64,000 bases of DNA from Deltaproteobacteria bacterium GWC2_55_46 (GTDB taxonomy: Bacteria; Desulfobacterota; GWC2-55-46), in the NCBI GenBank assembly GCA_001595385.3, contig LVEI03000001.1:1827501-1891500 (forward strand). The letters are read 5' to 3'. The stretch's first letter is position 1, and each line of letters starts with the position of its first letter. A program made the translations under genes and the position numbers. The notes under the pieces were generated by a model. The model worked only from the letters and a program-made list of their open reading frames with translations, was not told the DNA's origin and did not search any database. This document shows, one piece after another, positions 1-64,000 of this stretch.

Positions 1-109
1 GGTGCTGGTACCCGGCCTTCATCTCTCCCGAGTATGTTGTCTCATCTGCGGACCAGGCTAAGACCGGGAAGAAAGCGGCGATGATGGTAGAAACAATTTT
101 TTTGCGCAT
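1..109 (-). CDS. Start of a secreted protein, probably the MtrB/PioB-type porin partner of the decaheme cytochrome (partial)
   Basis: Only the first 36 codons lie in the window; the gene continues off the left edge. ATG is at 109-107, six bases after the cytochrome stop, with an AAGG ribosome-binding sequence that overlaps the end of that gene. The N-terminus is a clear signal peptide: basic MRKK, a hydrophobic core, then a likely cleavage after WSA, and the mature start DETTYSGEMKAGYQH looks like the first strand of a beta-barrel. In MtrA/MtrB-type modules the decaheme cytochrome gene is followed directly by its porin, which is why this identity is suggested. The sequence itself shows only export. 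A different exported protein is possible. Confidence 0.5.
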   Translation of the reverse strand, partial: MRKKIVSTIIAAFFPVLAWSADETTYSGEMKAGYQH

Positions 110-115
110 TTTTGG

Positions 116-958
116 CTACCTTGTGAATTTGGCCCCTGACGGGTGATTTGAACCGTGTATCCTCGTATGACAGTTGATGCAGCCCTTGCCGTAAGCCGCG
201 CTGGCCCTGTTGTACCTGGGCATGTTTACGTGTCCGCCGTACTGATGGCACTGGGTACAGAGGAACGGCCCTTTGGACTTGAGCAACCCCGGGTTGTTGG
301 AGCCATGCGGGTCGTGGCAGTTCGCGCAGCTCTCTCTTACCACCGCGTGCTCCCACAGGAACGGCCCCCTCTTTTCAGAGTGGCATGAATAGCAGGTCTC
401 GTTTACCGAAGGGGTCTTGAGCATCTTCGGCCCTATGGAGCCGTGGGGGTTATGGCAGCCGGAGCAGGTCATCTTGCCCTCGCGCACCGGCATGTGCGAG
501 GATTTCAGTATCTGCGCGCGCTTGTCCTGGTGGCAGTTGAGGCATATATCTGTCCCGGATACCCGGGTGGCTGAGTGCACCTTATGGCAGCTGAAGCAGC
601 TCACGCCTGAAAGGCTATGGGTGCTTCCCTTCCAGAAAAGGGTCTCTCCCCTTTCATGGCACGCGAGGCACTTCTTTGACGCCTCAGCCGAAGGCTTGGA
701 GAAGTTTTCGATCTTCAGGTCCTTATCCTCCCTGTCGACCGCGTCCAGGTGTTCCTTCCCGTCGCCATGGCAGTTGGCGCATCCGGAGCCGCCCTCAAGG
801 CCGAAGGAGAGGCCGTGCCTGGTCTTTGAGTAGGCCTCCTTGACCTCCTTGTGGCATGAGAGGCACCGTATCTCCTCGACCTCATCCGCCCATGTGAGGG
901 CCGGAAAGGCGCAAACGATAAAAAATATGGCAAATATCAGGTTCTGCATTGTCTTCAT
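116..958 (-). CDS. Decaheme c-type cytochrome, MtrA/DmsE family
   Basis: A 280-residue protein with an N-terminal signal peptide (cleavage near residue 24, after LTWA) and exactly ten CxxCH heme-binding motifs spread from about residue 32 to 263. Size, heme count and the C-terminal HTRIHGSNHPSG motif match the MtrA/PioA/DmsE family. These periplasmic decaheme wires sit inside an outer-membrane porin and carry electrons between periplasm and cell exterior. The next gene on the same strand starts six bases downstream and is exported, consistent with a porin-cytochrome operon. Direction of electron flow (respiring extracellular acceptors or oxidising donors) cannot be read from the sequence. Confidence in the family is high. 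Confidence 0.93.
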   Translation of the reverse strand: MKTMQNLIFAIFFIVCAFPALTWADEVEEIRCLSCHKEVKEAYSKTRHGLSFGLEGGSGCANCHGDGKEHLDAVDREDKDLKIENFSKPSAEASKKCLACHERGETLFWKGSTHSLSGVSCFSCHKVHSATRVSGTDICLNCHQDKRAQILKSSHMPVREGKMTCSGCHNPHGSIGPKMLKTPSVNETCYSCHSEKRGPFLWEHAVVRESCANCHDPHGSNNPGLLKSKGPFLCTQCHQYGGHVNMPRYNRASAAYGKGCINCHTRIHGSNHPSGAKFTR

Positions 959-1091
959 CCCGTTTTTATATGGTTTAAATTCTTATCGACACCCGGTAGA
1001 TGAACTTAAGTAAAATTTTTTATATAAGGGAAATCAATGGGTTGGGGCAGCTTATGTCGGGCCGGTTGGAGGGATCGGGCCTCCGCGGAGG

Positions 1092-3803
1092 TCACTCCAT
1101 CGACTTCCTCTGCATGTGTATCTTCTGTTTCGGATAGAGCCACTTTACCATCTCCATCAGCACGAGCGGCTGTACCGAGAAGGCGGCCACGACCGCCCAG
1201 TCAAGGAGGCTTAATGGGACTACCTTGAAGACCGACTGGAGGGAGGGCACATAGATGAGCAGCAGCTGTGTGGAGAGTATCAGCGCTACAGCCCAGTTGA
1301 GGGTCTTGTTGGAGAAGATCCCGATCTTGAAAACCGAGGTCCATGCCGAGCGGCAATTGAAGACGTGGAACTTCTGGCAGAGGACAAGTACGGTGAAGGC
1401 GATGGTCTGCGCCTTTACGAGATCTGCCTCGAAATAATAGACCTCGATGGCGAAGGGTATGAGAGTGCAGATGGCGATGAATATGCCCTGAAGGAGCATG
1501 ACCCACAAAAGGTTCTTCGTGACTATGCCCTCGTTCTTCGGCCTCGGTTGCCTCGTCATGACGTCCGGGTCGACCGCCTCCATCGCAAGCCCGAGGGCGG
1601 GGAGCCCGTCGGTTACGAGGTTTGTCCATAGTATCTGTACCGGAAGTAGCGGCAGGGGCATGCCGGCGAGCGAGGCCACAAGGAGGACCAGTATCTCGCC
1701 GATATTGCAGGAAAGGAGGAAGTGGACGACCCTCCGTATGTTGTCGAATATGCCGCGCCCTTCCTCCACGGCGGAGACGATCGAGGCGAAGTTGTCATCT
1801 GTGAGGACCATGTCGCTCGCCTCTTTTGTCACGTCGGTGCCTGTCACACCCATGGCGACCCCGATATCCGCCTCTTTCAAGGCTGGCGCGTCGTTGACCC
1901 CGTCGCCTGTCATGGCGATTATCTCTCCGCGCTCCTTCCAGGCCTTCACGACCTTGAGCTTGTGCTCGGGGTTTACCCTCGCGTATACCTTTATCTTCGG
2001 CAGAAACTTAAGGAACTCTTCATGGGTGAGCCTGTCGAGCTCTTCCCCTGTTATGGCCATGTCGCCGTTTTTGAAGATACCGAGCTCCCCGGCTATCGCC
2101 ACGGCTGTCGCCTTGTGGTCGCCGGTTATCATGAGAGGTGTTATCCCGGCTGAGATGGCCTTTTTTACGGCCTCGAAGACCTCCTGGCGAGGCGGGTCTA
2201 TCATGCCGACGAGCCCGGCAAAGACGAGGTCCTTTTCAAGGGAGTGAGAGCTGTAGATGTCGAGATGGGAGCCGGATTCCCTGTACGCGAGCGCAAGTAC
2301 CCGCAGGGCGCTCCTGGAGAAGCTCTCATCGGCCCTTGCTATGCCTTCTCTGTCGCTATCGGTCATGGGGCGCGGCCCATCTTTGTCGAGCACGGTATGG
2401 CAAAGCGGCAGGACCTTTTCCGCGGCCCCCTTTATGAAGGCGAACCAGGCCTCGTCCCCCTTCCGGTAGACGACGGTCATCCTCTTCCGTTCCGAATCGA
2501 AGGGCACCTCGCCGACAAAAGTAAGCTCCTTTTCAAGCTCTGCCTTTTCAATGCCCGCCTTGAGCCCCAGGGTAACAAGCGCCCCTTCGGTCGGGTCCCC
2601 AAGGGCCCTCCAGGAATCGCCTTCCTTCTTAAGCTCGGCCATGTTGCAGAGCGCCCCTACCTTGAGCGCCTGCATCAATACGCGCTCGGCATCGGGGTCT
2701 ATTAAAGAAGGGCCCTCGCGGAAGTCTCCCGTCGGCGCGTACCCGGTCCCCGTGACCTCTATCTCGGCGCCTCCTCCGAGAAAGAGCCTCTTGACGGTCA
2801 TCTGGTTCTGCGTGAGGGTGCCTGTCTTATCGGACGCGATCAGGGTAGCCGCCCCGAGCGTTTCTACAGACGGCAGTTTTCTTACGAGGGCGTGCCTCCT
2901 GACCATCCTCTGGACGCCGAGGGCCAATACTATGGTCACGACCGCCGGCAGCCCCTCCGGTATGGCGGCGACCGCGAGGCTTACGGCCACAAGGAACATG
3001 TCGAGTATTGGCTCGCCACGCAGGATGCCGAGGAAGAAGATGACTGCGACGATAATACCGGCGGCGTAGACCAGAAGGCGGCCGAACTCCTCAAGCCTCT
3101 TTTGCAGCGGGGTCGGCTCGGCCTTTACCTGCTGCAGGAGCCTGGCGATCTTGCCCATCTCTGTAGCCATGCCCGTCTCTACGACTATGCCCTTCCCCCT
3201 GCCGTAAACTACATGGGTGCCCGTATAGGCCATGTTTGTCCTGTCGGCCAGCGGAAGGGTGTTATCAAGGGGCTCTGTCTCTTTTTCTATGGGGTGGGAC
3301 TCTCCTGTGAGGGCGGCTTCGGCTATCTTAAGGAAGCTCGATTCTATTATCCTGCAGTCTGCCGGCACATGGTCCCCGCTTTCGAAGACGACTACATCAC
3401 CGGGTACCAGGTCCCTTGCCTGGATCGTGGAGAGCGTGTTATCCCTCAAGACCTTGGCGTTTGGGGCGGAGAGTTTTTTAAGCGCGTCCATGACCTTCGC
3501 GGCCTTGGCCTCCTGCATGAAGCCGATTATGCCGTTAAGGACGACTATGCCCATGATGGCCAGCGCGTCTATCCATTCTCCAAGGAGCCCGGCTATGGCG
3601 GCGGCGCCTATGAGGACAAGTATGATGAAGTCGGTGAACTGCTTGAGGAATTTAAGGACAGGGTGCTCTTTTTTCTCCCCGGAGAGCTGGTTGTGGCCGT
3701 ATTTGGCCAGACGGCCTTTGGCCTCGGTGTGGCTGAGCCCGCGCTGGGCGTCTGTAGAGAGCTCAGAGATTATGGATTCGGTCTTTTTCTGGTACCAGTC
3801 CAT
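1092..3803 (-). CDS. SERCA/PMCA-type Ca2+-transporting P-type ATPase
   Basis: ATP-driven calcium export pump of the inner membrane, 903 residues from the ATG at 3803-3801 (MDWYQKKTES...). An earlier in-frame start up to 4145 exists, but it would add a non-homologous leader running into the waaF promoter. Family motifs in order: N-terminal cation-ATPase domain, ALTGES (actuator), PEGLP in M4, phosphorylated Asp in DKTGTLTQNQM, hinge TGDGVNDAPALKEADIG, then the C-terminal membrane domain. The Ca2+ ligands of SERCA are kept: SCNIGEI in M5 and WTNLVTDGLP in M6, which supports Ca2+ over Na+/K+ or Mg2+. It stands alone on the minus strand, divergent from waaF. Confidence 0.92.
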   Translation of the reverse strand: MDWYQKKTESIISELSTDAQRGLSHTEAKGRLAKYGHNQLSGEKKEHPVLKFLKQFTDFIILVLIGAAAIAGLLGEWIDALAIMGIVVLNGIIGFMQEAKAAKVMDALKKLSAPNAKVLRDNTLSTIQARDLVPGDVVVFESGDHVPADCRIIESSFLKIAEAALTGESHPIEKETEPLDNTLPLADRTNMAYTGTHVVYGRGKGIVVETGMATEMGKIARLLQQVKAEPTPLQKRLEEFGRLLVYAAGIIVAVIFFLGILRGEPILDMFLVAVSLAVAAIPEGLPAVVTIVLALGVQRMVRRHALVRKLPSVETLGAATLIASDKTGTLTQNQMTVKRLFLGGGAEIEVTGTGYAPTGDFREGPSLIDPDAERVLMQALKVGALCNMAELKKEGDSWRALGDPTEGALVTLGLKAGIEKAELEKELTFVGEVPFDSERKRMTVVYRKGDEAWFAFIKGAAEKVLPLCHTVLDKDGPRPMTDSDREGIARADESFSRSALRVLALAYRESGSHLDIYSSHSLEKDLVFAGLVGMIDPPRQEVFEAVKKAISAGITPLMITGDHKATAVAIAGELGIFKNGDMAITGEELDRLTHEEFLKFLPKIKVYARVNPEHKLKVVKAWKERGEIIAMTGDGVNDAPALKEADIGVAMGVTGTDVTKEASDMVLTDDNFASIVSAVEEGRGIFDNIRRVVHFLLSCNIGEILVLLVASLAGMPLPLLPVQILWTNLVTDGLPALGLAMEAVDPDVMTRQPRPKNEGIVTKNLLWVMLLQGIFIAICTLIPFAIEVYYFEADLVKAQTIAFTVLVLCQKFHVFNCRSAWTSVFKIGIFSNKTLNWAVALILSTQLLLIYVPSLQSVFKVVPLSLLDWAVVAAFSVQPLVLMEMVKWLYPKQKIHMQRKSME

Positions 3804-3818
3804 AGGCAGAATAAAAAA

Positions 3819-3848
3819 GACCTTTACGGGGCTATCCCGCCAAAGGTC
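3819..3848 (-). promoter_or_regulatory. Leader hairpin upstream of the Ca2+ ATPase
   Basis: GACCTTT (3819-3825) and AAAGGTC (3842-3848) form a perfect 7-bp stem. Inside it a 3x3 internal loop is followed by GGG/CCC closed by a 4-base loop. It ends 15 bases before the ATPase start codon, so in the transcript it would lie beside the ribosome-binding region, and no strong Shine-Dalgarno is visible outside it. There is no U-tract, so it is not a terminator. A translational control role is inference. Confidence 0.4.
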
Positions 3849-3969
3849 TTTGATAAAATCTCCTGGTTTAACCTTGGTTTTTCCATCTTCAATAAAACTT
3901 AAACATAGAGACGGAGCGGTGTCAAGTAAAGGAAGCCTGTAGCCACATTGCAACTGCCGGAATTCTCGA

Positions 3970-3999
3970 TTGAATTTAAACGATGTCCTGTAATATAAT
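3970..3999 (+). promoter_or_regulatory. Sigma-70 promoter for waaF
   Basis: TTGAAT (3970-3975), an 18-bp spacer and a perfect TATAAT (3994-3999), about 40 bases before the waaF start. It lies in the divergent gap with the Ca2+ ATPase and would start the first long LPS-core transcript. Confidence 0.7.
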
Positions 4000-4038
4000 A
4001 ACAAATTAGCCGTTTTTGTCACCAGACCCGATTGCCGG

Positions 4039-5079
4039 ATGAGTGTAATGGCCATGCTGAAAGCTGGAGTTAAGAGGGTGCTCGTGAGGGTGCCGAACTG
4101 GATAGGGGACGCTGTCATGTGCCTTCCTGCCCTTGACGCGCTCAAGGCCCTTTATCCGTCGGCGAAGCTTACCCTGCTCGCGAAGGCGAGGGTGGTCCCT
4201 GTCTTTGAGAACAACCCGGCCGTCGCGGGAATAATCGAGTATGGCGAGGGGCACAGGGGGCTCCTGGGGAGGCTCAGGCTTGCGGCCGAGCTTAAGCGGG
4301 GGGGCTTTGACCTGGCGGTCCTCTTCCAGAACGCGTTTGACGCGGCCTTCATATCATTTCTTTCAAGGATACCTGAGCGCGCGGGCCATGCCAGGGACTT
4401 GAGGTCGCCGCTCCTTACCCGCGCCATAACAGCCTCGGACGAAGTCAAAAAAAAGCACCAGGTATTTTATTATCTCAATATAATAGAGGCCCTTGGCGGC
4501 AAAGTCCCGGACAGGCCTTTGCCGGGCCTGTATATATCGGAAGAAGAGTCCCGCTGGGCAAGGCGGTTCCTCAAGGAAAGAGGGCTTGAAGGGGCGCCCG
4601 TTTTCGGCGCGGCTCCGGGCGCGAGCTACGGGCCAGCAAAGAGGTGGCCGCCGGAGAGGTTCGCTTCCGTGCTTGGCGCTCTCGCGGCTGAAAGAAAAGG
4701 CGCCGCCCTCGTATTCGGCGGCCCGGAGGATACGGAGGCGTGCGCCGCTGTAAAGGCCGCCTTCGCCCCGGCGATAGACCTCTCCGGCAAGCTCACGCTC
4801 AGGCAGTCGATGGCCCTTGTCTCTTTGGTAGAGGCGGTGGTGACAAACGACTCGGGGCCGATGCACATATCGGCTGCCCTGGGGGTGCCGACAGTAGCGG
4901 TCTTCGGCTCGACGGAAGATTCGCTTACCGGGCCTTTGGGCGAGAGGGTAACAGTGGTGAGAAAAAAGATAGAGTGCAGCCCGTGCTTCAAAAGGGAGTG
5001 CAGGTTCGGGCATTACGACTGCTTGAGGGCGATAGGGGCGGACGAGGTCCTTACCGCGATAAAGGGGTTGGCGGCATGA
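4039..5079 (+). CDS. waaF: ADP-heptose:LPS heptosyltransferase II (GT9)
   Basis: Adds the second L-glycero-D-manno-heptose to the LPS inner core on the cytoplasmic face of the inner membrane. 346 residues, normal for the family. The N-terminal Rossmann half starts RVLVRVPNWIGDAVM, the usual GT9 acceptor-side loop. The C-terminal half has GAAPGASYGPAKRWP, TNDSGPMHISAALG (ADP-heptose binding) and the WaaF-type tail CSPCFKREC. ATG at 4039 is used; an ATG at 4054 would shorten the protein by five residues without touching the fold. It overlaps gmhB by four bases (ATGA), so translation is coupled in a heptose operon waaF-gmhB-waaC. Confidence 0.92.
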   Translation: MSVMAMLKAGVKRVLVRVPNWIGDAVMCLPALDALKALYPSAKLTLLAKARVVPVFENNPAVAGIIEYGEGHRGLLGRLRLAAELKRGGFDLAVLFQNAFDAAFISFLSRIPERAGHARDLRSPLLTRAITASDEVKKKHQVFYYLNIIEALGGKVPDRPLPGLYISEEESRWARRFLKERGLEGAPVFGAAPGASYGPAKRWPPERFASVLGALAAERKGAALVFGGPEDTEACAAVKAAFAPAIDLSGKLTLRQSMALVSLVEAVVTNDSGPMHISAALGVPTVAVFGSTEDSLTGPLGERVTVVRKKIECSPCFKRECRFGHYDCLRAIGADEVLTAIKGLAA

Positions 5080-5630
5080 ATTCCAAAGCTACGGTCTTTC
5101 TCGACAGGGACGGCACGATAAACGAGGACGTCGGTTATCTCTCAGACCCGCAGCGGCTGGTCCTCATCGAGGGCGCCGTAAAGGCCATACGCCTCATGAA
5201 CGAGCTGGGGATAAAGGTCATAGTAATAAGCAACCAGTCGGGCGTGGGCAGGGGCTATTACACAGACGCCGATGTCGAGGCCGTGAACTCGAGGCTCAAA
5301 GAGCTTCTTGCCGTTGGCGGGGCAAGGCTCGACGCCATCTACTACTGCAACCACCATCCGGACATCGACTGCTCTTGCCGCAAGCCCGGTACAGGGCTTG
5401 CTGAGCAGGCGGCCCTGGAACATGAGCTTAACTCCAATAAGGCTTATGTGGTCGGGGACAAGGCCTCGGACATGGGGCTTGCAAGGAACCTCGGCGCCAG
5501 GGGCATACTCGTCCTTACAGGCAAGGGGGCGCATGAGCTTGAGGGGATGGAAGAGGCCCCTGACTTCATAGCAAAGGATATCCTGGAGGCCGCTGGCTGG
5601 ATACTCGCGGACCTTGGGCGTAACCCTTGA
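5076..5630 (+). CDS. gmhB: D-glycero-D-manno-heptose 1,7-bisphosphate 7-phosphatase
   Basis: HAD-IIIA phosphatase of ADP-heptose synthesis, 184 residues from the ATG that overlaps the waaF stop. The HAD nucleophile motif FLDRDGT (Asp10/Asp12) is followed by NEDVGYL, VISNQSGVGRGY, the cysteine/histidine zinc loop YYCNHHPDIDCSCRKP typical of GmhB, and the Mg2+-binding VVGDKASDM. The end overlaps the TTG start of waaC. It removes the C7 phosphate left by the RfaE1 kinase encoded at 21.9 kb; the isomerase, nucleotidyltransferase and epimerase of the pathway are not in this window. Confidence 0.92.
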   Translation: MNSKATVFLDRDGTINEDVGYLSDPQRLVLIEGAVKAIRLMNELGIKVIVISNQSGVGRGYYTDADVEAVNSRLKELLAVGGARLDAIYYCNHHPDIDCSCRKPGTGLAEQAALEHELNSNKAYVVGDKASDMGLARNLGARGILVLTGKGAHELEGMEEAPDFIAKDILEAAGWILADLGRNP

Positions 5631-6613
5631 TAAAGGTCCTTATAATAAAGCTCTCATCCATTGGCGACGTCGTCCATACCCTGCCAGCGCTAAAGGCCTT
5701 AAGGGACGGCCTTGGCCCCGCGGCACGGATAGACTGGCTCGTGGAGGAGGCGGCAAGCGGCGTCCTTTCGGGGCATCCGCTCATAGATGAGGTCATCGTC
5801 GTCAAAAGGGGCTGGGCGAGAGGTCTTTCAGAGAACCTCAAGACGGCGGGGCTCCTCAGGTCCAGGGGCTATGACCTTGTGCTCGATTTCCAGGGGCTCC
5901 TTAAAAGCGGCGTATGGGTGCTCCTTGCAGGGGGAAAGAGGAAAATAGGTTTTTCGAACGCGAGGGAGCTTAGCCACATCTTCCTTAACGAAAAGCTACC
6001 GTCCTATGACCCGGAGATGCACGCCGTCGACAGATACCTGGCGCTTGCGAGGCACGCCGGAGGGGCGGCAGGGGCGGCAGGGTTTACGCTTGAACTGGGG
6101 GGCGCTATCGCGTCCGTAAAAGAGAAGCTCAGGCAAAAAGGGGTGGATGATTCCTTTTTCGTCATGGTCACCCGCGCGAGGTGGGCTGCCAAACTATGGA
6201 AAGATGAACTGTTCATCGAGAGCGCCAGAAGGATAACCGCGGACGGCAGGCTCAAGGCAGTTCTGACCGGCGGGGCTGCTGACAGGCCCGCCCTCGAAGA
6301 GATGGCCAAGGCCGCTGGCGGGGCCTATATCGCCACAGACCTTAAGGAGATGGCCGCCTTAAGCGCCCTCTCAAGCTTTGTGCTGACGGTCGATTCCGGC
6401 CCCATGCACCTCGCCGTCGCCGCAGGCGCGAAGGTAATAGCCCTCTTCGGGCCGACCGCGCCATGGAGGACAGGGCCTTACGGAGCTGGTCACATCATTA
6501 TAAGGCAGGGGCTTCCCTGCAGCCCCTGCTACAAAAGGGAATGCGTCGACCCCATATGCATGAGCGGGATAACGGTCGATGAAGTGATGGAGGCGGTTGA
6601 AAAATTAAGGTGA
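5627..6613 (+). CDS. waaC: ADP-heptose:LPS heptosyltransferase I (GT9)
   Basis: Transfers the first heptose to Kdo of the LPS inner core. 328 residues; TTG start at 5627 overlaps the gmhB stop. N-terminal VLIIKLSSIGDVVHTLPAL is the WaaC-type opening, with DFQGLLKSG, then VTRARWAAKLWKDELF and the nucleotide-sugar motif LTVDSGPMHLAVAAG. The tail CSPCYKREC mirrors waaF. WaaC is favoured over WaaF because of the LSSIGDVVHTLPA opening and the DFQGLLKS segment. Last gene of the tight trio; a 131-bp gap with no clear terminator follows. Confidence 0.9.
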   Translation: MIKVLIIKLSSIGDVVHTLPALKALRDGLGPAARIDWLVEEAASGVLSGHPLIDEVIVVKRGWARGLSENLKTAGLLRSRGYDLVLDFQGLLKSGVWVLLAGGKRKIGFSNARELSHIFLNEKLPSYDPEMHAVDRYLALARHAGGAAGAAGFTLELGGAIASVKEKLRQKGVDDSFFVMVTRARWAAKLWKDELFIESARRITADGRLKAVLTGGAADRPALEEMAKAAGGAYIATDLKEMAALSALSSFVLTVDSGPMHLAVAAGAKVIALFGPTAPWRTGPYGAGHIIIRQGLPCSPCYKRECVDPICMSGITVDEVMEAVEKLR

Positions 6614-6744
6614 CCAGAGAGTTTTGTCTTTAACAGACCCAAAAAGCCCGGCAGGGCGTAGATGGTGCTGTTGGCGGCAAGACATAAAAAACAGTTTTTT
6701 TTAATCGACAGAGCTGATTCAAAAAACACAGAAATCGGGTTAAC

Positions 6745-7326
6745 ATGGACGCCATCATAAACTTCGACACCGAACTCTTCAGGCTCATAAATACATCATG
6801 GACCGCCCCGTTCCTCGACTCTCTCATGGTCTACGTGACAGGCAAGATGAACTTCCTGGGCGTTATCATCGTCGCGGCTGTCCTCATCTGGACGCTCGGA
6901 AAGAGGCAGGACAGGATAGGGCTCATCGTCCTCGTAGCGGTCGTCCTTACGAGCGATTTCGCCTCCAACTATATAAAAGGCGTTTTCATGAGGATAAGGC
7001 CCTGCAACTCCCTCGAAGGGGTGCGCCTGCTCGTGGGCTGCGGCGGCTCCTTTGCCATGCCCTCCGGACACGCCACCAACATATTCGCCGCGATGGTATT
7101 CCTCTCTGCCAGGTACATGAAGCTCTGCCCCGTATTCCTGATAATCGCCGCGCTTGTTGCGTACTCAAGGGTCTACGTGGGCGTGCACTATCCGGCTGAC
7201 GTAACGGTCGGGGCCATCCTCGGCGGGGCTATAGCGCTCGCCTTTTACTCTGCTGAAAGAGGGTATCTCAGAAGGAGGCTTGTAAAGGCGCTTGAGGCGC
7301 TAAGGTCGAGGAGGGGCGCGCCTTGA
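6745..7326 (+). CDS. PAP2-family membrane phosphatase
   Basis: 193-residue integral membrane protein with about five or six helices and the complete PAP2 signature: KGVFMRIRP (Lys78-Pro86), PSGH (106-109) and SRVYVGVHYPAD (141-152). The family removes phosphate from lipid phosphates such as undecaprenyl pyrophosphate, phosphatidylglycerophosphate or lipid A. The next gene, an ArnT-like lipid-linked sugar transferase, overlaps it by four bases, so recycling of the undecaprenyl carrier or lipid A dephosphorylation (LpxE-like) is likely. The exact substrate cannot be told from sequence. Confidence 0.85.
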   Translation: MDAIINFDTELFRLINTSWTAPFLDSLMVYVTGKMNFLGVIIVAAVLIWTLGKRQDRIGLIVLVAVVLTSDFASNYIKGVFMRIRPCNSLEGVRLLVGCGGSFAMPSGHATNIFAAMVFLSARYMKLCPVFLIIAALVAYSRVYVGVHYPADVTVGAILGGAIALAFYSAERGYLRRRLVKALEALRSRRGAP

Positions 7327-8840
7327 GATACAGGAATCTGACGATACTCTTCATAGCCCTTCTTACCATCTTCAGGGGCGCCTACATCATATGGGGCCCT
7401 TTTGACGTATCGCCGGACGAGGCCCATTACTGGGAATGGTCGAGGAGGCTGGACCTCTCTTACTACAGCAAGGGGCCGGGGGTAGCCTATGTCATAGCCC
7501 TTTTTACCTCTGTTTTCGGGGCGAATGAGTTTGGCATAAGGATAGGCGCGGTCCTTTTCTCGGCAGCCGGCTCTTTTATGATCTATCTCCTCGGCAGGGG
7601 CCTTTTCGAAAGCGAAAAGGCCGGGTTTTACTCGGCCCTCATAGCCAACCTGAACCCGCTCTTTTCCATAGGCGCTATCCTCATGACGACCGACGTGATG
7701 CTCATCTTTTTCTGGGCCGCCTCGGTCTGGTGCTTTCACCTCGGGACAATAAGGAGGCGCTCGGGCTGGTGGTACCTCGGAGGCCTGCTCGCGGGCATTG
7801 GCTTTCTGGGCAAATATACGATGGCGCTCATCTACCCATGCCTCTTCCTCTATCTTCTCGCCTCCAGGCGGGACAGGTACTGGCTTAAAAGGGCTGAGCC
7901 GTACCTCGCCGCCCTTTTAAGTCTCATTGCCGCAAGCCCGGTTATCCTCTGGAATATTATAAATGGACAGGTTACAATAAAGCACACCATCGGGCAGGCC
8001 CATATGGGTGAAGGCGGCCTGCACTGGGCGGCCTTTTTCGAGTTCCTCGGCGCGCAGGCCGGGCTACTTACGCCCCTTATTTTCATAGCGATGGTCTATG
8101 GGGTCTGGATGGCCCTGTCGAGGGGTCTCAGGGAGAGAAGGGATGAGCTGTTGCTGGCGTTTTTCGCCTCAGCGCCCCTTTTCGCCTTTTTTCTGCTGAA
8201 GAGCCTCCACGGGAAGGTGCAGGCCAACTGGGCCGTGGCCTCTTTCGTGACAGCTTTCCCTGCCGCGGCGTGGGCCGTTGAAAGGCTCTGCGAGAGGCAG
8301 CAGCCGCCCCGCAAGAGGATAATAAAGGGGATAGCCGCCTTTGGCATCGGTCTTGGCGCGGCCGCCTCGTTTATAGCTTATTTTCCCTGGGTGCTCGAAC
8401 CACTCGGGGCCAGGAAGATAATAACCGGAGCGCCGTACAACAGGGTAATCGGCTGGGAGGAGCTTGGGCGGAAGGTATCGCTCATGAGAGACGGGATGAA
8501 AAGGCCCGGGGATGTGTTGATACTGAGCGATACCTACCAGATCACGAGCGAGCTCGCCCTTTATACCGAAGGCAACCCGAAGGCCTATAACGTCAATACA
8601 GGGGACAGGCGCATGAACCAGTACGACCTGTGGCCCGGCCCTCAGGAGCACCTCGGTAAGGACGCGATATACGTAAAGGGCGGGGATGCCGGGATAGAGC
8701 CCATGGTAGAGAAGGCCTTCAGCGCCTGCCAGAAGGAGCTTGTCGAGATAGACTGGGGAGGAAGGCCCGTAAAGGAGTTCTCCGCCTTCCGCTGTTACGG
8801 CTTCAAGGGCTTTGAAGCCAAAGAGATCAGAAATTACTGA
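7323..8840 (+). CDS. ArnT/PMT-like GT-C glycosyltransferase (GT39 family)
   Basis: 505-residue polytopic transferase that would move a sugar from a polyprenyl-phosphate donor to an acceptor on the periplasmic side. TTG start at 7323 overlaps the PAP2 gene. Hydrophobic helix 1 leads into the catalytic acidic loop VSPDEAHYWEWSR (Asp32-Glu33) and SYYSKGPGVAY, the classic ArnT/PMT signature, followed by roughly ten membrane segments and a soluble C-terminal domain from about residue 370. The downstream DPM-like GT2 could make its lipid-linked donor. Whether it modifies lipid A (as ArnT with aminoarabinose) or another glycan is open. Confidence 0.85.
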   Translation: MRYRNLTILFIALLTIFRGAYIIWGPFDVSPDEAHYWEWSRRLDLSYYSKGPGVAYVIALFTSVFGANEFGIRIGAVLFSAAGSFMIYLLGRGLFESEKAGFYSALIANLNPLFSIGAILMTTDVMLIFFWAASVWCFHLGTIRRRSGWWYLGGLLAGIGFLGKYTMALIYPCLFLYLLASRRDRYWLKRAEPYLAALLSLIAASPVILWNIINGQVTIKHTIGQAHMGEGGLHWAAFFEFLGAQAGLLTPLIFIAMVYGVWMALSRGLRERRDELLLAFFASAPLFAFFLLKSLHGKVQANWAVASFVTAFPAAAWAVERLCERQQPPRKRIIKGIAAFGIGLGAAASFIAYFPWVLEPLGARKIITGAPYNRVIGWEELGRKVSLMRDGMKRPGDVLILSDTYQITSELALYTEGNPKAYNVNTGDRRMNQYDLWPGPQEHLGKDAIYVKGGDAGIEPMVEKAFSACQKELVEIDWGGRPVKEFSAFRCYGFKGFEAKEIRNY

Positions 8841-8871
8841 GCGCCCGAGAGCGCTTTAGGAGGCCGTTTTT

Positions 8872-9816
8872 TTGGAAGAGTCTGTTTCCATAGTCATACC
8901 GGTTTACGAAGAGGAAGAGAGCCTGCCCCATCTCTATAAGTCCATAAAGGAAGCGATGGACGGGCTTGGGAGGAAGTACGAAATAGTCTTTGTGGACGAC
9001 GGCAGCAAGGACGGTACCTTAAGGGTGCTGGAATCCATCCAGGAGAAGGACCCCGCGGTGATCGTGGTCTCTTTCAGGAGGAACTTCGGCCAGACCGCGG
9101 CTATGGCAGCCGGGTTCGAGTATGCCAAGGGCGACATCATCATCACCATGGACGCGGATTTGCAGAACGACCCCAAGGACATACCCAGGCTCCTTGAGAA
9201 GATAAACGGCCATGACGTGGTGAGCGGCTGGCGCAAGCGCCGCCAGGACAAGTTCATATCCCGCAGGCTCCCGTCGATCGTGGCCAACGGGCTTATCTCC
9301 TGGGTCACCGGGGTCCGCCTCCACGACTACGGCTGCACGCTCAAGGCCTACAGGAAAGAGGTCATAAAGAACGTCAGGCTCTACGGAGAGATGCACAGGT
9401 TCATCCCTGCGATAGCGAGCTGGGTGGGGGCGTCGATAACGGAGGTGGAGACCAACCACCATCCAAGGAAGTTCGGAAAGTCCAAGTACGGGATATCAAG
9501 GACGATAAGGGTAGTACTCGACCTTATTACGGTAAAGTTCCTGCAGAGCTTCTCCACAAGGCCCATACACGCCTTCGGCCCCGGGGGGCTGGCCCTCGGC
9601 TTCATAGGCTTCATCATCGCCCTTTATCTCAGTTTCGAGAAGATAGTGATGGGAGAGAGCATAGGCGGCAGGCCGCTTCTTTTCCTTAGCGTACTCATGA
9701 TGATACTCGGGGTCCAGCTCGTCATAATGGGCCTTTTGGGCGAGATGCTCGCCAGGGTCTATCACGAGTCCCAGGGCAAGCCCATCTATACGGTGAGAAA
9801 GGTGCTGGGCAGATGA
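8872..9816 (+). CDS. GT2 polyprenyl-phosphate glycosyltransferase (ArnC/GtrB/DPM1-like)
   Basis: Makes a polyprenyl-phosphate-linked sugar at the cytoplasmic face. 314 residues; TTG start with a strong AGGAGG about 8 bases upstream. The GT-A domain shows VSIVIPVYEEEESL, VDDGSKDGTL, the DxD-region MDADLQNDP and YGCTLKAYRKEV, followed by two C-terminal membrane helices (about 235-255 and 265-295) as in ArnC/GtrB. It overlaps the next gene by four bases. Together with the ArnT-like transferase it forms a donor-synthesis plus transfer pair. The sugar is unknown. Confidence 0.88.
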   Translation: MEESVSIVIPVYEEEESLPHLYKSIKEAMDGLGRKYEIVFVDDGSKDGTLRVLESIQEKDPAVIVVSFRRNFGQTAAMAAGFEYAKGDIIITMDADLQNDPKDIPRLLEKINGHDVVSGWRKRRQDKFISRRLPSIVANGLISWVTGVRLHDYGCTLKAYRKEVIKNVRLYGEMHRFIPAIASWVGASITEVETNHHPRKFGKSKYGISRTIRVVLDLITVKFLQSFSTRPIHAFGPGGLALGFIGFIIALYLSFEKIVMGESIGGRPLLFLSVLMMILGVQLVIMGLLGEMLARVYHESQGKPIYTVRKVLGR

Positions 9817-10781
9817 AGGGCTTCCTTTCGACCGTAGTCAAGGTCTTTGTCAGCGTCGCGATAATGTATTTCCTCTTGCGAAGCCTCGATACCTCCGAGC
9901 TCTGGGAGACCGTCGCGTCTGTGAACCCCCTTGCTATCGTCTTTGTCGCGGTGCTTTTCATCTGCCTCCAGTCGATATCCACCTACCGGTGGTCGGTAAT
10001 ACTCAAAAAGGACCTGGACGTCCCTTACCTGAGGCTCTTTTCGATATACTTCGTCGGGATGTTCTTCAATAACTTTCTTCCCACGATGGTCGGGGGCGAC
10101 CTCGTCAAGGGATATTACCTCTACAGGTATTCGAAGAACGGGAACGTGGCGCTCGCCTCGATATTCATGGACAGATATGCCGGGTTCGGTGCTCTCATGG
10201 TCATAACGTCGCTTGCTCTCATCCCGGGCTACGCCCTTATAAAAGGCACCCAGCTGCCGGGCTTTTTCGTCATCCTCATAGGCGGCTTCGCCGCCATGAG
10301 CATGGTCATCTGGATAGGGCCTCTGCATTCCTGGGCGATGAGAATACTGGAGAGGATCCACTTCTACGGTATAAACAGGAAGATAGACACCTTCTACAAG
10401 GTGCTCATGAGCTATAAGAAGCGCTACGACATACTCGTCAAGATATTCGCGTGCTCGGTCCTTGTCCAGGGGGGCGTCATACTGGGCTATTACGTGCTGG
10501 GGACAATGGGCCTCGGCATGCAGATTCCACTGGGCTATTATTTTCTCTTCATACCCCTCACGACGGTCATTTCCATGCTCCCGATATCGCTTTCCGGGAT
10601 CGGCATAAGGGAGGGGGCGTTCATCTACCTCTTCGCGATGGCCGGGGCCACGAAGGAGGAGGCCATCGCCCTTTCGCTCCTCTGGTTCGCCACCTCCGTC
10701 CTTGTCAGCATGATAGGCGGGGTGGAGTACGTGAGGATGGGCGGAAGGAAGGCCGTCCGCGAGGGCATGTCCGGGCAGTAA
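9813..10781 (+). CDS. LPG-synthase-TM / UPF0104-family membrane protein
   Basis: 322 residues with about eight membrane helices. The family signature region FVGMFFNNFLPTMVGGDLVKGYYL (seen around residues 84-107) and ISLSGIGIREGAFIYLF near the C-terminus are the conserved parts of the PF03706 fold, the membrane half of MprF. There is no soluble lysyl-transferase domain. Stand-alone members are often found with lipid-linked sugar genes and are suspected flippases. Translationally coupled to the DPM-like GT2, which fits a role in moving its lipid product across the membrane. That role is inference. Confidence 0.8.
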   Translation: MKGFLSTVVKVFVSVAIMYFLLRSLDTSELWETVASVNPLAIVFVAVLFICLQSISTYRWSVILKKDLDVPYLRLFSIYFVGMFFNNFLPTMVGGDLVKGYYLYRYSKNGNVALASIFMDRYAGFGALMVITSLALIPGYALIKGTQLPGFFVILIGGFAAMSMVIWIGPLHSWAMRILERIHFYGINRKIDTFYKVLMSYKKRYDILVKIFACSVLVQGGVILGYYVLGTMGLGMQIPLGYYFLFIPLTTVISMLPISLSGIGIREGAFIYLFAMAGATKEEAIALSLLWFATSVLVSMIGGVEYVRMGGRKAVREGMSGQ

Positions 10782-10829
10782 CCGTTATTGAGTGTTATAC
10801 TATATCCATTTTCCGGAGGTATCGTATCC

Positions 10830-11000
10830 ATGCCAATAGACAAGGAGCTACTTGATATCCTCGCCTGCCCGAAGTGCAAGGGGAAGGTGAAGCTCACCGA
10901 TAAAAAGGACGGGCTTCTCTGCGAGAGGTGCAGGCTCATATATCCCATCAAGGACGATATCCCGGTGATGCTCATAGACGAGGCGCTGCCCGTCAAGTGA
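10830..11000 (+). CDS. Trm112-like small zinc-ribbon protein (YcaR type)
   Basis: 56 residues from the ATG at 10830, chosen because GGAGGT lies 9 bases upstream; a longer in-frame start at 10788 lacks one and adds a non-homologous leader. MPIDKELLDILACPKCKGKV opens the protein and a second pair, CERCRLIYPI, completes a four-cysteine zinc ribbon. The E. coli homologue YcaR sits between lpxK and kdsB, and here too the gene is inside an LPS cluster. Its molecular partner in bacteria is not established. Confidence 0.88.
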   Translation: MPIDKELLDILACPKCKGKVKLTDKKDGLLCERCRLIYPIKDDIPVMLIDEALPVK

Positions 11001-11013
11001 TACCAGGAAGCCG

Positions 11014-11760
11014 ATGCCGCGACTGACGGTCACCATCATAGCCCTCAACGAAGAGGCGAACATCAGGGGCTGCCTGGAAAGCGTCAAATGGGCGGACGAG
11101 ATAATCGTCTCTGATTCAGGGAGCGATGACAGGACCGTCGATATCTGCAGGGAGTACGGGGCCAGGGTCTTCAACGACGAGTGGCTCGGCTTCGGCAGGC
11201 AGAAGAACCTCGCCGGGGACAGGGCCTCCGGCGACTGGATACTAAACATAGACGCCGACGAGAGGGTGACGCCGGGGCTAAAAGAAGAGATACTCGAGGC
11301 GATGGCGGGCGGCGCGAAAGGGTATTACGTCCCGAGGAAGAACTACTTCGGCGACAGGTGGATAAGGCATTGCGGCTGGTGGCCCGACTACAACCTGCGC
11401 CTTTACAGGAAGGGGTCGGGCAGGTTCACCGACAGGTACGTGCACGAAAGGGTCGAGGTTAAAGGCCCCACGGCGAAGCTTAAAAGCCCTCTTGAGCACA
11501 GGACCTATAAGGACGTATCGGATTATTTGGGGAGGATGGAGAGGTACTCGACCCTTGCCGCCGAGGAGATGCTCAACCAGGGCAGGAACGCGGGTATAAC
11601 CGACATACTCCTTCGGCCGTCTTTCACGTTTTTCAAGATGTACGTATTAAGGCGCGGTTTTCTGGACGGGACGGCCGGTGTGATCCTCTCGATACTCTAC
11701 GCTTCATACACGCTTGCCAAATACGCCAAGCTATGGGAGATGAAGTCCGGGCTTAAATGA
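11014..11760 (+). CDS. GT2 glycosyltransferase, WaaE/KdtX-like
   Basis: 248-residue GT-A enzyme of the LPS-core beta-1,4-glucosyltransferase group. It has LTVTIIALNEEANI, VSDSGSDDRTVDIC, GFGRQKNLAGDRASGDWILN, the metal-binding DADERVTP and then the WaaE-type segment CGWWPDYNLRLYRKGSGRF with HERV. These last motifs separate it from generic GT2 enzymes. It starts 13 bases after the Trm112 gene. It would add a hexose to the first heptose; the exact linkage is inferred from the family. Confidence 0.85.
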   Translation: MPRLTVTIIALNEEANIRGCLESVKWADEIIVSDSGSDDRTVDICREYGARVFNDEWLGFGRQKNLAGDRASGDWILNIDADERVTPGLKEEILEAMAGGAKGYYVPRKNYFGDRWIRHCGWWPDYNLRLYRKGSGRFTDRYVHERVEVKGPTAKLKSPLEHRTYKDVSDYLGRMERYSTLAAEEMLNQGRNAGITDILLRPSFTFFKMYVLRRGFLDGTAGVILSILYASYTLAKYAKLWEMKSGLK

Positions 11761-11788
11761 CGGCAGGTAAAATCGGATCGGATTTAAT

Positions 11789-12940
11789 GTGTGGACCATT
11801 TTTCATTCAGAGGCATCTCTTGGCTGGGGCGGGCAGGAGATAAGGATCCTGAACGAGTCGCTTGGCATGAAGGCCAGGGGGCACAGGGTGATCATCATCG
11901 CCCAGGACGATAGCCTGATACTTGAAAAGGCCCGCCTCGCGGGCCTTGACGCCTTATCCGTATCCTTCAGGAAGAAGGATTATCCAAAGACCGTTCTCTC
12001 CCTCGTAAGATCCATAAAGAAGTACAGGCCTGACATCGTCAACACTCATAGTTCAAGGGACAGCTGGCTTCTGACCCTGGCATCAAGGCTTTCGAAGAAG
12101 AGGCCGGCTGTCATAAGGACCAGGCACATCTCTACCCCGGTATCGGTGGGTTTCGCGTCCTCTTTGATATACCGGAGGCTTCCTGACAAGATCGTCACCA
12201 CCGCCGAGGCGATAAGAGAAGCGCTGATAGAAAGAAACGGCGTTGACCCTGGAAAGGTAGTATCGATCCCGACGGGCATCGATACGGCGGCCTTTGACCC
12301 CGGGCGCGGCCTTGCCGGGATAAGGCAAGAGATTGGGGCCGGCCCCGATACGCCGGTCGTCGGCATGGTCTCTGTTTTAAGGAGCTGGAAAGGCCATGAG
12401 TATTTCATAGAGGCTGCCCGTTTTGTGGCAGAGAGGTTCCCTCTGGCCAGGTTCGTTATCACCGGCGACGGCCCGAGAAAAGGCGCCATTTCCGAGGCGA
12501 TAGCGTCCAGCGGGCTTGGGGCCCGTTTTCATCTCCTCGGCCACAGGGACGACGTTCCGAATATCCTCTCTTCCCTCGATATCTTCGTCCAGCCCTCATA
12601 CGCCAACGAGGGAGTGCCGCAGTCGGTCCTGCAGGCGATGGCGATGGGGGTCCCGGTAGTAGCTACCGATCTAAAGCCCTTTAAGGAAATCGTAAAAGAC
12701 AGAGAGACAGGGCTTCTTGCGCCTGTAAAAGACCCGCAAGCCCTTGCGGACAGGATATCGGAGATCCTTGCCGACGCGCGCCTTTCCGAGAGGCTTTCAA
12801 AAAACGCGAGGGCGCTTGCGCTGAAGAGTTTTTCCATAGAGAGCATGCTCGACAGGACAGAAGAGCTCTACTCCGGGTTGCTTTCTTCACGGTCCGTTGC
12901 CGCGCCTGAGAACGCTGGCACCAAAACTCATTCGGAGTAG
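11789..12940 (+). CDS. GT4 glycosyltransferase
   Basis: 383 residues, GTG start. GT-B fold: N-terminal ligand domain with SLGWGGQEIRILNE, then the C-terminal GT4 domain beginning near VVGMVSVLRSWKGHEYFI, with FVITGDGPRK and the sugar-nucleotide motif QPSYANEGVPQSVLQAMAMG. The Glu of the E-x7-E motif is present in this segment. It lies between WaaE-like and WaaG-like genes, so LPS core extension is likely. Donor and acceptor are not identifiable. It is followed 8 bases later by the next GT4 gene. Confidence 0.85.
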   Translation: MWTIFHSEASLGWGGQEIRILNESLGMKARGHRVIIIAQDDSLILEKARLAGLDALSVSFRKKDYPKTVLSLVRSIKKYRPDIVNTHSSRDSWLLTLASRLSKKRPAVIRTRHISTPVSVGFASSLIYRRLPDKIVTTAEAIREALIERNGVDPGKVVSIPTGIDTAAFDPGRGLAGIRQEIGAGPDTPVVGMVSVLRSWKGHEYFIEAARFVAERFPLARFVITGDGPRKGAISEAIASSGLGARFHLLGHRDDVPNILSSLDIFVQPSYANEGVPQSVLQAMAMGVPVVATDLKPFKEIVKDRETGLLAPVKDPQALADRISEILADARLSERLSKNARALALKSFSIESMLDRTEELYSGLLSSRSVAAPENAGTKTHSE

Positions 12941-12948
12941 CTTGCCTG

Positions 12949-14163
12949 GTGAAAGTAGCGTTAGTGCTCCAGAGATATAATCCGTTCGGCGGATACGAGC
13001 GTCAGGCCGCCCTCCTGGCAAGGTCGCTCGTAAGGCGCGGCGTCTTTGTCACGGTCTTTACAGGCGAGTGGGCCTCTGGGCCCGAAGAGGGCATCGAGGT
13101 CGTAAGGGTGCCTGTTGTAAGGCTTGCCTCATGGCTTAAGGTCCTTTCATTCGCCTTTTTCAGCAAACGCATGCTCTCCAGGCATAAAGGCTTTGATGTC
13201 GTGCTGGGCTATGACAGGACCATTTCGATGGATATATACAGGGCGGGGAACGCCTGCCACAGGGAATGGCAGGCGTTCCGGAGAAGGCATGGGGGGCTCA
13301 GGGAGCATATCTCTTTGGCCATAAATCCGCTTCACGCCGTGATAAACGGGATCGAGAAACGCCTTTTCGGGAATATCCAGAGGGGGAAGGGAAAGATCGT
13401 AGTCCTCTCCGAGGTGGGAAAAGACCAGATACTGAAGCATTACAGCGTGGATGCTGGCCGTTTCTTTGTGATACCTCCAGCGCTGGACCTTACCCGTATA
13501 GAATTCCATATAGACGATGAGGCTAAAAAGAAGGCAAGGGAGCCCCTCGGCATCTCCCCGGATATCCCGTTGCTCCTCCATGTCGGCTCTGGTTTTTCCA
13601 TAAAAGGGCTTGAGTCGACCATAAGGGCGGCGGCTATCCTCAAGGAGAAGGGGAGCAGGGCCATCCTTCTGGTCGCCGGCAAAGACAAGGGTGGGACAAA
13701 AAGGCTTGAAAAGCTCGCCGCCTCGCTCGGCGTGAAGGACAGGGTCATCTTCCTCGGCGGCGTGAAGGACGTAGGGGCGCTCTATTCGGCCGCCGACCTC
13801 TTTGTGCTGCCCTCCCTTTTCGAGACATTCGGGACAGCCGCCATAGAGGCGCTGGCAGCGGGGCTGCCTGTCATATTGGGCAAGGGGGCCGGGGCGGCCC
13901 GGTTTATAGAGGACGAAAAGGCAGGCTGGACGGTGGATGTGCCCGCGGACCAGGTCAGGCTCGCGTCGATGATCGAAGAGGCGCTCTTGGAGGAAGAGGG
14001 GCACAAACGCGCCGGCAGGCTCGCCTCAGAGCGTACACGCAGGAGGAATGCCGCGTTAAAGTGCGGCCCTGATGTGGTCATGGCAAGGTTCATATCCCTC
14101 GTCGAGACGGCGGCAGCCGAAAAGAAAGCGGCCTCCGGGCGAACGCGTGGAGTGGCGGGATGA
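12949..14163 (+). CDS. GT4 glycosyltransferase, WaaG-like (core glucosyltransferase I)
   Basis: 404 residues, GTG start, overlapping the next gene by four bases. N-terminal VALVLQRYNPFGGYERQA and the WaaG-like acceptor segment DIYRAGNACHREWQAFR are characteristic. The C-terminal domain has LLHVGSGFSIKGLESTIRA, LVAGKDKGG and the LPSLFETFGTAAIEALAAGLP nucleotide-sugar region. WaaG adds the first outer-core glucose to heptose II, which suits the heptosyltransferases in this cluster. The C-terminal ~25 residues are Ala/Lys rich and probably disordered. The gene is assigned by motif, not by full comparison. Confidence 0.82.
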   Translation: MKVALVLQRYNPFGGYERQAALLARSLVRRGVFVTVFTGEWASGPEEGIEVVRVPVVRLASWLKVLSFAFFSKRMLSRHKGFDVVLGYDRTISMDIYRAGNACHREWQAFRRRHGGLREHISLAINPLHAVINGIEKRLFGNIQRGKGKIVVLSEVGKDQILKHYSVDAGRFFVIPPALDLTRIEFHIDDEAKKKAREPLGISPDIPLLLHVGSGFSIKGLESTIRAAAILKEKGSRAILLVAGKDKGGTKRLEKLAASLGVKDRVIFLGGVKDVGALYSAADLFVLPSLFETFGTAAIEALAAGLPVILGKGAGAARFIEDEKAGWTVDVPADQVRLASMIEEALLEEEGHKRAGRLASERTRRRNAALKCGPDVVMARFISLVETAAAEKKAASGRTRGVAG

Positions 14164-14981
14164 TGCCGAAGGTAAGCGTGATCATAGGCGCCTATAACTA
14201 TCTTTCATACTTGAAGCTCTGCATGCGCGCTCTCGAGAGGCAGACCTTCAGGGATTTCGAGGTCATTATCGCGGACGACGGCTCCGGGCCAGAGGTGCGC
14301 GAGTGGCTTGATTCCTACGCCCCTTTTTTCCCGGTCAAGCACATCTGGCAGGAGGACAAGGGGTTCAGGAAATGCAGGATACTGAACCGCGCCATCCTTG
14401 AGTCCGGAGGGGAGTATATAATATTCCTGGACGCGGATTGCGTTGTGGCGAAGGATTTCATAGAGGCGCATTGGAAAAGGCGAAAAGAAGGCGCGTTCCT
14501 CGGCGGCAGACGGGTGATGATGGGGAGAAGGCTCTCGGAGGGAGTGACCTTCGAGATGGTCGATAACGGGAGTTTCGACGGGCCTACCCTGTGGGGCGCG
14601 TACCAGTCCTTATCCGGAAGGATAAAATATTACGAGGAATCGCTAAGGATACTCAGCCGCATCAGGGGGGAGGCGCCCTTTAGCCTTCTGGGCTGTAATT
14701 TTTCCGTACACAGGAAAGACATACTCTCTGTGAACGGTTTCGACGAGGAGTACGAGACCAGGGGTGGCGGCGAGGACACCGACATATCTCACAGGCTGAA
14801 GGCAGCCGGGTTCAAGATGAGATCAGCGAGGTATGTGGCCGTGCAGTTTCACCTTGGGCATGAGAAGACCGAGAGCAAGGACGCCTCGGCAAGGATGTTC
14901 AGGGAAAAGAGCGGCATGGTGCGGGGCCCGGAAGACGCCGGCAAGGTAAAAAGCAGGATAGCCGAGTGGAGGAAGGGATAG
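14160..14981 (+). CDS. GT2 glycosyltransferase with galactosyltransferase-like C-terminus
   Basis: 273 residues starting at an ATG that overlaps the WaaG-like stop; a second ATG follows at 14163. The GT-A domain shows VSVIIGAYNYLSYLKLCM, IADDGSG and the metal site FLDADCVVAK. The C-terminal half has LLGCNFSVHRKDILSVNGFD and GGGEDTDISHRL, the arrangement of GT7C/galactosyltransferase-like domains. It would extend the LPS core or O-unit. Spacing to the next gene is one base. Confidence 0.84.
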   Translation: MMPKVSVIIGAYNYLSYLKLCMRALERQTFRDFEVIIADDGSGPEVREWLDSYAPFFPVKHIWQEDKGFRKCRILNRAILESGGEYIIFLDADCVVAKDFIEAHWKRRKEGAFLGGRRVMMGRRLSEGVTFEMVDNGSFDGPTLWGAYQSLSGRIKYYEESLRILSRIRGEAPFSLLGCNFSVHRKDILSVNGFDEEYETRGGGEDTDISHRLKAAGFKMRSARYVAVQFHLGHEKTESKDASARMFREKSGMVRGPEDAGKVKSRIAEWRKG

Positions 14982-14982
14982 C

Positions 14983-15885
14983 ATGGCCAGGCCGAAGATA
15001 ATCTTTTTGCGTTCAGTCATCCCGCATACGACGGCCTGGTATTATTCCAAGGCGTTCAAGGGGCTTCCTGTCGATGTCGTCGATATGCCTTTTGACCCGC
15101 ATGATCCGCCGGGGTGGAAGGAGGCCCCCGCAGGAGACCTGCTGCTTCTTGTAGACTGCGGCCTGCCTGTGGATTTTCCGTTCCTGGGGGAGTACAAAGG
15201 CCCAAAGGGTTACGTCAGCATAGATTCCTGCCACAAGCTCTCCATACACAGGGCGTATTGTGAAAAATACAGATTCGATTTCGTCTGGGTCGCGCAGAAG
15301 CATGTGGTGGCAGGGTTCGGTGAGAAGGCGAGGTGGCTCCCGCTCGGCGCTGACCCGGAGACCCACGTCTACAGGCCTCAAATGGCCTCGGCCGACAGCC
15401 TCTGGGAGAGGCTCACCCGCCGGAGCCATTATGACATAGGCATGTGCGGCGCGCCTTATAAGCACAGGCGGGCCTTTGAGAAGCTCTTCCGAAAGGCCGG
15501 GCTGACGACAAACTTTTATTTCAGAAAGCGGTTCGGCGCCGAGGCGACACGCGAGCTTGCGCGTTCGACGATCGGCTTTAACGTGGGCGCCGGCTTTGAC
15601 GGTGTAAAAGGCAAGGACGTCAATATGCGAGTCTTCGAGACGATGGCTAACGGCCAATGCATGCTCCTCACGAACACCTACGACGGGCTCGGCTTTGAAG
15701 ACCTTTTCGAGGAAGGCAGCCATTACATCGGCTTCAGGTCTGAGGAGGAGGCGACGGACAAGGCGCTCTACTACTCCAGACACCAGGCGGAGGCCATAAG
15801 GATAGCGGCCCAGGGGCAGAGGCATATCCTTGAAAACCACACCTACGCGCACAGGTGCGAGGAAATAATCAGGGCTATAAGATGA
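14983..15885 (+). CDS. CgeB-like glycosyltransferase (GT group 1, PF13524 type)
   Basis: 300 residues. The N-terminal half is weakly conserved (KIIFLRSVIPHTTAWYYSK). The C-terminal half has YDIGMCGAPYKHRRAFEKL, FNVGAGFDGVKGKDVNMRVFETMANG and a YSRHQAEAIRIAAQGQ segment, which are the hallmarks of the CgeB/PF13524 family in spore- and surface-glycan clusters. Its stop overlaps the ATG of the next gene (ATGA). Substrates are unknown; context implies LPS or surface polysaccharide. Confidence 0.75.
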   Translation: MARPKIIFLRSVIPHTTAWYYSKAFKGLPVDVVDMPFDPHDPPGWKEAPAGDLLLLVDCGLPVDFPFLGEYKGPKGYVSIDSCHKLSIHRAYCEKYRFDFVWVAQKHVVAGFGEKARWLPLGADPETHVYRPQMASADSLWERLTRRSHYDIGMCGAPYKHRRAFEKLFRKAGLTTNFYFRKRFGAEATRELARSTIGFNVGAGFDGVKGKDVNMRVFETMANGQCMLLTNTYDGLGFEDLFEEGSHYIGFRSEEEATDKALYYSRHQAEAIRIAAQGQRHILENHTYAHRCEEIIRAIR

Positions 15886-16976
15886 AGGCAAACGGCGGAT
15901 ACCCTGACCTTACGAAGGTGCGGCGGGCGCTCGTCATCGTCTTCAAGAACATAGGTGACGTGCTCCTTACGACGCCTGTCTTCAGCGCCCTGAAGCGGTC
16001 GATAGCGGGTGTCGAGGTCGACGCGCTTGTGAATCGCGGCACAGAGGAGATGCTTACCTTTAACCCGGATGTAGACCGTGTGCTGGTCTATAACAGAAAG
16101 ACGCGCGGCCTGGGCAGGCTCAAAGAAGAGCTGCGGCTTGTGAAAGAGGTCCGCGGAGCCGGGTATGACATGGCCGTCGCCCTCACTTCAGGGGACCGGA
16201 GCCGCAACTTCGCCCTTCTCTCAGGGGCCGGGATAAGGGTCGGGGCGCCGAAGAAGAATCTACTCGGCCAGCTCTCTTTCAATTTCCCGGTTACGATGGC
16301 CTCTTCAGGAAAACACTATGTCGAACGTAACCTCGACTGCCTGAGGAGGATAGGCATCTTCCCGGAAAGGCAGCACCGCAGCACATCGTTTTTCGAAGGA
16401 AGCGAAGCGGCGGAAAAGGCAAGAGGCCTTCTTGCAGGGGCAAATCTTGACGGAAGACCTTACATGGTCGTCCACCCCACATCGAGATGGATGTTCAAAA
16501 GCTGGCCCCCTGAAAAAAACGCCGCCCTGATCGACCTTGTCCAGCGGGAACTCGGCATGCCGGTGGTGCTCACGTCAGGGCCGGAGGCCTTTGAGATCTC
16601 TTATGTGGCTCAATTGAAGTCACGCCTTACTACGGATGTGACGGACTTCACCGGCAAGCTTTCATTAAAGGAGCTTGGCGCGGTCATACGTAAAGCAGTT
16701 CTTTTTTTCGGCGTTGACTCAGCCCCGATGCACATCTCAGCCGCGGTCGGCACTCCGGCGGTCGCGCTCTTCGGCCCATCATTCGCGGTCGACTGGGCCC
16801 CCTGGGGCGATGGGCACAGGGTAGTGACATCAGACCGGCACAGTTGCGTGCCGTGCGGCAAGGACGGATGCGGCGGAGGCAAGGTGAGCGACTGCCTCGT
16901 TGAACTGGATGTGCGGACCGTCTACGACGCCGTGAGGGAAATGCTCGGCAAGTCGAGCCACCGGCGCTCCATTTGA
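15882..16976 (+). CDS. GT9 heptosyltransferase family protein (third, WaaQ-like)
   Basis: 364 residues from the ATG overlapping the previous stop; a start at 15855 would overlap more and has no homologous residues. ALVIVFKNIGDVLLTTPVFSAL is the WaaQ-type opening, followed by VHPTSRWMFKSWPPEKNAAL and GVDSAPMHISAAVGTPAVALF. The tail has CVPCGKDGCGGG rather than the CSPCxKREC of waaF/waaC. WaaQ adds the branch heptose III, a likely role here. Last gene before a 440-bp gap that holds a repeat. Confidence 0.85.
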   Translation: MKANGGYPDLTKVRRALVIVFKNIGDVLLTTPVFSALKRSIAGVEVDALVNRGTEEMLTFNPDVDRVLVYNRKTRGLGRLKEELRLVKEVRGAGYDMAVALTSGDRSRNFALLSGAGIRVGAPKKNLLGQLSFNFPVTMASSGKHYVERNLDCLRRIGIFPERQHRSTSFFEGSEAAEKARGLLAGANLDGRPYMVVHPTSRWMFKSWPPEKNAALIDLVQRELGMPVVLTSGPEAFEISYVAQLKSRLTTDVTDFTGKLSLKELGAVIRKAVLFFGVDSAPMHISAAVGTPAVALFGPSFAVDWAPWGDGHRVVTSDRHSCVPCGKDGCGGGKVSDCLVELDVRTVYDAVREMLGKSSHRRSI

Positions 16977-17061
16977 CCTGTTCCCGACTCTCCTGATCCC
17001 TTATTAGAAAGACCCCTCAGCGTCTTCGATCCCATCACAAATAAACGAACAGCCAATCTTG

Positions 17062-17306
17062 ATGTCTCACAATGGGACCTGAATTCCCTCGCCTTACAGG
17101 CGAAGACTTCCAGCGCGTCTAATGAGATTTTCAAGCTTACGTCCTATGCCAGGCTGGTCCCCCTCTTTCCTAAAGAGGGGTCAGGGGAGATTATCTTGAA
17201 GTCATTATAATCCCCCTTAGTCCCCCTTTAGAAAAGGGGGAGATTTCAGTCGGGCTTTCAGCCGACAAACTAAAGAACCAGCCGCTTTCCAGACGGTAGT
17301 GGTTCA
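17062..17306 (+). repeat. Dispersed intergenic repeat, copy A
   Basis: Starts at ATGTCTCACAAT and ends at CGGTAGTGGTTCA. Matches copy B at 34695-34894 almost throughout, about 85-90% by eye. It has two strong hairpins: CCCCTCTTT/AAAGAGGGG with a CCT loop (17160-17180) and CCCCCTTT/AAAGGGGG with an AGA loop (17222-17240). Compared with copy B it carries about 49 extra bases (about 17250-17293) before the shared right end, including a further hairpin (GTCGG...CCGAC). No coding potential. The flanking 16977-17061 shows nothing else. Confidence 0.85.
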
Positions 17307-17325
17307 GTTCTTTCCTCGCGAGCCC

Positions 17326-17363
17326 TTGACAAAGCAGGAACCTGATATATGTTCACATATATC
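17326..17363 (+). promoter_or_regulatory. Promoter and overlapping palindromic operator upstream of the O-antigen ligase
   Basis: TTGACA (17326-17331), a 16-bp spacer and TATGTT (17348-17353). A perfect inverted repeat GATATATG-TTCA-CATATATC (17344-17363) covers the -10 box, where a bound repressor would block RNA polymerase. The start codon is 54 bases further on. The regulator is not identifiable. Confidence 0.6.
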
Positions 17364-17416
17364 GGCCTGTCCCTGTTGTGCTGAGTGCCGTAACAAATTC
17401 CTGATGGTCTGAATCG

Positions 17417-18637
17417 ATGGAGCATCTTCCCAGGGCAGAGGCAAGACCTTTGCTCGAAAGGGCCGCCCTGTATTCGATGGGGGTCTATCTATTTGTCCTC
17501 AACCTTCCCCGGGTCGCCTCGTTGAGGGAGGCGAGCTTCCTTATTTCCGCCGCGCTTGCCGCCGCGTACATGTGGAAGATGGGCCGGGTCGCGTGGCCGC
17601 CGATGAGGCTGCTGCTTCTCATGTGGCTGGCTTTCGCGTTCTTGTCGGTCATCCCGGGGAGCGACCTGCCGTTTTCCATTTCAGAGGTAAAAAAAGATGT
17701 CGTATATCCTCTCATGGCGTTCTGGGTCTTTTATGTGATGACAAAAGGCGAGCGGGACTTTTTAAGTCTTTCCATCCCTTTCCTTATAAGCGCGGCGCTC
17801 GTCTCCCTGGCGAGCTTCTATGCCTATTTTGTCCTGGGTCTCGGCTTTGAGGAGCTTGTTGATTCGGGATACCTGTATGGCAAGCGGGCCTATTACAGTT
17901 TTTTCATGCTCTCTGCCGCTATTGTAGCCATAGGGCTTGCGGGCTGCGGCAGCGCCGGGAGAAGGCTTAAGACCCTTGCCATAGCGCTTGTGCCGGTTTT
18001 CTGCACGGGAGTCTATTTCGCGAGGCTGAGGGTAGGCTATCTGGCCATCATCATGGCGGCGTTCCTGTTTTTTATTTACGGCAAGGTCTTGCGGCAGGGG
18101 CTCAAGAGAAGAATATTGGCGGGAGCGGTAGCGGCGTCAATACTTGTGACTCTGCCGCTGCTCGCCACCTACAGGGACCTGGACTTCGGCCTTGATATCG
18201 AGTCGATGAAGACCTCGTTTGAAAGGATCAGGACCGAGGAGCGCTGGATAATCTGGGAGGGGGCTGTAAAGGAGATATCATCGAACCCGGTCTTCGGCAG
18301 GGGCTTCGGGAATAAGGAAATATATGTGCCTGACTTCAGGCTCGGCTACGTCTACCCGCACAACATCCTGCTTAGCTATGGCGTCATGACAGGGGTGGCA
18401 GGCATAGTGTTGCTCATGTTGATCTTCGGGAAGCTTTGCTGGATGATGCACGCGAAGGTCGGTCAATGTGCTTCCAATAGCGCGCAATTCAGCATCATAC
18501 TCGCCGGGCTGGTCCTTACCTCCGTCTTTTTCCTCCTCAATATGACCGAGGATATCATGACGCGCCATACCGGGCAGTTGTTCTGGGCTTTGACGGGTAT
18601 GTTTTTGGGAGCCGGCAGGGAAGTGGACGATAGATAA
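17417..18637 (+). CDS. waaL: O-antigen ligase family membrane protein
   Basis: 406 residues with about ten to twelve membrane helices. The Wzy_C/WaaL region is present: a large periplasmic loop after about residue 255 containing ERWIIWEGAVKEISSNPVFGRGFG, then YVYPHNILLSYGVMTG, where the conserved His of ligases (PHN) lies. It would join O-antigen from undecaprenyl pyrophosphate to the lipid A-core. A Wzy polymerase has the same fold and cannot be ruled out. It has its own promoter with an operator-like palindrome and converges on the minus-strand GT that follows. Confidence 0.8.
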   Translation: MEHLPRAEARPLLERAALYSMGVYLFVLNLPRVASLREASFLISAALAAAYMWKMGRVAWPPMRLLLLMWLAFAFLSVIPGSDLPFSISEVKKDVVYPLMAFWVFYVMTKGERDFLSLSIPFLISAALVSLASFYAYFVLGLGFEELVDSGYLYGKRAYYSFFMLSAAIVAIGLAGCGSAGRRLKTLAIALVPVFCTGVYFARLRVGYLAIIMAAFLFFIYGKVLRQGLKRRILAGAVAASILVTLPLLATYRDLDFGLDIESMKTSFERIRTEERWIIWEGAVKEISSNPVFGRGFGNKEIYVPDFRLGYVYPHNILLSYGVMTGVAGIVLLMLIFGKLCWMMHAKVGQCASNSAQFSIILAGLVLTSVFFLLNMTEDIMTRHTGQLFWALTGMFLGAGREVDDR

Positions 18638-18679
18638 CCTGATGTCTTTAAAAAGTCATAAAATGGGGCAAAGAAGGAT

Positions 18680-19717
18680 TTATGGCTTAACGCATCTCTT
18701 CTGCTTCACGGTATCCTCAATTTTTTCCCATAGCTCCTCCGCGTTTTTCCTGTAGGCCTCCCTGTCCATCATGTCGTAACTGTGTGTCATCGCGCCAACG
18801 TTGTCATTTGTGATCAATTTGCAGCCCGACAGCGCCGCCTGATTGACGATCAAGCCATGCGGTTCCGGCCACCTTGGCATATGTATGTAATATTCGACCC
18901 TGTTAAGGAACTCAGGCATCTCGTCGTATGGTATCCGGCCGATGACCTTGCCGTATCCGAATTTCCGCGGCAATTTGTCGTTTTTTGACCCGAAAAAGAT
19001 AACCTCCTCGTTAGGGAACATTTCCATTATATTGTAAAAGCCTTTTGTTTCAGAATGCCCTCCGTAAGAAGCATATTTGATATCCCTTTTAATCCCCTTG
19101 TCTCTGAAAAGGTCCACATCAACAAGAGGCTTCAGTATAAAGGTCTTTTCTTTAAGCCCGGGGTATATCTTCTGAAATACGGAGGCATGGAGCGGCGAGA
19201 GGAATATATTGAAGACCGCCTTTGTAAAAAGCTCTTTATTGTCATTTACAGGACAATACCCGTTCCTCCACCCCGAATTATTACCCCTGACCCCGAAGTA
19301 GTCCTCTTTTTTTTCAACGCAGTTTGTTCCATCTCCAATATTGCCATTACACGGAAGGGCATTCAGATAGCATATGTCCCCATATGCGTTCTGGCCAAGG
19401 ATGTAATTTTCACGAGAGACGATTTTTTTTAAGAATGAATCACTGAAGTGTTTTTTATGGTCAGGACAGTTGAAAACATCGAAGAGCATCCAGAGATCGG
19501 GCTTTCTGAACCTGAGAAGTCTGCTCAGTATCCGTCTGCTTTTAGGATACACCGAGATCACCCGTATCCTGTGCCCCCGCCGCCGCCCTTCGTTGACGAT
19601 GGCCCGTGTATACTGTTCGCCACCGCCGTTATAGAAAAAGGGGTTGAGGTGGGCTAAAAAATTTATCTTTAAAATGCCTTTAGGGGTGATCTCCATGGTT
19701 TCCGGATCCGGGTTCAA
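18680..19717 (-). CDS. GT4-like glycosyltransferase
   Basis: 345 residues (TTG start at 19717; an ATG at 19696 is an equal choice, neither has a good ribosome-binding site). N-terminal INFLAHLNPFFYNGGGEQYT and a C-terminal region with YASYGGHSETKGFYNI, EVIFFGSKND and MPRWPEPHGLIVNQAALSGC suggest a GT-B enzyme whose donor site is in the last stretch. A cysteine-rich middle (CYLNALPCNG...TNCVEKK) is unusual. Base composition is more AT-rich than the LPS genes on either side. Its neighbour is an FkbM methyltransferase, a common surface-glycan pairing. Specific substrate unknown. Confidence 0.65.
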   Translation of the reverse strand: MNPDPETMEITPKGILKINFLAHLNPFFYNGGGEQYTRAIVNEGRRRGHRIRVISVYPKSRRILSRLLRFRKPDLWMLFDVFNCPDHKKHFSDSFLKKIVSRENYILGQNAYGDICYLNALPCNGNIGDGTNCVEKKEDYFGVRGNNSGWRNGYCPVNDNKELFTKAVFNIFLSPLHASVFQKIYPGLKEKTFILKPLVDVDLFRDKGIKRDIKYASYGGHSETKGFYNIMEMFPNEEVIFFGSKNDKLPRKFGYGKVIGRIPYDEMPEFLNRVEYYIHMPRWPEPHGLIVNQAALSGCKLITNDNVGAMTHSYDMMDREAYRKNAEELWEKIEDTVKQKRCVKP

Positions 19718-19798
19718 TATTCACCAAAGGACTGGTTTTAGAGCGAGATGCGAGGTTGGTTAAAGAGCCGGAATATTTCGAGCGTATCCTGCTGCCGA

Positions 19799-20617
19799 TC
19801 AGACCATGCGATACGTCCTGAGAGAGTGAAGCGCATTCCTGTTGCAGGCATAAAAAGGGAAGTGAACCCTTCCGATCCTCCGTTTATAGCCCAGGGCAAA
19901 CCACTGCTCAAGGTATGATAAAAGTTCGTAATCGCGCGCGCCGTGCAGTTCGCCGATTATCCAGCGGACCGAGCGCAAAACTTCTTCGTCAAAAGACGTC
20001 AGTATGTCGTATTCGGAGCCTTCAGTGTCTATCTTGATAAGGTCTATGCCGCGCGCACCTATTTCATCCAGGATCTCGGATGTCTTTCTCAGGGTCACCG
20101 TGATGCCGGATTTCGATTCGCGCTCAGCCGGATCATCGACAATCGAAAAAGTTGAAAACTCGTTTTTCGAAGAGCACGGGTTATAGATAGTAGTCTCCTT
20201 ATTCTCTTTTCCGAGAGCGATACAATAGGGTTTTATATTTGCGTATCCGGCTATGTTCTTCTGAAGAAGCTTGAAGTTATTGGGCTCCGGCTCAAAAGCA
20301 TAGATCTTTGCCGAAGGGAAGATGGTGGCATAATAGATGGAAGCGATCCCGATATTCGCGCCGATGTCAACAATGACCTTGGGGTCGATCTCTTTGGGGA
20401 TGTAATATTCTCCTTTGCGCCCCTTGTGGCCTTTTACAAGTAATATGTTGTAGATATGAGAGGCGTCACTGCTGCAGGGCCGGTAATGGATCGGCTGCCC
20501 GTTCCACATGAAGGTCTCAAGGTCTTTGCAATCAGGGTTATCTTGAGGCCTGCAGTTCTTCATGAACTTCCATGACATCGAACGGAGCAGGACTTTTAAA
20601 TCATTTTTTGACAGCAT
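19799..20617 (-). CDS. FkbM-family SAM-dependent methyltransferase
   Basis: 272 residues. The SAM-binding motif VIVDIGANIGIASIYYA, FEPEPNNFKLLQKNI and the FkbM motif DLIKIDTEGSEYDIL are all present in order. FkbM enzymes O-methylate sugars or other hydroxyls, and in LPS clusters they usually decorate O-antigen residues. It lies 81 bases upstream of the GT-like gene on the same strand and is divergent from the GT9-like gene. AT-rich compared with the flanking core genes. Confidence 0.85.
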   Translation of the reverse strand: MLSKNDLKVLLRSMSWKFMKNCRPQDNPDCKDLETFMWNGQPIHYRPCSSDASHIYNILLVKGHKGRKGEYYIPKEIDPKVIVDIGANIGIASIYYATIFPSAKIYAFEPEPNNFKLLQKNIAGYANIKPYCIALGKENKETTIYNPCSSKNEFSTFSIVDDPAERESKSGITVTLRKTSEILDEIGARGIDLIKIDTEGSEYDILTSFDEEVLRSVRWIIGELHGARDYELLSYLEQWFALGYKRRIGRVHFPFYACNRNALHSLRTYRMV

Positions 20618-20718
20618 TCCATCCTTCTTCGATTATCTTATTGTGTGTTGCGAGCATAGTATATTATATTGTGCGGTATCGATACAATTGGAATTTTCGC
20701 TGATATTCGTTAAAAATC

Positions 20719-21723
20719 ATGAAAAAAATCGAACTTTATTTCCTCCGCTGGTACTTCCCGTATAACATCGGCGATACCGTGATGTTCTCCTCCCTTTTCC
20801 GGGCCATAAAGGAGGTCTATGGGCCATGCAAGCTGGAAGTCATAAGCGACCGCACTGTCCTGGAAGCCTTTTTCAATGACAGGTACGTTGACAGGTTCAG
20901 AACACCCCGTTTATACGAAAAAATATTGCCGAAAAGCTTCTATTACAAAAAAAAGAATATTGTCCATGATCAGGGCGCGCGAAGGATAAAGTTTGTGATC
21001 TGGCCTGAATGGCGAGAAGAGACATTCGCTTATCTTTCCGCCGGCACTAATATTGAGGAATGCGTTGGCGCGCCATGCAAGAACATAATCTCGTACAATT
21101 ACGCTCTTCAAGCAGGCATCGAGGCCGCCGGATTTCAGGACCTGAGGCCCAGGATATATTTGACAGAAGAAGAGGTCCGGGAGGCCGAAGAAAGCATTTA
21201 TCCGAACTCGATAGCCATCAACATGGCGCGTATACGCAATTCCCAGCAGAGAAGAGACGGCGAGCGGCTCCGTTATAGAATCGAGAGCTGGAGGCGCTTC
21301 GTTGGCGATGTTAAAAAATATGACCCTTCGATAAGGATATATGAGGTCGGACAGGAGGCCTTTGAAGGTGTCGGCGATGAATTCCTGCCCAATCTCTCGA
21401 TCCGTAAGACCGCGGCCGCGCTGAATGCCATGCGTTTGGTCGTATTGTCAGATGGCGGTGTGCACAATATCTGTAACGCGATAGATAAAAAGGTGCTGTT
21501 GTTCCAGGCCTATGAGTGGAACCCGCCGGACCTGTTCAAGATGGGCAACGCCATCTTTAACGAGGACTATCATCTTGAGTGCAGGAAAAGGTGCCACTTG
21601 TTTTCAGATATACTGAAAATCCGGAGCGCGAAAGAGACATGTGGCCGTGAGTGTTACGGTCTTGACCCGGCGAGGCTTGCCCGGGACTGCATCGCTCATC
21701 TGGAAATGGAAAATAGAGTTTAA
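20719..21723 (+). CDS. GT9-like (heptosyltransferase-fold) glycosyltransferase
   Basis: 334 residues starting KKIELYFLRWYFPYNIGDTVMFSSLFRAI, a GT9-type opening with the IGD motif. The C-terminal half has SIRKTAAALNAMRLVVLSDGGVHNICNAI, which corresponds to the DSGxMH donor loop but reads SDGGVHN, and a tail with four Cys (CRKRCHLFSD...CGRECYGL). It is therefore a divergent GT9-fold enzyme, probably not a standard heptosyltransferase. It sits in the AT-richer block. The coding sequence starts in a 101-bp divergent gap with FkbM. Confidence 0.7.
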   Translation: MKKIELYFLRWYFPYNIGDTVMFSSLFRAIKEVYGPCKLEVISDRTVLEAFFNDRYVDRFRTPRLYEKILPKSFYYKKKNIVHDQGARRIKFVIWPEWREETFAYLSAGTNIEECVGAPCKNIISYNYALQAGIEAAGFQDLRPRIYLTEEEVREAEESIYPNSIAINMARIRNSQQRRDGERLRYRIESWRRFVGDVKKYDPSIRIYEVGQEAFEGVGDEFLPNLSIRKTAAALNAMRLVVLSDGGVHNICNAIDKKVLLFQAYEWNPPDLFKMGNAIFNEDYHLECRKRCHLFSDILKIRSAKETCGRECYGLDPARLARDCIAHLEMENRV

Positions 21724-21884
21724 ATCCAGGGGCTTTGAAAAAAACCGGGACACCTCCCGCCTGTTGGCCTGACCTGCCTTGCCTTGAATCTGCCGCCAGA
21801 CCCATTTGGATTTGCCTAAAAAAACCTCATGTGTTATAAGTAGGCCTGCGCGTTTTTTTAAAATCCACACTACGGATTCGGGCC

Positions 21885-22895
21885 GTGAAAAGATACCTGA
21901 GCTCTAAGAGGGCTCAAACACTCATCGAGAAGTTCAGGAGGGCGCGGATACTCGTCGTCGGCGACCTCATCATGGACCACTTCATCTGGGGCAAGGTCAG
22001 AAGGATTTCCCCTGAGGCCCCGGTGCCGGTCGTCGAGGTCACCTCTGAATCGATAATGCTCGGCGGCAGCGCCAACGTGGTGAACAACATCCACAGCCTG
22101 GGCGGCAGATCGCTCGTCACGGGCGTCATCGGGAGCGACGGGGACGGCAAGAAGCTCGTCTCCATACTGAAGGACAAGGGCATCCCTACGGATGGGCTCG
22201 TCGTAGACCACAAAAGGCCCACAACCATAAAGACAAGGGTCATCGCCCATAACCAGCAGGTCGTAAGGTTCGACCGCGAGATGCGGGACAAGATAGGCCC
22301 GGAGGCGACCGCCAGGGTCTTGAGGTACATAAAGAAAGCCGTTAAATCTTCCGACATCGTAGTCATATCCGACTACGCGAAGGGGCTCATAACCCCGTAC
22401 CTTATGGAGGAGACGAACTCCCTTTGCATGGACCTCGGCATCCCGGTGGCCGTAGACCCGAAGGTAGAGCACCTCGACTATTATAAAAAGGTCACGATAG
22501 TCACCCCTAATAACCTCGAGGCCTCGCAGGCTTCAGGCGTTGAGATAGGCGACGATGAGAGCCTCCACCGGGCCGGAGAGGTGCTCTTCGGAAGGCTCGG
22601 CTGCCAGGCCCTCCTCATAACAAGAGGAGAGCACGGCATGAGCCTCTTTGAGCCGGGGAGCGAAACCCACATACCTACCGTCGCCCAGGAGGTATTCGAC
22701 GTGAGCGGCGCCGGAGATACCGTCATAAGCACCCTCGCCCTCGCCCTCGCCTCCGGCGCGAGCTTTAGAGAGGCCGCGATGCTCGCGAACTTCGCGGCGG
22801 GCGTTGTAGTCGGCAAGATCGGCACCGCGACGGTAACGCCAGAGGAGCTTTACAACGCGGCTGGCGCTGGCCTCAAGGTAAGGCTTCCGCAATAG
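21885..22895 (+). CDS. rfaE1: D-glycero-beta-D-manno-heptose-7-phosphate kinase
   Basis: 336 residues, GTG start. PfkB/ribokinase fold: LVVGDLIMDHFIWGKVRRISPEAPVPVVEV, GGSANVVNNIHSLGG, DPKVEHLDYYKKVTIVTPN and the catalytic DVSGAGDTVIST with Asp as base. It is the kinase half of HldE only; no C-terminal nucleotidyltransferase follows, so RfaE2 must be elsewhere. It makes heptose 1,7-bisphosphate, the substrate of gmhB at 5.1 kb. Returns to the GC-rich codon use of the core cluster after the AT-richer block. Confidence 0.93.
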   Translation: MKRYLSSKRAQTLIEKFRRARILVVGDLIMDHFIWGKVRRISPEAPVPVVEVTSESIMLGGSANVVNNIHSLGGRSLVTGVIGSDGDGKKLVSILKDKGIPTDGLVVDHKRPTTIKTRVIAHNQQVVRFDREMRDKIGPEATARVLRYIKKAVKSSDIVVISDYAKGLITPYLMEETNSLCMDLGIPVAVDPKVEHLDYYKKVTIVTPNNLEASQASGVEIGDDESLHRAGEVLFGRLGCQALLITRGEHGMSLFEPGSETHIPTVAQEVFDVSGAGDTVISTLALALASGASFREAAMLANFAAGVVVGKIGTATVTPEELYNAAGAGLKVRLPQ

Positions 22896-22940
22896 GGCTT
22901 GCTTCATCTGGCCAAAAATACCTGAACATAAAGGAGCGGC

Positions 22941-23810
22941 ATGGCACGGTCCATGACAGGCTGGGGCAAGGGAGACTTTGCCATTGGCGGCGACACTTAC
23001 ACTATCGAAGTAAAGACACTCAACCACAGGTTCATAGACATCTCCATGAGGTCGCCTGAGAGGTTCTCGCCCATGGAGACACGTCTTCGGGACGAGATAA
23101 AAAAGAGGTTCGCCAGGGGCTCATTCTCGGTGCATATCTATTCCGTTTCAACGGAGGCCCCGGCGCTGAAGCTTAACATCCCGATGGCGAGGCTCTACCT
23201 CGATTCCGCGGAGGAGCTTAAAAGCGGCCTTGGCATCAAGGGCGAGATGGACCTTGCTACCCTTCTGCGGCAAAAGGACATATTCACCTTCGAGAGGAAG
23301 GGTACTGTTACGGATGAGGACTGGGGGCAGTTCAAGGCGGCGCTCGATACCGCCCTTGTCCAGGTGGAGGAGTGGAGGATAAGGGAAGGAGAGGCGCTGG
23401 TGGCAGACTTGCTTGCCAGGGCAGAGGCGCTCGAAGGCCTTCTTTTCACCGTCGAGGTGAGAATACCCAAGATGCTCGAAGCATACAGGGAACGCCTCAA
23501 ATCGGAGATAGAAAAAATAATAGCCGGAAGGGTCGACGAGTCAAGGATACTGCTTGAGGCCGCGATATTCGCGGAAAAGACCGACACCGCCGAAGAGGCC
23601 ACCCGCTTGAAGAGCCACCTCGAGCTATTCCGCAGGCTCATAACCTCCGAGGGGCCTATCGGAAAGAAGCTCGACTTCCTCTGCCAGGAGCTTGGCCGGG
23701 AGATAAACACCATCGGCTCAAAGGCAAACGACGTCCGGATAACCCAGACCGTCATAGACATGAAGGGCGAGGTCGAAAAGATAAGGGAGCAGGTGCAAAA
23801 CGTAGAATGA
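22941..23810 (+). CDS. yicC: YicC-family endoribonuclease
   Basis: 289 residues. The family N-terminus SMTGWGKG and the C-terminal part RLKSHLELFRRLITSEGPIGKKLDFLCQELGREINTIGSKA are unmistakable (YicC N and DUF1732 C domains). E. coli YicC is an RNase acting on sRNA such as RyhB. Placed just upstream of gmk and rpoZ, a recurrent order in many bacteria. GGAGCGGC serves as a weak ribosome-binding site. Confidence 0.93.
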   Translation: MARSMTGWGKGDFAIGGDTYTIEVKTLNHRFIDISMRSPERFSPMETRLRDEIKKRFARGSFSVHIYSVSTEAPALKLNIPMARLYLDSAEELKSGLGIKGEMDLATLLRQKDIFTFERKGTVTDEDWGQFKAALDTALVQVEEWRIREGEALVADLLARAEALEGLLFTVEVRIPKMLEAYRERLKSEIEKIIAGRVDESRILLEAAIFAEKTDTAEEATRLKSHLELFRRLITSEGPIGKKLDFLCQELGREINTIGSKANDVRITQTVIDMKGEVEKIREQVQNVE

Positions 23811-23815
23811 GGAAG

Positions 23816-23836
23816 CCCCCTCTTTTCTAAAGGGGG
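23816..23836 (+). repeat. Short hairpin related to the dispersed repeat
   Basis: CCCCCT and AGGGGG arms around TCTTTTCTAA-like bases, between yicC and gmk. It resembles the CCCCTCTTT/AAAGAGGGG hairpin of repeat copies A and B, with a flanking GGGGGATGAAAT. It may be a remnant of the same family. No T-tract follows, so it is not a convincing terminator. Confidence 0.45.
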
Positions 23837-23867
23837 ATGAAATACAGGTTTTAAGGATCCCAATAAC

Positions 23868-24479
23868 ATGTCCGGCATAGCATTTATAGTCTCCGCCCCG
23901 TCCGGGGCAGGGAAGACCACCCTCTGCAAGATGGCTGAGGGGCGCTTCCCTGATATAAAGAACTCGGTCTCCTATACCACCCGCCCCTCCAGGCCCGGCG
24001 AGAGCAATGGTGTGGATTACTGGTTCGTTGACGACGCCACATTCGACCGTATGGTAGAGCGGGGCGAGTTCCTTGAGTACGCGGACGTCTACGGCAAGAG
24101 GTACGGCACGTCTAAAAAGGACCTGGAAGCTTTCCTCGCAAGGGGCGAAAGCGTCATCCTTGAGATAGACGTGCAGGGCGCGGCCAACGTCAGGAAGCGG
24201 CTTTCGGGAGGGGTCTTCGTATTCATACTTCCGCCTTCGCTTAAAGTCGCCGGGGAAAGGCTTGTTGCCAGGGGCAAGGATAGCGCTGAAGAGATAAAAA
24301 GAAGGCTCGGCATAGCGGTCGACGAGATAAAAAGGGCCTTCGAGTACGATTACATCGTGATAAACGACGACCTTACGAGGGCCTTCGAGGAGTTCTCCGC
24401 GATAATCGTGGCTGAACGCGCCAGGTCTTCGAGGATGGCGGGTAAGCTAAAGGAGCTTTTCGGCAAACAAACGCGGTAG
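23868..24479 (+). CDS. gmk: Guanylate kinase
   Basis: 203 residues; ATP-dependent phosphorylation of GMP to GDP in the cytosol. P-loop SAPSGAGKTTLCKM, GMP-binding SYTTRPSRPGESNGVDYWFV, EYADVYGKRYGT and LEIDVQGAANVRK are all in place, and the length is standard. Codirectional with yicC upstream and rpoZ downstream, though rpoZ has its own promoter. Confidence 0.96.
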   Translation: MSGIAFIVSAPSGAGKTTLCKMAEGRFPDIKNSVSYTTRPSRPGESNGVDYWFVDDATFDRMVERGEFLEYADVYGKRYGTSKKDLEAFLARGESVILEIDVQGAANVRKRLSGGVFVFILPPSLKVAGERLVARGKDSAEEIKRRLGIAVDEIKRAFEYDYIVINDDLTRAFEEFSAIIVAERARSSRMAGKLKELFGKQTR

Positions 24480-24488
24480 ACGCGGCAG

Positions 24489-24517
24489 TTGACAGGCCGT
24501 TTTTAAAAACGTATAAT
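24489..24517 (+). promoter_or_regulatory. Consensus sigma-70 promoter of rpoZ
   Basis: TTGACA (24489-24494), 17-bp spacer, TATAAT (24512-24517): a perfect match in both boxes and spacing. AAGGAGG (24537-24543) is the ribosome-binding site for rpoZ at 24554. Confidence 0.85.
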
Positions 24518-24553
24518 TTATACTTGTTTCGGATAAAAGGAGGTTAGTCCCAA

Positions 24554-24766
24554 ATGGCAAGGATAACTGTCGAGGATTGTTTGAAAGAGATTCCCAGCAG
24601 GTTCATGCTGGTCCATCTCGCTTCTCAGAGGGCGAGGGACCTTATAAAGGGCGCGCCTTCACTGGTGAAGACCGACAACAAGGCGGTTGTAACGGCTCTG
24701 CGCGAGATAGCCGCTGGCAAGGTCAAGGTAATGCCAACGACCAGGAAGAAAGAGCTTTCGGAATAG
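24554..24766 (+). CDS. rpoZ: RNA polymerase omega subunit
   Basis: 70 residues. [33 protein letters not shown] is the omega signature, followed by [19 protein letters not shown]. It helps assemble RNA polymerase and keep beta-prime folded. It has its own consensus promoter and a strong terminator, so omega can be made independently of gmk. Confidence 0.95.
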
Positions 24767-24782
24767 GCCTTACTGATTCACA

Positions 24783-24818
24783 AGGGGGGGCGGCTTTTGC
24801 CGTCCCCCCTTTTTTTTA
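24783..24818 (+). terminator. Rho-independent terminator after rpoZ
   Basis: GGGGGGCGGC, a TTTT loop, GCCGTCCCCCC and a run of eight T. One T opposite G or A is the only imperfection in the stem. Confidence 0.93.
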
Positions 24819-24841
24819 TTTCGTTCAGGGGCGCGGGCTGC

Positions 24842-25417
24842 TTAATCGGCTTGGCCTCCTGGATAACGCCTCCGTATATAGATAGTCAGAAGAACGGCTA
24901 TGCCTACGGCCATCGTCAACCCTACAACAAAAAAGGTCCATGTGTCTGGCCTTATGACCCCAAGGGCTATGATGAGTACAAGCAGTGGCAGATCGAGAAA
25001 GTGCGTAAAAGCCGGTATGAGCCGCCCCCTTTCCTTTTCGACCCTGGGGTCGAGATGATCCGCGCCCGCCGCCTCGCGGGATAGCCGCCGGATGCGCATG
25101 AAATAAATCCTTGTTATTGTGTTACCTTCGATGAACTCGAAGGAGAATAGCGCTATCATGCCAGCGAGCCATGGTATGTCGATAAACCCCCAGCCGTATA
25201 CCTCTGTCGTCATCCACGCGCCTGAGAAAAGAAGGAGCAAGGCTCCCGGGACGACTACCCCGTCGTAGAATATGGCAATAGCGCGCGCCGCCTCTGAGAA
25301 AAGGGCCGGGTCTTTAATCTGCCTTGACCTCAAGTCAGAGAGCCAGACGCCGATTAGCCCGCCGCCTATCATCACGGCGCCGAGGACGTGAGCGAACCTC
25401 AATAGGGTGTAGGTCAT
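24842..25417 (-). CDS. DUF2269-family integral membrane protein
   Basis: 191 residues with about five membrane helices. LLRFAHVLGAVMIGGGLIGVWLSDLRSR with the conserved His in helix 1, VVPGALLLLFSGAWMT, and a second HF pair (FTHFLDLPLL) are typical of the DUF2269 group, which is related to small heme/copper-linked membrane proteins such as CopD and HemJ. Function is not established. It converges on rpoZ and lies 24 bases downstream of the ABC ATPase gene on the same strand. Confidence 0.75.
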   Translation of the reverse strand: MTYTLLRFAHVLGAVMIGGGLIGVWLSDLRSRQIKDPALFSEAARAIAIFYDGVVVPGALLLLFSGAWMTTEVYGWGFIDIPWLAGMIALFSFEFIEGNTITRIYFMRIRRLSREAAGADHLDPRVEKERGRLIPAFTHFLDLPLLVLIIALGVIRPDTWTFFVVGLTMAVGIAVLLTIYIRRRYPGGQAD

Positions 25418-25441
25418 ATCAGGCGCTACGCGACATTCAAT

Positions 25442-27346
25442 TTATCTTCCCCTCACGAGCCCCGGCCCCGGCAGTCGCCAAAGCTCGGTGAGCGAGGTAT
25501 CTATCCTTGGCACAGCCGAAAGGAGTTTTTTCGTATATTCGTGCTTTGGCTCCGAGAATATCTCGGAGGTGCTGCCGCGCTCGACTATCTCTCCGGCGAA
25601 CATCACGGCGACCTCGTCGGCTATGTACTCGACCACGCCGAGGTCGTGGGTTATGAAGAGGAACGATAGGCCGAAGTCCCTCTGGATAGATTTAAGGAGG
25701 TTGAGTATCTGCGCCTGAACCGATACGTCCAGGGCCGAGACCGCCTCGTCGCAGACGATGAACTCGGGGTCAACGGCGAGCGCCCTCGCTATCCCTATCC
25801 TCTGGCGCTGTCCGCCCGAGAACTCGTGCGGGTACCTCGCCATCATCTCAGGGGAGAGGCCCACGCGTCCGAGCACGGCCGCTATCTTTTCATTGCGCTC
25901 CTCTTTTTTCATCCCCGGCTTTACGGCCCGGAGCCCTTCCTCGATAGTCTCTTTGACGGTAAGCCTGGGGTTCAAAGATGAGTACGGGTCCTGGAAGATT
26001 ATCTGAAGCGCGCTCCTGTAGGGCTTAAGCCTTCTCTCCTTGAGCTTTGTCAGGTCCCTGCCCTTGAAGAGTATCTCGCCCGCGGTCGGCCTGATGAGCT
26101 GGACGATGGACTTGCCCGCGGTCGTCTTGCCGCAGCCCGACTCGCCGACAAGGGCCAGGGTCGAGCCCTTCTTTATGGCAAGGTCTATCCCGTCCACAGC
26201 CTTTACATGGCCCGCAACCCTTTTAAGGAGCCCCTTTCTTACCGGGTACCAGGTCTTGAGCCCCTTTACTTCAAGAAGTACTTCTCTCTCGGCAGGCGGG
26301 GTGGTTAAAACGGGCATTACATCCGGTTCCTGCCTCAAGGGTTTTGAGTAGGGCTGGCTCATGAACCCGGGGTCGTAAAGATGGCACGCAGCCCGCTGTC
26401 CCGGCTTCCATTCGGCAAGCGGCGGCTCTATACCCGCGCACCCTTCCATCTCCCGCGGGCATCTGCCAGAGAAGTGGCAGCCTTTTGCGTACGCTGTCGC
26501 GGATGGCACAGCCCCGGCGATGGTGTCAAGGGCCTTCCCCCTTTTCTCCTGCCCCGGTATGGAGCGCAAGAGCTTTATCGTGTACGGGTGCAGAGGGTTC
26601 CTGAAGAGGTCTTTTGTGGTGGCAAGCTCCACGAGTTTTCCCGCGTACATCACCCCGACCATATCGGCGTTCCGGTAGACGAGGGCCATGTTGTGGGTTA
26701 TGAGGAGGACCGCCGTGCCCATCGAGCTTTTAAGCTCCCTTATGAGCCCCAATATCTCTTCCTGTATGGTCACGTCCAGGGCCGTAGTAGGCTCGTCGGC
26801 TATGAGGAGGTCGGGCCTGCACGACAGCGCCATCGCTATCATCACCCGCTGGCGCTGTCCGCCGGAGAGCCTGTGCGGGTACTCGTTGAAGATCCTCTCC
26901 GGGTTGGGCAAATGGACTTTTTTGAGCATCTCTATCGCGAGCTTTTTTGCCGCGTTTCTGTTCCTCTCCTGATGGAGGACTATCGTCTCCATTATCTGGT
27001 CGCCGATGGTAAAGACCGGGTTAAGTGACGTCATCGGCTCCTGGAATATCATCGAGACCTGGTTGCCCCGTATATCCCTCTTCTCGCGCTCGTTCAGCGA
27101 GACGATATCCCTGCCGTTGAGGATTACCTCCCCTCCGGCTATAAAGCCGGCAGGCTCAGGGACGAGCTGGATGAGCGAAAGGGCTGTGATCGACTTCCCG
27201 CAGCCGGACTCGCCGACCAGGGCGAAGGTGCCACCCCTGGGTATCTCGAAAGATACTCCGTCGACCGCCCTGGCGATGCCGCGTGGGGTCTTGAAGTAGG
27301 TCTTGAGCCCCTTGACTTCTAATACGGGGGTGGAGAGTTTTTCCAT
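25442..27346 (-). CDS. Fused oligopeptide-type ABC transporter ATPase (two NBDs, YejF/GsiA-like)
   Basis: 634 residues containing both nucleotide-binding domains that are separate proteins in Dpp/Opp systems. Domain 1: Walker [11 protein letters not shown], signature [10 protein letters not shown], Walker [12 protein letters not shown], then the Opp-type tail with the cysteine-rich [14 protein letters not shown]. Domain 2 (from about residue 340): [33 protein letters not shown]. The two permease genes and a binding protein lie upstream in the same direction, the first permease gene ending directly against this start. Substrate is probably peptides; nickel or glutathione cannot be excluded. 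Confidence 0.93.
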
Positions 27347-28519
27347 TTATCTGTACCTTAGCCTCGGGTCGAGGGCATCCCGGACAGCGTCGCCGAATAT
27401 GTTCGCCGGGAGCACGAGGCCGAACATGAAAAGAAATGCCGCGAAAAGGTTCCACCAGACGATCGGGTCCCTTGAAAGCTCGAGGCGAGCGGTATTTATC
27501 ATGTTGCCCCAGCTCCCCATCTGAGGGCCGACCCCTATGCCTATGTAGCTCAATATCGCCTCTGCCAGCACAAGGCCGCTGAACTGGAGGACAAAGGTGA
27601 TGAGCACCAGGTGCATGACATTGGGCACTATGTGCCGGTAGATTATGCCGGATTTGCCGACCCCGAAGGCGCGGGAGGCCTGCACGTACTCAAGCTCGCG
27701 TAGCTTGAGCGTCTCCCCACGGATGAGCCTGCAGAGGTCTGTCCACGAGGTTATGCCGAGGATGAGGGCGAGCCAGAAGAGCCTGTCGTTCAGGACAAAG
27801 ACGCCAAGGTCAATCTGGTCTTCGGAGAGGAGTCCGCCCTGGTAGCCTGATGTACCGAAAAGGAGCATGAAGGCGACTATGAGGAGCACCCCTGGAATCG
27901 ACGCGAGCGTTGTGTAGATATACTGGACGATATCGTCTATAACGCCGCCGTAGTAGCCGGCGACCACGCCGAAAAGGATAGCGAACGGGATGATGATAAT
28001 GGTCGTGCCGGCGCCTATGACGATAGCCGTCCTTACCCCCTTGAGGGCCGTAAAGAGGACGTCATTGCCGACTTTATCGGTGCCGAGCCAATGGCTCCCC
28101 TGGTATTTGAGAGGGATGAACTCGCGCGTGGTCTCGCCTCCCGGCAGCTCTATAGCTTCTTTTGAGAAGGAATGGCTGGCAAAGGGCGCGGAGTAGCTCT
28201 TCTCCGTATCTGTCCTCATCCCGGCGAGCGCCCTGTCGAGTAGGCTTAATGCCTGCGGGCTCCATATCACCTCCCCGCTTTCTGTCTTCGCGACCCCTCC
28301 GCCCTCAGCGACGACCGGGTCCCTGTAGCGGATGCTGTCAAGGAGCGCGATTGAAAAATAAAGGGCGAGGATAGCCATGCAGACAAGGGCGAGCCTGTTC
28401 TTCCTGAGCTCCTTCCATGCCCTGGCGGCTGTGCCTTCCAGCCTTATTGCGATGGCGAAGTAGGCGATGGCGCAGGCTAAGAAGAAGACTATGAGGTCTG
28501 TAGCGAGTATTACCGGCAT
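27347..28519 (-). CDS. Oligopeptide-type ABC transporter permease (OppC/YejE-like)
   Basis: 390 residues, longer than usual OppC (about 300). Residues 1-25 form an extra N-terminal helix; a second helix near 45-65 is followed by a periplasmic loop of about 100 residues before the canonical YQGSHWLGTDKVGNDVLFTALKG. The BPD_transp_1 core follows, with the EAA loop as YVQASRAFGVGKSGIIYRHIVPN. The C-terminal ends with NIFGDAVRDALDPRLRYR as in OppC/YejE. The extra helix puts this protein outside the standard OppC layout. The stop abuts the ATPase ATG. Confidence 0.9.
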   Translation of the reverse strand: MPVILATDLIVFFLACAIAYFAIAIRLEGTAARAWKELRKNRLALVCMAILALYFSIALLDSIRYRDPVVAEGGGVAKTESGEVIWSPQALSLLDRALAGMRTDTEKSYSAPFASHSFSKEAIELPGGETTREFIPLKYQGSHWLGTDKVGNDVLFTALKGVRTAIVIGAGTTIIIIPFAILFGVVAGYYGGVIDDIVQYIYTTLASIPGVLLIVAFMLLFGTSGYQGGLLSEDQIDLGVFVLNDRLFWLALILGITSWTDLCRLIRGETLKLRELEYVQASRAFGVGKSGIIYRHIVPNVMHLVLITFVLQFSGLVLAEAILSYIGIGVGPQMGSWGNMINTARLELSRDPIVWWNLFAAFLFMFGLVLPANIFGDAVRDALDPRLRYR

Positions 28520-28550
28520 ATTCCTGAATATTCTTTGTATTTTATTTTGT

Positions 28551-28619
28551 CATTCTGAGGAGCGAGAAGCGACGAAGAATCTATTTCAAGCGCAAGATTC
28601 TTCGCTACGCTCACAATGC
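28551..28619 (+). repeat. Palindromic intergenic repeat of the CATTCTGAG/AGATTCTTCGC type
   Basis: Left arm CATTCTGAG...GAAGAATCT (28551-28582) and right arm AGATTCTTCGC...CACAATG (28595-28618) form a long imperfect hairpin. The right arm is about eight bases shorter. This sequence style is a widespread intergenic palindrome in diverse bacteria. It separates the two permease genes inside one operon. Confidence 0.75.
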
Positions 28620-28637
28620 CGAACCATTGCTATCCCA

Positions 28638-29618
28638 TTACTCAAACCTTATCCTCGGGTCCACGAGGGTGTAGCTTATGTCGGTGAGTATCAGCCCTAT
28701 GATGTAAAGTATCGAGCCGAGATATACCATCGAGCGCACTATGGCGAAGTCCTGCGACTGTATCGCCTCTATGGTGAAGTTGCCGAGGCCAGGTATCGCG
28801 AAGAAGGTCTCCATTATGAGGCTCCCGTAGAAGAGGAAGGGGATGGAGACGACCACGTTCGTAAGTACCGGTATCATCGCGTTCTTGAGGGCGTGCTTGA
28901 AGAGGACCCTGCCTTCGGTAAGCCCCTTTGCCCGCGCCGTCCGGACGTAGTCCTTGTTTATCTCCTCAAGGAATACCGTCCTGTAGAACCTCACGCCTAC
29001 CCCGATGGAGGCCGCTATCCCGATTACCACTGGCAGCACGATGAACTTGGCGGCATAGAGCCCCGTGTCATAGCCTGAGACTGGAAATAGCCGGAGGAGC
29101 TTTCCCAGGACGTACTGGCCGCCGATGATATAGAATAGGGTGGATATCGACATCACGATCACGGCGAGCACGATGCCCCATATATCGATATAGGTGGCGC
29201 GGTAATAGGCGAGTATCATTGCGAAGAAGAGGCTCAAGACGAGGCCCGCCATGAACATCGGCACGCTTATCGCGAGGCTCGCCCACATGCGGGTCCTTAT
29301 CTCGTGGCCGATGTCGATATTATTCCTGTCGGACCTGCCGAAGTCGAACCATAGGAGAGGCAACGACTTCTGGAAGAAGACGGTTTCGGTTACTTTCTTC
29401 AAGCCCTCCTCTTTGGTATTCACAAAGGATGGCAGATTGTAGCCGTGGTCACGTTTCCAGTTCTCTATTGCCGCCGGGGTGACGTTCTTTTCGCCGAGGA
29501 TCTTCCTCGCCATGTCGTCGGGCGTGTTAATGTAGAAGAAGAGCAGCGCCGTGAGGACGTTCACGCCGACCACGATGGGGATGGCGTAGAGTATGCGTCT
29601 TATTATGTATGCGAGCAT
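28638..29618 (-). CDS. Oligopeptide-type ABC transporter permease (OppB/YejB-like)
   Basis: 326 residues. The OppB-type N-terminus MLAYIIRRILYAIPIVVGVNVLTALLFF, a periplasmic domain of about 100 residues, and five further helices. The EAA loop reads YVRTARAKGLTEGRVLFKHALKNAM and the C-terminus YTLVDPRIRFE is typical. YejB shares the LARKILGE segment seen here as MARKILGEKNVTPAAI. It pairs with the OppC-like permease to form the channel. The start is three bases after the binding-protein stop. Confidence 0.92.
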   Translation of the reverse strand: MLAYIIRRILYAIPIVVGVNVLTALLFFYINTPDDMARKILGEKNVTPAAIENWKRDHGYNLPSFVNTKEEGLKKVTETVFFQKSLPLLWFDFGRSDRNNIDIGHEIRTRMWASLAISVPMFMAGLVLSLFFAMILAYYRATYIDIWGIVLAVIVMSISTLFYIIGGQYVLGKLLRLFPVSGYDTGLYAAKFIVLPVVIGIAASIGVGVRFYRTVFLEEINKDYVRTARAKGLTEGRVLFKHALKNAMIPVLTNVVVSIPFLFYGSLIMETFFAIPGLGNFTIEAIQSQDFAIVRSMVYLGSILYIIGLILTDISYTLVDPRIRFE

Positions 29619-29621
29619 GCC

Positions 29622-31877
29622 TTATCGCCTTTTGCTTAGGCCACGTTTTCTTCTCATGGTTATTATGGCCGGGAGCGAGCCGATGACGAGCAGGGCTATT
29701 ACTGCCACGACCGGCCAGAGCCTTGGCTCGTTCCACTCATCCCGGAGATACTGCCTTTTCTCCGCGTCTATCTTTATGTACTTCATGGTGTTATTCGCCA
29801 TGGCGTTGGGCTTCACGTTCTCGACCCAGCCGTGGAAAAGGGTGAACGCGACCGGGTGGTATCCGAATATCCAGGGGGCGTCAGAGCGGACGATTGTCGT
29901 CATCTCGTCAATGACCGCCTGCCTCTCTGGGCCGTTCTCCATGTTCTCCATCGTTTTAAAGAGCCTGTCGAACTCCGGGTTCGAGTAGTTGGCGGCGTTC
30001 TCCCCCTGGTATTTTACCTTGCTGTTCGACCCGGCAAGGAGGAAGAAGAAGTTCTCCGGGTCCGGGTAGTCCGCGTTCCAGCCCCATGAGAAGAACTGGA
30101 AGTTGCCTTTGAACATCTTCTCCTGGAACCTGTTGTAGTCTGTGGTCCTGTTCTCAAGCTGTATGCCGAGGAGGGCGAACTTCTTGATGTACCAGTTTAT
30201 CATGGGCGCGGAGTCGGCGCCCGTCCACGGGTTATCGAATGTGATGACGAGAGGCCTTCCGGCCTTGTCCCTGCCGCCGGGATACCCGGCCTCGGCGAGG
30301 AGCTTTTTAGCCTCCTCTATGCTCTTTCTGGCCGGCCTGTTCCTGACCGCGTCCCAATCATATACGAGCGGGTTTATGCCCCCTGCCCCCTCCTTGTAGC
30401 CGAATATGCCAGGGGGCAGGGGGGACATGGCGCTCAAGCCGCGGCCATTCTGGAATATCTCTATGAACTCCTCGTAGTCAAGGGCAATGGAGATGGCCTG
30501 CCTGAGTTTTTGCTTTTCGGGCGAGTAGCCTCCGACAACGTCGTCGAGCATGTTGAAGCCCGAGTAGTACGAAGAGGACCGGACCGAGGTAAGAAGGCTC
30601 ATGCCGCGCTCCTTCATCTCATCCGTCAGCTCGGGCCTTCCAGCGGTGGTCATCGAGACCGCCTGGTCGAAGCTGTCGGAGGTTATCCCTGAGTTGTCAT
30701 AGTAGCCCTGCAGGAACTTGTTCCACCTGGGTATCGCCTCTTTTTCCAGTTTGAAGACCATCTTTTCTATGAACGGGAGCCTTTGTCCAGCGTATTTAAA
30801 GAGCCCCCTTTGAGCGTCCCCATCCTCGCCCTCATCCGGATACGCCTCATAATGGTAGTTCCTGTTTTTGGCGAGCGCTATCTCCATATTCGGGTTGAAG
30901 GTCTCCATCATGTACGGGCCTGTCCCGACAGGGTACCTGTCGAGGGTGATATTGCGCTCGGCGAGCGCGCCCTGATTGTAAAAATCGGCCGCTTCCTTTG
31001 GCACAGGGGCGAAAAAAGGCATCGCCAGCCAGTAGACGAACTGAGGGTACTTGGTCTTGAGTATCACCCTGAACGTGTGGCTGTCTACCTTCTCCACCCC
31101 CGGGAACGGGTGCTTCCGGTAATCGAGCGTGATGGGGTTGCTCTTTTCGTCCTCGGTCTGGTTGTAGGAAAACCCGGCGGCTTTTCGCCTTTCGGCCCTT
31201 ATGTCATCGAGGTCCGCCCGGAGCGCCTCCGAGTACTCCTTGAGGCCGAGGATATACTTCTCCAATATGGAAAGGACCGGGCTTTCCACCTGCGGGTCGG
31301 CGAGCCTCATTATTTCGTAGATGAAGTCGTCCGCCGTAAGCTCCCTCGTCCCTTTTACAGGAAGGTCGTCGAGGGTCTGTATGTTTTTGGCCTCGCGAGG
31401 GTTCACCGCGGAGTAAAGAGGTGAACCGTTCTTATCCCTGGCAAAGGCCGGGTGGTCCTGGTACATGACCCCCTTTTTAACGCGTAATTCGTATACGGCC
31501 CTGTCGACCTCTTTGGCAGGGGCGCTCTCCGGGAGCTTTTTGCCGTCCCTGCCGTAATAGACCGGCTGGGGGACCTCTTCGACTGTGAGCGGCATAAGCG
31601 TGTAGGGGCGCTTGAGGTAATGGTACTGGAGAGGCGGCTCGTAGACCTGGGCCAGGAAGTCGTACTCGTCCGAGCTGTAGGCGCGGGCCGGGTCGAGGTG
31701 CTTTGGAGGTTCAAGAAAGGTGGTGTAGAAGATGTTCCTGCCGCGTTCAGAGTCGCGGTAGGGGTCGTTGGGTGTGCAGCCCGCCGCGAAAAAGAAGAGC
31801 GCCGCGAGCGCAAAAGCCCCAAGGGCTCTGGAAGCTTTCTTGCCTATGGCGCCTCCCTCTGTTGTCTTCAACTTCAT
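29622..31877 (-). CDS. Oligopeptide-type ABC substrate-binding lipoprotein with C-terminal membrane anchor
   Basis: 751 residues, SBP_bac_5 family. An N-terminal lipoprotein signal ends in FAAGC with the lipidated Cys at residue 34. The family core includes FYTTFLEPPKHLDPARAYSSDEYDF, VYELRVKKGVMYQ, YPVGTGPYMM and the C-terminal FDRLFKTMENMENG. After the domain, residues about 720-740 form a membrane helix (WPVVAVIALLVIGSLPAII) ending in a basic tail, so the protein would be held in the inner membrane at both ends. Standard SBPs lack that helix. First gene of the operon. Confidence 0.9.
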   Translation of the reverse strand: MKLKTTEGGAIGKKASRALGAFALAALFFFAAGCTPNDPYRDSERGRNIFYTTFLEPPKHLDPARAYSSDEYDFLAQVYEPPLQYHYLKRPYTLMPLTVEEVPQPVYYGRDGKKLPESAPAKEVDRAVYELRVKKGVMYQDHPAFARDKNGSPLYSAVNPREAKNIQTLDDLPVKGTRELTADDFIYEIMRLADPQVESPVLSILEKYILGLKEYSEALRADLDDIRAERRKAAGFSYNQTEDEKSNPITLDYRKHPFPGVEKVDSHTFRVILKTKYPQFVYWLAMPFFAPVPKEAADFYNQGALAERNITLDRYPVGTGPYMMETFNPNMEIALAKNRNYHYEAYPDEGEDGDAQRGLFKYAGQRLPFIEKMVFKLEKEAIPRWNKFLQGYYDNSGITSDSFDQAVSMTTAGRPELTDEMKERGMSLLTSVRSSSYYSGFNMLDDVVGGYSPEKQKLRQAISIALDYEEFIEIFQNGRGLSAMSPLPPGIFGYKEGAGGINPLVYDWDAVRNRPARKSIEEAKKLLAEAGYPGGRDKAGRPLVITFDNPWTGADSAPMINWYIKKFALLGIQLENRTTDYNRFQEKMFKGNFQFFSWGWNADYPDPENFFFLLAGSNSKVKYQGENAANYSNPEFDRLFKTMENMENGPERQAVIDEMTTIVRSDAPWIFGYHPVAFTLFHGWVENVKPNAMANNTMKYIKIDAEKRQYLRDEWNEPRLWPVVAVIALLVIGSLPAIITMRRKRGLSKRR

Positions 31878-32036
31878 ATTTAAAATATATGCTGTAGGGT
31901 AACATAAGTCACTGACGGATTTTGGGTAAAGACCTTATAAAGAATAAAATAAAGAATTTAAAAGTTTAGCACAATAACGGCGCAAGGTCAAGGAAGCCCC
32001 GGCAAAAGTCGTGCAAAAACGCTATCTTGACGGGGC

Positions 32037-32066
32037 TTGACAATTGCAATATAGTTATGTTAGTAT
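32037..32066 (+). promoter_or_regulatory. Promoter of rpoD
   Basis: TTGACA (32037-32042), 18-bp spacer and TAGTAT (32061-32066), 49 bases before the rpoD start. The -35 is perfect, the -10 matches four of six. The remaining gap 31878-32036 must also hold the divergent promoter of the ABC operon, but no clear boxes are seen there. Confidence 0.55.
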
Positions 32067-32114
32067 TAAATGATTTTCTATCTAAAAAGCAATGATAGTG
32101 TAAAGGAAGGGTTT

Positions 32115-33638
32115 ATGACCAAGAAGGCGGGCAACAATAATAGTCAAAACAGCGACCTCCTTAACCTTATCGACATGGGTAAGGAAAAGGGGTTTCTCAC
32201 ATATGATGAGATTAATGATGCCTTTCCGCAAGACAACTTCTCAGTGGAGGAGATGGATAATTTGCTTGAGACCCTTGGAGACCTCGGAATAGATATTGTC
32301 GACAGCTCTGAGAAGGGCGCGCCTGAGCCGCAGGAAGTAAGAGAGCCGCGCGAAGAGGTAGCGGAGCCGGAGCGCGTAGAGGACCCCGTAAGGATATACA
32401 TGAGGGAGATGGGGGCGGTGCCTCTGCTTAAGCGCGAAGAAGAGATAGTCTATGCCAAGAGGATAGAGGAGAGCAGGAACGAGCTTAGAAGGCTTACCCT
32501 TTCCAGCCCCTTTGCCACGATAGAAGTATTGAGGGTAGTCACCCGCGTAAGGGATGGCAAGGCCTCTCTGAGGGCCCTGATCGAGGAGGAGACCGAAGAA
32601 GGACAGCTCGAAGAGGAGGCCGCAGTAGCGGCTGAAGAGGTCCTCTCCAGGTTCGAGAGGCTCAAAAGGAGAAAGACCGAGGGCGCCTACAAGCTCCTGA
32701 AGGACATGAACCTCTCCAACTCCATCATCAGGCGCATCGTGAAGCGCATAGTCCGCCTCGAACACCTTATAGAGCGAGAGGAATCGAAAAAAGGCGCCAG
32801 AAAACAGGAACGGGCGAAGCTGCGCGTCAAAAGGATAATGAAGCGCCTGGAGCTTAAGAGGACTGACCTCAACGAAGTCTCCCGCCAGGTGAAGGTGCAC
32901 GACTTCAACATGTGGGAGGCCAAGCAGAGGCTGATAGAGGCCAACCTCCGCCTTGTCGTATCCATCGCCAAGAGGTACGTGAACCTGGGGCTTAAGTTCT
33001 CGGACCTTATCCAGGAAGGCAATATCGGCCTCATGAAGGCCGTCGACAAGTTCGACTACAAGAAGGGATACAAGTTCTCCACCTACGCCACATGGTGGAT
33101 AAGGCAGGCGATCACGAGGTCCATAGCCGACCACGGAAGGACCATCAGGATACCTGTCCACATGATAGAGACCATCAACAGGCTCCTTCAGACCTCAAGG
33201 CAGCTCCTGAAGGAACTCGGCAGAGAGCCTTACCCCGAGGAGATAGCCGAGAGGATGGACATACCCATCCAGAAGGTCAGAAGGATACTGCGTCTCATGA
33301 AGCAGACCTTGAGCCTGGAGACCCCGATAGGGGACGACGAGGAGAGCTCGCTTGGCGACTTTATCGAGGACGAGAAGTCCCCGTCCCCTTCGGACGCGGC
33401 CATCGAAAAGGACCTCTCTGACCAGACCAACTCCGTGCTCGAAACGCTCACGCCGAGGGAGGAGAAGGTATTGAGGATGAGGTTCGGGATAGGCGAGAAG
33501 CAGGACTATACCCTTGAAGAGGTCGGGAAGGTGCTCGGAGTTACCCGCGAGAGGGTCCGCCAGATAGAGGCGAAGGCCATAAGGAGATTAAGGCACCCGA
33601 CCAGGGCAAAGCTATTGAAGGGCTTTAGCGAAGGCTGA
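32115..33638 (+). CDS. rpoD: Primary RNA polymerase sigma factor (sigma-70, RpoD)
   Basis: 507 residues from the ATG at 32115 (GGAAGG four bases upstream); an in-frame start at 32070 lies at or just before the predicted transcription start. Region 1.1 begins [22 protein letters not shown]; region 1.2 [18 protein letters not shown]; 2.3-2.4 as [19 protein letters not shown]; region 3 [12 protein letters not shown]; region 4.2 [29 protein letters not shown]. The non-conserved region between 1.2 and 2 is moderate, smaller than in E. coli. The region 4 helix is the housekeeping type, so this is the main sigma factor. Monocistronic, with its own promoter and terminator. Confidence 0.97.
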
Positions 33639-33659
33639 TAAGAAAAGATAAAAACTAAA

Positions 33660-33687
33660 AGAGGGCCCCTTTGGGCCCTCTTTTTTT
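33660..33687 (+). terminator. Rho-independent terminator after rpoD
   Basis: AGAGGGCCC, loop CTTT, GGGCCCTCT, then seven T. The stem is perfect. Confidence 0.95.
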
Positions 33688-33701
33688 GCCCGATGTATAC
33701 T

Positions 33702-34658
33702 TCAGAGGACGAGCACTATCTTCCCGAAGGCGCTCTCCTCCATTATGGCATGGTGTGCCGTGGCAGCCTCTTTAAGCCCAAGCTCGCGCCCAACCCTGGG
33801 CTTTAGATAACCCGCCTCGAAACCAGCCAGGAGGCCCGCGTGGATCGACGCGAGCTCCTTTTCATCGGCGTTAAATAATGACATCCCGGCAACGCTCGCG
33901 TCCCTGGACATCAGCTCCCTCGGGTCTATCTCTACCGTGCCACGGCTGCCTACCACGACCACCCGCCCCCTTTGGCCGAGCGCCTTGAGGTCACTTCCGA
34001 GGTTGACGTTCGCGAGAAACTCGATTATCACATCGAGCCCTCCGCCTGCAAGGCTGGCGGCAACGTTCAGGTGTTCTTTGTCTTTATGGTCGAGCGCGTG
34101 CTCTGCCCCTTCTTCCAGCACAAGGTCCCTCCCGCGCTCTGTCCCTCCGGTCCCGATGACCTTCATGCCGAGCGCCTTCGCGAGCTGGACTGTAGCAAGC
34201 CCCACGCCGCCCGTTGCCCCGTGGACAAGGACGCTCTCGCCAGCCAAGGCCCTTGCCTTGTGCAAAAGCGCCCTGTAGGCGGTCGCGTAAGGCACGCCTA
34301 TGCATGCCCCCTGTGAAAAAGAGAGTGAGGCCGGAAGCCTGTGTACCTGCGAGGCCTTGCAGAGGGCCGCCTCGGCGTAGGTGCCTGTTATCGACCCGGC
34401 GGTATAGACCCTGTCCCCGGGTTTTACGCCCTCTACGCCAGGGCCGACGGAGTCGACTATCCCAGCGCCGTCCGTCCCCGGGGTGTAGGGCATCTCTTTT
34501 TTATAGAAAAGCCCTGCCCGGATATAGGTATCGACCGGGTTTACGCCCGCAGCCTTGATGCTGACAAGCACCTGGCCGGCCTGTGGTTTAGGTTGAGGGA
34601 GATCTTCAAGCCTCATCACCTCCGGCTCGCCGAACTCGGTTACCCGTACAGCCTTCAT
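33702..34658 (-). CDS. NADPH:quinone oxidoreductase (zeta-crystallin type, MDR family)
   Basis: 318 residues, the normal length for Qor proteins. GroES-like N-terminus MKAVRVTEFGEPEVMRLEDLPQP, GVNPVDTYIRAG, then the Rossmann motif VHGATGGVGLATVQLAKALG. The catalytic-zinc ligands of alcohol dehydrogenases are absent, as expected for quinone reductases. It would reduce quinones or electrophilic enones in the cytosol. It converges on rpoD across the terminator. Repeat copy B lies immediately upstream of its start. Confidence 0.9.
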   Translation of the reverse strand: MKAVRVTEFGEPEVMRLEDLPQPKPQAGQVLVSIKAAGVNPVDTYIRAGLFYKKEMPYTPGTDGAGIVDSVGPGVEGVKPGDRVYTAGSITGTYAEAALCKASQVHRLPASLSFSQGACIGVPYATAYRALLHKARALAGESVLVHGATGGVGLATVQLAKALGMKVIGTGGTERGRDLVLEEGAEHALDHKDKEHLNVAASLAGGGLDVIIEFLANVNLGSDLKALGQRGRVVVVGSRGTVEIDPRELMSRDASVAGMSLFNADEKELASIHAGLLAGFEAGYLKPRVGRELGLKEAATAHHAIMEESAFGKIVLVL

Positions 34659-34694
34659 GGACCACCTCGTTTTTTTTTAGGGAAGCTCTGATTA

Positions 34695-34894
34695 ATGTCT
34701 CACAATAGGATCTGAAATCCCTCGCCTTATAGGCGATTTTCAGTGCGTCTAATGAGATTTTCAAGCTTACGTCCCATGCCAGGCTGGTCCCCCTCTTTCC
34801 TAAAGAGGGGGCAGGGGAGATTATCTTTGACGGGTTTATAATCCCCCTTAGTCCCCCTTTGGAAAAGGGGGAGATTTCAGGCGGTAGTGGTTCA
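34695..34894 (+). repeat. Dispersed intergenic repeat, copy B
   Basis: Second copy of the repeat at 17062-17306, shorter because it lacks the ~49-base insert near the right end. Hairpins: CCCCTCTTT/AAAGAGGGG (34790-34810) and CCCCCTTT/AAAGGGGG with loop GGA (34853-34871). The second loop differs from copy A (AGA), but both stems are unchanged. It occupies most of the 361-bp gap between the quinone reductase and motB; the rest of that gap shows nothing recognisable. Confidence 0.85.
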
Positions 34895-35019
34895 TTCAGT
34901 GTTTACTTAGTGATTATAGCAGAAGGGAAAATGGAAGGCGAAAAAAGGAATTTCAGGGCCGGTTGAAAAAACTGATGGATGTCTGGCGAAAGAGCGAGCT
35001 TAGGGCCGCCAACCCCAGG

Positions 35020-35772
35020 CTACTTCGGCTCTACCAGTATGCTCACGCGCCTGTTCCGCGGGTCGTAGGGGTCGCCCTTCAAGGGCACAGCGCTCGCGAA
35101 GCTCGTCACCCTCGTTATCCTCGACTCCTCGAAGCCGTTCTTTATAAGCTCTCTTCTGGCAGAGTTGGCCCTGTCGGCCGCGAGCTCCCAGTTTGTATAG
35201 CCGTTTACGTTGTAATTGGAGCTGTCGGTATGCCCTTCGATCGTGACGCTGTTGGGAAATTCGCTCAAGACAGCGGCGAGGGTGGCAAGCACCTCCTCAC
35301 CATTGGGCGCGAGCTTTGCCTTCCCGGCCTCGAACATCGGGCTCTGCCCCTTGTCCGTAAGCTCGAGCCTTACCCCGTCCCTCGTGGTGAAGATGAGTAT
35401 CTGCTCCCTGAACTGGTTGAGCTTCTCCGTGACTACCTTATTGAGCTTTACAGTAATAAGCTCGAGCTTCTTGTCCGGGCTCTTTATGCCGCCGTCATCG
35501 GGGTCGAGCTTTACCGGGCCGCCTTTAAAGGTCGAAACGCCGGTTGCGCCTCCCGCCTCCTGCCCCTTGAATACCGTGTATGAACGGAAGTACTCCGCGA
35601 TCGTTTTTTTGCTGTCGATAGAGAGCATGGCTACGAGCCACAGGACCAGGAAGAGCGCCATCATGGCCGTTACAAAGTCGGCGTAGGCTACCTTCCACGC
35701 CCCGCCGTGATGGCCCGCGTGGGTCTTTTTGATCTTTTTTATGATTACAGGATGGCTATGGTTCTCAAGCAT
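35020..35772 (-). CDS. motB: Flagellar stator protein MotB
   Basis: 250 residues. The N-terminal helix carries the proton-path motif WKVAYADFVTAMMALFLVLWLV with the essential Asp, a short plug region follows, and the C-terminal OmpA-like peptidoglycan-binding domain contains TIEGHTDSSNYN and ELAADRANSARREL. It anchors the stator to the cell wall. The gene follows motA with one base between them. No other flagellar gene is in the window. Confidence 0.93.
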   Translation of the reverse strand: MLENHSHPVIIKKIKKTHAGHHGGAWKVAYADFVTAMMALFLVLWLVAMLSIDSKKTIAEYFRSYTVFKGQEAGGATGVSTFKGGPVKLDPDDGGIKSPDKKLELITVKLNKVVTEKLNQFREQILIFTTRDGVRLELTDKGQSPMFEAGKAKLAPNGEEVLATLAAVLSEFPNSVTIEGHTDSSNYNVNGYTNWELAADRANSARRELIKNGFEESRITRVTSFASAVPLKGDPYDPRNRRVSILVEPK

Positions 35773-35773
35773 A

Positions 35774-36625
35774 TCAGGCGGCCTTCTTCCTGATGTTCTT
35801 CTCCAACTCCTTGAAGGTGGGTTTCGTGTCCTTGAGCAGCACCCTTCTGGCGGCCTCTACCGCGAGTTGCGGGGGCATCTCCCTGGCGAAGGCGAGTATC
35901 GCCACTTTTATGGCCTCGAAGTACTTGGCATCTTCCCGCGCCCTGTGCTCGAGGTTGCTGCCTATGGGGCCAAGGAATCCGTAGCAAAGGAGTATCCCCA
36001 GGAATGTGCCGACAAGGGCGGCGGCGATGCTGTGGCCGATGACCTCAGGGGACTCGCTCATTTTGCCCATGGTGATGACGACTCCAAGGACCGCGGCCAC
36101 GATGCCGAAGCCAGGTAGTGAATCGGCTATCTTCGATATGACAGACGGGGCAAGGGCCGATTCCTGGTGATGGGCCTCGATCTCCAGGTCCATCATCTCC
36201 TCGAACTCAAAGGGCCTTATGCCGAGTATGTATACCCTGAAGTTGTCGCAGATGAACTCGACCGCATGATGGTTCTTCAGCACACTTGGATGTTTTTTGA
36301 AGAGCGGGCTTTTATGCGGGTTCTCTATGTCGCTTTCAAGTGCAAGAAGCCCTTCCTTCTTGCACTTTGAGAAGAGGCTGAAGAGAAGGCCCAGGAGGTC
36401 GAGGAAGTCGCTCTTGTTCGGGCCGCTGCCCAATATCTGCGGCACACCCTTCGCTATCTTCACGAGGACCTTCGGGGGGCAGGTTATGAAGAGGGCGCCG
36501 AGGGCGGCCCCGCCGATGATAACAAGCTCCGCGGGCTGGATGAGTATATGGAGGTTGCCCTGTTCAAGGAGATAACCGCCGATTATGGAGCCGAAGACGA
36601 CTACAATGCCGATTATGGGAAACAT
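35774..36625 (-). CDS. motA: Flagellar stator protein MotA
   Basis: 283 residues, four membrane helices. N-terminal FPIIGIVVVFGSIIGGYLLEQGN, the cytoplasmic loop with charged residues, and the C-terminal helices including DSLPGFGIVAAVLGVVITMG (the Pro of the ion channel) and HSIAAALVGTFLGILLCYGFLGP are the MotA pattern. It forms the torque-generating proton channel with MotB. Transcribed first of the pair. Confidence 0.95.
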   Translation of the reverse strand: MFPIIGIVVVFGSIIGGYLLEQGNLHILIQPAELVIIGGAALGALFITCPPKVLVKIAKGVPQILGSGPNKSDFLDLLGLLFSLFSKCKKEGLLALESDIENPHKSPLFKKHPSVLKNHHAVEFICDNFRVYILGIRPFEFEEMMDLEIEAHHQESALAPSVISKIADSLPGFGIVAAVLGVVITMGKMSESPEVIGHSIAAALVGTFLGILLCYGFLGPIGSNLEHRAREDAKYFEAIKVAILAFAREMPPQLAVEAARRVLLKDTKPTFKELEKNIRKKAA

Positions 36626-36697
36626 GCGGGGAGTTCCTAATGTGAGATTATTTGTTGATAATCTTATCGGGATTCAGAGGGGGAAACTTGAGGTGAT

Positions 36698-37033
36698 TCA
36701 GGGGAGGGATTCTGAAAAAATCTTCTCAAGACCGGAGAGGTATACGCCTTCTACAAAGACCTTCTTTTCTCTCGCTTTATGGCCGGATTCTATCCTGAAG
36801 GCGCTCTTTCTTACACCGATGAGGCCTGATAGGAACTCGATAAGCGCCTTGTTGGCCTCGCCCTCTACCGGAGGGGCGGTAAGTCTTATCTTCAGGGAGT
36901 TCCCCTGGACGCCTTCGAGGCGGTCCCTCGAGGAACGGGGCTGGAGGCGGACCCTTATCGACACGCCGCCCTGGGCTGGTTCAAGGAAGGGGTACTTACT
37001 TTGTGAGGAACTTGAGCTTGTCGGATTCCTCAT
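36698..37033 (-). CDS. yggU: DUF167 / YggU-family protein
   Basis: 111 residues from ATG at 37033, which has AAAAGG three bases upstream; a TTG at 37060 gives a longer frame without a ribosome-binding site. The start lies inside the end of divIVA (38-base overlap). Conserved segments: YPFLEPAQGGVSIRVRLQP, IRLTAPPVEGEANKALIEFL and the basic IESGHKAREKKVFVEG. Molecular role is unknown, but yggU often sits with yggT, yggS and proC, as here. Confidence 0.85.
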   Translation of the reverse strand: MRNPTSSSSSQSKYPFLEPAQGGVSIRVRLQPRSSRDRLEGVQGNSLKIRLTAPPVEGEANKALIEFLSGLIGVRKSAFRIESGHKAREKKVFVEGVYLSGLEKIFSESLP

Positions 37034-37493
37034 CGGCCTTTTTGGACTCTTCTTCTTCAATGAGGAGCGTGGCTGAGTGGTAGTCTATTATGGCCTTTAC
37101 TGACGCCTCGATCTCCCTGCGCTGCTTTCTGAGCCTGTATATCTCGTCCTGAAGATCCCGGGCCCTCGCCTGCGCCTGCCTTACGGTCTCCTCAGCCTGA
37201 AGTTTCGCTTCGACTATGAGGAGTTCCGCTTCCTTCCTCGCGTTGGCCTTCAGGTCCTCTGCCAGCTTCTGCGCTGTCGTGATGGTCTCCCTCAAGAGGT
37301 GCTCGTTCGAGGCGTAATCCTTTATGCGCTCCCCTGCTTGAGAGAGCTTCTCCTTAAGGTCGATTATCTCCCTTGACGCCTCTTCCAGCGCCTCTGCCGC
37401 GACCTCACGGAGCTCCTCTACGCCCTTTACCTCGTATCCCTTGAAGCTCTTCCTGAGGCCGTGGCTCCTTATCTCAAGCGGGGTTACCTTCAT
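36996..37493 (-). CDS. divIVA: DivIVA-domain coiled-coil protein
   Basis: 165 residues from the ATG at 37493, which overlaps the yggT stop by four bases. The N-terminal motif MKVTPLEIRSHGLRKSFKGYEVKGVEEL is the membrane-curvature-binding part of DivIVA/GpsB. The remainder is one long coiled coil (about 35-150) rich in Glu/Lys/Arg. DivIVA proteins recruit division or polar proteins; in Gram-negatives with this cluster the role is less studied. A start at 37706 in a longer frame would overlap nearly all of yggT and is unlikely. Confidence 0.9.
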   Translation of the reverse strand: MKVTPLEIRSHGLRKSFKGYEVKGVEELREVAAEALEEASREIIDLKEKLSQAGERIKDYASNEHLLRETITTAQKLAEDLKANARKEAELLIVEAKLQAEETVRQAQARARDLQDEIYRLRKQRREIEASVKAIIDYHSATLLIEEEESKKADEESDKLKFLTK

Positions 37494-37804
37494 ACGCCTC
37501 CACCTCCTGTGGCAAGTCTTGCGGCTATTTCCATTATGGAGGGTATTATGGCCCACTGTATGAAATATATGATGAAGATCACAATGAGCGGGGAGAGGTC
37601 GAGGCCGCCCATGAACGGCAGGAACCTCCTGACCCTTCCGAGCACAGGCTCGGTTACCTGGTAAAGGAATCTTACTATCGGGTTGTACGGGTCCGGGTTG
37701 ACCCACGATATGAGCGCCCTCGCTATTATCACCCAGAAGTAGATGGAGAGGGCCATGTCGAGGATCTTGGCTAGCGCGACGAGGATGTTTGATATGACGA
37801 ACAT
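37490..37804 (-). CDS. yggT: YggT-family membrane protein
   Basis: 104 residues, two hydrophobic segments (about 5-35 and 70-95) around the YggT motif ARALISWVNPDPYNPIVRFLYQVTEPVLGRVRRFLP. The short single-repeat form is half of E. coli YggT. Suggested roles are in osmotic homeostasis and cell-division-linked membrane organisation. Overlaps divIVA by four bases. Confidence 0.9.
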   Translation of the reverse strand: MFVISNILVALAKILDMALSIYFWVIIARALISWVNPDPYNPIVRFLYQVTEPVLGRVRRFLPFMGGLDLSPLIVIFIIYFIQWAIIPSIMEIAARLATGGGGV

Positions 37805-37907
37805 TTTAAACCGGGTCTCCTTTGTTTACGTTCTGGATTTATCGTGCCAGGCCGATCTTCGCGCCCTTTATTACTTCAGATGAGAAGGGGGGCTTGCATC
37901 CCAGGAG

Positions 37908-38741
37908 TCACTTGCCTGAGAGCTCTCTGGCCCGTCTGGTGGCGGCCTCTACAGCCCGCTCGACCACTTCTGTAAAGCCGCCCTCATCGAGCTTTTTAAG
38001 CCCCTCTATGGTGGTGCCGCCGGGGGAGGATACCATCTTTCTAAGCTCTGCCAGGTCCTTCGGGCTTTCCATCGCGAGCTTCGCGGCCCCGAGCACCGTC
38101 TGCATGGCAAGTGCCTTCGCGGTCTCCTTCGGCAGTCCCATCCTGACGCCTCCGTCTATGAGCGCCTCCATGAAAAGGAATACGTAGGCCGGGCCGCTGC
38201 CGCTCAAGCCCGTGACGGCGTCCATCAGGGCCTCGTCCTTTATTATAGCGACCTTGCCGATGGGCTCGAACAGGGCCCTTGCCAGCTCAAGCTGCTTTTC
38301 CCCGGTGCCGGCCCCGGCTGAGAGGCCGGTTGCCGCCTCGCGCACTATGGCCGGGGTATTGGGCATGGCCCTTACTATAGAGACGAAGTGGGCTAGGCCA
38401 GCGCCTTTCAATACATCGAGTATCCTTACTGTCGTGACCCCGGCTGCAGCCGATATGAGGAGCTTTCCGGCGTCGATGTCCGGGGCTATCTCCCTCAATA
38501 CGTGGTCGACGTCGCCGGGCTTGACGGTCAGGAATATTATATCAGCAATTCTCGCGGCCTCGAAGTTTTTGCTGAATACCTTGATCTCGTAGGCTTTGGC
38601 GATATGGACAAGTCTCTCGCTCATCCTGTCGCTCGCGACTATCTGCCCCGGCCTTACGGTCCCGGAGGCTATGAGCCCTTTGATAAGGGCCTCGGCAAGG
38701 TTGCCGGCGCCGAGAAAGCCTATCGTTTTTCTTGTTAGCAT
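37908..38741 (-). CDS. proC: Pyrroline-5-carboxylate reductase
   Basis: 277 residues; last step of proline synthesis, NAD(P)H-dependent. N-terminal IGFLGAGNLAEALIKGLI is the dinucleotide site. The C-terminal dimerisation domain has TGLSGSGPAYVFLFMEALIDGGVRMGLP and SSPGGTTIEGLKKLDEGG, the highly conserved ProC signature. In the yggS-proC-yggT-divIVA gene line. Confidence 0.95.
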   Translation of the reverse strand: MLTRKTIGFLGAGNLAEALIKGLIASGTVRPGQIVASDRMSERLVHIAKAYEIKVFSKNFEAARIADIIFLTVKPGDVDHVLREIAPDIDAGKLLISAAAGVTTVRILDVLKGAGLAHFVSIVRAMPNTPAIVREAATGLSAGAGTGEKQLELARALFEPIGKVAIIKDEALMDAVTGLSGSGPAYVFLFMEALIDGGVRMGLPKETAKALAMQTVLGAAKLAMESPKDLAELRKMVSSPGGTTIEGLKKLDEGGFTEVVERAVEAATRRARELSGK

Positions 38742-38800
38742 GGGTTCGAAGTTTTAGAGCCGGTCGGAGCGTAGTCAGGGTTTTTATCCAGGGCAGCCGT

Positions 38801-39520
38801 TCAGGCGGATTTGGCGGCTTTTTTGTCGGCGGTCTCGCGGCTGCCGAATATGGCGGTCCCGATCCTTATCATGGTGGCCCCCTCTTCTATGGCCACCTCG
38901 AAATCATTAGACATGCCCATGGAAAGGTCCCTGATAAAGACCCCCGGGAACTTCTCCTTGTTTATCCGTTCGGCAAGTCGCCTGAGCATGGCGAAGTAAG
39001 GCCTCGACATCTCGGCCTGTTCAAAGAACGGGGGTATGGACATAAGACCGCGAAGCCGCAGGTTCGGCATGGCCGATATGGCCTTTGCCAGCTTTACCGC
39101 ACCTTCAGCGTCGACCCCGCCCTTGGTCTTCTCCCGCGCTATGTTGACCTGTATGAGTATGTCCAGAGGCTCTTGGGCGCGTTTGTTCAGCTCCTTTGCC
39201 AGATCAACGGACTCTACCGTGTGTATCATGTCGAATAGCTCGATGGCGAGTTTTGCCTTGTTCTTCTGCAGGTGGCCTATGAAGTGCCACTTAAGGTGCT
39301 TGTCCTTGATCTTGCCCATCTTTTCCTGGGCTTCCTGCACGTAATTCTCGCCAAAGACCCTGAGCCCGGCTGAGATGGCCTCTTTTATCCTCTTTGTCTC
39401 GACTGTCTTGGTGACTGCTATGAGCGTGATTTCGCCGGGGTCGCGGCCAGCTTTTCTTGCTGCCCTGCTTATGCGGTCGTTGATTTGAAGGATGTTTTCG
39501 GTAATCGTATTCCCAGCCAT
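38801..39520 (-). CDS. yggS: YggS-family PLP-homeostasis protein
   Basis: 239 residues from the ATG at 39520 (MAGNTITENILQIN); an ORF start at 39616 would add a leader without homology. The TIM-barrel PLP-binding protein shows LIAVTKTVETKRIKEAI with the PLP Lys, GENYVQEAQEKM, HFIGHLQKNKAKL, LSMGMSNDFEVAIEEG and IRIGTAIFG. It buffers pyridoxal phosphate and amino-acid pools. Adjacent to proC as in many genomes. Confidence 0.94.
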   Translation of the reverse strand: MAGNTITENILQINDRISRAARKAGRDPGEITLIAVTKTVETKRIKEAISAGLRVFGENYVQEAQEKMGKIKDKHLKWHFIGHLQKNKAKLAIELFDMIHTVESVDLAKELNKRAQEPLDILIQVNIAREKTKGGVDAEGAVKLAKAISAMPNLRLRGLMSIPPFFEQAEMSRPYFAMLRRLAERINKEKFPGVFIRDLSMGMSNDFEVAIEEGATMIRIGTAIFGSRETADKKAAKSA

Positions 39521-39700
39521 CAGGAAAAGCCCGGTAAACTTAGTAGTCAGGACCGCTGGAACGGGACCTGCGAAGCGCGCGCGGGGAAAGAAAAAAGCCG
39601 GAAAATTATTTATCACCTGCTGTTTACGAGACCCTTATAGCATAGATGAGGGCCCCGTCCAAGAGAAATCTTTGATTTACGGAGGTTCAAAATAAAAAAG

Positions 39701-40342
39701 TCAGACGCCCGCAGGCCTGATCATCGGCCCCAGGTAATGGAGCCATGTCATCTCCCAGATGGCGGCTACAAAAAGCACAATTATTACAAGTACATAGAGT
39801 CTTACCCCATCTCTGGCGGCCATGAGGAAGGCCTCTTTCCTTGTGGCCGCGCCTTTGCGGTTGGGAGTCAAGAGGCTTAGACCCAGGTCTGTGCCAGCCG
39901 CGGATGAGATGCAATAGGCGCCGAACTCAAGCACAAAGGTCCCGTAAAAGACGATGGGCATCACTGTGTTCGTCTCGGTGCCGGATATAAGGATACCGAT
40001 GATGAAGCTCCTCCATACCGCTATTATATAGGGGAAAAAAAATACCACGCCCATAAGGGTAGTGGAGACGAATGCCCCAAAGACGAGGTTGAAAGCGAAA
40101 GTGTACAGGATCTTGAGAGGCAGGTTATCCGCAAGCGGCCCCATGAGGGGCTTTAGATACGGGAGCTTCTGGATCTCCTTGAGCTGTTCAGTCCTTAGCT
40201 CAAGGACGCCGGGGTATCCCTGCGCCACCATCCATTGGCCGAAGAACATGAATATGACATGGACGGAAATGAAGAAGAATATCAGGTTCTTCCGCCTTTT
40301 AGCGGTCTCCAGCGACTCTCCCAGAAGCTCTTTTATCGACAT
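39701..40342 (-). CDS. SpoIIM (stage II sporulation protein M)-family membrane protein
   Basis: 213 residues, about six helices. The FNLVFGAFVSTTLMGVVFFFPYIIAVW region, EFGAYCISSAAGTDLGLSL and a C-terminal helix match the SpoIIM/PF01944 pattern. In Gram-negatives these are non-sporulation proteins of unknown role; SpoIIM in Bacillus works in peptidoglycan remodelling during engulfment. It is the last gene on this strand before the PilZ transcription unit. Family call is moderate because the domain is poorly conserved. Confidence 0.65.
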   Translation of the reverse strand: MSIKELLGESLETAKRRKNLIFFFISVHVIFMFFGQWMVAQGYPGVLELRTEQLKEIQKLPYLKPLMGPLADNLPLKILYTFAFNLVFGAFVSTTLMGVVFFFPYIIAVWRSFIIGILISGTETNTVMPIVFYGTFVLEFGAYCISSAAGTDLGLSLLTPNRKGAATRKEAFLMAARDGVRLYVLVIIVLFVAAIWEMTWLHYLGPMIRPAGV

Positions 40343-40497
40343 TCAGGCCTGTCCCGTTCGAAGTTGGTTACCAAATATATAATATTACCAGAAACTTTTC
40401 ATCGGAAAATTGAAGATATGGCCAGGCCGCGGGAATGCTCGCGGGGCATGTTCACCCGCCCGGATAAGGCAAACTTGGGCACAAGGAGGGTAAATCA

Positions 40498-40526
40498 TTG
40501 ACAATTGCCTAAAATTTTTCTATTAA
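40498..40526 (+). promoter_or_regulatory. Promoter feeding the receiver-PilZ gene
   Basis: TTGACA (40498-40503), 17-bp spacer, TATTAA (40521-40526). The expected transcript start (about 40533) is the left end of the 160-bp hairpin element. The remainder of the gap 40343-40497 shows no further recognisable feature. Confidence 0.6.
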
Positions 40527-40530
40527 TGTA

Positions 40531-40690
40531 CTATCAGGCTGTTGAAAAACAGCCTGATAAAGCAATCCATGGACGGATTGCCAAATTGCGAGACTTGAAA
40601 AATCGAGCAATTTGTAAGATTTGGACTGATTCACTCAGGCCAAATCTTAGTTGAAAAAGTCCTGGATGGATTTTTTCAACATCCTGATAG
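40531..40690 (+). repeat. 160-bp MITE-like element of five hairpins with terminal inverted repeats
   Basis: Ends are CTATCAGGCTGTTGAAAAA (40531-40549) and its inverted match at 40671-40690 with a single mismatch. Inside are five successive hairpins: 12-bp perfect stem with GAAA loop (40532-40559), 7-bp GCAATCC/GGATTGC (40562-40581), 7-bp AAATTGC/GCAATTT (40583-40613), a 10-bp plus 4-bp stem TAAGATTTGG/CCAAATCTTA (40615-40649), and a 13-bp stem starting GTTGAAAAA (40650-40680). No coding capacity and no visible target-site duplication. It fills the space between promoter and ribosome-binding site. Confidence 0.85.
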
Positions 40691-40707
40691 AGTAAAGGAG
40701 AAGACCT

Positions 40708-41430
40708 ATTCTTACCCCGCCTAAAAACATACTTGTCGCCGATCCGGACCCCATAAGGTGCCTTAAGCTGGCTTCGATAGTGAAAAGGCTGGACTATAAC
40801 GTCTTCCTGGCATCGAATAACCCGGATCTCACGCGCATAACCTCCGGCATAATACCTCATATCCTCCTTCTTGACATTGACATGCCGCCGATAGCCGGGC
40901 AGCCATGCCTTGAGGCCCTCAGGGCTAACAGGAGCCTCGGCATCATGAAGATAATCACGGTTGCCGAAAAAGAGCGCGCGGCAGAGCTCGAGGCCTCTCT
41001 CAAGAAGGGGGCTTGCGCCTTTGCTACCAGGCCTGTAAGCCCCACAGAGCTGTACAGGACCATACAGAAGGAGATAGAGCCGAGGCCGAGGCAGTTTCTC
41101 CGTATAAAAGTGCTCTTCAAGGCCACCGTCATAACCGGGACAACTGGCAGGGTCTCGTTCGCTACAGCCCTTTCCGAGCAGGGGGCGTTCATAAGGACCA
41201 TGAAGCCGCTTCCCGTGGGCTCAAGGCTCAAGGTATCTCTTGAGCTTCCGACCCCAAAGCCCCTTGTCCTGGACGCGGAGGTCCTCTATACGCTTGCACA
41301 GGGGCCCGAAAAGCTCGTTGACCCTGGCATGGGCTTGAGGTTCGTAGATATGAGCGCTGAGATACAGGCGGGGCTCAGGAGGTTCGTCGAGGAACAGATA
41401 CTGGGGGAAGGCTGGGAGGGGCTTCTTTAG
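40708..41430 (+). CDS. Response-regulator receiver domain fused to PilZ domain; apparent ATT start
   Basis: 241 residues if started at ATT (40708), 217 if at GTG (40780). The frame is open from the TAA at 40693-40695; between that stop and the GTG the only plausible starts are ATT or similar, and AAAGGAG (40694-40700) lies 7 bases before ATT. The 24 extra residues complete the receiver fold with ILVADPDPIR. Phosphoacceptor Asp is in LLLDIDMPP; the usual Lys is Arg (TRPVSP). The C-terminal PilZ part keeps RQFLRI but has ALSEQG where D/N-x-S-x-x-G is expected, so c-di-GMP binding may be weakened. Confidence 0.8.
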   Translation: MLTPPKNILVADPDPIRCLKLASIVKRLDYNVFLASNNPDLTRITSGIIPHILLLDIDMPPIAGQPCLEALRANRSLGIMKIITVAEKERAAELEASLKKGACAFATRPVSPTELYRTIQKEIEPRPRQFLRIKVLFKATVITGTTGRVSFATALSEQGAFIRTMKPLPVGSRLKVSLELPTPKPLVLDAEVLYTLAQGPEKLVDPGMGLRFVDMSAEIQAGLRRFVEEQILGEGWEGLL

Positions 41431-41457
41431 CCTGAAGAAAAATCAGCTGCCGCTTCG

Positions 41458-42198
41458 CTATCCCCCAAGCTCGTATCTTAGAAGCCCCACCCCGAAGAAG
41501 GCCGCGGTCTCGGTCCGGAGGACACTCTTCCCGAGGCTTACCGGTTTAAAACCCGCCTCTTGGGCAAACTCCGCTTCTTTCTCGGTAAACCCGCCCTCCG
41601 GCCCGACAAGGATGGCTGCCTTTTTTACAGGCCTTTCTACCCCTTCGATATAGTCCTTCATGGAGATAAGGCCAGCCCTCTCCCACAGCATTACTTTAAG
41701 GTCCGCGTCCTGTACAAGACCGACAGCATCAATAAATGATGCGTAAGGCAGTATCCGGGGTATATCCCATCTGCGGGACTGCTTCGTTGCCTTTACCGCG
41801 AGGTTCTGCCAGTTATGGGACCTCTTCTGCCTGGCGTCCAGCTCTTCCAGGCTTATCGACCGTTCGGTCTTGTTTGGGATTATCTCCGTCACTCCAAGCT
41901 CGGTTGCCTTCTGGATTATAAGCTCGAACCTCTCCCGTTCCGGAAGCGCCTGCAGGAGGACGATATCCGGCCCTCTCTCTATCGCTCCTATAGACTCGAA
42001 GGCTGTCATTTCGGCTCGCGCCTGAGTGAGGCTTATGAGCCTCGCGCGCACGAGAGCGCCAGCTCTGTCGATGACCGTGAAGGCCTCGCCAGCCCTGGGC
42101 TGCCATGCGTTGAGGTGGACGATATCCCCGGGCGCGAGGGTGAAGCTTTCGCCAGGGGTGATCCTTCTATCGAGGACTATCATGCCGAGGCCGGGCAA
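41458..42198 (-). CDS. rsmE: 16S rRNA m3U1498 methyltransferase
   Basis: 246 residues from a TTG at 42198 with AAGGAG nine bases upstream. N-terminal PUA-like part LAPGDIVHLNAWQPRAGEAF, then the SPOUT domain with LIIQKATELGVTEIIPNKTERS, ILVGPEGGFTEKEAEFAQEAGF and the knot motif SLGKSVLRTETAAFFG. It methylates U1498 in the 30S decoding region. Upstream sequence is open to a TAA at about 42243, so an earlier non-ATG start is possible but not needed. Converges on the receiver-PilZ gene. Confidence 0.94.
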   Translation of the reverse strand: MPGLGMIVLDRRITPGESFTLAPGDIVHLNAWQPRAGEAFTVIDRAGALVRARLISLTQARAEMTAFESIGAIERGPDIVLLQALPERERFELIIQKATELGVTEIIPNKTERSISLEELDARQKRSHNWQNLAVKATKQSRRWDIPRILPYASFIDAVGLVQDADLKVMLWERAGLISMKDYIEGVERPVKKAAILVGPEGGFTEKEAEFAQEAGFKPVSLGKSVLRTETAAFFGVGLLRYELGG

Positions 42199-42284
42199 GG
42201 CTACAATCTCCTTGTTGAGTTTGGGGAAAGTAGTATAATCTTACCCTAACGTACGCGGGCTGGGAAGGGGTTTTGAAGCCGGTG

Positions 42285-42806
42285 TTATTTGATATCGAGG
42301 AGCCTTGAAAGGGCGCGTATCCGCTGGTCAAGGCCGGCGCCTTTCGCGGAAAGCCTTTTGAGGATGGCGAGCGAGGCCTCCGGCCTGTAGCCGGCCTGCC
42401 GCATGATGCGCACGGCCTGCGCGTCCGCCTTCAGCTCCTTTATCTGGGAGCTTGAGATGCCGGGGTGGCCGGCGAGTTCGAGTATCTTTCCAGGTACCTG
42501 GTCCGTGGCAAGTATATGCGCCGACTCGTGGGCGAGGATAAAGGCCACCTCGTCTTCCGAGGCGGCGGTGGAGATAAGTTCCGGAGAGATGACGATAGTC
42601 CCGTCGGGCATGACAAAGGCGCTGCCCGGGCCTTCCTGGCCCAGGCTTACCCTTGGACGAAAGCCTATCGCCGGCTCAAGCCTGGCAATGACCCTCGCCA
42701 GTGTGGCCTTTACCCCTTCAGACGCGGAAGCGGGCTTCTGGGCCGCAAAGACGAAAGCGGCGCAGAGCGATACGAAGAGGGCTGTTTTAAGAATGTATTT
42801 TTTCAT
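42285..42806 (-). CDS. Small secreted M48-type metalloprotease
   Basis: 173 residues with an N-terminal signal peptide (cleavage after SAS near residue 29, no lipobox). The zinc motif FILAHESAHILA (HExxH) is present and the third ligand is likely the Glu in KELKADAQAVRIM, as in M48 enzymes such as BepA and LoiP. It lacks the TPR tail of BepA. A periplasmic quality-control or chaperone role is inference. Divergent from cobQ, 101 bp away. Confidence 0.82.
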   Translation of the reverse strand: MKKYILKTALFVSLCAAFVFAAQKPASASEGVKATLARVIARLEPAIGFRPRVSLGQEGPGSAFVMPDGTIVISPELISTAASEDEVAFILAHESAHILATDQVPGKILELAGHPGISSSQIKELKADAQAVRIMRQAGYRPEASLAILKRLSAKGAGLDQRIRALSRLLDIK

Positions 42807-42907
42807 TTTTTTTCCGAGAGGGATGGACGCTTTAGCGGGAAGGTGCTGCCTGGAAGAAGGTCAACTCATCCGAAAGCGATTTTAACACTGTTATCATACT
42901 GATTTCA

Positions 42908-44398
42908 ATGGTAAAAGTCACAAAGAAGATAATGCTGCAGGGCACGTCGTCGCACGTGGGCAAAAGTGTTCTTACCGCCGCGCTTCTCAGGTCTTTGAGG
43001 ATACGGGGCTTTAGCGTTGCCCCCTTCAAGGCCCAGAACATGGCGCTTAATTCCGCCGTGGCCCATGACGGAGGCGAGATAGGCCGCGCGCAGGCATTCC
43101 AGGCAGAGGCCGCGGGGGTCGCCCCGTCGGTCCACATGAACCCGGTCCTTTTAAAGCCTACAGGCGATTCCCTCTCTCAGGTCATCATCCAGGGCAGGGT
43201 CCTGGGGACGATGAGCGCGGCCGAGTACCACGCCTTCAAGAAACAGGCGATGGGCTATGTGCTTGAGAGCTATTCGAGACTCGCCGCCACCCATGACGTC
43301 ATCGTGATAGAAGGGGCCGGAAGCCCCGCTGAAGTGAACTTGAGGGATAACGATATCGCCAACATGGGCATAGCCATGGCGGTTGATAGCCCGGTCCTTC
43401 TCATAGGAGATATAGACAGGGGGGGAGTTTTCGCGTCGCTGGTCGGCACCCTCGATCTGCTTGAGCCTTGCGAGAGGGAACTCGTCAAAGGCCTTGTCAT
43501 AAACAAGTTCAGGGGGGATAAGTCCCTTTTGGTCCCTGGCCTGGACTTCCTGGAGGCCCGCACCGGCAAGGACGTACTGGGCGTCGTGCCGTACTTCGAT
43601 GACAGCGCCATACCCTCTGAGGACAGCCTCTCGCTTGAAAGCAGGGGCGGGCATTCGGGGGACGCAGCCGTAAGGGTAGCGGTCATCAAGCTTCCGAGGG
43701 TATCTAACTTTACCGATTTCGACCCCTTCAAGCTCGACCCTCAGGTAGAGCTTGAGTTCGTAGCAACACCTGATGAGTTGGAAGGGGCACACCTTGTCAT
43801 AATCCCGGGGACAAAGAGCACGCTATCGGACCTTGCGTGGCTTAAATCGAGGGGCTTTGCCCAGGCCTTGAAAGAGCACCTTGGGCGGGGAGGCATGGTC
43901 GCCGGGATATGCGGCGGCTTTCAGATGCTCGGGAGGACGGTCAAGGACCCGCACGGGGTAGAGGGCGGCCACAAAGAAGGTGAAGGGCTTGGGTTGCTCG
44001 ACGCCGTAACCGTGCTCGGCAGGGAGAAGAAGACCTTCGAGGTATCGGCTGTGGCGAAGCTGGGAGCGGACTTTGAGGTAAAGGGCTACGAGATACACAT
44101 GGGAGAGACGATAGTCAAAGGCGCGCCCTTCTCAAAGGTCCTTGAACGCAACGGCTCTCCGGTCTACGCGCCTGACGGGGCCTCTTCAGCTGACGGGAGG
44201 GTCTGGGGGACCTATATACACGGCATATTCGACAACGACCTCTTCAGAAGATCTGTGCTGGCATCCCTTTGCGACGGCGGCGAGGCTTTGAGGGGGCTCT
44301 CGTTCGAGAAGGCGAGGGAGGGGGCCATCTCGTCCCTTGCCTCTGTTTTTGAACGCAATATCGACATGGAAAAGGTACTGAGGATAATAGGCGTATGA
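42908..44398 (+). CDS. cobQ: Cobyric acid synthase
   Basis: 496 residues. ATP-dependent amidation of adenosylcobyrinic a,c-diamide at four carboxylates. N-terminal MLQGTSSHVGKSVLTAALLRSL (P-loop), KAQNMALNSAV, and ID-type RGGVFASLVGTLDLL. The C-terminal GATase domain has IPGTKSTLSDLAWL, the nucleophile in AGICGGFQMLG and the His in YIHGIFD. Its stop overlaps the cbiB start, so both are cotranslated. No cobalamin riboswitch box is seen upstream. Confidence 0.96.
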   Translation: MVKVTKKIMLQGTSSHVGKSVLTAALLRSLRIRGFSVAPFKAQNMALNSAVAHDGGEIGRAQAFQAEAAGVAPSVHMNPVLLKPTGDSLSQVIIQGRVLGTMSAAEYHAFKKQAMGYVLESYSRLAATHDVIVIEGAGSPAEVNLRDNDIANMGIAMAVDSPVLLIGDIDRGGVFASLVGTLDLLEPCERELVKGLVINKFRGDKSLLVPGLDFLEARTGKDVLGVVPYFDDSAIPSEDSLSLESRGGHSGDAAVRVAVIKLPRVSNFTDFDPFKLDPQVELEFVATPDELEGAHLVIIPGTKSTLSDLAWLKSRGFAQALKEHLGRGGMVAGICGGFQMLGRTVKDPHGVEGGHKEGEGLGLLDAVTVLGREKKTFEVSAVAKLGADFEVKGYEIHMGETIVKGAPFSKVLERNGSPVYAPDGASSADGRVWGTYIHGIFDNDLFRRSVLASLCDGGEALRGLSFEKAREGAISSLASVFERNIDMEKVLRIIGV

Positions 44399-45390
44399 AG
44401 ACGATGCTTGAACTTGTAAATATCGTGCCCTTCTCACCACTCGCTCTCCTCTTCGCTTTTTTGCTCGATCTCATAGCGGGCGACCCGGAACGGTTCCCGC
44501 ATCCTGTAAGGTGGATGGGCCGGCTCATAACCGCCGCCGAGGGAAGGATACGGAAGGCGATGCCCGCGACAGAGCGCGGCGAGAGGCTCGGCGGAGTCCT
44601 CCTTTGGGTGGCGGTCGTCGGAGCGGTATATGGAGTAACTCTTGGCGTACTGTATCTGTCTTACAAGCTCTCTCCCACGCTGACGCTTGTCATCTCCGTC
44701 TATCTCGTGTGGACGTGCCTGTCCGTTAAATCGCTCGGGGACGAGGCGATGGGCGTGGCAGGGGCCCTCGGGCAGGGGATCGAAGAGGGCAGGGAGCGCC
44801 TCAAGCGCATAGTCGGCAGGGACACATCCGGGTTAAAGGAAGAAGAGGTCTTAAGGGCGACCGTCGAGACGGTCGCCGAGAACTCGTCAGACGGGGTCAT
44901 CGCCCCGCTCTTCTTCCTCGCCCTCGGCGGTCCCGCGCTCATGATGGCCTATAAGGCGGTGAACACGCTCGACTCGATGGTCGGCTACAAGAACGGGAGT
45001 TACGCTCACTTTGGCTGGTTCTCAGCCAGGGCGGACGATGCCGCCAACTTCATCCCGGCAAGGCTTACAGGGGCGCTCATCGTCTCGGCCTCTTTTATTT
45101 TAGGGTATAATTGGATGAAGTCGGCGGCCATACTCTTGAGGGACGGGCGCAAGCACCCAAGCCCCAACTCCGGGGTGCCTGAGGCGGCGATGGCCGGGGC
45201 CCTGGGGCTCCAGCTCGGCGGTGCGGCCTCCTACGGCGGGGTGGTATCCGCCAAGCCTTTGATAGGAGATCTTCTCTGCCGCTTCGATGGCGCGATGGTC
45301 GCCTCAAGCGTCAAGGTAATGCGGACCGCGGCGGTGCTTATGGCCGGGGCCGTTTTTTTTGCCAGGACGGCCTTCGTCTTCTTTCTTTAA
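44395..45390 (+). CDS. cbiB: Adenosylcobinamide-phosphate synthase (membrane)
   Basis: 331 residues, several membrane helices. LLDLIAGDPERFPHPVRWMGRLI, VETVAENSSDGVIAPLFF and NTLDSMVGYKNGSYAHFGWFSARADD are the CbiB/CobD membrane-family motifs. It joins cobyric acid to aminopropanol phosphate, which comes from the cobD product (48.3 kb). Called cbiB here to avoid confusion with the decarboxylase cobD. Confidence 0.95.
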   Translation: MKTMLELVNIVPFSPLALLFAFLLDLIAGDPERFPHPVRWMGRLITAAEGRIRKAMPATERGERLGGVLLWVAVVGAVYGVTLGVLYLSYKLSPTLTLVISVYLVWTCLSVKSLGDEAMGVAGALGQGIEEGRERLKRIVGRDTSGLKEEEVLRATVETVAENSSDGVIAPLFFLALGGPALMMAYKAVNTLDSMVGYKNGSYAHFGWFSARADDAANFIPARLTGALIVSASFILGYNWMKSAAILLRDGRKHPSPNSGVPEAAMAGALGLQLGGAASYGGVVSAKPLIGDLLCRFDGAMVASSVKVMRTAAVLMAGAVFFARTAFVFFL

Positions 45391-45422
45391 TGCAGCGCAA
45401 ATACATTCTGAGAGGCTTATAA

Positions 45423-45893
45423 ATGCTGAACGCGTTAAGGTTCGTAATGCTCATGAGCACGGTAGTGTGGGTCGGGATGATCATCTTCTTTTCCATGGTC
45501 GTAACGCCTGTAATCTTTAAAACGCTCCCCAGGGCAACGGCCGGTGAGCTTGTGGGCAACCTCTTCCCCAGGTACTGGGCCATAGGCTACGTGGCCGGGA
45601 TACTGTCGCTCTCGTCGCTCCTGGCTATATCTTTTGTCGAGAAAGGCTTCCCAGCCGCAAGGATACTCATCCTTGCCCTCATGACCGCGCTCACCTTCTA
45701 CTCTGGCCTTGTGATCTCTCCCCAGGCAAAGGCGGTAAAGGCGCAGATGGCGGTCGTCGAGGACCCTGCAAAGGCTGAGGAGCTTAAAGCAGAGTTCGGG
45801 CGTATCCACAAGAAGAGCTTCGCCCTCAACATCGTGGTCCTGCTTGCGGGGGTCGTCTTCATATTTTTCATAGCGAGGAACATGAGGCTTTAA
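45423..45893 (+). CDS. DUF4149/TMEM205-like membrane protein
   Basis: 156 residues with four predicted helices: LRFVMLMSTVVWVGMIIFFSMVVTPVIFKTLP, then three more. The helix 1 signature with VxPxxF and the final helix FALNIVVLLAGVVFIFFIA fit the DUF4149 group. Function unknown. It is codirectional with the cobalamin genes and 32 bases downstream of cbiB. Confidence 0.7.
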   Translation: MLNALRFVMLMSTVVWVGMIIFFSMVVTPVIFKTLPRATAGELVGNLFPRYWAIGYVAGILSLSSLLAISFVEKGFPAARILILALMTALTFYSGLVISPQAKAVKAQMAVVEDPAKAEELKAEFGRIHKKSFALNIVVLLAGVVFIFFIARNMRL

Positions 45894-45951
45894 CAGGCAG
45901 CTGATCTTGCGAATGTCTTTGAATAAAGTTCTATTTAAGGGAGGGGCGTTT

Positions 45952-46155
45952 ATGGACAGGGTCTACAAGAAGATCGAGATAGTCGGGGTATCTCCACAAA
46001 GTTTCGAGGAAGCGATAAAGAACGCGATAGACAAGGCCTCAAGCACCCTGCACAACCTCGCCTGGTTCGAGGTCGTAGAGCAGCACGGAAGGGTGCAGGA
46101 CGGCAAGATCGCCGAGTTTCAGGTGGTCGTCAAGGTAGCCTTCAAGCTCGACTGA
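45952..46155 (+). CDS. Dodecin, flavin-binding small protein
   Basis: 67 residues from the ATG at 45952 with AGGGAGGGG upstream; a start at 45907 would add an unrelated leader. YKKIEIVGVSPQSFEEAIKNAI, the flavin-stacking Trp in HNLAWFEVVEQHGRVQDGKI, and FQVVVKVAFKLD are the dodecin pattern. It forms a hollow dodecamer that stores or quenches riboflavin derivatives. Confidence 0.95.
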   Translation: MDRVYKKIEIVGVSPQSFEEAIKNAIDKASSTLHNLAWFEVVEQHGRVQDGKIAEFQVVVKVAFKLD

Positions 46156-46182
46156 GGAGAAAGGGCCTTCTGGAAAATCCAA

Positions 46183-47565
46183 ATGGCGAATGGCGCGAAC
46201 ATATCATTTTTCTTCAGCCCCGGCTCCGTGGCGGTGGTCGGGGCCTCGGACGAGCCCGGGAAGATCTCGAACATAATCATCAGTAGCCTCCTCAGGTCAG
46301 GGTTCGCGGGAAGGATCTACCCGGTGAACCCAAAACACTCATCTGTCCACGGCATGAAATGCCTGCCTGCCCTGGAGGACGCGGACGAGGTGATAGATGT
46401 CGCCGTCTTCGCCATCCCCGCCGGGGCTGTGCCTGCCGCGCTAAGGGGGGCTGAAGGGAAGATACGTGGCGCAATCATCGTAAGCGGCGGCTTCTCCGAG
46501 ACCGGTGAGGATGGCAAGGCCCTTGAGCGGGAGGTGAGCGAGGCCGCCAGAGCCTTGCGTATACGCGTAATAGGCCCGAACTGCATGGGCATCTTCGATA
46601 CCGTCTCCAGGGTCGATACCTTCTTCATACCTGAGGACAGGGTAAAGAGGCCGCCTCCGGGCGGCCTTTCGATACTATCCCAGAGCGGCTCATTCGCCGC
46701 TACCGCCATGGACGAGCTTGCCGCCGACGGCATAGGGGTTGCCAGGGTAGTAAGCTACGGCAACAAATCAGACGTGAACGAATCGGACTGCCTGGACTTT
46801 CTCGCCGGAGACCCCGCGACAAAGGCCGTGGCGGTCTACGTGGAATCGATAGATGACGGCAGGAGGTTTGTAGAGGCAGCCTCCAGATGCTCATCCATAA
46901 AGCCGGTAATGGCGGTGAAGGTCGGCAAGGCCGGCGCCGGCGCGACAGCCGCCCGTTCGCACACCGGGGCTATCGCCGGGAGATACGAGATATACAGGGC
47001 CGCCTTCAGGAAGGCGGGGGTAATAGAGCTTAACGGCTATGAGGAATTTCTGGCCGCCTGCAAGGCCTTCGGCCTGCAGGGAAGGGCGAAGGGGAACAGG
47101 GTCATCATAATAACCGACGGCGGTGGTGTCGGCGTAGGCATAGCTGACGCTTGCCAGGCCATCGGACTCGACGCGGCGCCACTGCCAGAAGAGCTTCGCG
47201 CGGAGTTAAAGGCCGTCTTCCCGCCCTATTTCTCCATCAGTAACCCGCTTGACCTTACAGGGAGCGCGACGGATGAGTCATATGCCCTCGCGCTAAGCAG
47301 GACCATGGCTGGAGAACACTACGATATCGCCATCGTCGCCGCGCTCTGGGGGCCTCCGGCTCTTACCGAGGCCCTTCCCGGCATGCTGGCGCAAAAACCG
47401 GGGTTCACTGAAAAGCCGATCATCGTCTGTTCTCCGGGCGGCGAGTACGCGAGAAAGAGGTTCTCTCTTTTTAGAGAAGCCGGCCTGCCGGTATTCTCAA
47501 CCCCTGAGGAGGCCGTGCGCGCTGCCGCGGTACTCGCCAGGGACGGGGGCAGGGGCAGGGGCTGA
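46183..47565 (+). CDS. ADP-forming acyl-CoA synthetase, alpha subunit
   Basis: 460 residues. N-terminal CoA-binding domain VAVVGASDEPGKISNIIISSLLRSGF, succinyl-CoA-synthetase-like middle with GPNCMGIFDT and ILSQSGSFAATAMDEL, and the active His region ARSHTGAIAG. These features match ACD-type synthetases that make ATP from acyl-CoA by substrate-level phosphorylation, or activate acids in reverse. The beta subunit starts on the last base of the stop codon. Which acid is used (acetate, aryl-acetate, branched) cannot be told. Related genes with the Gcn5 acetyltransferase (Pat) arrangement exist, but no GNAT domain is present. Confidence 0.9.
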   Translation: MANGANISFFFSPGSVAVVGASDEPGKISNIIISSLLRSGFAGRIYPVNPKHSSVHGMKCLPALEDADEVIDVAVFAIPAGAVPAALRGAEGKIRGAIIVSGGFSETGEDGKALEREVSEAARALRIRVIGPNCMGIFDTVSRVDTFFIPEDRVKRPPPGGLSILSQSGSFAATAMDELAADGIGVARVVSYGNKSDVNESDCLDFLAGDPATKAVAVYVESIDDGRRFVEAASRCSSIKPVMAVKVGKAGAGATAARSHTGAIAGRYEIYRAAFRKAGVIELNGYEEFLAACKAFGLQGRAKGNRVIIITDGGGVGVGIADACQAIGLDAAPLPEELRAELKAVFPPYFSISNPLDLTGSATDESYALALSRTMAGEHYDIAIVAALWGPPALTEALPGMLAQKPGFTEKPIIVCSPGGEYARKRFSLFREAGLPVFSTPEEAVRAAAVLARDGGRGRG

Positions 47566-48266
47566 TGGACAGGATGGCCATTGAAAAGATAATCACCGAG
47601 GCCTTGAGCCTTGGGAGAAAGGCGCTCGTTGAGCCGGAGGCGAAGACGATTATAAGCCTCGCCTCGATAGCCGTGCCCAGGCACAAGGTGGTGAAAGACG
47701 TTTCCGAGGCTCTTGAGGCCGCGCGAGAGCTGGGCTTTCCGGTCGTCCTCAAGATAATATCCCCGGACATACTGCACAAGAGCGATGTCGGGGGCGTCAC
47801 GCTCGATATAAAGAACGCCTCTGAGCTTCAGCAGGGCTGGTCGCGTATGCTCCTTGGATTGGCAGACGAGGCCCCTGTATCTTCTATTGAGGGTTTCCTC
47901 GTGGAGGAGATGGTAGGCAAGGGGGCCGAGGTAATAGTCGGCGGCATAAGGGACGAGCAGTTCGGCCCGGCTGTCATGTTCGGCCTGGGAGGTGTCGCGG
48001 TCGAGCTACTGAAGGACGTCTCATTCAGGCTCGCCCCTGTAACCCGTGAAGAGGCCTTCAGCATGATAGGTGAGGTAAAGAGCTTTCCGCTCCTTGCAGG
48101 CTACAGGGGAGGGAGCTACAAGGACCTCGACGCCATAGCCGACGTGATAATAAAGGTGGGGCGGATAATGGGCGAGGTAAACGGCATAAAAGAGCTTGAG
48201 ATAAACCCCCTGGTGGTATATGAGAGAGGGGCCGTTGCGGTAGACGCGAGGGCGGTGCTTCTTTAA
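47565..48266 (+). CDS. ADP-forming acyl-CoA synthetase, beta subunit (ATP-grasp)
   Basis: 233 residues. The ATP-grasp fold has LGFPVVLKIISPDILHKSDVGGVTLDI, VEEMVGKGAEVIVGGIRDEQFGPAVMFGLGG and LEINPLVVYERGAVAVDARAVL. Separate alpha and beta genes are typical of archaeal ACD and some bacteria; fused forms are the common bacterial state. The start overlaps the alpha-subunit stop by one base. Confidence 0.92.
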   Translation: MDRMAIEKIITEALSLGRKALVEPEAKTIISLASIAVPRHKVVKDVSEALEAARELGFPVVLKIISPDILHKSDVGGVTLDIKNASELQQGWSRMLLGLADEAPVSSIEGFLVEEMVGKGAEVIVGGIRDEQFGPAVMFGLGGVAVELLKDVSFRLAPVTREEAFSMIGEVKSFPLLAGYRGGSYKDLDAIADVIIKVGRIMGEVNGIKELEINPLVVYERGAVAVDARAVLL

Positions 48267-48326
48267 CGGGCATGAAATAAGTCTATCTGCAGCTGTGTTT
48301 TTCAATCTGTCAGGAAGGTTTACGGC

Positions 48327-49457
48327 TTGAAAAAATACGAAGGCGACATACACGGCGGTAATATCTGGAAGGCTTCGAGGACGGCCTCGAAATCCCTCAC
48401 CGGCATTATTGATTTCAGCGCGAGCATAAACCCGCTCGGCCCCCCGAAGGCCTCTATCAAGGCGATAGAGGACGGGATAAGGCTCATACCCCCTTACCCC
48501 GACCCTTACGCGTTCGAGCTGAGGGAGGCGCTTTCAGCCTTTCACGCCATACCGGCCGATAACATTCTCCCGGCTAACGGCTCTACCGAGCTTATATACC
48601 TTATCCCGCGCTTCCTCAAGCCGGGCAGGGCCCTGATAGTAGAGCCCGCTTTCAGCGAATACAGGTCGGCGCTTGCCCTCTCGGATATCAGGGCTGAGTC
48701 TTTTGTATTGAGTAAAGTGGACGGCTTTGGCCTCGATTTGGGAAGGCTTGGGAGAAAGCTCGCCCAGGGATTCTCAGCCCTCTATATAGCCAATCCCGCC
48801 AACCCTACGGGTGTGCTCTATCCTGAGGAAGAGGTGCTTAAAGTAATCGATATGGCCGGGAGGTCTGGCGCGACCGTCGTACTCGATGAGGCCTTCATAG
48901 ATTTCTCAGGGGGGTCGGTCGCCAAAGAGGCGGTAAAGACGGAGAACGCCATAGTCTTGAGGTCGCTTACGAAGTTCTATTCAATAGCCGGGCTGAGGCT
49001 CGGCTACGCGATAGCCAACAGAAAAATTACGGCAGGGCTTTCTCGTCTTATGCCGCCCTGGTCGGTCAATACACTTGCGTCGATGGCTGGCGCTGCCGCC
49101 CTCTCTGATGATGCCTACAGGGAAAGGACAGCCGCGTGGCTCTCGGAAGAGAAGGAGTTTCTGTCAAGGGCAATCGCCTCTATAAAAGGGCTTGAGCCGT
49201 ATCCGTCCTCTGCCAATTACATAATGGTCAGGATCGGCTCTCGTGTCAGCGCAAAGGAGCTTGCCGCCGCGCTCTTCAAAAAAGGGCTGCTCATACGGGA
49301 CCTGGGCGCGTTCATGGGGCTTGGGCCGGAGCTTTTCAGGGTGGCGGTGCTTTCAAGGGAGGCGAACAGGTCCCTGATAGAAGCGCTGAGAGAGGTCTTT
49401 GAGGCGAAGGCCCTGAACAGGGGCAGGAGGGCCTCAGCCGCGCCAGAGCCTGCCTGA
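48327..49457 (+). CDS. cobD: Threonine-phosphate decarboxylase
   Basis: 376 residues, TTG start. PLP type I fold: IHGGNIWKAS, IIDFSASINPLGPP, the Asn-Pro-x-Asn-Pro motif in YIANPANPTG, VVLDEAFIDFSG and the PLP Lys in LRSLTKFYSIAGLRLGYAIA. The HGG and ASINPLG segments favour CobD over HisC. It provides aminopropanol phosphate to CbiB. The stop is the base just before the queF stop on the opposite strand. Confidence 0.9.
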   Translation: MKKYEGDIHGGNIWKASRTASKSLTGIIDFSASINPLGPPKASIKAIEDGIRLIPPYPDPYAFELREALSAFHAIPADNILPANGSTELIYLIPRFLKPGRALIVEPAFSEYRSALALSDIRAESFVLSKVDGFGLDLGRLGRKLAQGFSALYIANPANPTGVLYPEEEVLKVIDMAGRSGATVVLDEAFIDFSGGSVAKEAVKTENAIVLRSLTKFYSIAGLRLGYAIANRKITAGLSRLMPPWSVNTLASMAGAAALSDDAYRERTAAWLSEEKEFLSRAIASIKGLEPYPSSANYIMVRIGSRVSAKELAAALFKKGLLIRDLGAFMGLGPELFRVAVLSREANRSLIEALREVFEAKALNRGRRASAAPEPA

Positions 49458-49826
49458 TTAAATACTTACCTTGATGACGGTCTTCACGTTTCCGCGTACG
49501 TTAAAGTCGCCTGTGACCTCGAGCTTCCTGGGTGAGAGGAGTTTTTTGAGGTCGTCGAATATGAGGTTTGTAGATGCCTCGTGGGATATGGCGCGGTCGC
49601 GGAAGGAGTTGAGGTAGAGCTTTAAGGACTTAAGCTCTACGACCTTCTGGTCGGGCACATAGGATATCTTTATTGTCGCGAAGTCCGGGTATCCTGAGCG
49701 CGGACATACGCATGTGAACTCAGGGTACGATATCTCGATAGTATAGTCCCTGTCCGGGCTTGAATTCTCCCAGGCTTCGAGTTTTGATTCTTCTATGGCC
49801 TTTGCGCCGTATTTCTTGTCGATCAT
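49458..49826 (-). CDS. queF: NADPH-dependent 7-cyano-7-deazaguanine (preQ0) reductase
   Basis: 122 residues from the ATG at 49826 with AAAGG eight bases upstream; a start at 49859 would add eleven residues. It makes preQ1 for queuosine. The catalytic Cys and Asp are in [18 protein letters not shown] and the NADPH site in [15 protein letters not shown]. It is the short, unimodular type. No preQ1 riboswitch is seen upstream. Convergent with cobD without a gap. Confidence 0.94.
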
Positions 49827-49980
49827 CTGTTGACCTTTCAAAGTATATATTGCGTACATATTAGCAAAATATTGTAAAAAATAAAAAAGTTTTGAAGAGT
49901 TGCCCCTGTTATTTCACACCCGGGTCTGGTTCTGTTCCCAGCTCAGCCAGGACGTTTTGAACCTTCAGCGGAATTTACCA

Positions 49981-50009
49981 TTGACAAAAGCCTTCTTCTT
50001 CTGTAATTT
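49981..50009 (+). promoter_or_regulatory. Promoter of tRNA-Arg
   Basis: TTGACA (49981-49986) with either TGTAAT (50002-50007, 15-bp spacer) or TAATTT (50004-50009, 17-bp spacer), about 20 bases before the tRNA. The gap before it (49860-49980) shows nothing else recognisable. Confidence 0.55.
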
Positions 50010-50027
50010 GGGTAGATTCGGTTTTGT

Positions 50028-50103
50028 GCGCCTGTAGCTCAGTGGATAGAGCATCGGCCTCCGAAGCCGAGGGTCGGAGGTTCAAATCCTCTCAGGCGCG
50101 CCA
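50028..50103 (+). tRNA. tRNA-Arg (anticodon CCG)
   Basis: Acceptor GCGCCTG/CAGGCGC is perfect, D-arm AGCTCAGTGGATAGAGC, anticodon loop CTCCGAA, T-loop TTCAAAT, discriminator G and encoded CCA. It reads CGG. Confidence 0.97.
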
Positions 50104-50162
50104 GATACTTGCGTGCATAAGAGGTAAGTTCATCTGGCCTTTTAATTTTAGCTTTTCAGTTT

Positions 50163-50238
<76 letters not shown>

Positions 50239-50248
50239 AGAATATCAA

Positions 50249-50278
50249 GGGGTTACAGAGAAATCTGTAGCCCCTTTT
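50249..50278 (+). terminator. Terminator of tRNA-Lys
   Basis: GGGGTTACAGA, loop GAAA, TCTGTAGCCCC and TTTT, eleven bases after the tRNA. Related hairpins occur at 51998-52026 and 54757-54786. Confidence 0.85.
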
Positions 50279-50420
50279 GCATTTAAGTGTCCAGTTTTTG
50301 TCCAGTTGGCGATAATAGGGTCGCTGTAAGAGGGGACAGTTTTTTTGGTTTGCAAAGGCATGGCAATATGGTAGGTAGTATATAAAAAAGAATGGTGGGC
50401 GGAGCCAACCCTACTAAACT
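50249..50420 (+). repeat. Element left-end repeat, copy 1
   Basis: Begins with the tRNA-Lys terminator hairpin, then TGTCCAGTTTTTGTCCAG, a run of T, and ends CTACTAAACT. The portion after the hairpin (about 146 bases) matches copy 2 at 52023-52169 with roughly six substitutions and one T-tract length change by eye. It starts the first accessory segment. The remaining 50421-50543 holds a possible nfeD promoter, TTGACA at 50473-50478. Confidence 0.9.
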
Positions 50421-50543
50421 TCTGGAAGATAATAGAATTGAGCTACTATAAGCTTCCATCCTGTGCTACTATTTGACATCAGACTGGCGTTCTTTCGTAA
50501 TAAATAAGATTAAAACAAAGAAGGATTTTGGGAGAAGATACCA

Positions 50544-50996
50544 ATGGATATTCTGTCAATTGGTGTTTTATCGTACAGCATTGTATGGGCTATCCTCGGC
50601 ATTATCCTGATTGTAGCTGAATTGATGACGATGGCATTTGTCCTGGCTTTTTTCGGTTTAGGGGCTCTTTTGACCGCGTTCTTGACATGGCTTGGGATAA
50701 TTCCTGGCTTTACAAGCCAACTGCTGGTTTTTTCGATCTCTTCTTTAGGCATGCTGCTGATGTTGAGGACCTTCGCGAAAAAGCAGTTTTTCAGGAAGTC
50801 TGAAATGTCACAGGAGTTCATCGGGCAAAAAGTAAAGGTTACCAAGGCGATACCGGTTAATGGAGAAGGCGCTGTTTCCTATAGAGGGTCTGAATGGATT
50901 GCGTTTAGCGATTCAAAAGAAGTAATCCCCGCAGGCGCTATGGCGGAGATAATCGGTACGGAAGGCATCAGGGTCAAGGTAAGAAAAATAGAGTAA
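50544..50996 (+). CDS. NfeD-family membrane protein (short form)
   Basis: 150 residues. Two or three membrane helices (about 5-80), including ILIVAELMTMAFVLAFFGLGALLTAFL, then an OB-fold domain with EFIGQKVKVTKAIPVNGEGAVSYRGSEWIA. Short NfeD proteins act with SPFH proteins at membranes. The gene is two bases before the SPFH gene, in the usual order. Position within a tRNA-bound accessory segment is unusual for this pair. Confidence 0.9.
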   Translation: MDILSIGVLSYSIVWAILGIILIVAELMTMAFVLAFFGLGALLTAFLTWLGIIPGFTSQLLVFSISSLGMLLMLRTFAKKQFFRKSEMSQEFIGQKVKVTKAIPVNGEGAVSYRGSEWIAFSDSKEVIPAGAMAEIIGTEGIRVKVRKIE

Positions 50997-50998
50997 GA

Positions 50999-51949
50999 AT
51001 GGGGTGGGGAGGAATGATGGAGATGCAATTTGTTTTGCTTGGTTTTGTTCTTGTTGTCGTCATCGTTATTTTTAAAGGTGTCAGGATCGTGCCGCAGCAA
51101 AGCGCGTATGTCATCGAACGCCTGGGTAAATATTATGTCACATTGCATGCCGGTATCAGCTACATAGTTCCCTTTGTCGACAGAGTCGCTTATCAGCACA
51201 GCTTGAAGGAACAGGCTATCGATATCCCAGAGCAGGTCTGCATCACCAAGGATAATGTTCAGGTGGGGGTCGATGGCGTTGTATTTATTCAGGTGATAGA
51301 CGCGAAGATGGCCTCATATGGGATACATAACTACTTCTTCGCCATAACGCAGCTTGCCCAGACGACGATGCGAAGCGAAATGGGTAAAATAGACCTCGAC
51401 AAGACCTTTGAAGAAAGGACGACCATAAACGCGTCAATTGTCGGCTCGATTGACGAGGCGGCTAAATTATGGGGCGTTAAAGTGTTGCGCTATGAGATAA
51501 AAAATATTGTGCCGCCCAAATCTGTCCTGGTCGCGATGGAAAAACAGATGCAGGCTGAAAGAGAAAAAAGGGCTATCGTCCTGGAGTCGGAAGGCGCAAG
51601 GCTTTCCGCGATAAATGTCGCGGAAGGGCAGAAAAAGAAGGTTGAGCTGGAATCCGAGGCTTATAAGATCAAGCAGATCAACGAAGCGGAAGGGCAGGCC
51701 AGGGCAATTACCGAGATTGCGACCGCCACGGCGGAGGGGCTTAAAAAAGTAGCTGAAGCAATCACGGCTAACGGCGGGATGGAAGCGGTTCAATTACGCG
51801 TTGCGGAAAAAACGGTAGAGCAATTCGGACATCTTGCCAAGGCAACAAACACGCTGATACTGCCTTCTAATTTTGGAGATATGTCCTCCATTATTGCAAC
51901 GGCCATGAGCGTCGTAAAACATGTGGAACCAAAGGTTAAGGCACAATAA
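50999..51949 (+). CDS. SPFH/stomatin-family membrane protein (QmcA-like)
   Basis: 316 residues from ATG 50999; ATGs at 51014, 51017 or 51023 are better placed behind GGGGAGGA and would trim up to eight residues. N-terminal helix, then the SPFH domain: RIVPQQSAYVIERLGKYYVTLHAGISYIVPF and QTTMRSEMGKIDLDKTFEER. A coiled coil rich in Glu/Lys/Ala (about 180-245) precedes a helix-rich end. Such proteins form oligomeric membrane scaffolds and often protect proteases such as FtsH. Confidence 0.92.
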   Translation: MGWGGMMEMQFVLLGFVLVVVIVIFKGVRIVPQQSAYVIERLGKYYVTLHAGISYIVPFVDRVAYQHSLKEQAIDIPEQVCITKDNVQVGVDGVVFIQVIDAKMASYGIHNYFFAITQLAQTTMRSEMGKIDLDKTFEERTTINASIVGSIDEAAKLWGVKVLRYEIKNIVPPKSVLVAMEKQMQAEREKRAIVLESEGARLSAINVAEGQKKKVELESEAYKIKQINEAEGQARAITEIATATAEGLKKVAEAITANGGMEAVQLRVAEKTVEQFGHLAKATNTLILPSNFGDMSSIIATAMSVVKHVEPKVKAQ

Positions 51950-51957
51950 AACCAGCG

Positions 51958-51992
51958 CTCCGCAGGTTCGCCTGCGCGGCTTAGCAGGAATG
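51958..51992 (+). pseudogene. Degenerate tRNA-Lys 3'-end remnant between two accessory segments
   Basis: GCAGGTTCGCCTGCGCGGC (51962-51980) matches the T-arm and acceptor of the truncated tRNA copy at 54702-54745 (GCAGG/CCTGC stem) but has lost three loop bases. The CCA end is replaced by TTAGCAGG, then AATGTCAGAGGGGTTAC follows as at the other two sites. Alone it could be a chance hairpin; the following shared sequence makes a remnant more likely. Confidence 0.55.
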
Positions 51993-51997
51993 TCAGA

Positions 51998-52169
51998 GGG
52001 GTTACGGTACTGCCGTAGCCCCTTTTGCATTTCACTGTACAGTTTTTGTCCAGTTGGCGATAATAGGGTCGCTGTAAGAGGGGACAGTTTTTTTTGGTTT
52101 GCAGAGGCATGGCAATATGGTAGGTAATATATAAAAAAGAATGGTGGGCGGAGCCCACCCTACTAAACT
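51998..52169 (+). repeat. Element left-end repeat, copy 2
   Basis: Hairpin GGGGTTACGG/CCGTAGCCCC (51998-52022, loop TACTG) with TTTT, then the same sequence as copy 1, ending CTACTAAACT. The stem differs from copies 1 and 3 at paired positions while still pairing. It includes a complete GGTGGGC-GGA-GCCCACC hairpin, which copy 1 has with one mismatch. Nothing recognisable is seen between it and the ATPase start (52170-52385). Confidence 0.88.
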
Positions 52170-52385
52170 GATTTTAGGAATAGATGCTGATTAAAAATTT
52201 CATTCGCATTTAAGGGTTTTATATAAGGGGGCGGGTGTTCGTGGGTAGGAATAAAAATAAAGCTATCTAATTGAATTTACAGTCAATATGTTGTTATATA
52301 GAGAATCAATACCACTTAGAGATATATCCTCGCTTATATCGTTGAGTGGTTATGTTCGCTAAAAAGACAAGAGAACTGGATTAGA

Positions 52386-54566
52386 ATGAATAAAATAAAT
52401 ATCCATTTAGAAAATTGTTATGGAATCAAGAAAATTCAAACACAGTTAGATTTTTCTAAGCAAAGCGTTTATGCTATTTATGCAGCTAATGGTGCGATGA
52501 AGTCTTCACTTGCCCAGACTTTTCAGGATGTGGCCGACGCGAATCCATCTAAGGATAGAATATTTCCGACTCGCGTGTGTGTTCGAAATATAACCGATGA
52601 GAACGGTATTGATTTATCTCAAGAAAGCGTTTTTGTTATTCGTCCATATGAGGACGAGGATATCAGCCATACCGAGAAAACTTCGACACTACTTGTAGAT
52701 AGTAAGTTGAGAAAGGAATATGAAGAATTACATATAGAAATCGACAAATCAAAGGAAATATTTATAAAGGCTTTAAGGGAGCAATCCGGCTCTAAAAAGG
52801 ATTTGGAGAAAGAGATCTCCTCTGCTTTTACAAGCAGTGATGAAGAGTTTTACCGTGCATTGATCCGCGTACATGAAGAAGTATCGGCTCAGAAAGAAGC
52901 TCCATTTGCAGATATTGCCTATGACACGATTTTTGATGAAAAGGTTCTGAGTCTTCTCGACAACAAAGATATCAAAACGGCTATTGAGAACTACATTAAA
53001 AAATACAATGAACTTCTAGCTGCCTCAACCTATTTTAAAAAAGGCGTATTTAATTATTATAATGCTTCAGCAATAGCGAAGAACTTAGCTGATAATGGTT
53101 TTTTTGATGCTAAGCACTCAGTGAATTTGAATGCTGAAAAACGAATTGAAATTAATAGTCGTAAACAGCTTGAGGAACTGATTTCTAAAGAAAAAGAAGC
53201 TATTTCGACAGATAAAGAACTCAGAAAAAAGTTTACAGATATTGAAAAATTAATACAGAAAAATGTGACCGTTAGGGGTTTTGAGACTTACCTGACTGAA
53301 CATGAAGAAATTCTTCCAGAGCTGGTAAATATAGAGAGATTCAGAGAAAAGATTTGGAAATCATATTTTAAGGTACGATTTGAACTCTATAGTGATTTGA
53401 TCGAGAAATATCGCGCAGCTGAGAAGAGAAAGGAAGCGATAGAGGAGGAAGCAGGGAAACAGAGAACGCAATGGGAGTCGGTTATTGATATCTTTAACAG
53501 TCGTTTTTTTGTTCCTTTCAAGCTTAGTGCAGAAAATAGGGTTTCCGTTATATTGGGTCAGGAACAGATGCTGCGCCTAGCGTTCACCTTTGAGGACGGA
53601 GCGGATAATACGTCAGTAGATAGAGCCTCATTGATGGCGGCCCTAAGCACTGGAGAGAGGAGGGCTTTCTACATCCTTAATATTATTTTCGAGATCGAGG
53701 CTCGAAAGAAGGAGAAGCAGGAAACCATATTTATTATTGATGATATTGCGGATTCATTTGACTATAAGAATAAGTACGCCATCATTCAATATTTAAAGGA
53801 TATAGCTGAAGCACCTTATTTCAAACAAATAATACTTACACACAATTTCGACTTCTTCCGTACTATAAGCAGCAGATTTGTTAGCTATTCTAATTGCCTT
53901 ATGGCCCTGAAGAGCAGTAATGGTATTACATTAGAGCAGGCGACTGGTATCAAGAATGTCTTTGCAAACGATTGGAAGCCGAATTTTTTCACTGATCCTA
54001 AAAAGAAGATAGCTTCAATACCGTTTATTCGCAACCTCATTCAATTCACAAAAAGCGATAAAGACGCAGATTTTATCAAGCTCACATCATTGCTACACTG
54101 GAAAAGCGACTCTGCTTCAATTACCCAAAACGATCTTGATAGGATTTACAACACGGTGTTTTGTACAAGTGGAAAATCACCTGATGGCGATAGTTCTGTT
54201 ATTGGAATGATCCAACAAGAGGCAGACAAATGCCTAAAAGCATGCGATGGCATTAGTTTAGAGAACAAAGTTGTACTCTCAATTGCAATACGAATCTTTG
54301 CTGAAAAATTCATGATTGAGAAAATAAAGGATGATAAATTTGTTGCTAATATCAAGTCTAATCAAACCCCCAAGTTACTTGAAAAATTCAAGGAACTATT
54401 TAGCAGTGATGTTGACAATCTTGAAACCATTCAGCGCGTGCTCCTTATGACACCTGAGAACATTCACCTGAATTCTTTTATGTATGAGCCGATTATTGAT
54501 ATGTCTGATGAACATTTGAAGAAACTTTATGCGGATGTTTTGAGCTTGAACGTAGCCAAAACGTAA
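52386..54566 (+). CDS. SMC/RloC-like AAA ATPase with non-standard P-loop; candidate defence gene
   Basis: 726 residues, markedly AT-rich compared with the host genes. Layout is that of ABC-class ATPases with a central coiled coil: P-loop YAANGAMKSSLA (32-43), in which the Gly before Lys is Met; coiled-coil middle (about 105-370); signature LSTGERRAFYIL (420-431); Walker B IFIIDDIADSFD (448-459), with Asp in place of the usual Glu; H-loop ILTHNFDFF (483-491). After about residue 500 comes a C-terminal domain with no recognised nuclease motif. It lies alone in an accessory segment beside a tRNA. The role in anti-phage or stress response is inferred from context; no partner gene is adjacent. Confidence 0.75.
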   Translation: MNKINIHLENCYGIKKIQTQLDFSKQSVYAIYAANGAMKSSLAQTFQDVADANPSKDRIFPTRVCVRNITDENGIDLSQESVFVIRPYEDEDISHTEKTSTLLVDSKLRKEYEELHIEIDKSKEIFIKALREQSGSKKDLEKEISSAFTSSDEEFYRALIRVHEEVSAQKEAPFADIAYDTIFDEKVLSLLDNKDIKTAIENYIKKYNELLAASTYFKKGVFNYYNASAIAKNLADNGFFDAKHSVNLNAEKRIEINSRKQLEELISKEKEAISTDKELRKKFTDIEKLIQKNVTVRGFETYLTEHEEILPELVNIERFREKIWKSYFKVRFELYSDLIEKYRAAEKRKEAIEEEAGKQRTQWESVIDIFNSRFFVPFKLSAENRVSVILGQEQMLRLAFTFEDGADNTSVDRASLMAALSTGERRAFYILNIIFEIEARKKEKQETIFIIDDIADSFDYKNKYAIIQYLKDIAEAPYFKQIILTHNFDFFRTISSRFVSYSNCLMALKSSNGITLEQATGIKNVFANDWKPNFFTDPKKKIASIPFIRNLIQFTKSDKDADFIKLTSLLHWKSDSASITQNDLDRIYNTVFCTSGKSPDGDSSVIGMIQQEADKCLKACDGISLENKVVLSIAIRIFAEKFMIEKIKDDKFVANIKSNQTPKLLEKFKELFSSDVDNLETIQRVLLMTPENIHLNSFMYEPIIDMSDEHLKKLYADVLSLNVAKT

Positions 54567-54701
54567 CCAAATTTATCCAAAAGCACCTGAAGGAGTAGAA
54601 AATAGCCCAAAGCATATAATGGGCTAAGTATGTGAAAGTAGATTGAAATTCAGAAAAACGCAGGTAGAAGGCCCAGTTACAGTTTTAGTTCTTTTACGCA
54701 T

Positions 54702-54745
54702 TCTTAATCAGCGGGTCGCAGGTTCGATCCCTGCGCGGCCCACCA
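54702..54745 (+). pseudogene. Truncated tRNA-Lys 3' end (right attachment-site remnant)
   Basis: TCTTAATCAGCGGGTC matches the intact tRNA from anticodon loop on, followed by a different T-stem (GCAGG/CCTGC instead of CGCGG/CCGCG), the same loop TTCGATC, GCGGCCC and CCA. The 5' half is missing. It has the position and polarity expected of an attR left by integration into tRNA-Lys. Confidence 0.88.
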
Positions 54746-54756
54746 AGAATATCAGA

Positions 54757-54786
54757 GGGGTTACAGAGAAATCTGTAGCCCCTTTT
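54757..54786 (+). terminator. tRNA-Lys-type terminator hairpin, third copy
   Basis: GGGGTTACAGA, GAAA, TCTGTAGCCCC, TTTT, identical to the one after the intact tRNA. Here it belongs to the truncated tRNA. A possible -10 box TATAAT (54922-54927) for the following gene lies downstream; otherwise the 388-bp gap (54567-54954) holds only this, the tRNA fragment and a short AGCCCA/TGGGCT hairpin. Confidence 0.85.
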
Positions 54787-54954
54787 GCTCTTGAAGTGAA
54801 AGCAGGTCGGCTTAGGCTTTAACGCCCGGCAGCTCCCGATGCTTTAGCCTTGTATGCCCGCTCAAAATATCTTATCCTGTCGGCGTCATAAAAACGCTTT
54901 ATCTACAAAAACTTAAAGCGATATAATGGACTGCGGTTTCATTCCAATCTTGAT

Positions 54955-55716
54955 GTGATGAGCGGAAAAGAAACAGGATATAATAGCGGCATACGGCTTT
55001 CAGTGATCATCCCTGCCTATAATGAGGAGGCCCTTATAGGGACCTCACTCAAAAAGGCGGTCGATTATCTTTCGTTAAAATTCCCTTCCTATGAGATCAT
55101 CGTAGTCTGCGACGGCTGCAAGGACTCTACCCCCGCCATCGCTTTAAATGCCGCTTCCGTAAACCCCAGGATCAAGGTAATAGACCGTAAGGAGAACAGG
55201 GGCAAGGGGTACTCCGTAAAGGAAGGTTGCCTTGCGGCTTCAGGCGAGTACGTTCTGTTCACCGACGCCGACCTTTCTACCCCCATGGAAGAGATAGGGA
55301 AGCTCACGCACGAGTTAGAGGCGGGCGCCGACATTGCTATAGGGTCAAGGGCGCACCCCGCCTCAGAGATAATGGTCCATCAGGCATGGCTCAGGGAGAG
55401 CATGGGCAAGGTCTTCAACCTCTTTGTCAGGGTGTTTGCGCTTAAGGGGCTCAAGGACACTCAGTGCGGCTTCAAGGGCTTTAAAAGGGAGGCGGCCAGA
55501 AAGATATTTCCAATGCAGACGATAGATGGTTTCAGCTTCGACGTGGAGGTGCTCTACATAGCCTTGAAATACGGCTATCTCATACGCGAGGTGCCCGTCA
55601 AGTGGCTGAACCGGCCTGATTCAAGGGTAAACGCGCTCCTTCATCCGCTGCAGATGTTGATAGACCTCGTAAAGATACGGTTCAGGGATATGAAAGGCGC
55701 CTATGGCAGGGTTTGA
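54955..55716 (+). CDS. ALG5/DPM-type GT2 glycosyltransferase
   Basis: 253 residues, GTG start at 54955 with an ATG one codon later. LSVIIPAYNEEALIGTSL, VCDGCKDSTPAI, LFTDADLSTPMEEI and GSRAHPASEI are the dolichyl-phosphate glucosyltransferase-like set, with QCGFKGFKREAARKIF near the end. It lacks the C-terminal helices of ArnC. It overlaps the next gene by 14 bases. It is probably the donor-synthesis enzyme for the membrane protein downstream. Confidence 0.88.
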   Translation: MMSGKETGYNSGIRLSVIIPAYNEEALIGTSLKKAVDYLSLKFPSYEIIVVCDGCKDSTPAIALNAASVNPRIKVIDRKENRGKGYSVKEGCLAASGEYVLFTDADLSTPMEEIGKLTHELEAGADIAIGSRAHPASEIMVHQAWLRESMGKVFNLFVRVFALKGLKDTQCGFKGFKREAARKIFPMQTIDGFSFDVEVLYIALKYGYLIREVPVKWLNRPDSRVNALLHPLQMLIDLVKIRFRDMKGAYGRV

Positions 55717-57310
55717 AAAGGAAAGCTGCGGCCCAAAATTCCGCCTTGCCGCGATCATACTCATAGCCGTACTCGCTTTTGCGTCCTACGCCAATATCCT
55801 GAACGGGGAATTTGTCTGGGACGATATCGAGCAGGTCTCTGAAAACCCGGTCATAAAAGATATCGGGAACATCCCCTCGTTTTTTACGACAGACCTCTGG
55901 CGCCTCATCGACAACCCGACCATAGGCTCTTATTACTACAGGCCCATATTCCTGCTCTCCTTTGCAGTCGATTATCAGCTCTGGGGCTTAAACCCGTTCG
56001 GGTATCACCTTACGAACACAGCCCTCCATCTCATCTCTTCTCTACTCGTCTTCGCCATCGGAGTGAAGGTGTTGCGCTCGGATATCGCGGCGGCCTTTGG
56101 CGCGGCTATATTCGCCGTACACCCGGCCCACGTCGAGTCCGTAAGCTGGATATCAGGGCGGACCGACCCGCTCGCCGCGGTCTTTCTGCTCTTGTCGATA
56201 TTCCTCTATATTATCTTTACAGAACGCGGCGGGGCATCGGCCTTGCTGGCCCTTTCGGCCTCAGCCGCGTCGTTTTTCCTGTCGCTCCTGACAAAGGAGA
56301 TGGGGGTAACCCTTCCGGCCATCCTTTTGCTTTTTGTCATCTCATTTATGGGCAGGCGCGACGCCAAAAAAGGGCTTGCGGCTATAGCGCTTTACGTCGC
56401 GGCCCTTGTGCTCTATTTTTTCATAAGGTCCCTGATGCTCGGCTCGGCGGTCGGGAGTGTCGATGCCGCGCCGCTGGACAAGCGCATCTACACCTCTTTC
56501 GGCATTATCCTCGATTACATCAGGATACTCGTCCTGCCGGTAAACCTGAAGACGCTTTATGACGTGCCTGTCGAAGGGGCGATAAATTTGAAGGTCATCT
56601 CATCCGCCCTCGCGCTCATTACCATTTTCACAGCCGCGTCCCTTGCGTATTTTAAGGATAAGAGGGTCTTTTTCCTTTCGCTCTGGTTCTTCGTCACGAT
56701 CGTGCCTGTTTCGAATATCGTGCCGCTTCGCCCGACGATGATGGCCGAAAGGTATCTGTATATCCCGTCTGTGGGGGTAGCCCTGCTTACAGGCCTCGCA
56801 TTTTCGTATCTTTACAGGGCGCGGGTAAAAGCGGCTATAGCGCTCGGCGTCCTGGTTGCCGCCTTCCTCCTCTACACAACGGTAGAGAGGAATAGGGCCT
56901 GGGCGTCTGAGATCGCCCTCTTTGAGAGCATGGCGACGTCAGCGCCTTTGAACGCATACACCCACCATAACCTCGGGGACGCGTACCGGAAGGCGGGACG
57001 CATGGAGCTGGCTGTCCAGGAGTGGGAGAAAGCCGTTCAGATAGACCCCATGCACTACGAGGCGAATAACAGCCTCGCCAATATGGCGCTATTGCGTGGC
57101 GACTACGCCCTTGCTATAGAGAGGTACAACAAAGCGCTTGCCGTCCGCCCTGAGTCGGCGGAGGCGCATTACAACCTCGCGCTCGCCCTCGACGGCAGCG
57201 GCAGGCCCGAAGAGGCGGCATATCATTACAGGGAATTCTTAAAGAGGGCGCCGGCAAAGTTCGGGGATGTGATCGATGAGGTGCGCTCGCGCCTGGGGGC
57301 TGGCGAATAA
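55703..57310 (+). CDS. TMTC/PMT-like membrane protein with TPR repeats
   Basis: 535 residues. Residues 1-400 form about ten membrane helices with NGEFVWDDIEQV, a signature for TMTC/PMT-like GT-C proteins, and HPAHVESVSWISGRTDPLAAVF. The last 120 residues hold three TPR motifs (such as AYTHHNLGDAYRKAGRMELA). Eukaryotic TMTCs use the same build for O-mannosylation; bacterial relatives are mostly uncharacterised. The coupled GT2 could supply a lipid-linked sugar. It converges on agmatinase with 22 bases between. Confidence 0.82.
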   Translation: MAGFEKESCGPKFRLAAIILIAVLAFASYANILNGEFVWDDIEQVSENPVIKDIGNIPSFFTTDLWRLIDNPTIGSYYYRPIFLLSFAVDYQLWGLNPFGYHLTNTALHLISSLLVFAIGVKVLRSDIAAAFGAAIFAVHPAHVESVSWISGRTDPLAAVFLLLSIFLYIIFTERGGASALLALSASAASFFLSLLTKEMGVTLPAILLLFVISFMGRRDAKKGLAAIALYVAALVLYFFIRSLMLGSAVGSVDAAPLDKRIYTSFGIILDYIRILVLPVNLKTLYDVPVEGAINLKVISSALALITIFTAASLAYFKDKRVFFLSLWFFVTIVPVSNIVPLRPTMMAERYLYIPSVGVALLTGLAFSYLYRARVKAAIALGVLVAAFLLYTTVERNRAWASEIALFESMATSAPLNAYTHHNLGDAYRKAGRMELAVQEWEKAVQIDPMHYEANNSLANMALLRGDYALAIERYNKALAVRPESAEAHYNLALALDGSGRPEEAAYHYREFLKRAPAKFGDVIDEVRSRLGAGE

Positions 57311-57332
57311 GGATTGCCTCCAAGCTGCTCTC

Positions 57333-58235
57333 TTATTTACCTGCGAACGCGTACGCGATTATCTTGTAGACGAGTTTCGCCGCCAGAAAATCGCAGTAAT
57401 GCAGCTCTTTGACCGGGGCAAGCTCGTTTACGTCAGCCCCGACGAACCTCGATACCCGTGAAGCCGCCCTTAATATCCGTGTCGCCTCGTCCCACATAAG
57501 GCCGCCCGGTTCTGGAGTGCCCGTTGCCGGCATGAGGCTCGCGTCAAAGCAGTCGAGGTCGAAGGTCACATAGACAGGCTTGCCGCGAAGCCTTTCGAGT
57601 ATCTCGTCGATATCCCAAAGATGTTTGTCCTTTGCCCAGAATATCTTTATGCGCTCCGTGTTCTGTTCTAAAAAGGGGACCTCGCCAGCCGAGATGTTCC
57701 TTATGCCGCAGGAGACAAGCGAGATATTTTCATGGTCCATGCACCTGCGCATGGCCGCCGCGTGCGAATAGGGCTCGCCTTCGTATCCGTCCCTCAAGTC
57801 CGCGTGGGCATCAAAATGGAGTATCGTCAGGTCCGGGTATTTAGCCGCGAAGGGACGTATCGACCCGGCGGTTATAGAATGCTCGCCTCCGAGTATCATC
57901 GGAAACTTTCCGTCGTCGAGGAGCTTCCTTGTTATAGACTCGAGGTCGAAAAGCGCCTCGGTTATCTTTTTTTTGACAGGCACCTCCTTCAAGGTCATTA
58001 TCCCGATATCGCTTGAAGGCTCTTTCCACAGCTCTTCGTCGAAGAGCTCTACCTGGCTTGAAGCCCTGATGATAGCGGCAGGGCCGTTGGCCGTGCCGTG
58101 GCCGTAACTTACAGACGCCTCGAGGCCGAACGGCACGACGACCGCTTTGGCCTCCTCATAGGGGCAAGCCTCGTCTTCTGGTATTGCAAGGAATCCTTCT
58201 ATGGATTTAAGAAATGAAAGCCCTTCGGTAGACAC
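57333..58235 (-). CDS. speB: Agmatinase
   Basis: 300 residues, arginase/ureohydrolase fold. Metal-binding motifs GGEHSIT, HFDAHADLRDGYEG and FDLDCFDASLMPATGTPEPGG bind the Mn pair. It splits agmatine into putrescine and urea. The C-terminus YCDFLAAKLVYKIIAYAF is typical of bacterial agmatinases, and the N-terminal GLEASVSYGHGTANGPAAI favours agmatinase over arginase. A relative, formiminoglutamase, is less likely. Confidence 0.92.
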   Translation of the reverse strand: MSTEGLSFLKSIEGFLAIPEDEACPYEEAKAVVVPFGLEASVSYGHGTANGPAAIIRASSQVELFDEELWKEPSSDIGIMTLKEVPVKKKITEALFDLESITRKLLDDGKFPMILGGEHSITAGSIRPFAAKYPDLTILHFDAHADLRDGYEGEPYSHAAAMRRCMDHENISLVSCGIRNISAGEVPFLEQNTERIKIFWAKDKHLWDIDEILERLRGKPVYVTFDLDCFDASLMPATGTPEPGGLMWDEATRILRAASRVSRFVGADVNELAPVKELHYCDFLAAKLVYKIIAYAFAGK

Positions 58236-58353
58236 TGATTACACCCTTCCTTAACCGTTTTGCCGGTGACCTTGTCCGTACGGACGCAGGACGAAATTAT
58301 CACTTCCAAAACGGGTTTTGTAGCTTTTTTTTAAAAAAATTCGCGCGGCGCGC

Positions 58354-58389
58354 AAAAAAACGGCTCTACTTGCAGCGTAGAGCCGTTTT
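58354..58389 (-). terminator. Terminator of the TPR-AMIN gene
   Basis: AAAACGGCTCTAC (58357-58369) and GTAGAGCCGTTTT (58377-58389) form a perfect 13-bp stem with a 7-base loop. On the minus strand seven T follow the stem, so it terminates the gene at 58417-59880; read the other way it has only a short T-run. The 58236-58353 stretch also contains the palindrome GTCCGTACGGAC (58274-58285). Confidence 0.92.
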
Positions 58390-58416
58390 ATCTCATCTGT
58401 GCCGGGGTATGGGCGC

Positions 58417-59880
58417 TCAGCTATCTCTTTTCAGGGCAGAGACTTTCAAGGCCCCGGAGCCTTTATTGTTATCGGCTGTAACGGGCTTATCCCCTGTTGG
58501 CGCAGCCTCGACTGTTTTCCGCGCGCTTCCGGCCGCCTGCTCCTTCGGGATCGTTATTATGATGGCGTTATCTACCACGTTTATTTGCCGCGCGGGCGGG
58601 GCCCCGGGGCTGCAGTAGAAGACGAGCCTCAGTTTGTCGGGGTGTGCCCCAAGCCGCACCTCGTCTATGCCGGCGGCCCCGATCTTCACCGAGTCCCGCC
58701 CGATAGAGTTCTTCACCCCCCAGACGTCGATTATTATCCTCGACGGCTTTTCAAGGTCGAAGTCGTAGTAGTTCTCTATGGCCCCGTTGGCGAGCACCCA
58801 TATTACGGTCCCCCCTGCCGTAGTCGAGTGCTCGATACTCAATACACCGGAGGCTGGGGTTGCTGTCGGCTGGGCGGACTTTGCCGCTGCCGTCTTTTTC
58901 GCCCTAAGCATGTTCTCGCGCGCCTTCGCGTCAAAGCGCGGGTTTACTTCGATCGCCTTCTCAAATGCCTTTACCGCCAGGGCATACTCTCCTTTTTTCA
59001 TATGGAGCAGGCCCATATTGTTGTAGGCCGCCGCCGTGCCCCCGGCTAGCCTGAAGGCCTCGAAGGCCTCCTGGTCACGCCCCAATCCGCTCAAGGCGAG
59101 GGCGAGGTTATTATAGATTTTCCTGTCCGCCGGCCCGGCCGCAAGCGCCTGTTTAAAAGACCCGACCGCTTCGGTGTACTCTCCCTTCGAATAATAGGAG
59201 AGGCCCATGTTGTTGAAGAGCGCGCCGATGTCCGGCCTCAGGGAGGCTGCCTTCTTATACTCTTCCAGGGCCTTGTCAAAGAGCCGTCCGCGGTCGTATA
59301 TTATCCCTAAAAAATTATGGGGCTCCCACAGGCCCGGGTCAAGCTCCACGGAGAGCTGAAAGCTACTCTGCGCCTTTTTAAATTCCGCGAGCATGAAGTA
59401 AGCCTTCCCTAACCCTTCGTGGAGAAGGGCGTTTTTGGGGTCGTCCTTCAGGAGGGTCTCAAAGACCTTCCGCGCTTCTTCGCCCAGCCCTTTCTTGAGT
59501 AAAAGGCCCCCGGATTTATAGCGCGCGCCCGCACGGGTTGGGTCCTTGCTGACGGCGCTTGAGTATTGGAGATAGGCCATGTCTATCTTGCCGTCCTTCA
59601 GATAGTCATCCCCTCTTCTTTCATTGTCTTCCGCCGTCATCTCCGGTACGCTGGAAGCGTCAGCGCTCTCAGCGGCGGCTTTCGCGTTTTGCCTTTGTTC
59701 CAGAAGCCTCTTGAGCTCCTTGTCGTTGAACGGGTTTTGGGGGCTTCCCTGGCTGGCGCACCCGGATAAGCTTGAAACAAAAGAGAACGCCAGGAGGCAG
59801 AATAACGGCGTGAGGATGGCATTTTTTATCGCGTTCCGCCAGGCCGGCGGCGTTCTTGAAATCATGCTCTTTTCAAACAC
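58417..59880 (-). CDS. TPR-repeat lipoprotein with C-terminal AMIN-like domain
   Basis: 487 residues. Lipoprotein signal with the box LSGC (Cys41); a start at residue 6 (ATG) may be preferred. About seven TPRs in tandem (roughly 85-325), then a basic, Ala-rich linker and an AMIN-like domain (about 345-450) with IIIDVWGVKNSI and LRLVFYCSPGA. AMIN domains target secretins and amidases to peptidoglycan. Lying just downstream of tadC in the same direction, it may be a pilotin or assembly factor like TadD (TPR). The AMIN part is unusual for TadD. Confidence 0.8.
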   Translation of the reverse strand: MFEKSMISRTPPAWRNAIKNAILTPLFCLLAFSFVSSLSGCASQGSPQNPFNDKELKRLLEQRQNAKAAAESADASSVPEMTAEDNERRGDDYLKDGKIDMAYLQYSSAVSKDPTRAGARYKSGGLLLKKGLGEEARKVFETLLKDDPKNALLHEGLGKAYFMLAEFKKAQSSFQLSVELDPGLWEPHNFLGIIYDRGRLFDKALEEYKKAASLRPDIGALFNNMGLSYYSKGEYTEAVGSFKQALAAGPADRKIYNNLALALSGLGRDQEAFEAFRLAGGTAAAYNNMGLLHMKKGEYALAVKAFEKAIEVNPRFDAKARENMLRAKKTAAAKSAQPTATPASGVLSIEHSTTAGGTVIWVLANGAIENYYDFDLEKPSRIIIDVWGVKNSIGRDSVKIGAAGIDEVRLGAHPDKLRLVFYCSPGAPPARQINVVDNAIIITIPKEQAAGSARKTVEAAPTGDKPVTADNNKGSGALKVSALKRDS

Positions 59881-59907
59881 AGGGCAACTCCGTCTCAGCT
59901 CTTGTCA

Positions 59908-60852
59908 TTATTTATTGAGGAACATCCTGTATATCTGTATTGTCGCCGGCCCCAGTATGGTTATGATGAGGGACGGGAATATGAAGAGCAGGAGAGGGAA
60001 GATCAATTTGACCGGCAGCTTGGTGGCGAGCTCTTCTGCCTTCTGCCGTCTGGCGACTCTCATGCCCTCGGCGTGGACCCTCAGCGCCTGGGCTATGTTT
60101 GTGCCGAACCTGTCGGTCTGTATAAGGAGGCTTGCCAGGCTCCGCGCTTCCTCAAGGTCCATGCGCTTTGCAAGGTTCTGCAATGCCTCGCGGCGTGATT
60201 TGCCGACCCGGAGCTCCATGCCAAGCATCCAGAACTCCTTGCTTATCGCCTCGTTGCTTATCTTTAACTCTTCACCGACGCGGTGTATGGCCGCGTCGAG
60301 GCCCATGCCGGCCTCAACGCAGACGACCATGAGGTCGAGCGCGTCCGGAAAGCCGTTCAACAGCATCTCTTTGCGCCTCGACGCCAATATGTCGCACCAT
60401 ACGTTCGGCAGGTAAAATCCGATGAGCGCGAATATGATGGAAGCGGCAGCGACATGAAGCGGGACCATCGGTATCACGACCATGAACTTGATCAGTAAAA
60501 AGACCGCCGGCAGCAGGGCGGCAAAGAAGGCCTTGAACCCGAAGAAGACCAATATGTCGTTCTCCTTGCTGTACCCTGAGCGCACGAGCTTGTCCCGGAC
60601 CCCGGACAGGAATTCCTTTTTGCCTGGTTTCACGCGTATGCCGATGGTGGCGATGGCCCTGAGGTATTTTTTGTATGTGCCGTCTTCCTGAGCTACGGAC
60701 GGGCCCGGATGCGTCATCCCCGTCTGCCCCTTGATCTTGCGGATGAGCTTCGTCCGCTCCTTGCGGAGCCCCTGTAAGTAGAAGGCGCCCAGGCAGAGCA
60801 TGGCTATGGAAAGGAATATCAGGACCGATACGAGGAGAATCTCTTGTTCCAT
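59908..60852 (-). CDS. tadC: Type II secretion F-domain protein TadC
   Basis: 314 residues, inner-membrane platform protein of the Tad (Flp) pilus. Helix pairs at about 5-25 and 110-150 and the T2SF domain with DALDLMVVCVEAGMGLDAAIHRVGEE and SLIQTDRFGTNIAQALRVHAEGMR. The FGTNIAQAL signature is typical of TadC. It follows tadB with 39 bases between. Confidence 0.92.
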   Translation of the reverse strand: MEQEILLVSVLIFLSIAMLCLGAFYLQGLRKERTKLIRKIKGQTGMTHPGPSVAQEDGTYKKYLRAIATIGIRVKPGKKEFLSGVRDKLVRSGYSKENDILVFFGFKAFFAALLPAVFLLIKFMVVIPMVPLHVAAASIIFALIGFYLPNVWCDILASRRKEMLLNGFPDALDLMVVCVEAGMGLDAAIHRVGEELKISNEAISKEFWMLGMELRVGKSRREALQNLAKRMDLEEARSLASLLIQTDRFGTNIAQALRVHAEGMRVARRQKAEELATKLPVKLIFPLLLFIFPSLIITILGPATIQIYRMFLNK

Positions 60853-60891
60853 CTGCTGCCTCCTGACATGCTGCTGAGTTTTCAGCGACTT

Positions 60892-61845
60892 TTATACTTT
60901 TATGGCTATCATCTTCCTTATCAGGATTATCCCGGCGCCCATCAGCACGGCCGCGGATGCGACAAGGAACTTTCCGACAGGGTCGGTAAAGAGCACCCCG
61001 ATGTACTTCGGGTTTATGAAGCTTATGGCAAAAGTGATGAAAAATGGCAGGGCGATCAGTATGACAGCGGAGAACCGCCCTTCAGCCGAAAGGACCTTTA
61101 TGTGCCCCTGAAGCTTGAACCTCTCCCTGAGTATATGGCTGATCTTCTCCAGGACCTCGGCCAGGTTGCCGCCGGTCTCCCTCTGGATCACAGCCGAGAC
61201 GATGAAAAACTTCAGGTCAGGGCAGTCCACGCGCCTGGCGAGGTTCTTTAGGGCCTCGGGAAGGGCTATCCCGAAGTTGATCTCGTTCAGGGTCTTTTCG
61301 AACTCGGTCCCTACAGGGTCGCTGAACTCGTCGGCTACCATCTTAAGGCCGCCTGTGAAGGCGTGCCCGGCCTTTAGCGAGCGCGATATCAGGTCCAGGG
61401 CCTCGGGCAGTTGCCTCTCGAACTTCTTCATCCGGCGTTTCTTTTTCGAGTAGAGGTATAAAAACGGCATGGCCCCCGCCACCCCGGCCATTACGAGCAT
61501 GGCGTTCGGCAACAGCAGCGCGCCTGCGAAGAGCCATGCCACGGCGAGCACGGCCGAGAGCAGCAGAAAAAAGCCGGGAGAGCGCCTGGCGTTGGCCTGT
61601 TCGGTCAGCCGGTCAAGCCCATGCAGGTGGATGGTCCTCAAAAGCAGCCTGTTTAGCCAGGGTATCTCGCTTAACACCTTCCTTCTGAGGATATCCACTT
61701 CAGCGCCGCCTACCCTCGGCGCGAGGCCGCCGAGGTGGTGCCTCAATCTCTGTACTTCAGGTTTTCTGTTCCGGAGGGCCAGATAACCGCCCTGCAGCAT
61801 CAGTATCGCCGCGAAAAAGAAACCTGCGCCTATAACGAGTTCCAT
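60892..61845 (-). CDS. tadB: Type II secretion F-domain protein TadB
   Basis: 317 residues. Central T2SF domain with LPEALDLISRSLKAGHAFTGGLKMVADEF and FFIVSAVIQRETGGNLAEVLEKISHILRERF, flanked by N-terminal and C-terminal helices. It pairs with TadC in the platform of the Flp pilus. RETGGNLAE is the typical TadB motif. Confidence 0.93.
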   Translation of the reverse strand: MELVIGAGFFFAAILMLQGGYLALRNRKPEVQRLRHHLGGLAPRVGGAEVDILRRKVLSEIPWLNRLLLRTIHLHGLDRLTEQANARRSPGFFLLLSAVLAVAWLFAGALLLPNAMLVMAGVAGAMPFLYLYSKKKRRMKKFERQLPEALDLISRSLKAGHAFTGGLKMVADEFSDPVGTEFEKTLNEINFGIALPEALKNLARRVDCPDLKFFIVSAVIQRETGGNLAEVLEKISHILRERFKLQGHIKVLSAEGRFSAVILIALPFFITFAISFINPKYIGVLFTDPVGKFLVASAAVLMGAGIILIRKMIAIKV

Positions 61846-61912
61846 CAGTTCCCCCTGTAAACTTTAAGGACATCCCGGGAAAATAATCATTCGATCCCGC
61901 TCGCGGCCATGA

Positions 61913-63250
61913 TCATATCGCGAAGACATTCCTTGGATCGAAGATCTCATAAGGCACGTCGATGTTCATGGCCTTGAATTGCTCAAAGAACTTGGGCATT
62001 ATCCCGTTGGCGCGGAACTGCCCCTTTACCTTGCCCGCTTCGTCTATCCCGGTCTGCTCGAATGTGAATATCTCCTGCGTCGTGATGACGTCGCCTTCCA
62101 TCCCGGTGATCTCCTGGAAGCTTACCACCTTCCTGCTCCCGTCGACGTGGCGCGAGACCTGTATGATGATGTTCAGGGCGGAGCTTATGTACCTCCTTAT
62201 GGCCTCGATGGTGATGTTGAGGCCGTTCATCGCCACGAGTGTTTCAAGCCGGAGGAGGGCGTCCCTGGGGGAGTTTGCGTGGATGGTCGTGAGCGACCCG
62301 TCATGGCCCGTGTTCATGGCCTGAAGCATGTCCAGGACCTCGCCGCCCCTGACCTCGCCTATGATGATCCGGTCCGGGCGCATCCTCAGGCTGTTCCTCA
62401 CAAGGTCCCGCGGGGTTATCTCTCCTTTGCCCTCGATGTTCTGCGGCCTCATCTCGAGCCTGACGACGTGTTCCTGCTTGAGCTGAAGCTCTGCGGAGTC
62501 CTCGATGGTGATGACCCTTTCATTGGCCGGGATGAAGCGCGAGAGGACGTTCAGGAGGGTCGTCTTGCCGCTTCCGGTGCCGCCTGATATGAGGATGTTG
62601 AGGCGCGCCCGTACTATGCCCTTGAAAAGCTCGCCTATCTCGGGCGTAAGCGTCCTGAGGCCGATAAGGTCATCCAGCTCGAGCGGTTCCACCGCGAAAC
62701 GCCTGACCGAAAGGCTCGGCCCATCAATGGATACCGGGGGTATTATGGCGTTGACCCTTGAGCCGTCCGGGAGCCTCGCGTCTACCATAGGGCAGGACTC
62801 GTCGATCCTCCGGCCCACGGCGAAGACTATCTTGTCTATTATCTTCCTTAAATGCGCGTCATCCTTGAACCTGGCCTCGGTCTTCTCCATCTTCCCGTAT
62901 TTCTCGACGTATATGCTCTTATAGGTGTTGACAAGGATGTCTGATACAGTCGGGTCCTGAAGGAAAGGCTCCAGTGGGCCGAGGCCCAGCACCTCGTCCT
63001 GTATCTCCATGTAAAGCCGTTCCTTCTCATCGTAATTAAGCGGAAGGCTCCTCTCCTCCTGCAATATCCTCGCGACGAGCTTCCTGATCTCGTGCCTGAC
63101 GAACTCGCGGTCGAGGGAATCGAGCAGGGAGAGGTCGATCAAGTCCAGCAGCCTGTCATGTATCCTGGTCTTAAGCTCGTAATATTCGTTCGTATGTATG
63201 AGCTTCTTGTTCTCTTCCATGAGCAATGGTATCGTCTCGCGCTGGTTCAT
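61913..63250 (-). CDS. tadA: Tad pilus assembly ATPase (CpaF/TadA)
   Basis: 445 residues. Secretion ATPase of the Flp pilus. N-terminal helical domain, then [26 protein letters not shown], Walker [15 protein letters not shown], Walker B region [35 protein letters not shown] with the catalytic Glu and His box. It drives pilin assembly (and in some species retraction). Followed by tadB after 67 bases. Confidence 0.96.
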
Positions 63251-63272
63251 CCCTGTCTGTTCCTTTCGGTCC

Positions 63273-64000
63273 TTATTTTATTCCTTTTTCGCCCTGGAAA
63301 AACGTTGAGACGAGGTCCCGGAACCCCCCGCGCCGCGTGGCTGAAGGGGCTTTCGCGGGATTTCCCGCGGACTGCGCCCGTCCGTCATTTTTGAGGAAGT
63401 CCGAGACAAGCTCCCTGAAGCTCCTGCTGATCTCCTTGCCGGGCCCGTCGGAGGATAGCGTCTTTCCCTGGTTGATGGCGGATATCGCCGTTTGATAATC
63501 GTTCGGTATGACCCAGGAGACCTTTTTCTGGACGCCTTCCTCCGCCTCTTTGATGGAGATGGCGGACTTTTTATGGAACCTGTTCACGACCAGCTTAAGC
63601 CGCTTCTGGTCGGGATATCCGAGATCGACGAACCCCTCCATGAGTTTTTTCATGTTGACGAGGCATGGGATGGTGAGCTCTGAGACCAAAAAGACGATGT
63701 CCGAGAGCTCGAGCATCTTTATGGCGCCGCTGTCAAAGGAATGGCCGCTGTCTATGACGATATAATCGAACTCGGAGCGCATGAGCGCGAGGAGCTTTTC
63801 CACGAATTCGGGGGTCGCTCTCCGCGCTCCGTTCAGGCTCCTCGGAGAGGAAAGTATCTGCACCCCTGAAGGATGGCGCGAGAGGATGCCGTTCAAGTAA
63901 GTCGAGTCCAGGCGCGAGAAGTTTTTTGCCGCGTCCCCCCAGTCAAAGGCCGGTGTCTTTTCGAGAAAGAGCGAGATTTCGCCAAAGGGGATCATGTCCA
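63273..64000 (-). CDS. cpaE: CpaE/TadZ-family pilus localisation ATPase (partial)
   Basis: The reading frame is still open at the right edge; at least 241 residues are visible. The visible part has [50 protein letters not shown] (deviant Walker-type) and [22 protein letters not shown], the MinD/ParA-type ATPase of TadZ/CpaE. The N-terminal receiver-like half and P-loop are outside. It directs the Tad machinery to its cellular site. First of the visible Tad genes in transcription order. Confidence 0.88.

Follow-up and report, generated by a model that had tools for sequence, protein, structure and literature searches.

The stacking of pieces of foreign DNA behind a single tRNA gene is a known route by which bacteria collect genes. 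Excerpts of the literature describe several forms of it: cis-mobilizable elements (CIMEs) and their tandem accretion (PMC5704250); 15 islands at ssrA in Dehalococcoides that have no integration module and are regarded as possible cis-mobilizable elements (PMC3146451); the additive island fGI-2 of Methylopumilus at tRNA-Lys(ctt), with tRNA 3'-end repeats and cassettes of 330 bp to 42 kb (PMC10872708); tRNA cassettes of Actinomarinales, for which transfer between genera is reported (PMC7771536); and cassettes at a tRNA in Alteromonas (PMC4119200). Tandem arrays are also known from the Islander collection, whose table, in the excerpt, gives 125 of two or more and 4 of three or more (PMC4383910).

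Here, we analysed a tRNA-Lys(CTT) locus in a 64,000-nt stretch of DNA (the window) from Deltaproteobacteria bacterium GWC2_55_46, where two short segments lie one behind the other between the intact tRNA (left site) and a displaced tRNA fragment (right site). We consider it very likely that the site between the segments (middle site) is a degenerate hybrid attachment site joining two short, integrase-less insertions stacked downstream of the tRNA.

Anatomy of the middle site and of the two segments

The only tRNAs that ARAGORN predicted in the window were those for Arg(CCG) and Lys(CTT), and Rfam was in agreement. The intact tRNA-Lys and a displaced 3' fragment in the same orientation enclose the insert, and the boundaries of the segments are tRNA fragments (Table 1). 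Segment 1 (NfeD-slipin) measures 1.75 kb and segment 2, with the candidate defence gene PDC-S46, 2.8 kb; these three genes are the only annotated cargo. None of the seven places in the genome that matched the integrase domain PF00589 falls within 50239-54784, so that no tyrosine integrase gene was found inside the island. Both segments are bounded by att-like ends, the middle one being decayed. Among the 63 genomes of the class, PDC-S46 was found in this genome alone, and homologues were found in 27 plasmid records, the best near-full-length one being 58.7% identical. Some of the plasmid homologues carry the annotation 'phage infection protein'.

Table 1. Features of the tRNA-Lys(CTT) locus (positions in the window)
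Feature	Position	Strand	Evidence
Intact tRNA-Lys(CTT), insertion target, T-stem CGCGG/CCGCG	50163..50238	+	ARAGORN, Rfam
tRNA-Lys terminator hairpin	50247..50276	+	Two tRNA-Arg genes of this genome are followed by similar terminators
Left end (LE) of segment 1, 11-bp-period repeat TGTCCAGTTTTTGTCCAGT at 50288-50306	50277..50420	+	Alignment, repeat scan
NfeD-like gene, cargo of segment 1	50544..50996	+	Pfam PF01957
Slipin (SPFH/Band 7) gene, cargo of segment 1	50999..51949	+	Pfam PF01145, PF16200
Middle site, decayed tRNA-Lys 3' fragment, T-arm hairpin 51962-51975	51950..51987	+	Folding, profile, alignment
Middle site, trailer and terminator hairpin	51988..52024	+	Reading, folding, alignment
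Left end (LE) of segment 2, repeat TGTACAGTTTTTGTCCAGT at 52036-52054	52025..52169	+	95% identical to 50277-50420
PDC-S46 candidate phage-defence gene, 726 aa, cargo of segment 2	52386..54566	+	PADLOC, E 4e-281
Right site, displaced tRNA-Lys 3' fragment, T-stem GCAGG/CCTGC at 54718-54734	54702..54745 (start approximate)	+	Profile
Right site, trailer and terminator, 97% identical to those of the intact tRNA	54746..54784	+	Block alignment

The first-pass annotation had noted a T-arm-like sequence with a shortened loop at the middle site, and this could be read directly as the hairpin GCAGG-TTCG-CCTGC, in which the T-loop has 4 nt instead of 7 (3 nt lost). Its observation that this stem matches the right fragment and differs from the intact tRNA was likewise borne out when both were read. 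The likeness to a tRNA is longer than first noted: it starts at about 51950 with AACCAGCG, corresponding to the 3' strand of the anticodon stem, spans the acceptor stem and enters the terminator hairpin, ending near 52024. Downstream of the T-arm and the altered acceptor end, together with the second arm of the terminator hairpin, lies AATGTCAGAGGGGTTAC (51989-52005), which recurred in the window only at 54748-54764, with 1 mismatch (up to 3 allowed; 0.10 matches expected).

With a profile derived from relatives (16 tRNA-Lys ends and fragments), every copy from the genome itself being excluded, the forward strand of the window gave the intact tRNA-Lys (50209, 105.4 bits), the right fragment (54715, 77.2 bits) and the middle site (51961, 71.6 bits, E 2e-21), as compared with a best score of 9.7 bits in 30 simulated windows. 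The palindromic terminators of these sites account for three weaker matches on the opposite strand (17.6 to 20.6 bits); two further matches, near 24,800, reached only 8.5 and 7.9 bits. These scores bear on the simplest alternative, namely that the hairpins only end the NfeD-slipin operon and resemble a tRNA by chance. The site does begin immediately past the stop codon of slipin, its last element is a GC-rich hairpin with TTTT behind it, and its strand folds with z = -5.9; the E value against tRNA ends of other genomes, and the fact that T-arm, acceptor and left end are all recognizable, nevertheless refute this alternative as the full explanation, and we regard it as extremely improbable. A terminator function may well persist today: the middle-site terminator probably also ends NfeD-slipin transcription, and its most likely present-day role is solely that of a transcription terminator behind slipin.

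Alignment of the three sites in blocks revealed its hybrid structure. In the tRNA 3' half, the left and right sites were 90% identical, left and middle 71%, and middle and right 73%; in the trailer and terminator the corresponding values were 97, 78 and 80%. In the approximately 145 nt past the terminator, left and middle were 95% identical, as against 49% for left and right and 47% for middle and right, and beyond this block no pair was alike (47-53%). Hence, the best pairings are left with right for the tRNA ends and left with middle for the left ends, and no left end follows the terminator of the right site. Since the middle site is in part a displaced fragment, like the right site, and in part a left end, like the left site, it joins two inserts, which upholds the initial proposal of an attachment-site remnant at the junction of two segments. 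When 51976-52180 was compared with the whole genome, eight matches were obtained, of which one other was near full length and lies beside the intact tRNA-Lys; the remaining six covered the terminator part only (the right site among them) or a dispersed GGTGGGC..GCCCACC hairpin. Each left end closes with the hairpin GGTGGGCGGAGCC(A/C)ACCCTAC (50393-50420 and 52142-52169), which has two more copies in the genome, is frequent in relatives and looks like a dispersed REP-like repeat.

We also asked, as the first-pass annotation had suggested, which host the GCAGG stem comes from. No foreign donor could be named: reading by eye 19 tRNA-Lys(CTT) genes of the family, we found GCAGG in six and GCTGG equally in six, and because these two commonest stems are equally frequent the T-stem cannot name a donor. 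The CGCGG stem of the intact tRNA is the rare one (1/19, also by eye), and the GCAGG of both fragments can be read simply as the ancestral host sequence. The middle site was closest to the tRNA end of the relative G014 and to the right site of its own genome, at 0.78 each, values too near to separate.

tRNA-Lys loci of relatives and spread of NfeD-slipin

A search of 29 relatives of the family allowed the region behind tRNA-Lys(CTT) to be fetched from 18; the usable loci numbered 18 including our own, as the G010 contig breaks off within the tRNA and several others end early. A further forward unit of at least 30 bits was present in 7 of these 18 loci (G000, G003, G007, G014, G019, G021 and G028), a count in which the relatives' copies were mostly part of the training set of the profile, the leave-out test applying to the window only. 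The stretches between neighbouring units comprised 12 short segments, of 0.67 to 2.76 kb, and one long segment each in G021 (18.9 kb) and G007 (33.0 kb). PF00589 was matched in none of the 12 short segments and in both long ones (truncated in G021). Eight proteins of the short segments, and a ninth encoded behind the tRNA-Lys of G012, were compared with Pfam; four had matches (acetyltransferase, S24 peptidase, YcxB-like and hemerythrin), and the other five had none. The largest stack was that of G021 (contig C3; L100, L101), where an 18.9-kb island with a truncated integrase is followed by four tRNA-end units in about 4 kb.

An empty and an occupied version of the locus were found within one genus. 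In G029 the tRNA-Lys is followed by an SDR gene, and in G014 by NfeD-slipin, a tRNA fragment and then the same SDR gene, the shared flank being 92% identical over 353 nt. Thus, only some of the relatives have cassettes bounded by tRNA repeats at this site. A glycosyltransferase search was of no help for synteny.

Slipin with at least 94% identity occurred patchily, in 7 of the 63 genomes of the class and in three genera, with homologues at 73-75% in three more. Five of the seven (G000, G003, G014, G019 and G021) have the high-identity gene downstream of tRNA-Lys within the fetched region; in G010 a tRNA-Lys stands just before slipin on the same contig, and the contig of G027 starts too late to tell. 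The dS of slipin from the copy in the window was 0.30 (G014), 0.33 (G021), 0.41 (G003), 0.46 (G027), 0.68 (G010) and 0.89 (G019). QueF, which lies beside the tRNA, gave 1.45 (G014), 2.02 (G021), 1.43 (G003), 2.56 (G010) and 1.63 (G019) and no value for G027, on short stretches (94-126 codons) that are near saturation. The patchy distribution and the dS of slipin as compared with that of QueF indicate that NfeD-slipin crosses genera.

These results also bear on the possibility that the 3' region of tRNA-Lys was duplicated locally in tandem, leaving no trace of a mobile element. Such a duplication would agree with the 145 nt that left and middle have in common at 95%, and we still judge it very improbable, given that the same architecture occurs with other cargo in other genera, that NfeD-slipin is spread across genera and that an empty/occupied pair exists.

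Left ends and the 11-bp-period repeat

Other tRNAs of the family have an integrase gene, full-length or partial, adjoining the terminator, and an 11-bp-period repeat lies in the 3' ends of these genes. Scanning the integrase-abutted tRNAs (Asn, Ala, Arg, Pro, Met and Glu), we found it in 13 of 14 (between +45 and +67, with 6 to 8 matches out of 8; the exception was L174), with several family sites and every 6-of-8 row being no better than about a tenth of shuffles and with row G003_2 left out as an artefact of N bases. The repeat was present at the left and middle sites and at many, not all, tRNA-Lys left ends of the family; the scan found none at the right site or at the tRNA-Lys sites of G029, G015, G011 and G009. 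In the middle site it lies 47 nt past the tRNA end, the usual position at integrase-bearing tRNAs. Its position and spacing suggest that the repeat pair represents present or former arm-type binding sites of an integrase.

Allowing up to 2 mismatches, TGTCCAGTTTTTGTCCAGT occurred 11 times in 8 of 62 genomes of the class, as against 0 for the reversed control. In nine cases a tRNA or a fragment of one precedes the repeat; in G019 one copy stands some 100 nt ahead of a fragment, and the eleventh (G048) has no relation to a tRNA and is probably due to chance. At the ten places in family genomes with a left end of the TGTCCAGT type (G048 being outside this search), PF00589 was found on the element's own side in none. 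The TGTCCAGT repeat pair was not found elsewhere in the genome at up to 2 mismatches, which lends no support to a resident helper.

An exact GTDB-wide scan for the repeat pair returned 18 stretches, two of which (L195 and L208) are family genomes already in the set. Among the other 16, three from Exilibacterium follow tRNA-Asp or its fragment, one from Sphingomonas follows tRNA-Glu, one in a Verrucomicrobia assembly lies behind tRNA-Phe at a distance of 123 nt, and six from Kordia and a Flavobacteriaceae relative and five others have no preceding tRNA. Because these last eleven do not follow a tRNA, the repeat pattern alone is unspecific. A viral collection gave 0 stretches for the longer pattern and 2 for the short one, including one in which the motif forms a tandem array. 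In Exilibacterium tricleocarpae (L196, L207 and L200), an unrelated bacterium, TGTCCAGTTTTTGTCCAGT stands three times behind tRNA-Asp or its 3' fragments in a similar architecture. In G006 (contig C117; L190:857-964) a unit of this kind, repeat pair included, lies behind tRNA-Arg(ACG), with no adjacent integrase match.

Order of events and comparison with known systems

In the reading we favour, both insertions would have been integrated by tyrosine integrases, with the integrase later lost or helping in trans. The left part of the middle site closes the NfeD-slipin segment on its right, as a displaced and decaying tRNA 3' fragment with its terminator, and the right part opens the defence-gene segment as its left end, including the putative pair of arm-site repeats. 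The defence segment would have integrated first at the tRNA, leaving the well-kept right fragment, and the slipin segment would have arrived afterwards with its own, already decayed right end, through recombination of the near-identical left ends. We rate this order, defence segment first and slipin segment second by left-end recombination, at roughly even chances. Left-end recombination with an old slipin right end would give the pairing pattern of the three sites. The slipin segment is closed by decayed fragments in G014, G021, G010 and G027; the remaining piece of its right fragment in G003 is well kept, which counts against the decayed-end reading, and no tRNA fragment was detected immediately after slipin in G019.

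Plain serial accretion differs from this only in the order of events, two related elements having entered successively at the intact tRNA, each displacing the prior 3' half, so that the middle site would be a second displaced fragment that merely decayed faster. This account, close to the usual one for tandem islands in the excerpt of PMC5704250 and matched by similar stacks in G019 and G021, is a serious possibility that falls somewhat short of an even chance. In plain serial integration the leftmost insert is the youngest, and the middle fragment should therefore be fresher than the right one; however, it is the most decayed (71% identical to the intact tRNA end, versus 90%). Moreover, the two left ends of this genome are 95% alike, whereas those of other species were far more different in an alignment judged by eye.

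A more far-reaching reading, which we hold to be possible but unlikely, is that the short segments form a family of non-autonomous gene cassettes that retain a minimal attachment half (tRNA 3' end, terminator and 11-bp-spaced arm repeats), moved in trans by passing tRNA-targeting integrases and stockpiled at tRNA-Lys much as in an integron. If this were true, the same repeat pair at tRNA-Arg(ACG) of G006 and at tRNA-Asp of Exilibacterium would mean a wider system.

Our analysis confirms a tRNA-Lys hot spot at which very small integrase-less segments, one with a candidate phage-defence gene, accumulate behind a single tRNA; Deltaproteobacteria assemblies from groundwater are among the members of the bacterial family concerned. 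Should the conserved left end be a functional site used in trans, it would account for the spread of single genes across genera with no mobility gene. A literature search, covering mostly titles and the beginnings of abstracts, yielded no description of the site or of the family. According to the excerpts of the articles cited, the ssrA islands of Dehalococcoides are, like the segments here, stacked behind one tRNA/tmRNA gene and each bounded by a 3' fragment, but serine recombinases act at ssrA, whereas the target here is tRNA-Lys(CTT) and neighbouring tRNAs have integrases of the tyrosine type; the segments are also of 0.7-2.8 kb here, with few genes. Methylopumilus fGI-2 has the same tRNA isoacceptor and, as here, tRNA 3'-end repeats with variable cassettes; unlike here, a conserved left end with an 11-bp-period repeat is not mentioned in the excerpts on the additive islands of Methylopumilus, Actinomarinales and Alteromonas. 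The ends of Islander islands are marked, as here, by an intact tRNA and displaced 3' fragments; the excerpted method requires one integrase per island and at least 2 kb (PMC4383910), and the segments described here, which have no integrase, would therefore be filtered out, as island finders demanding an integrase would miss them in general. The site fits the tandem accretion of CIMEs or additive islands, a known kind of structure.
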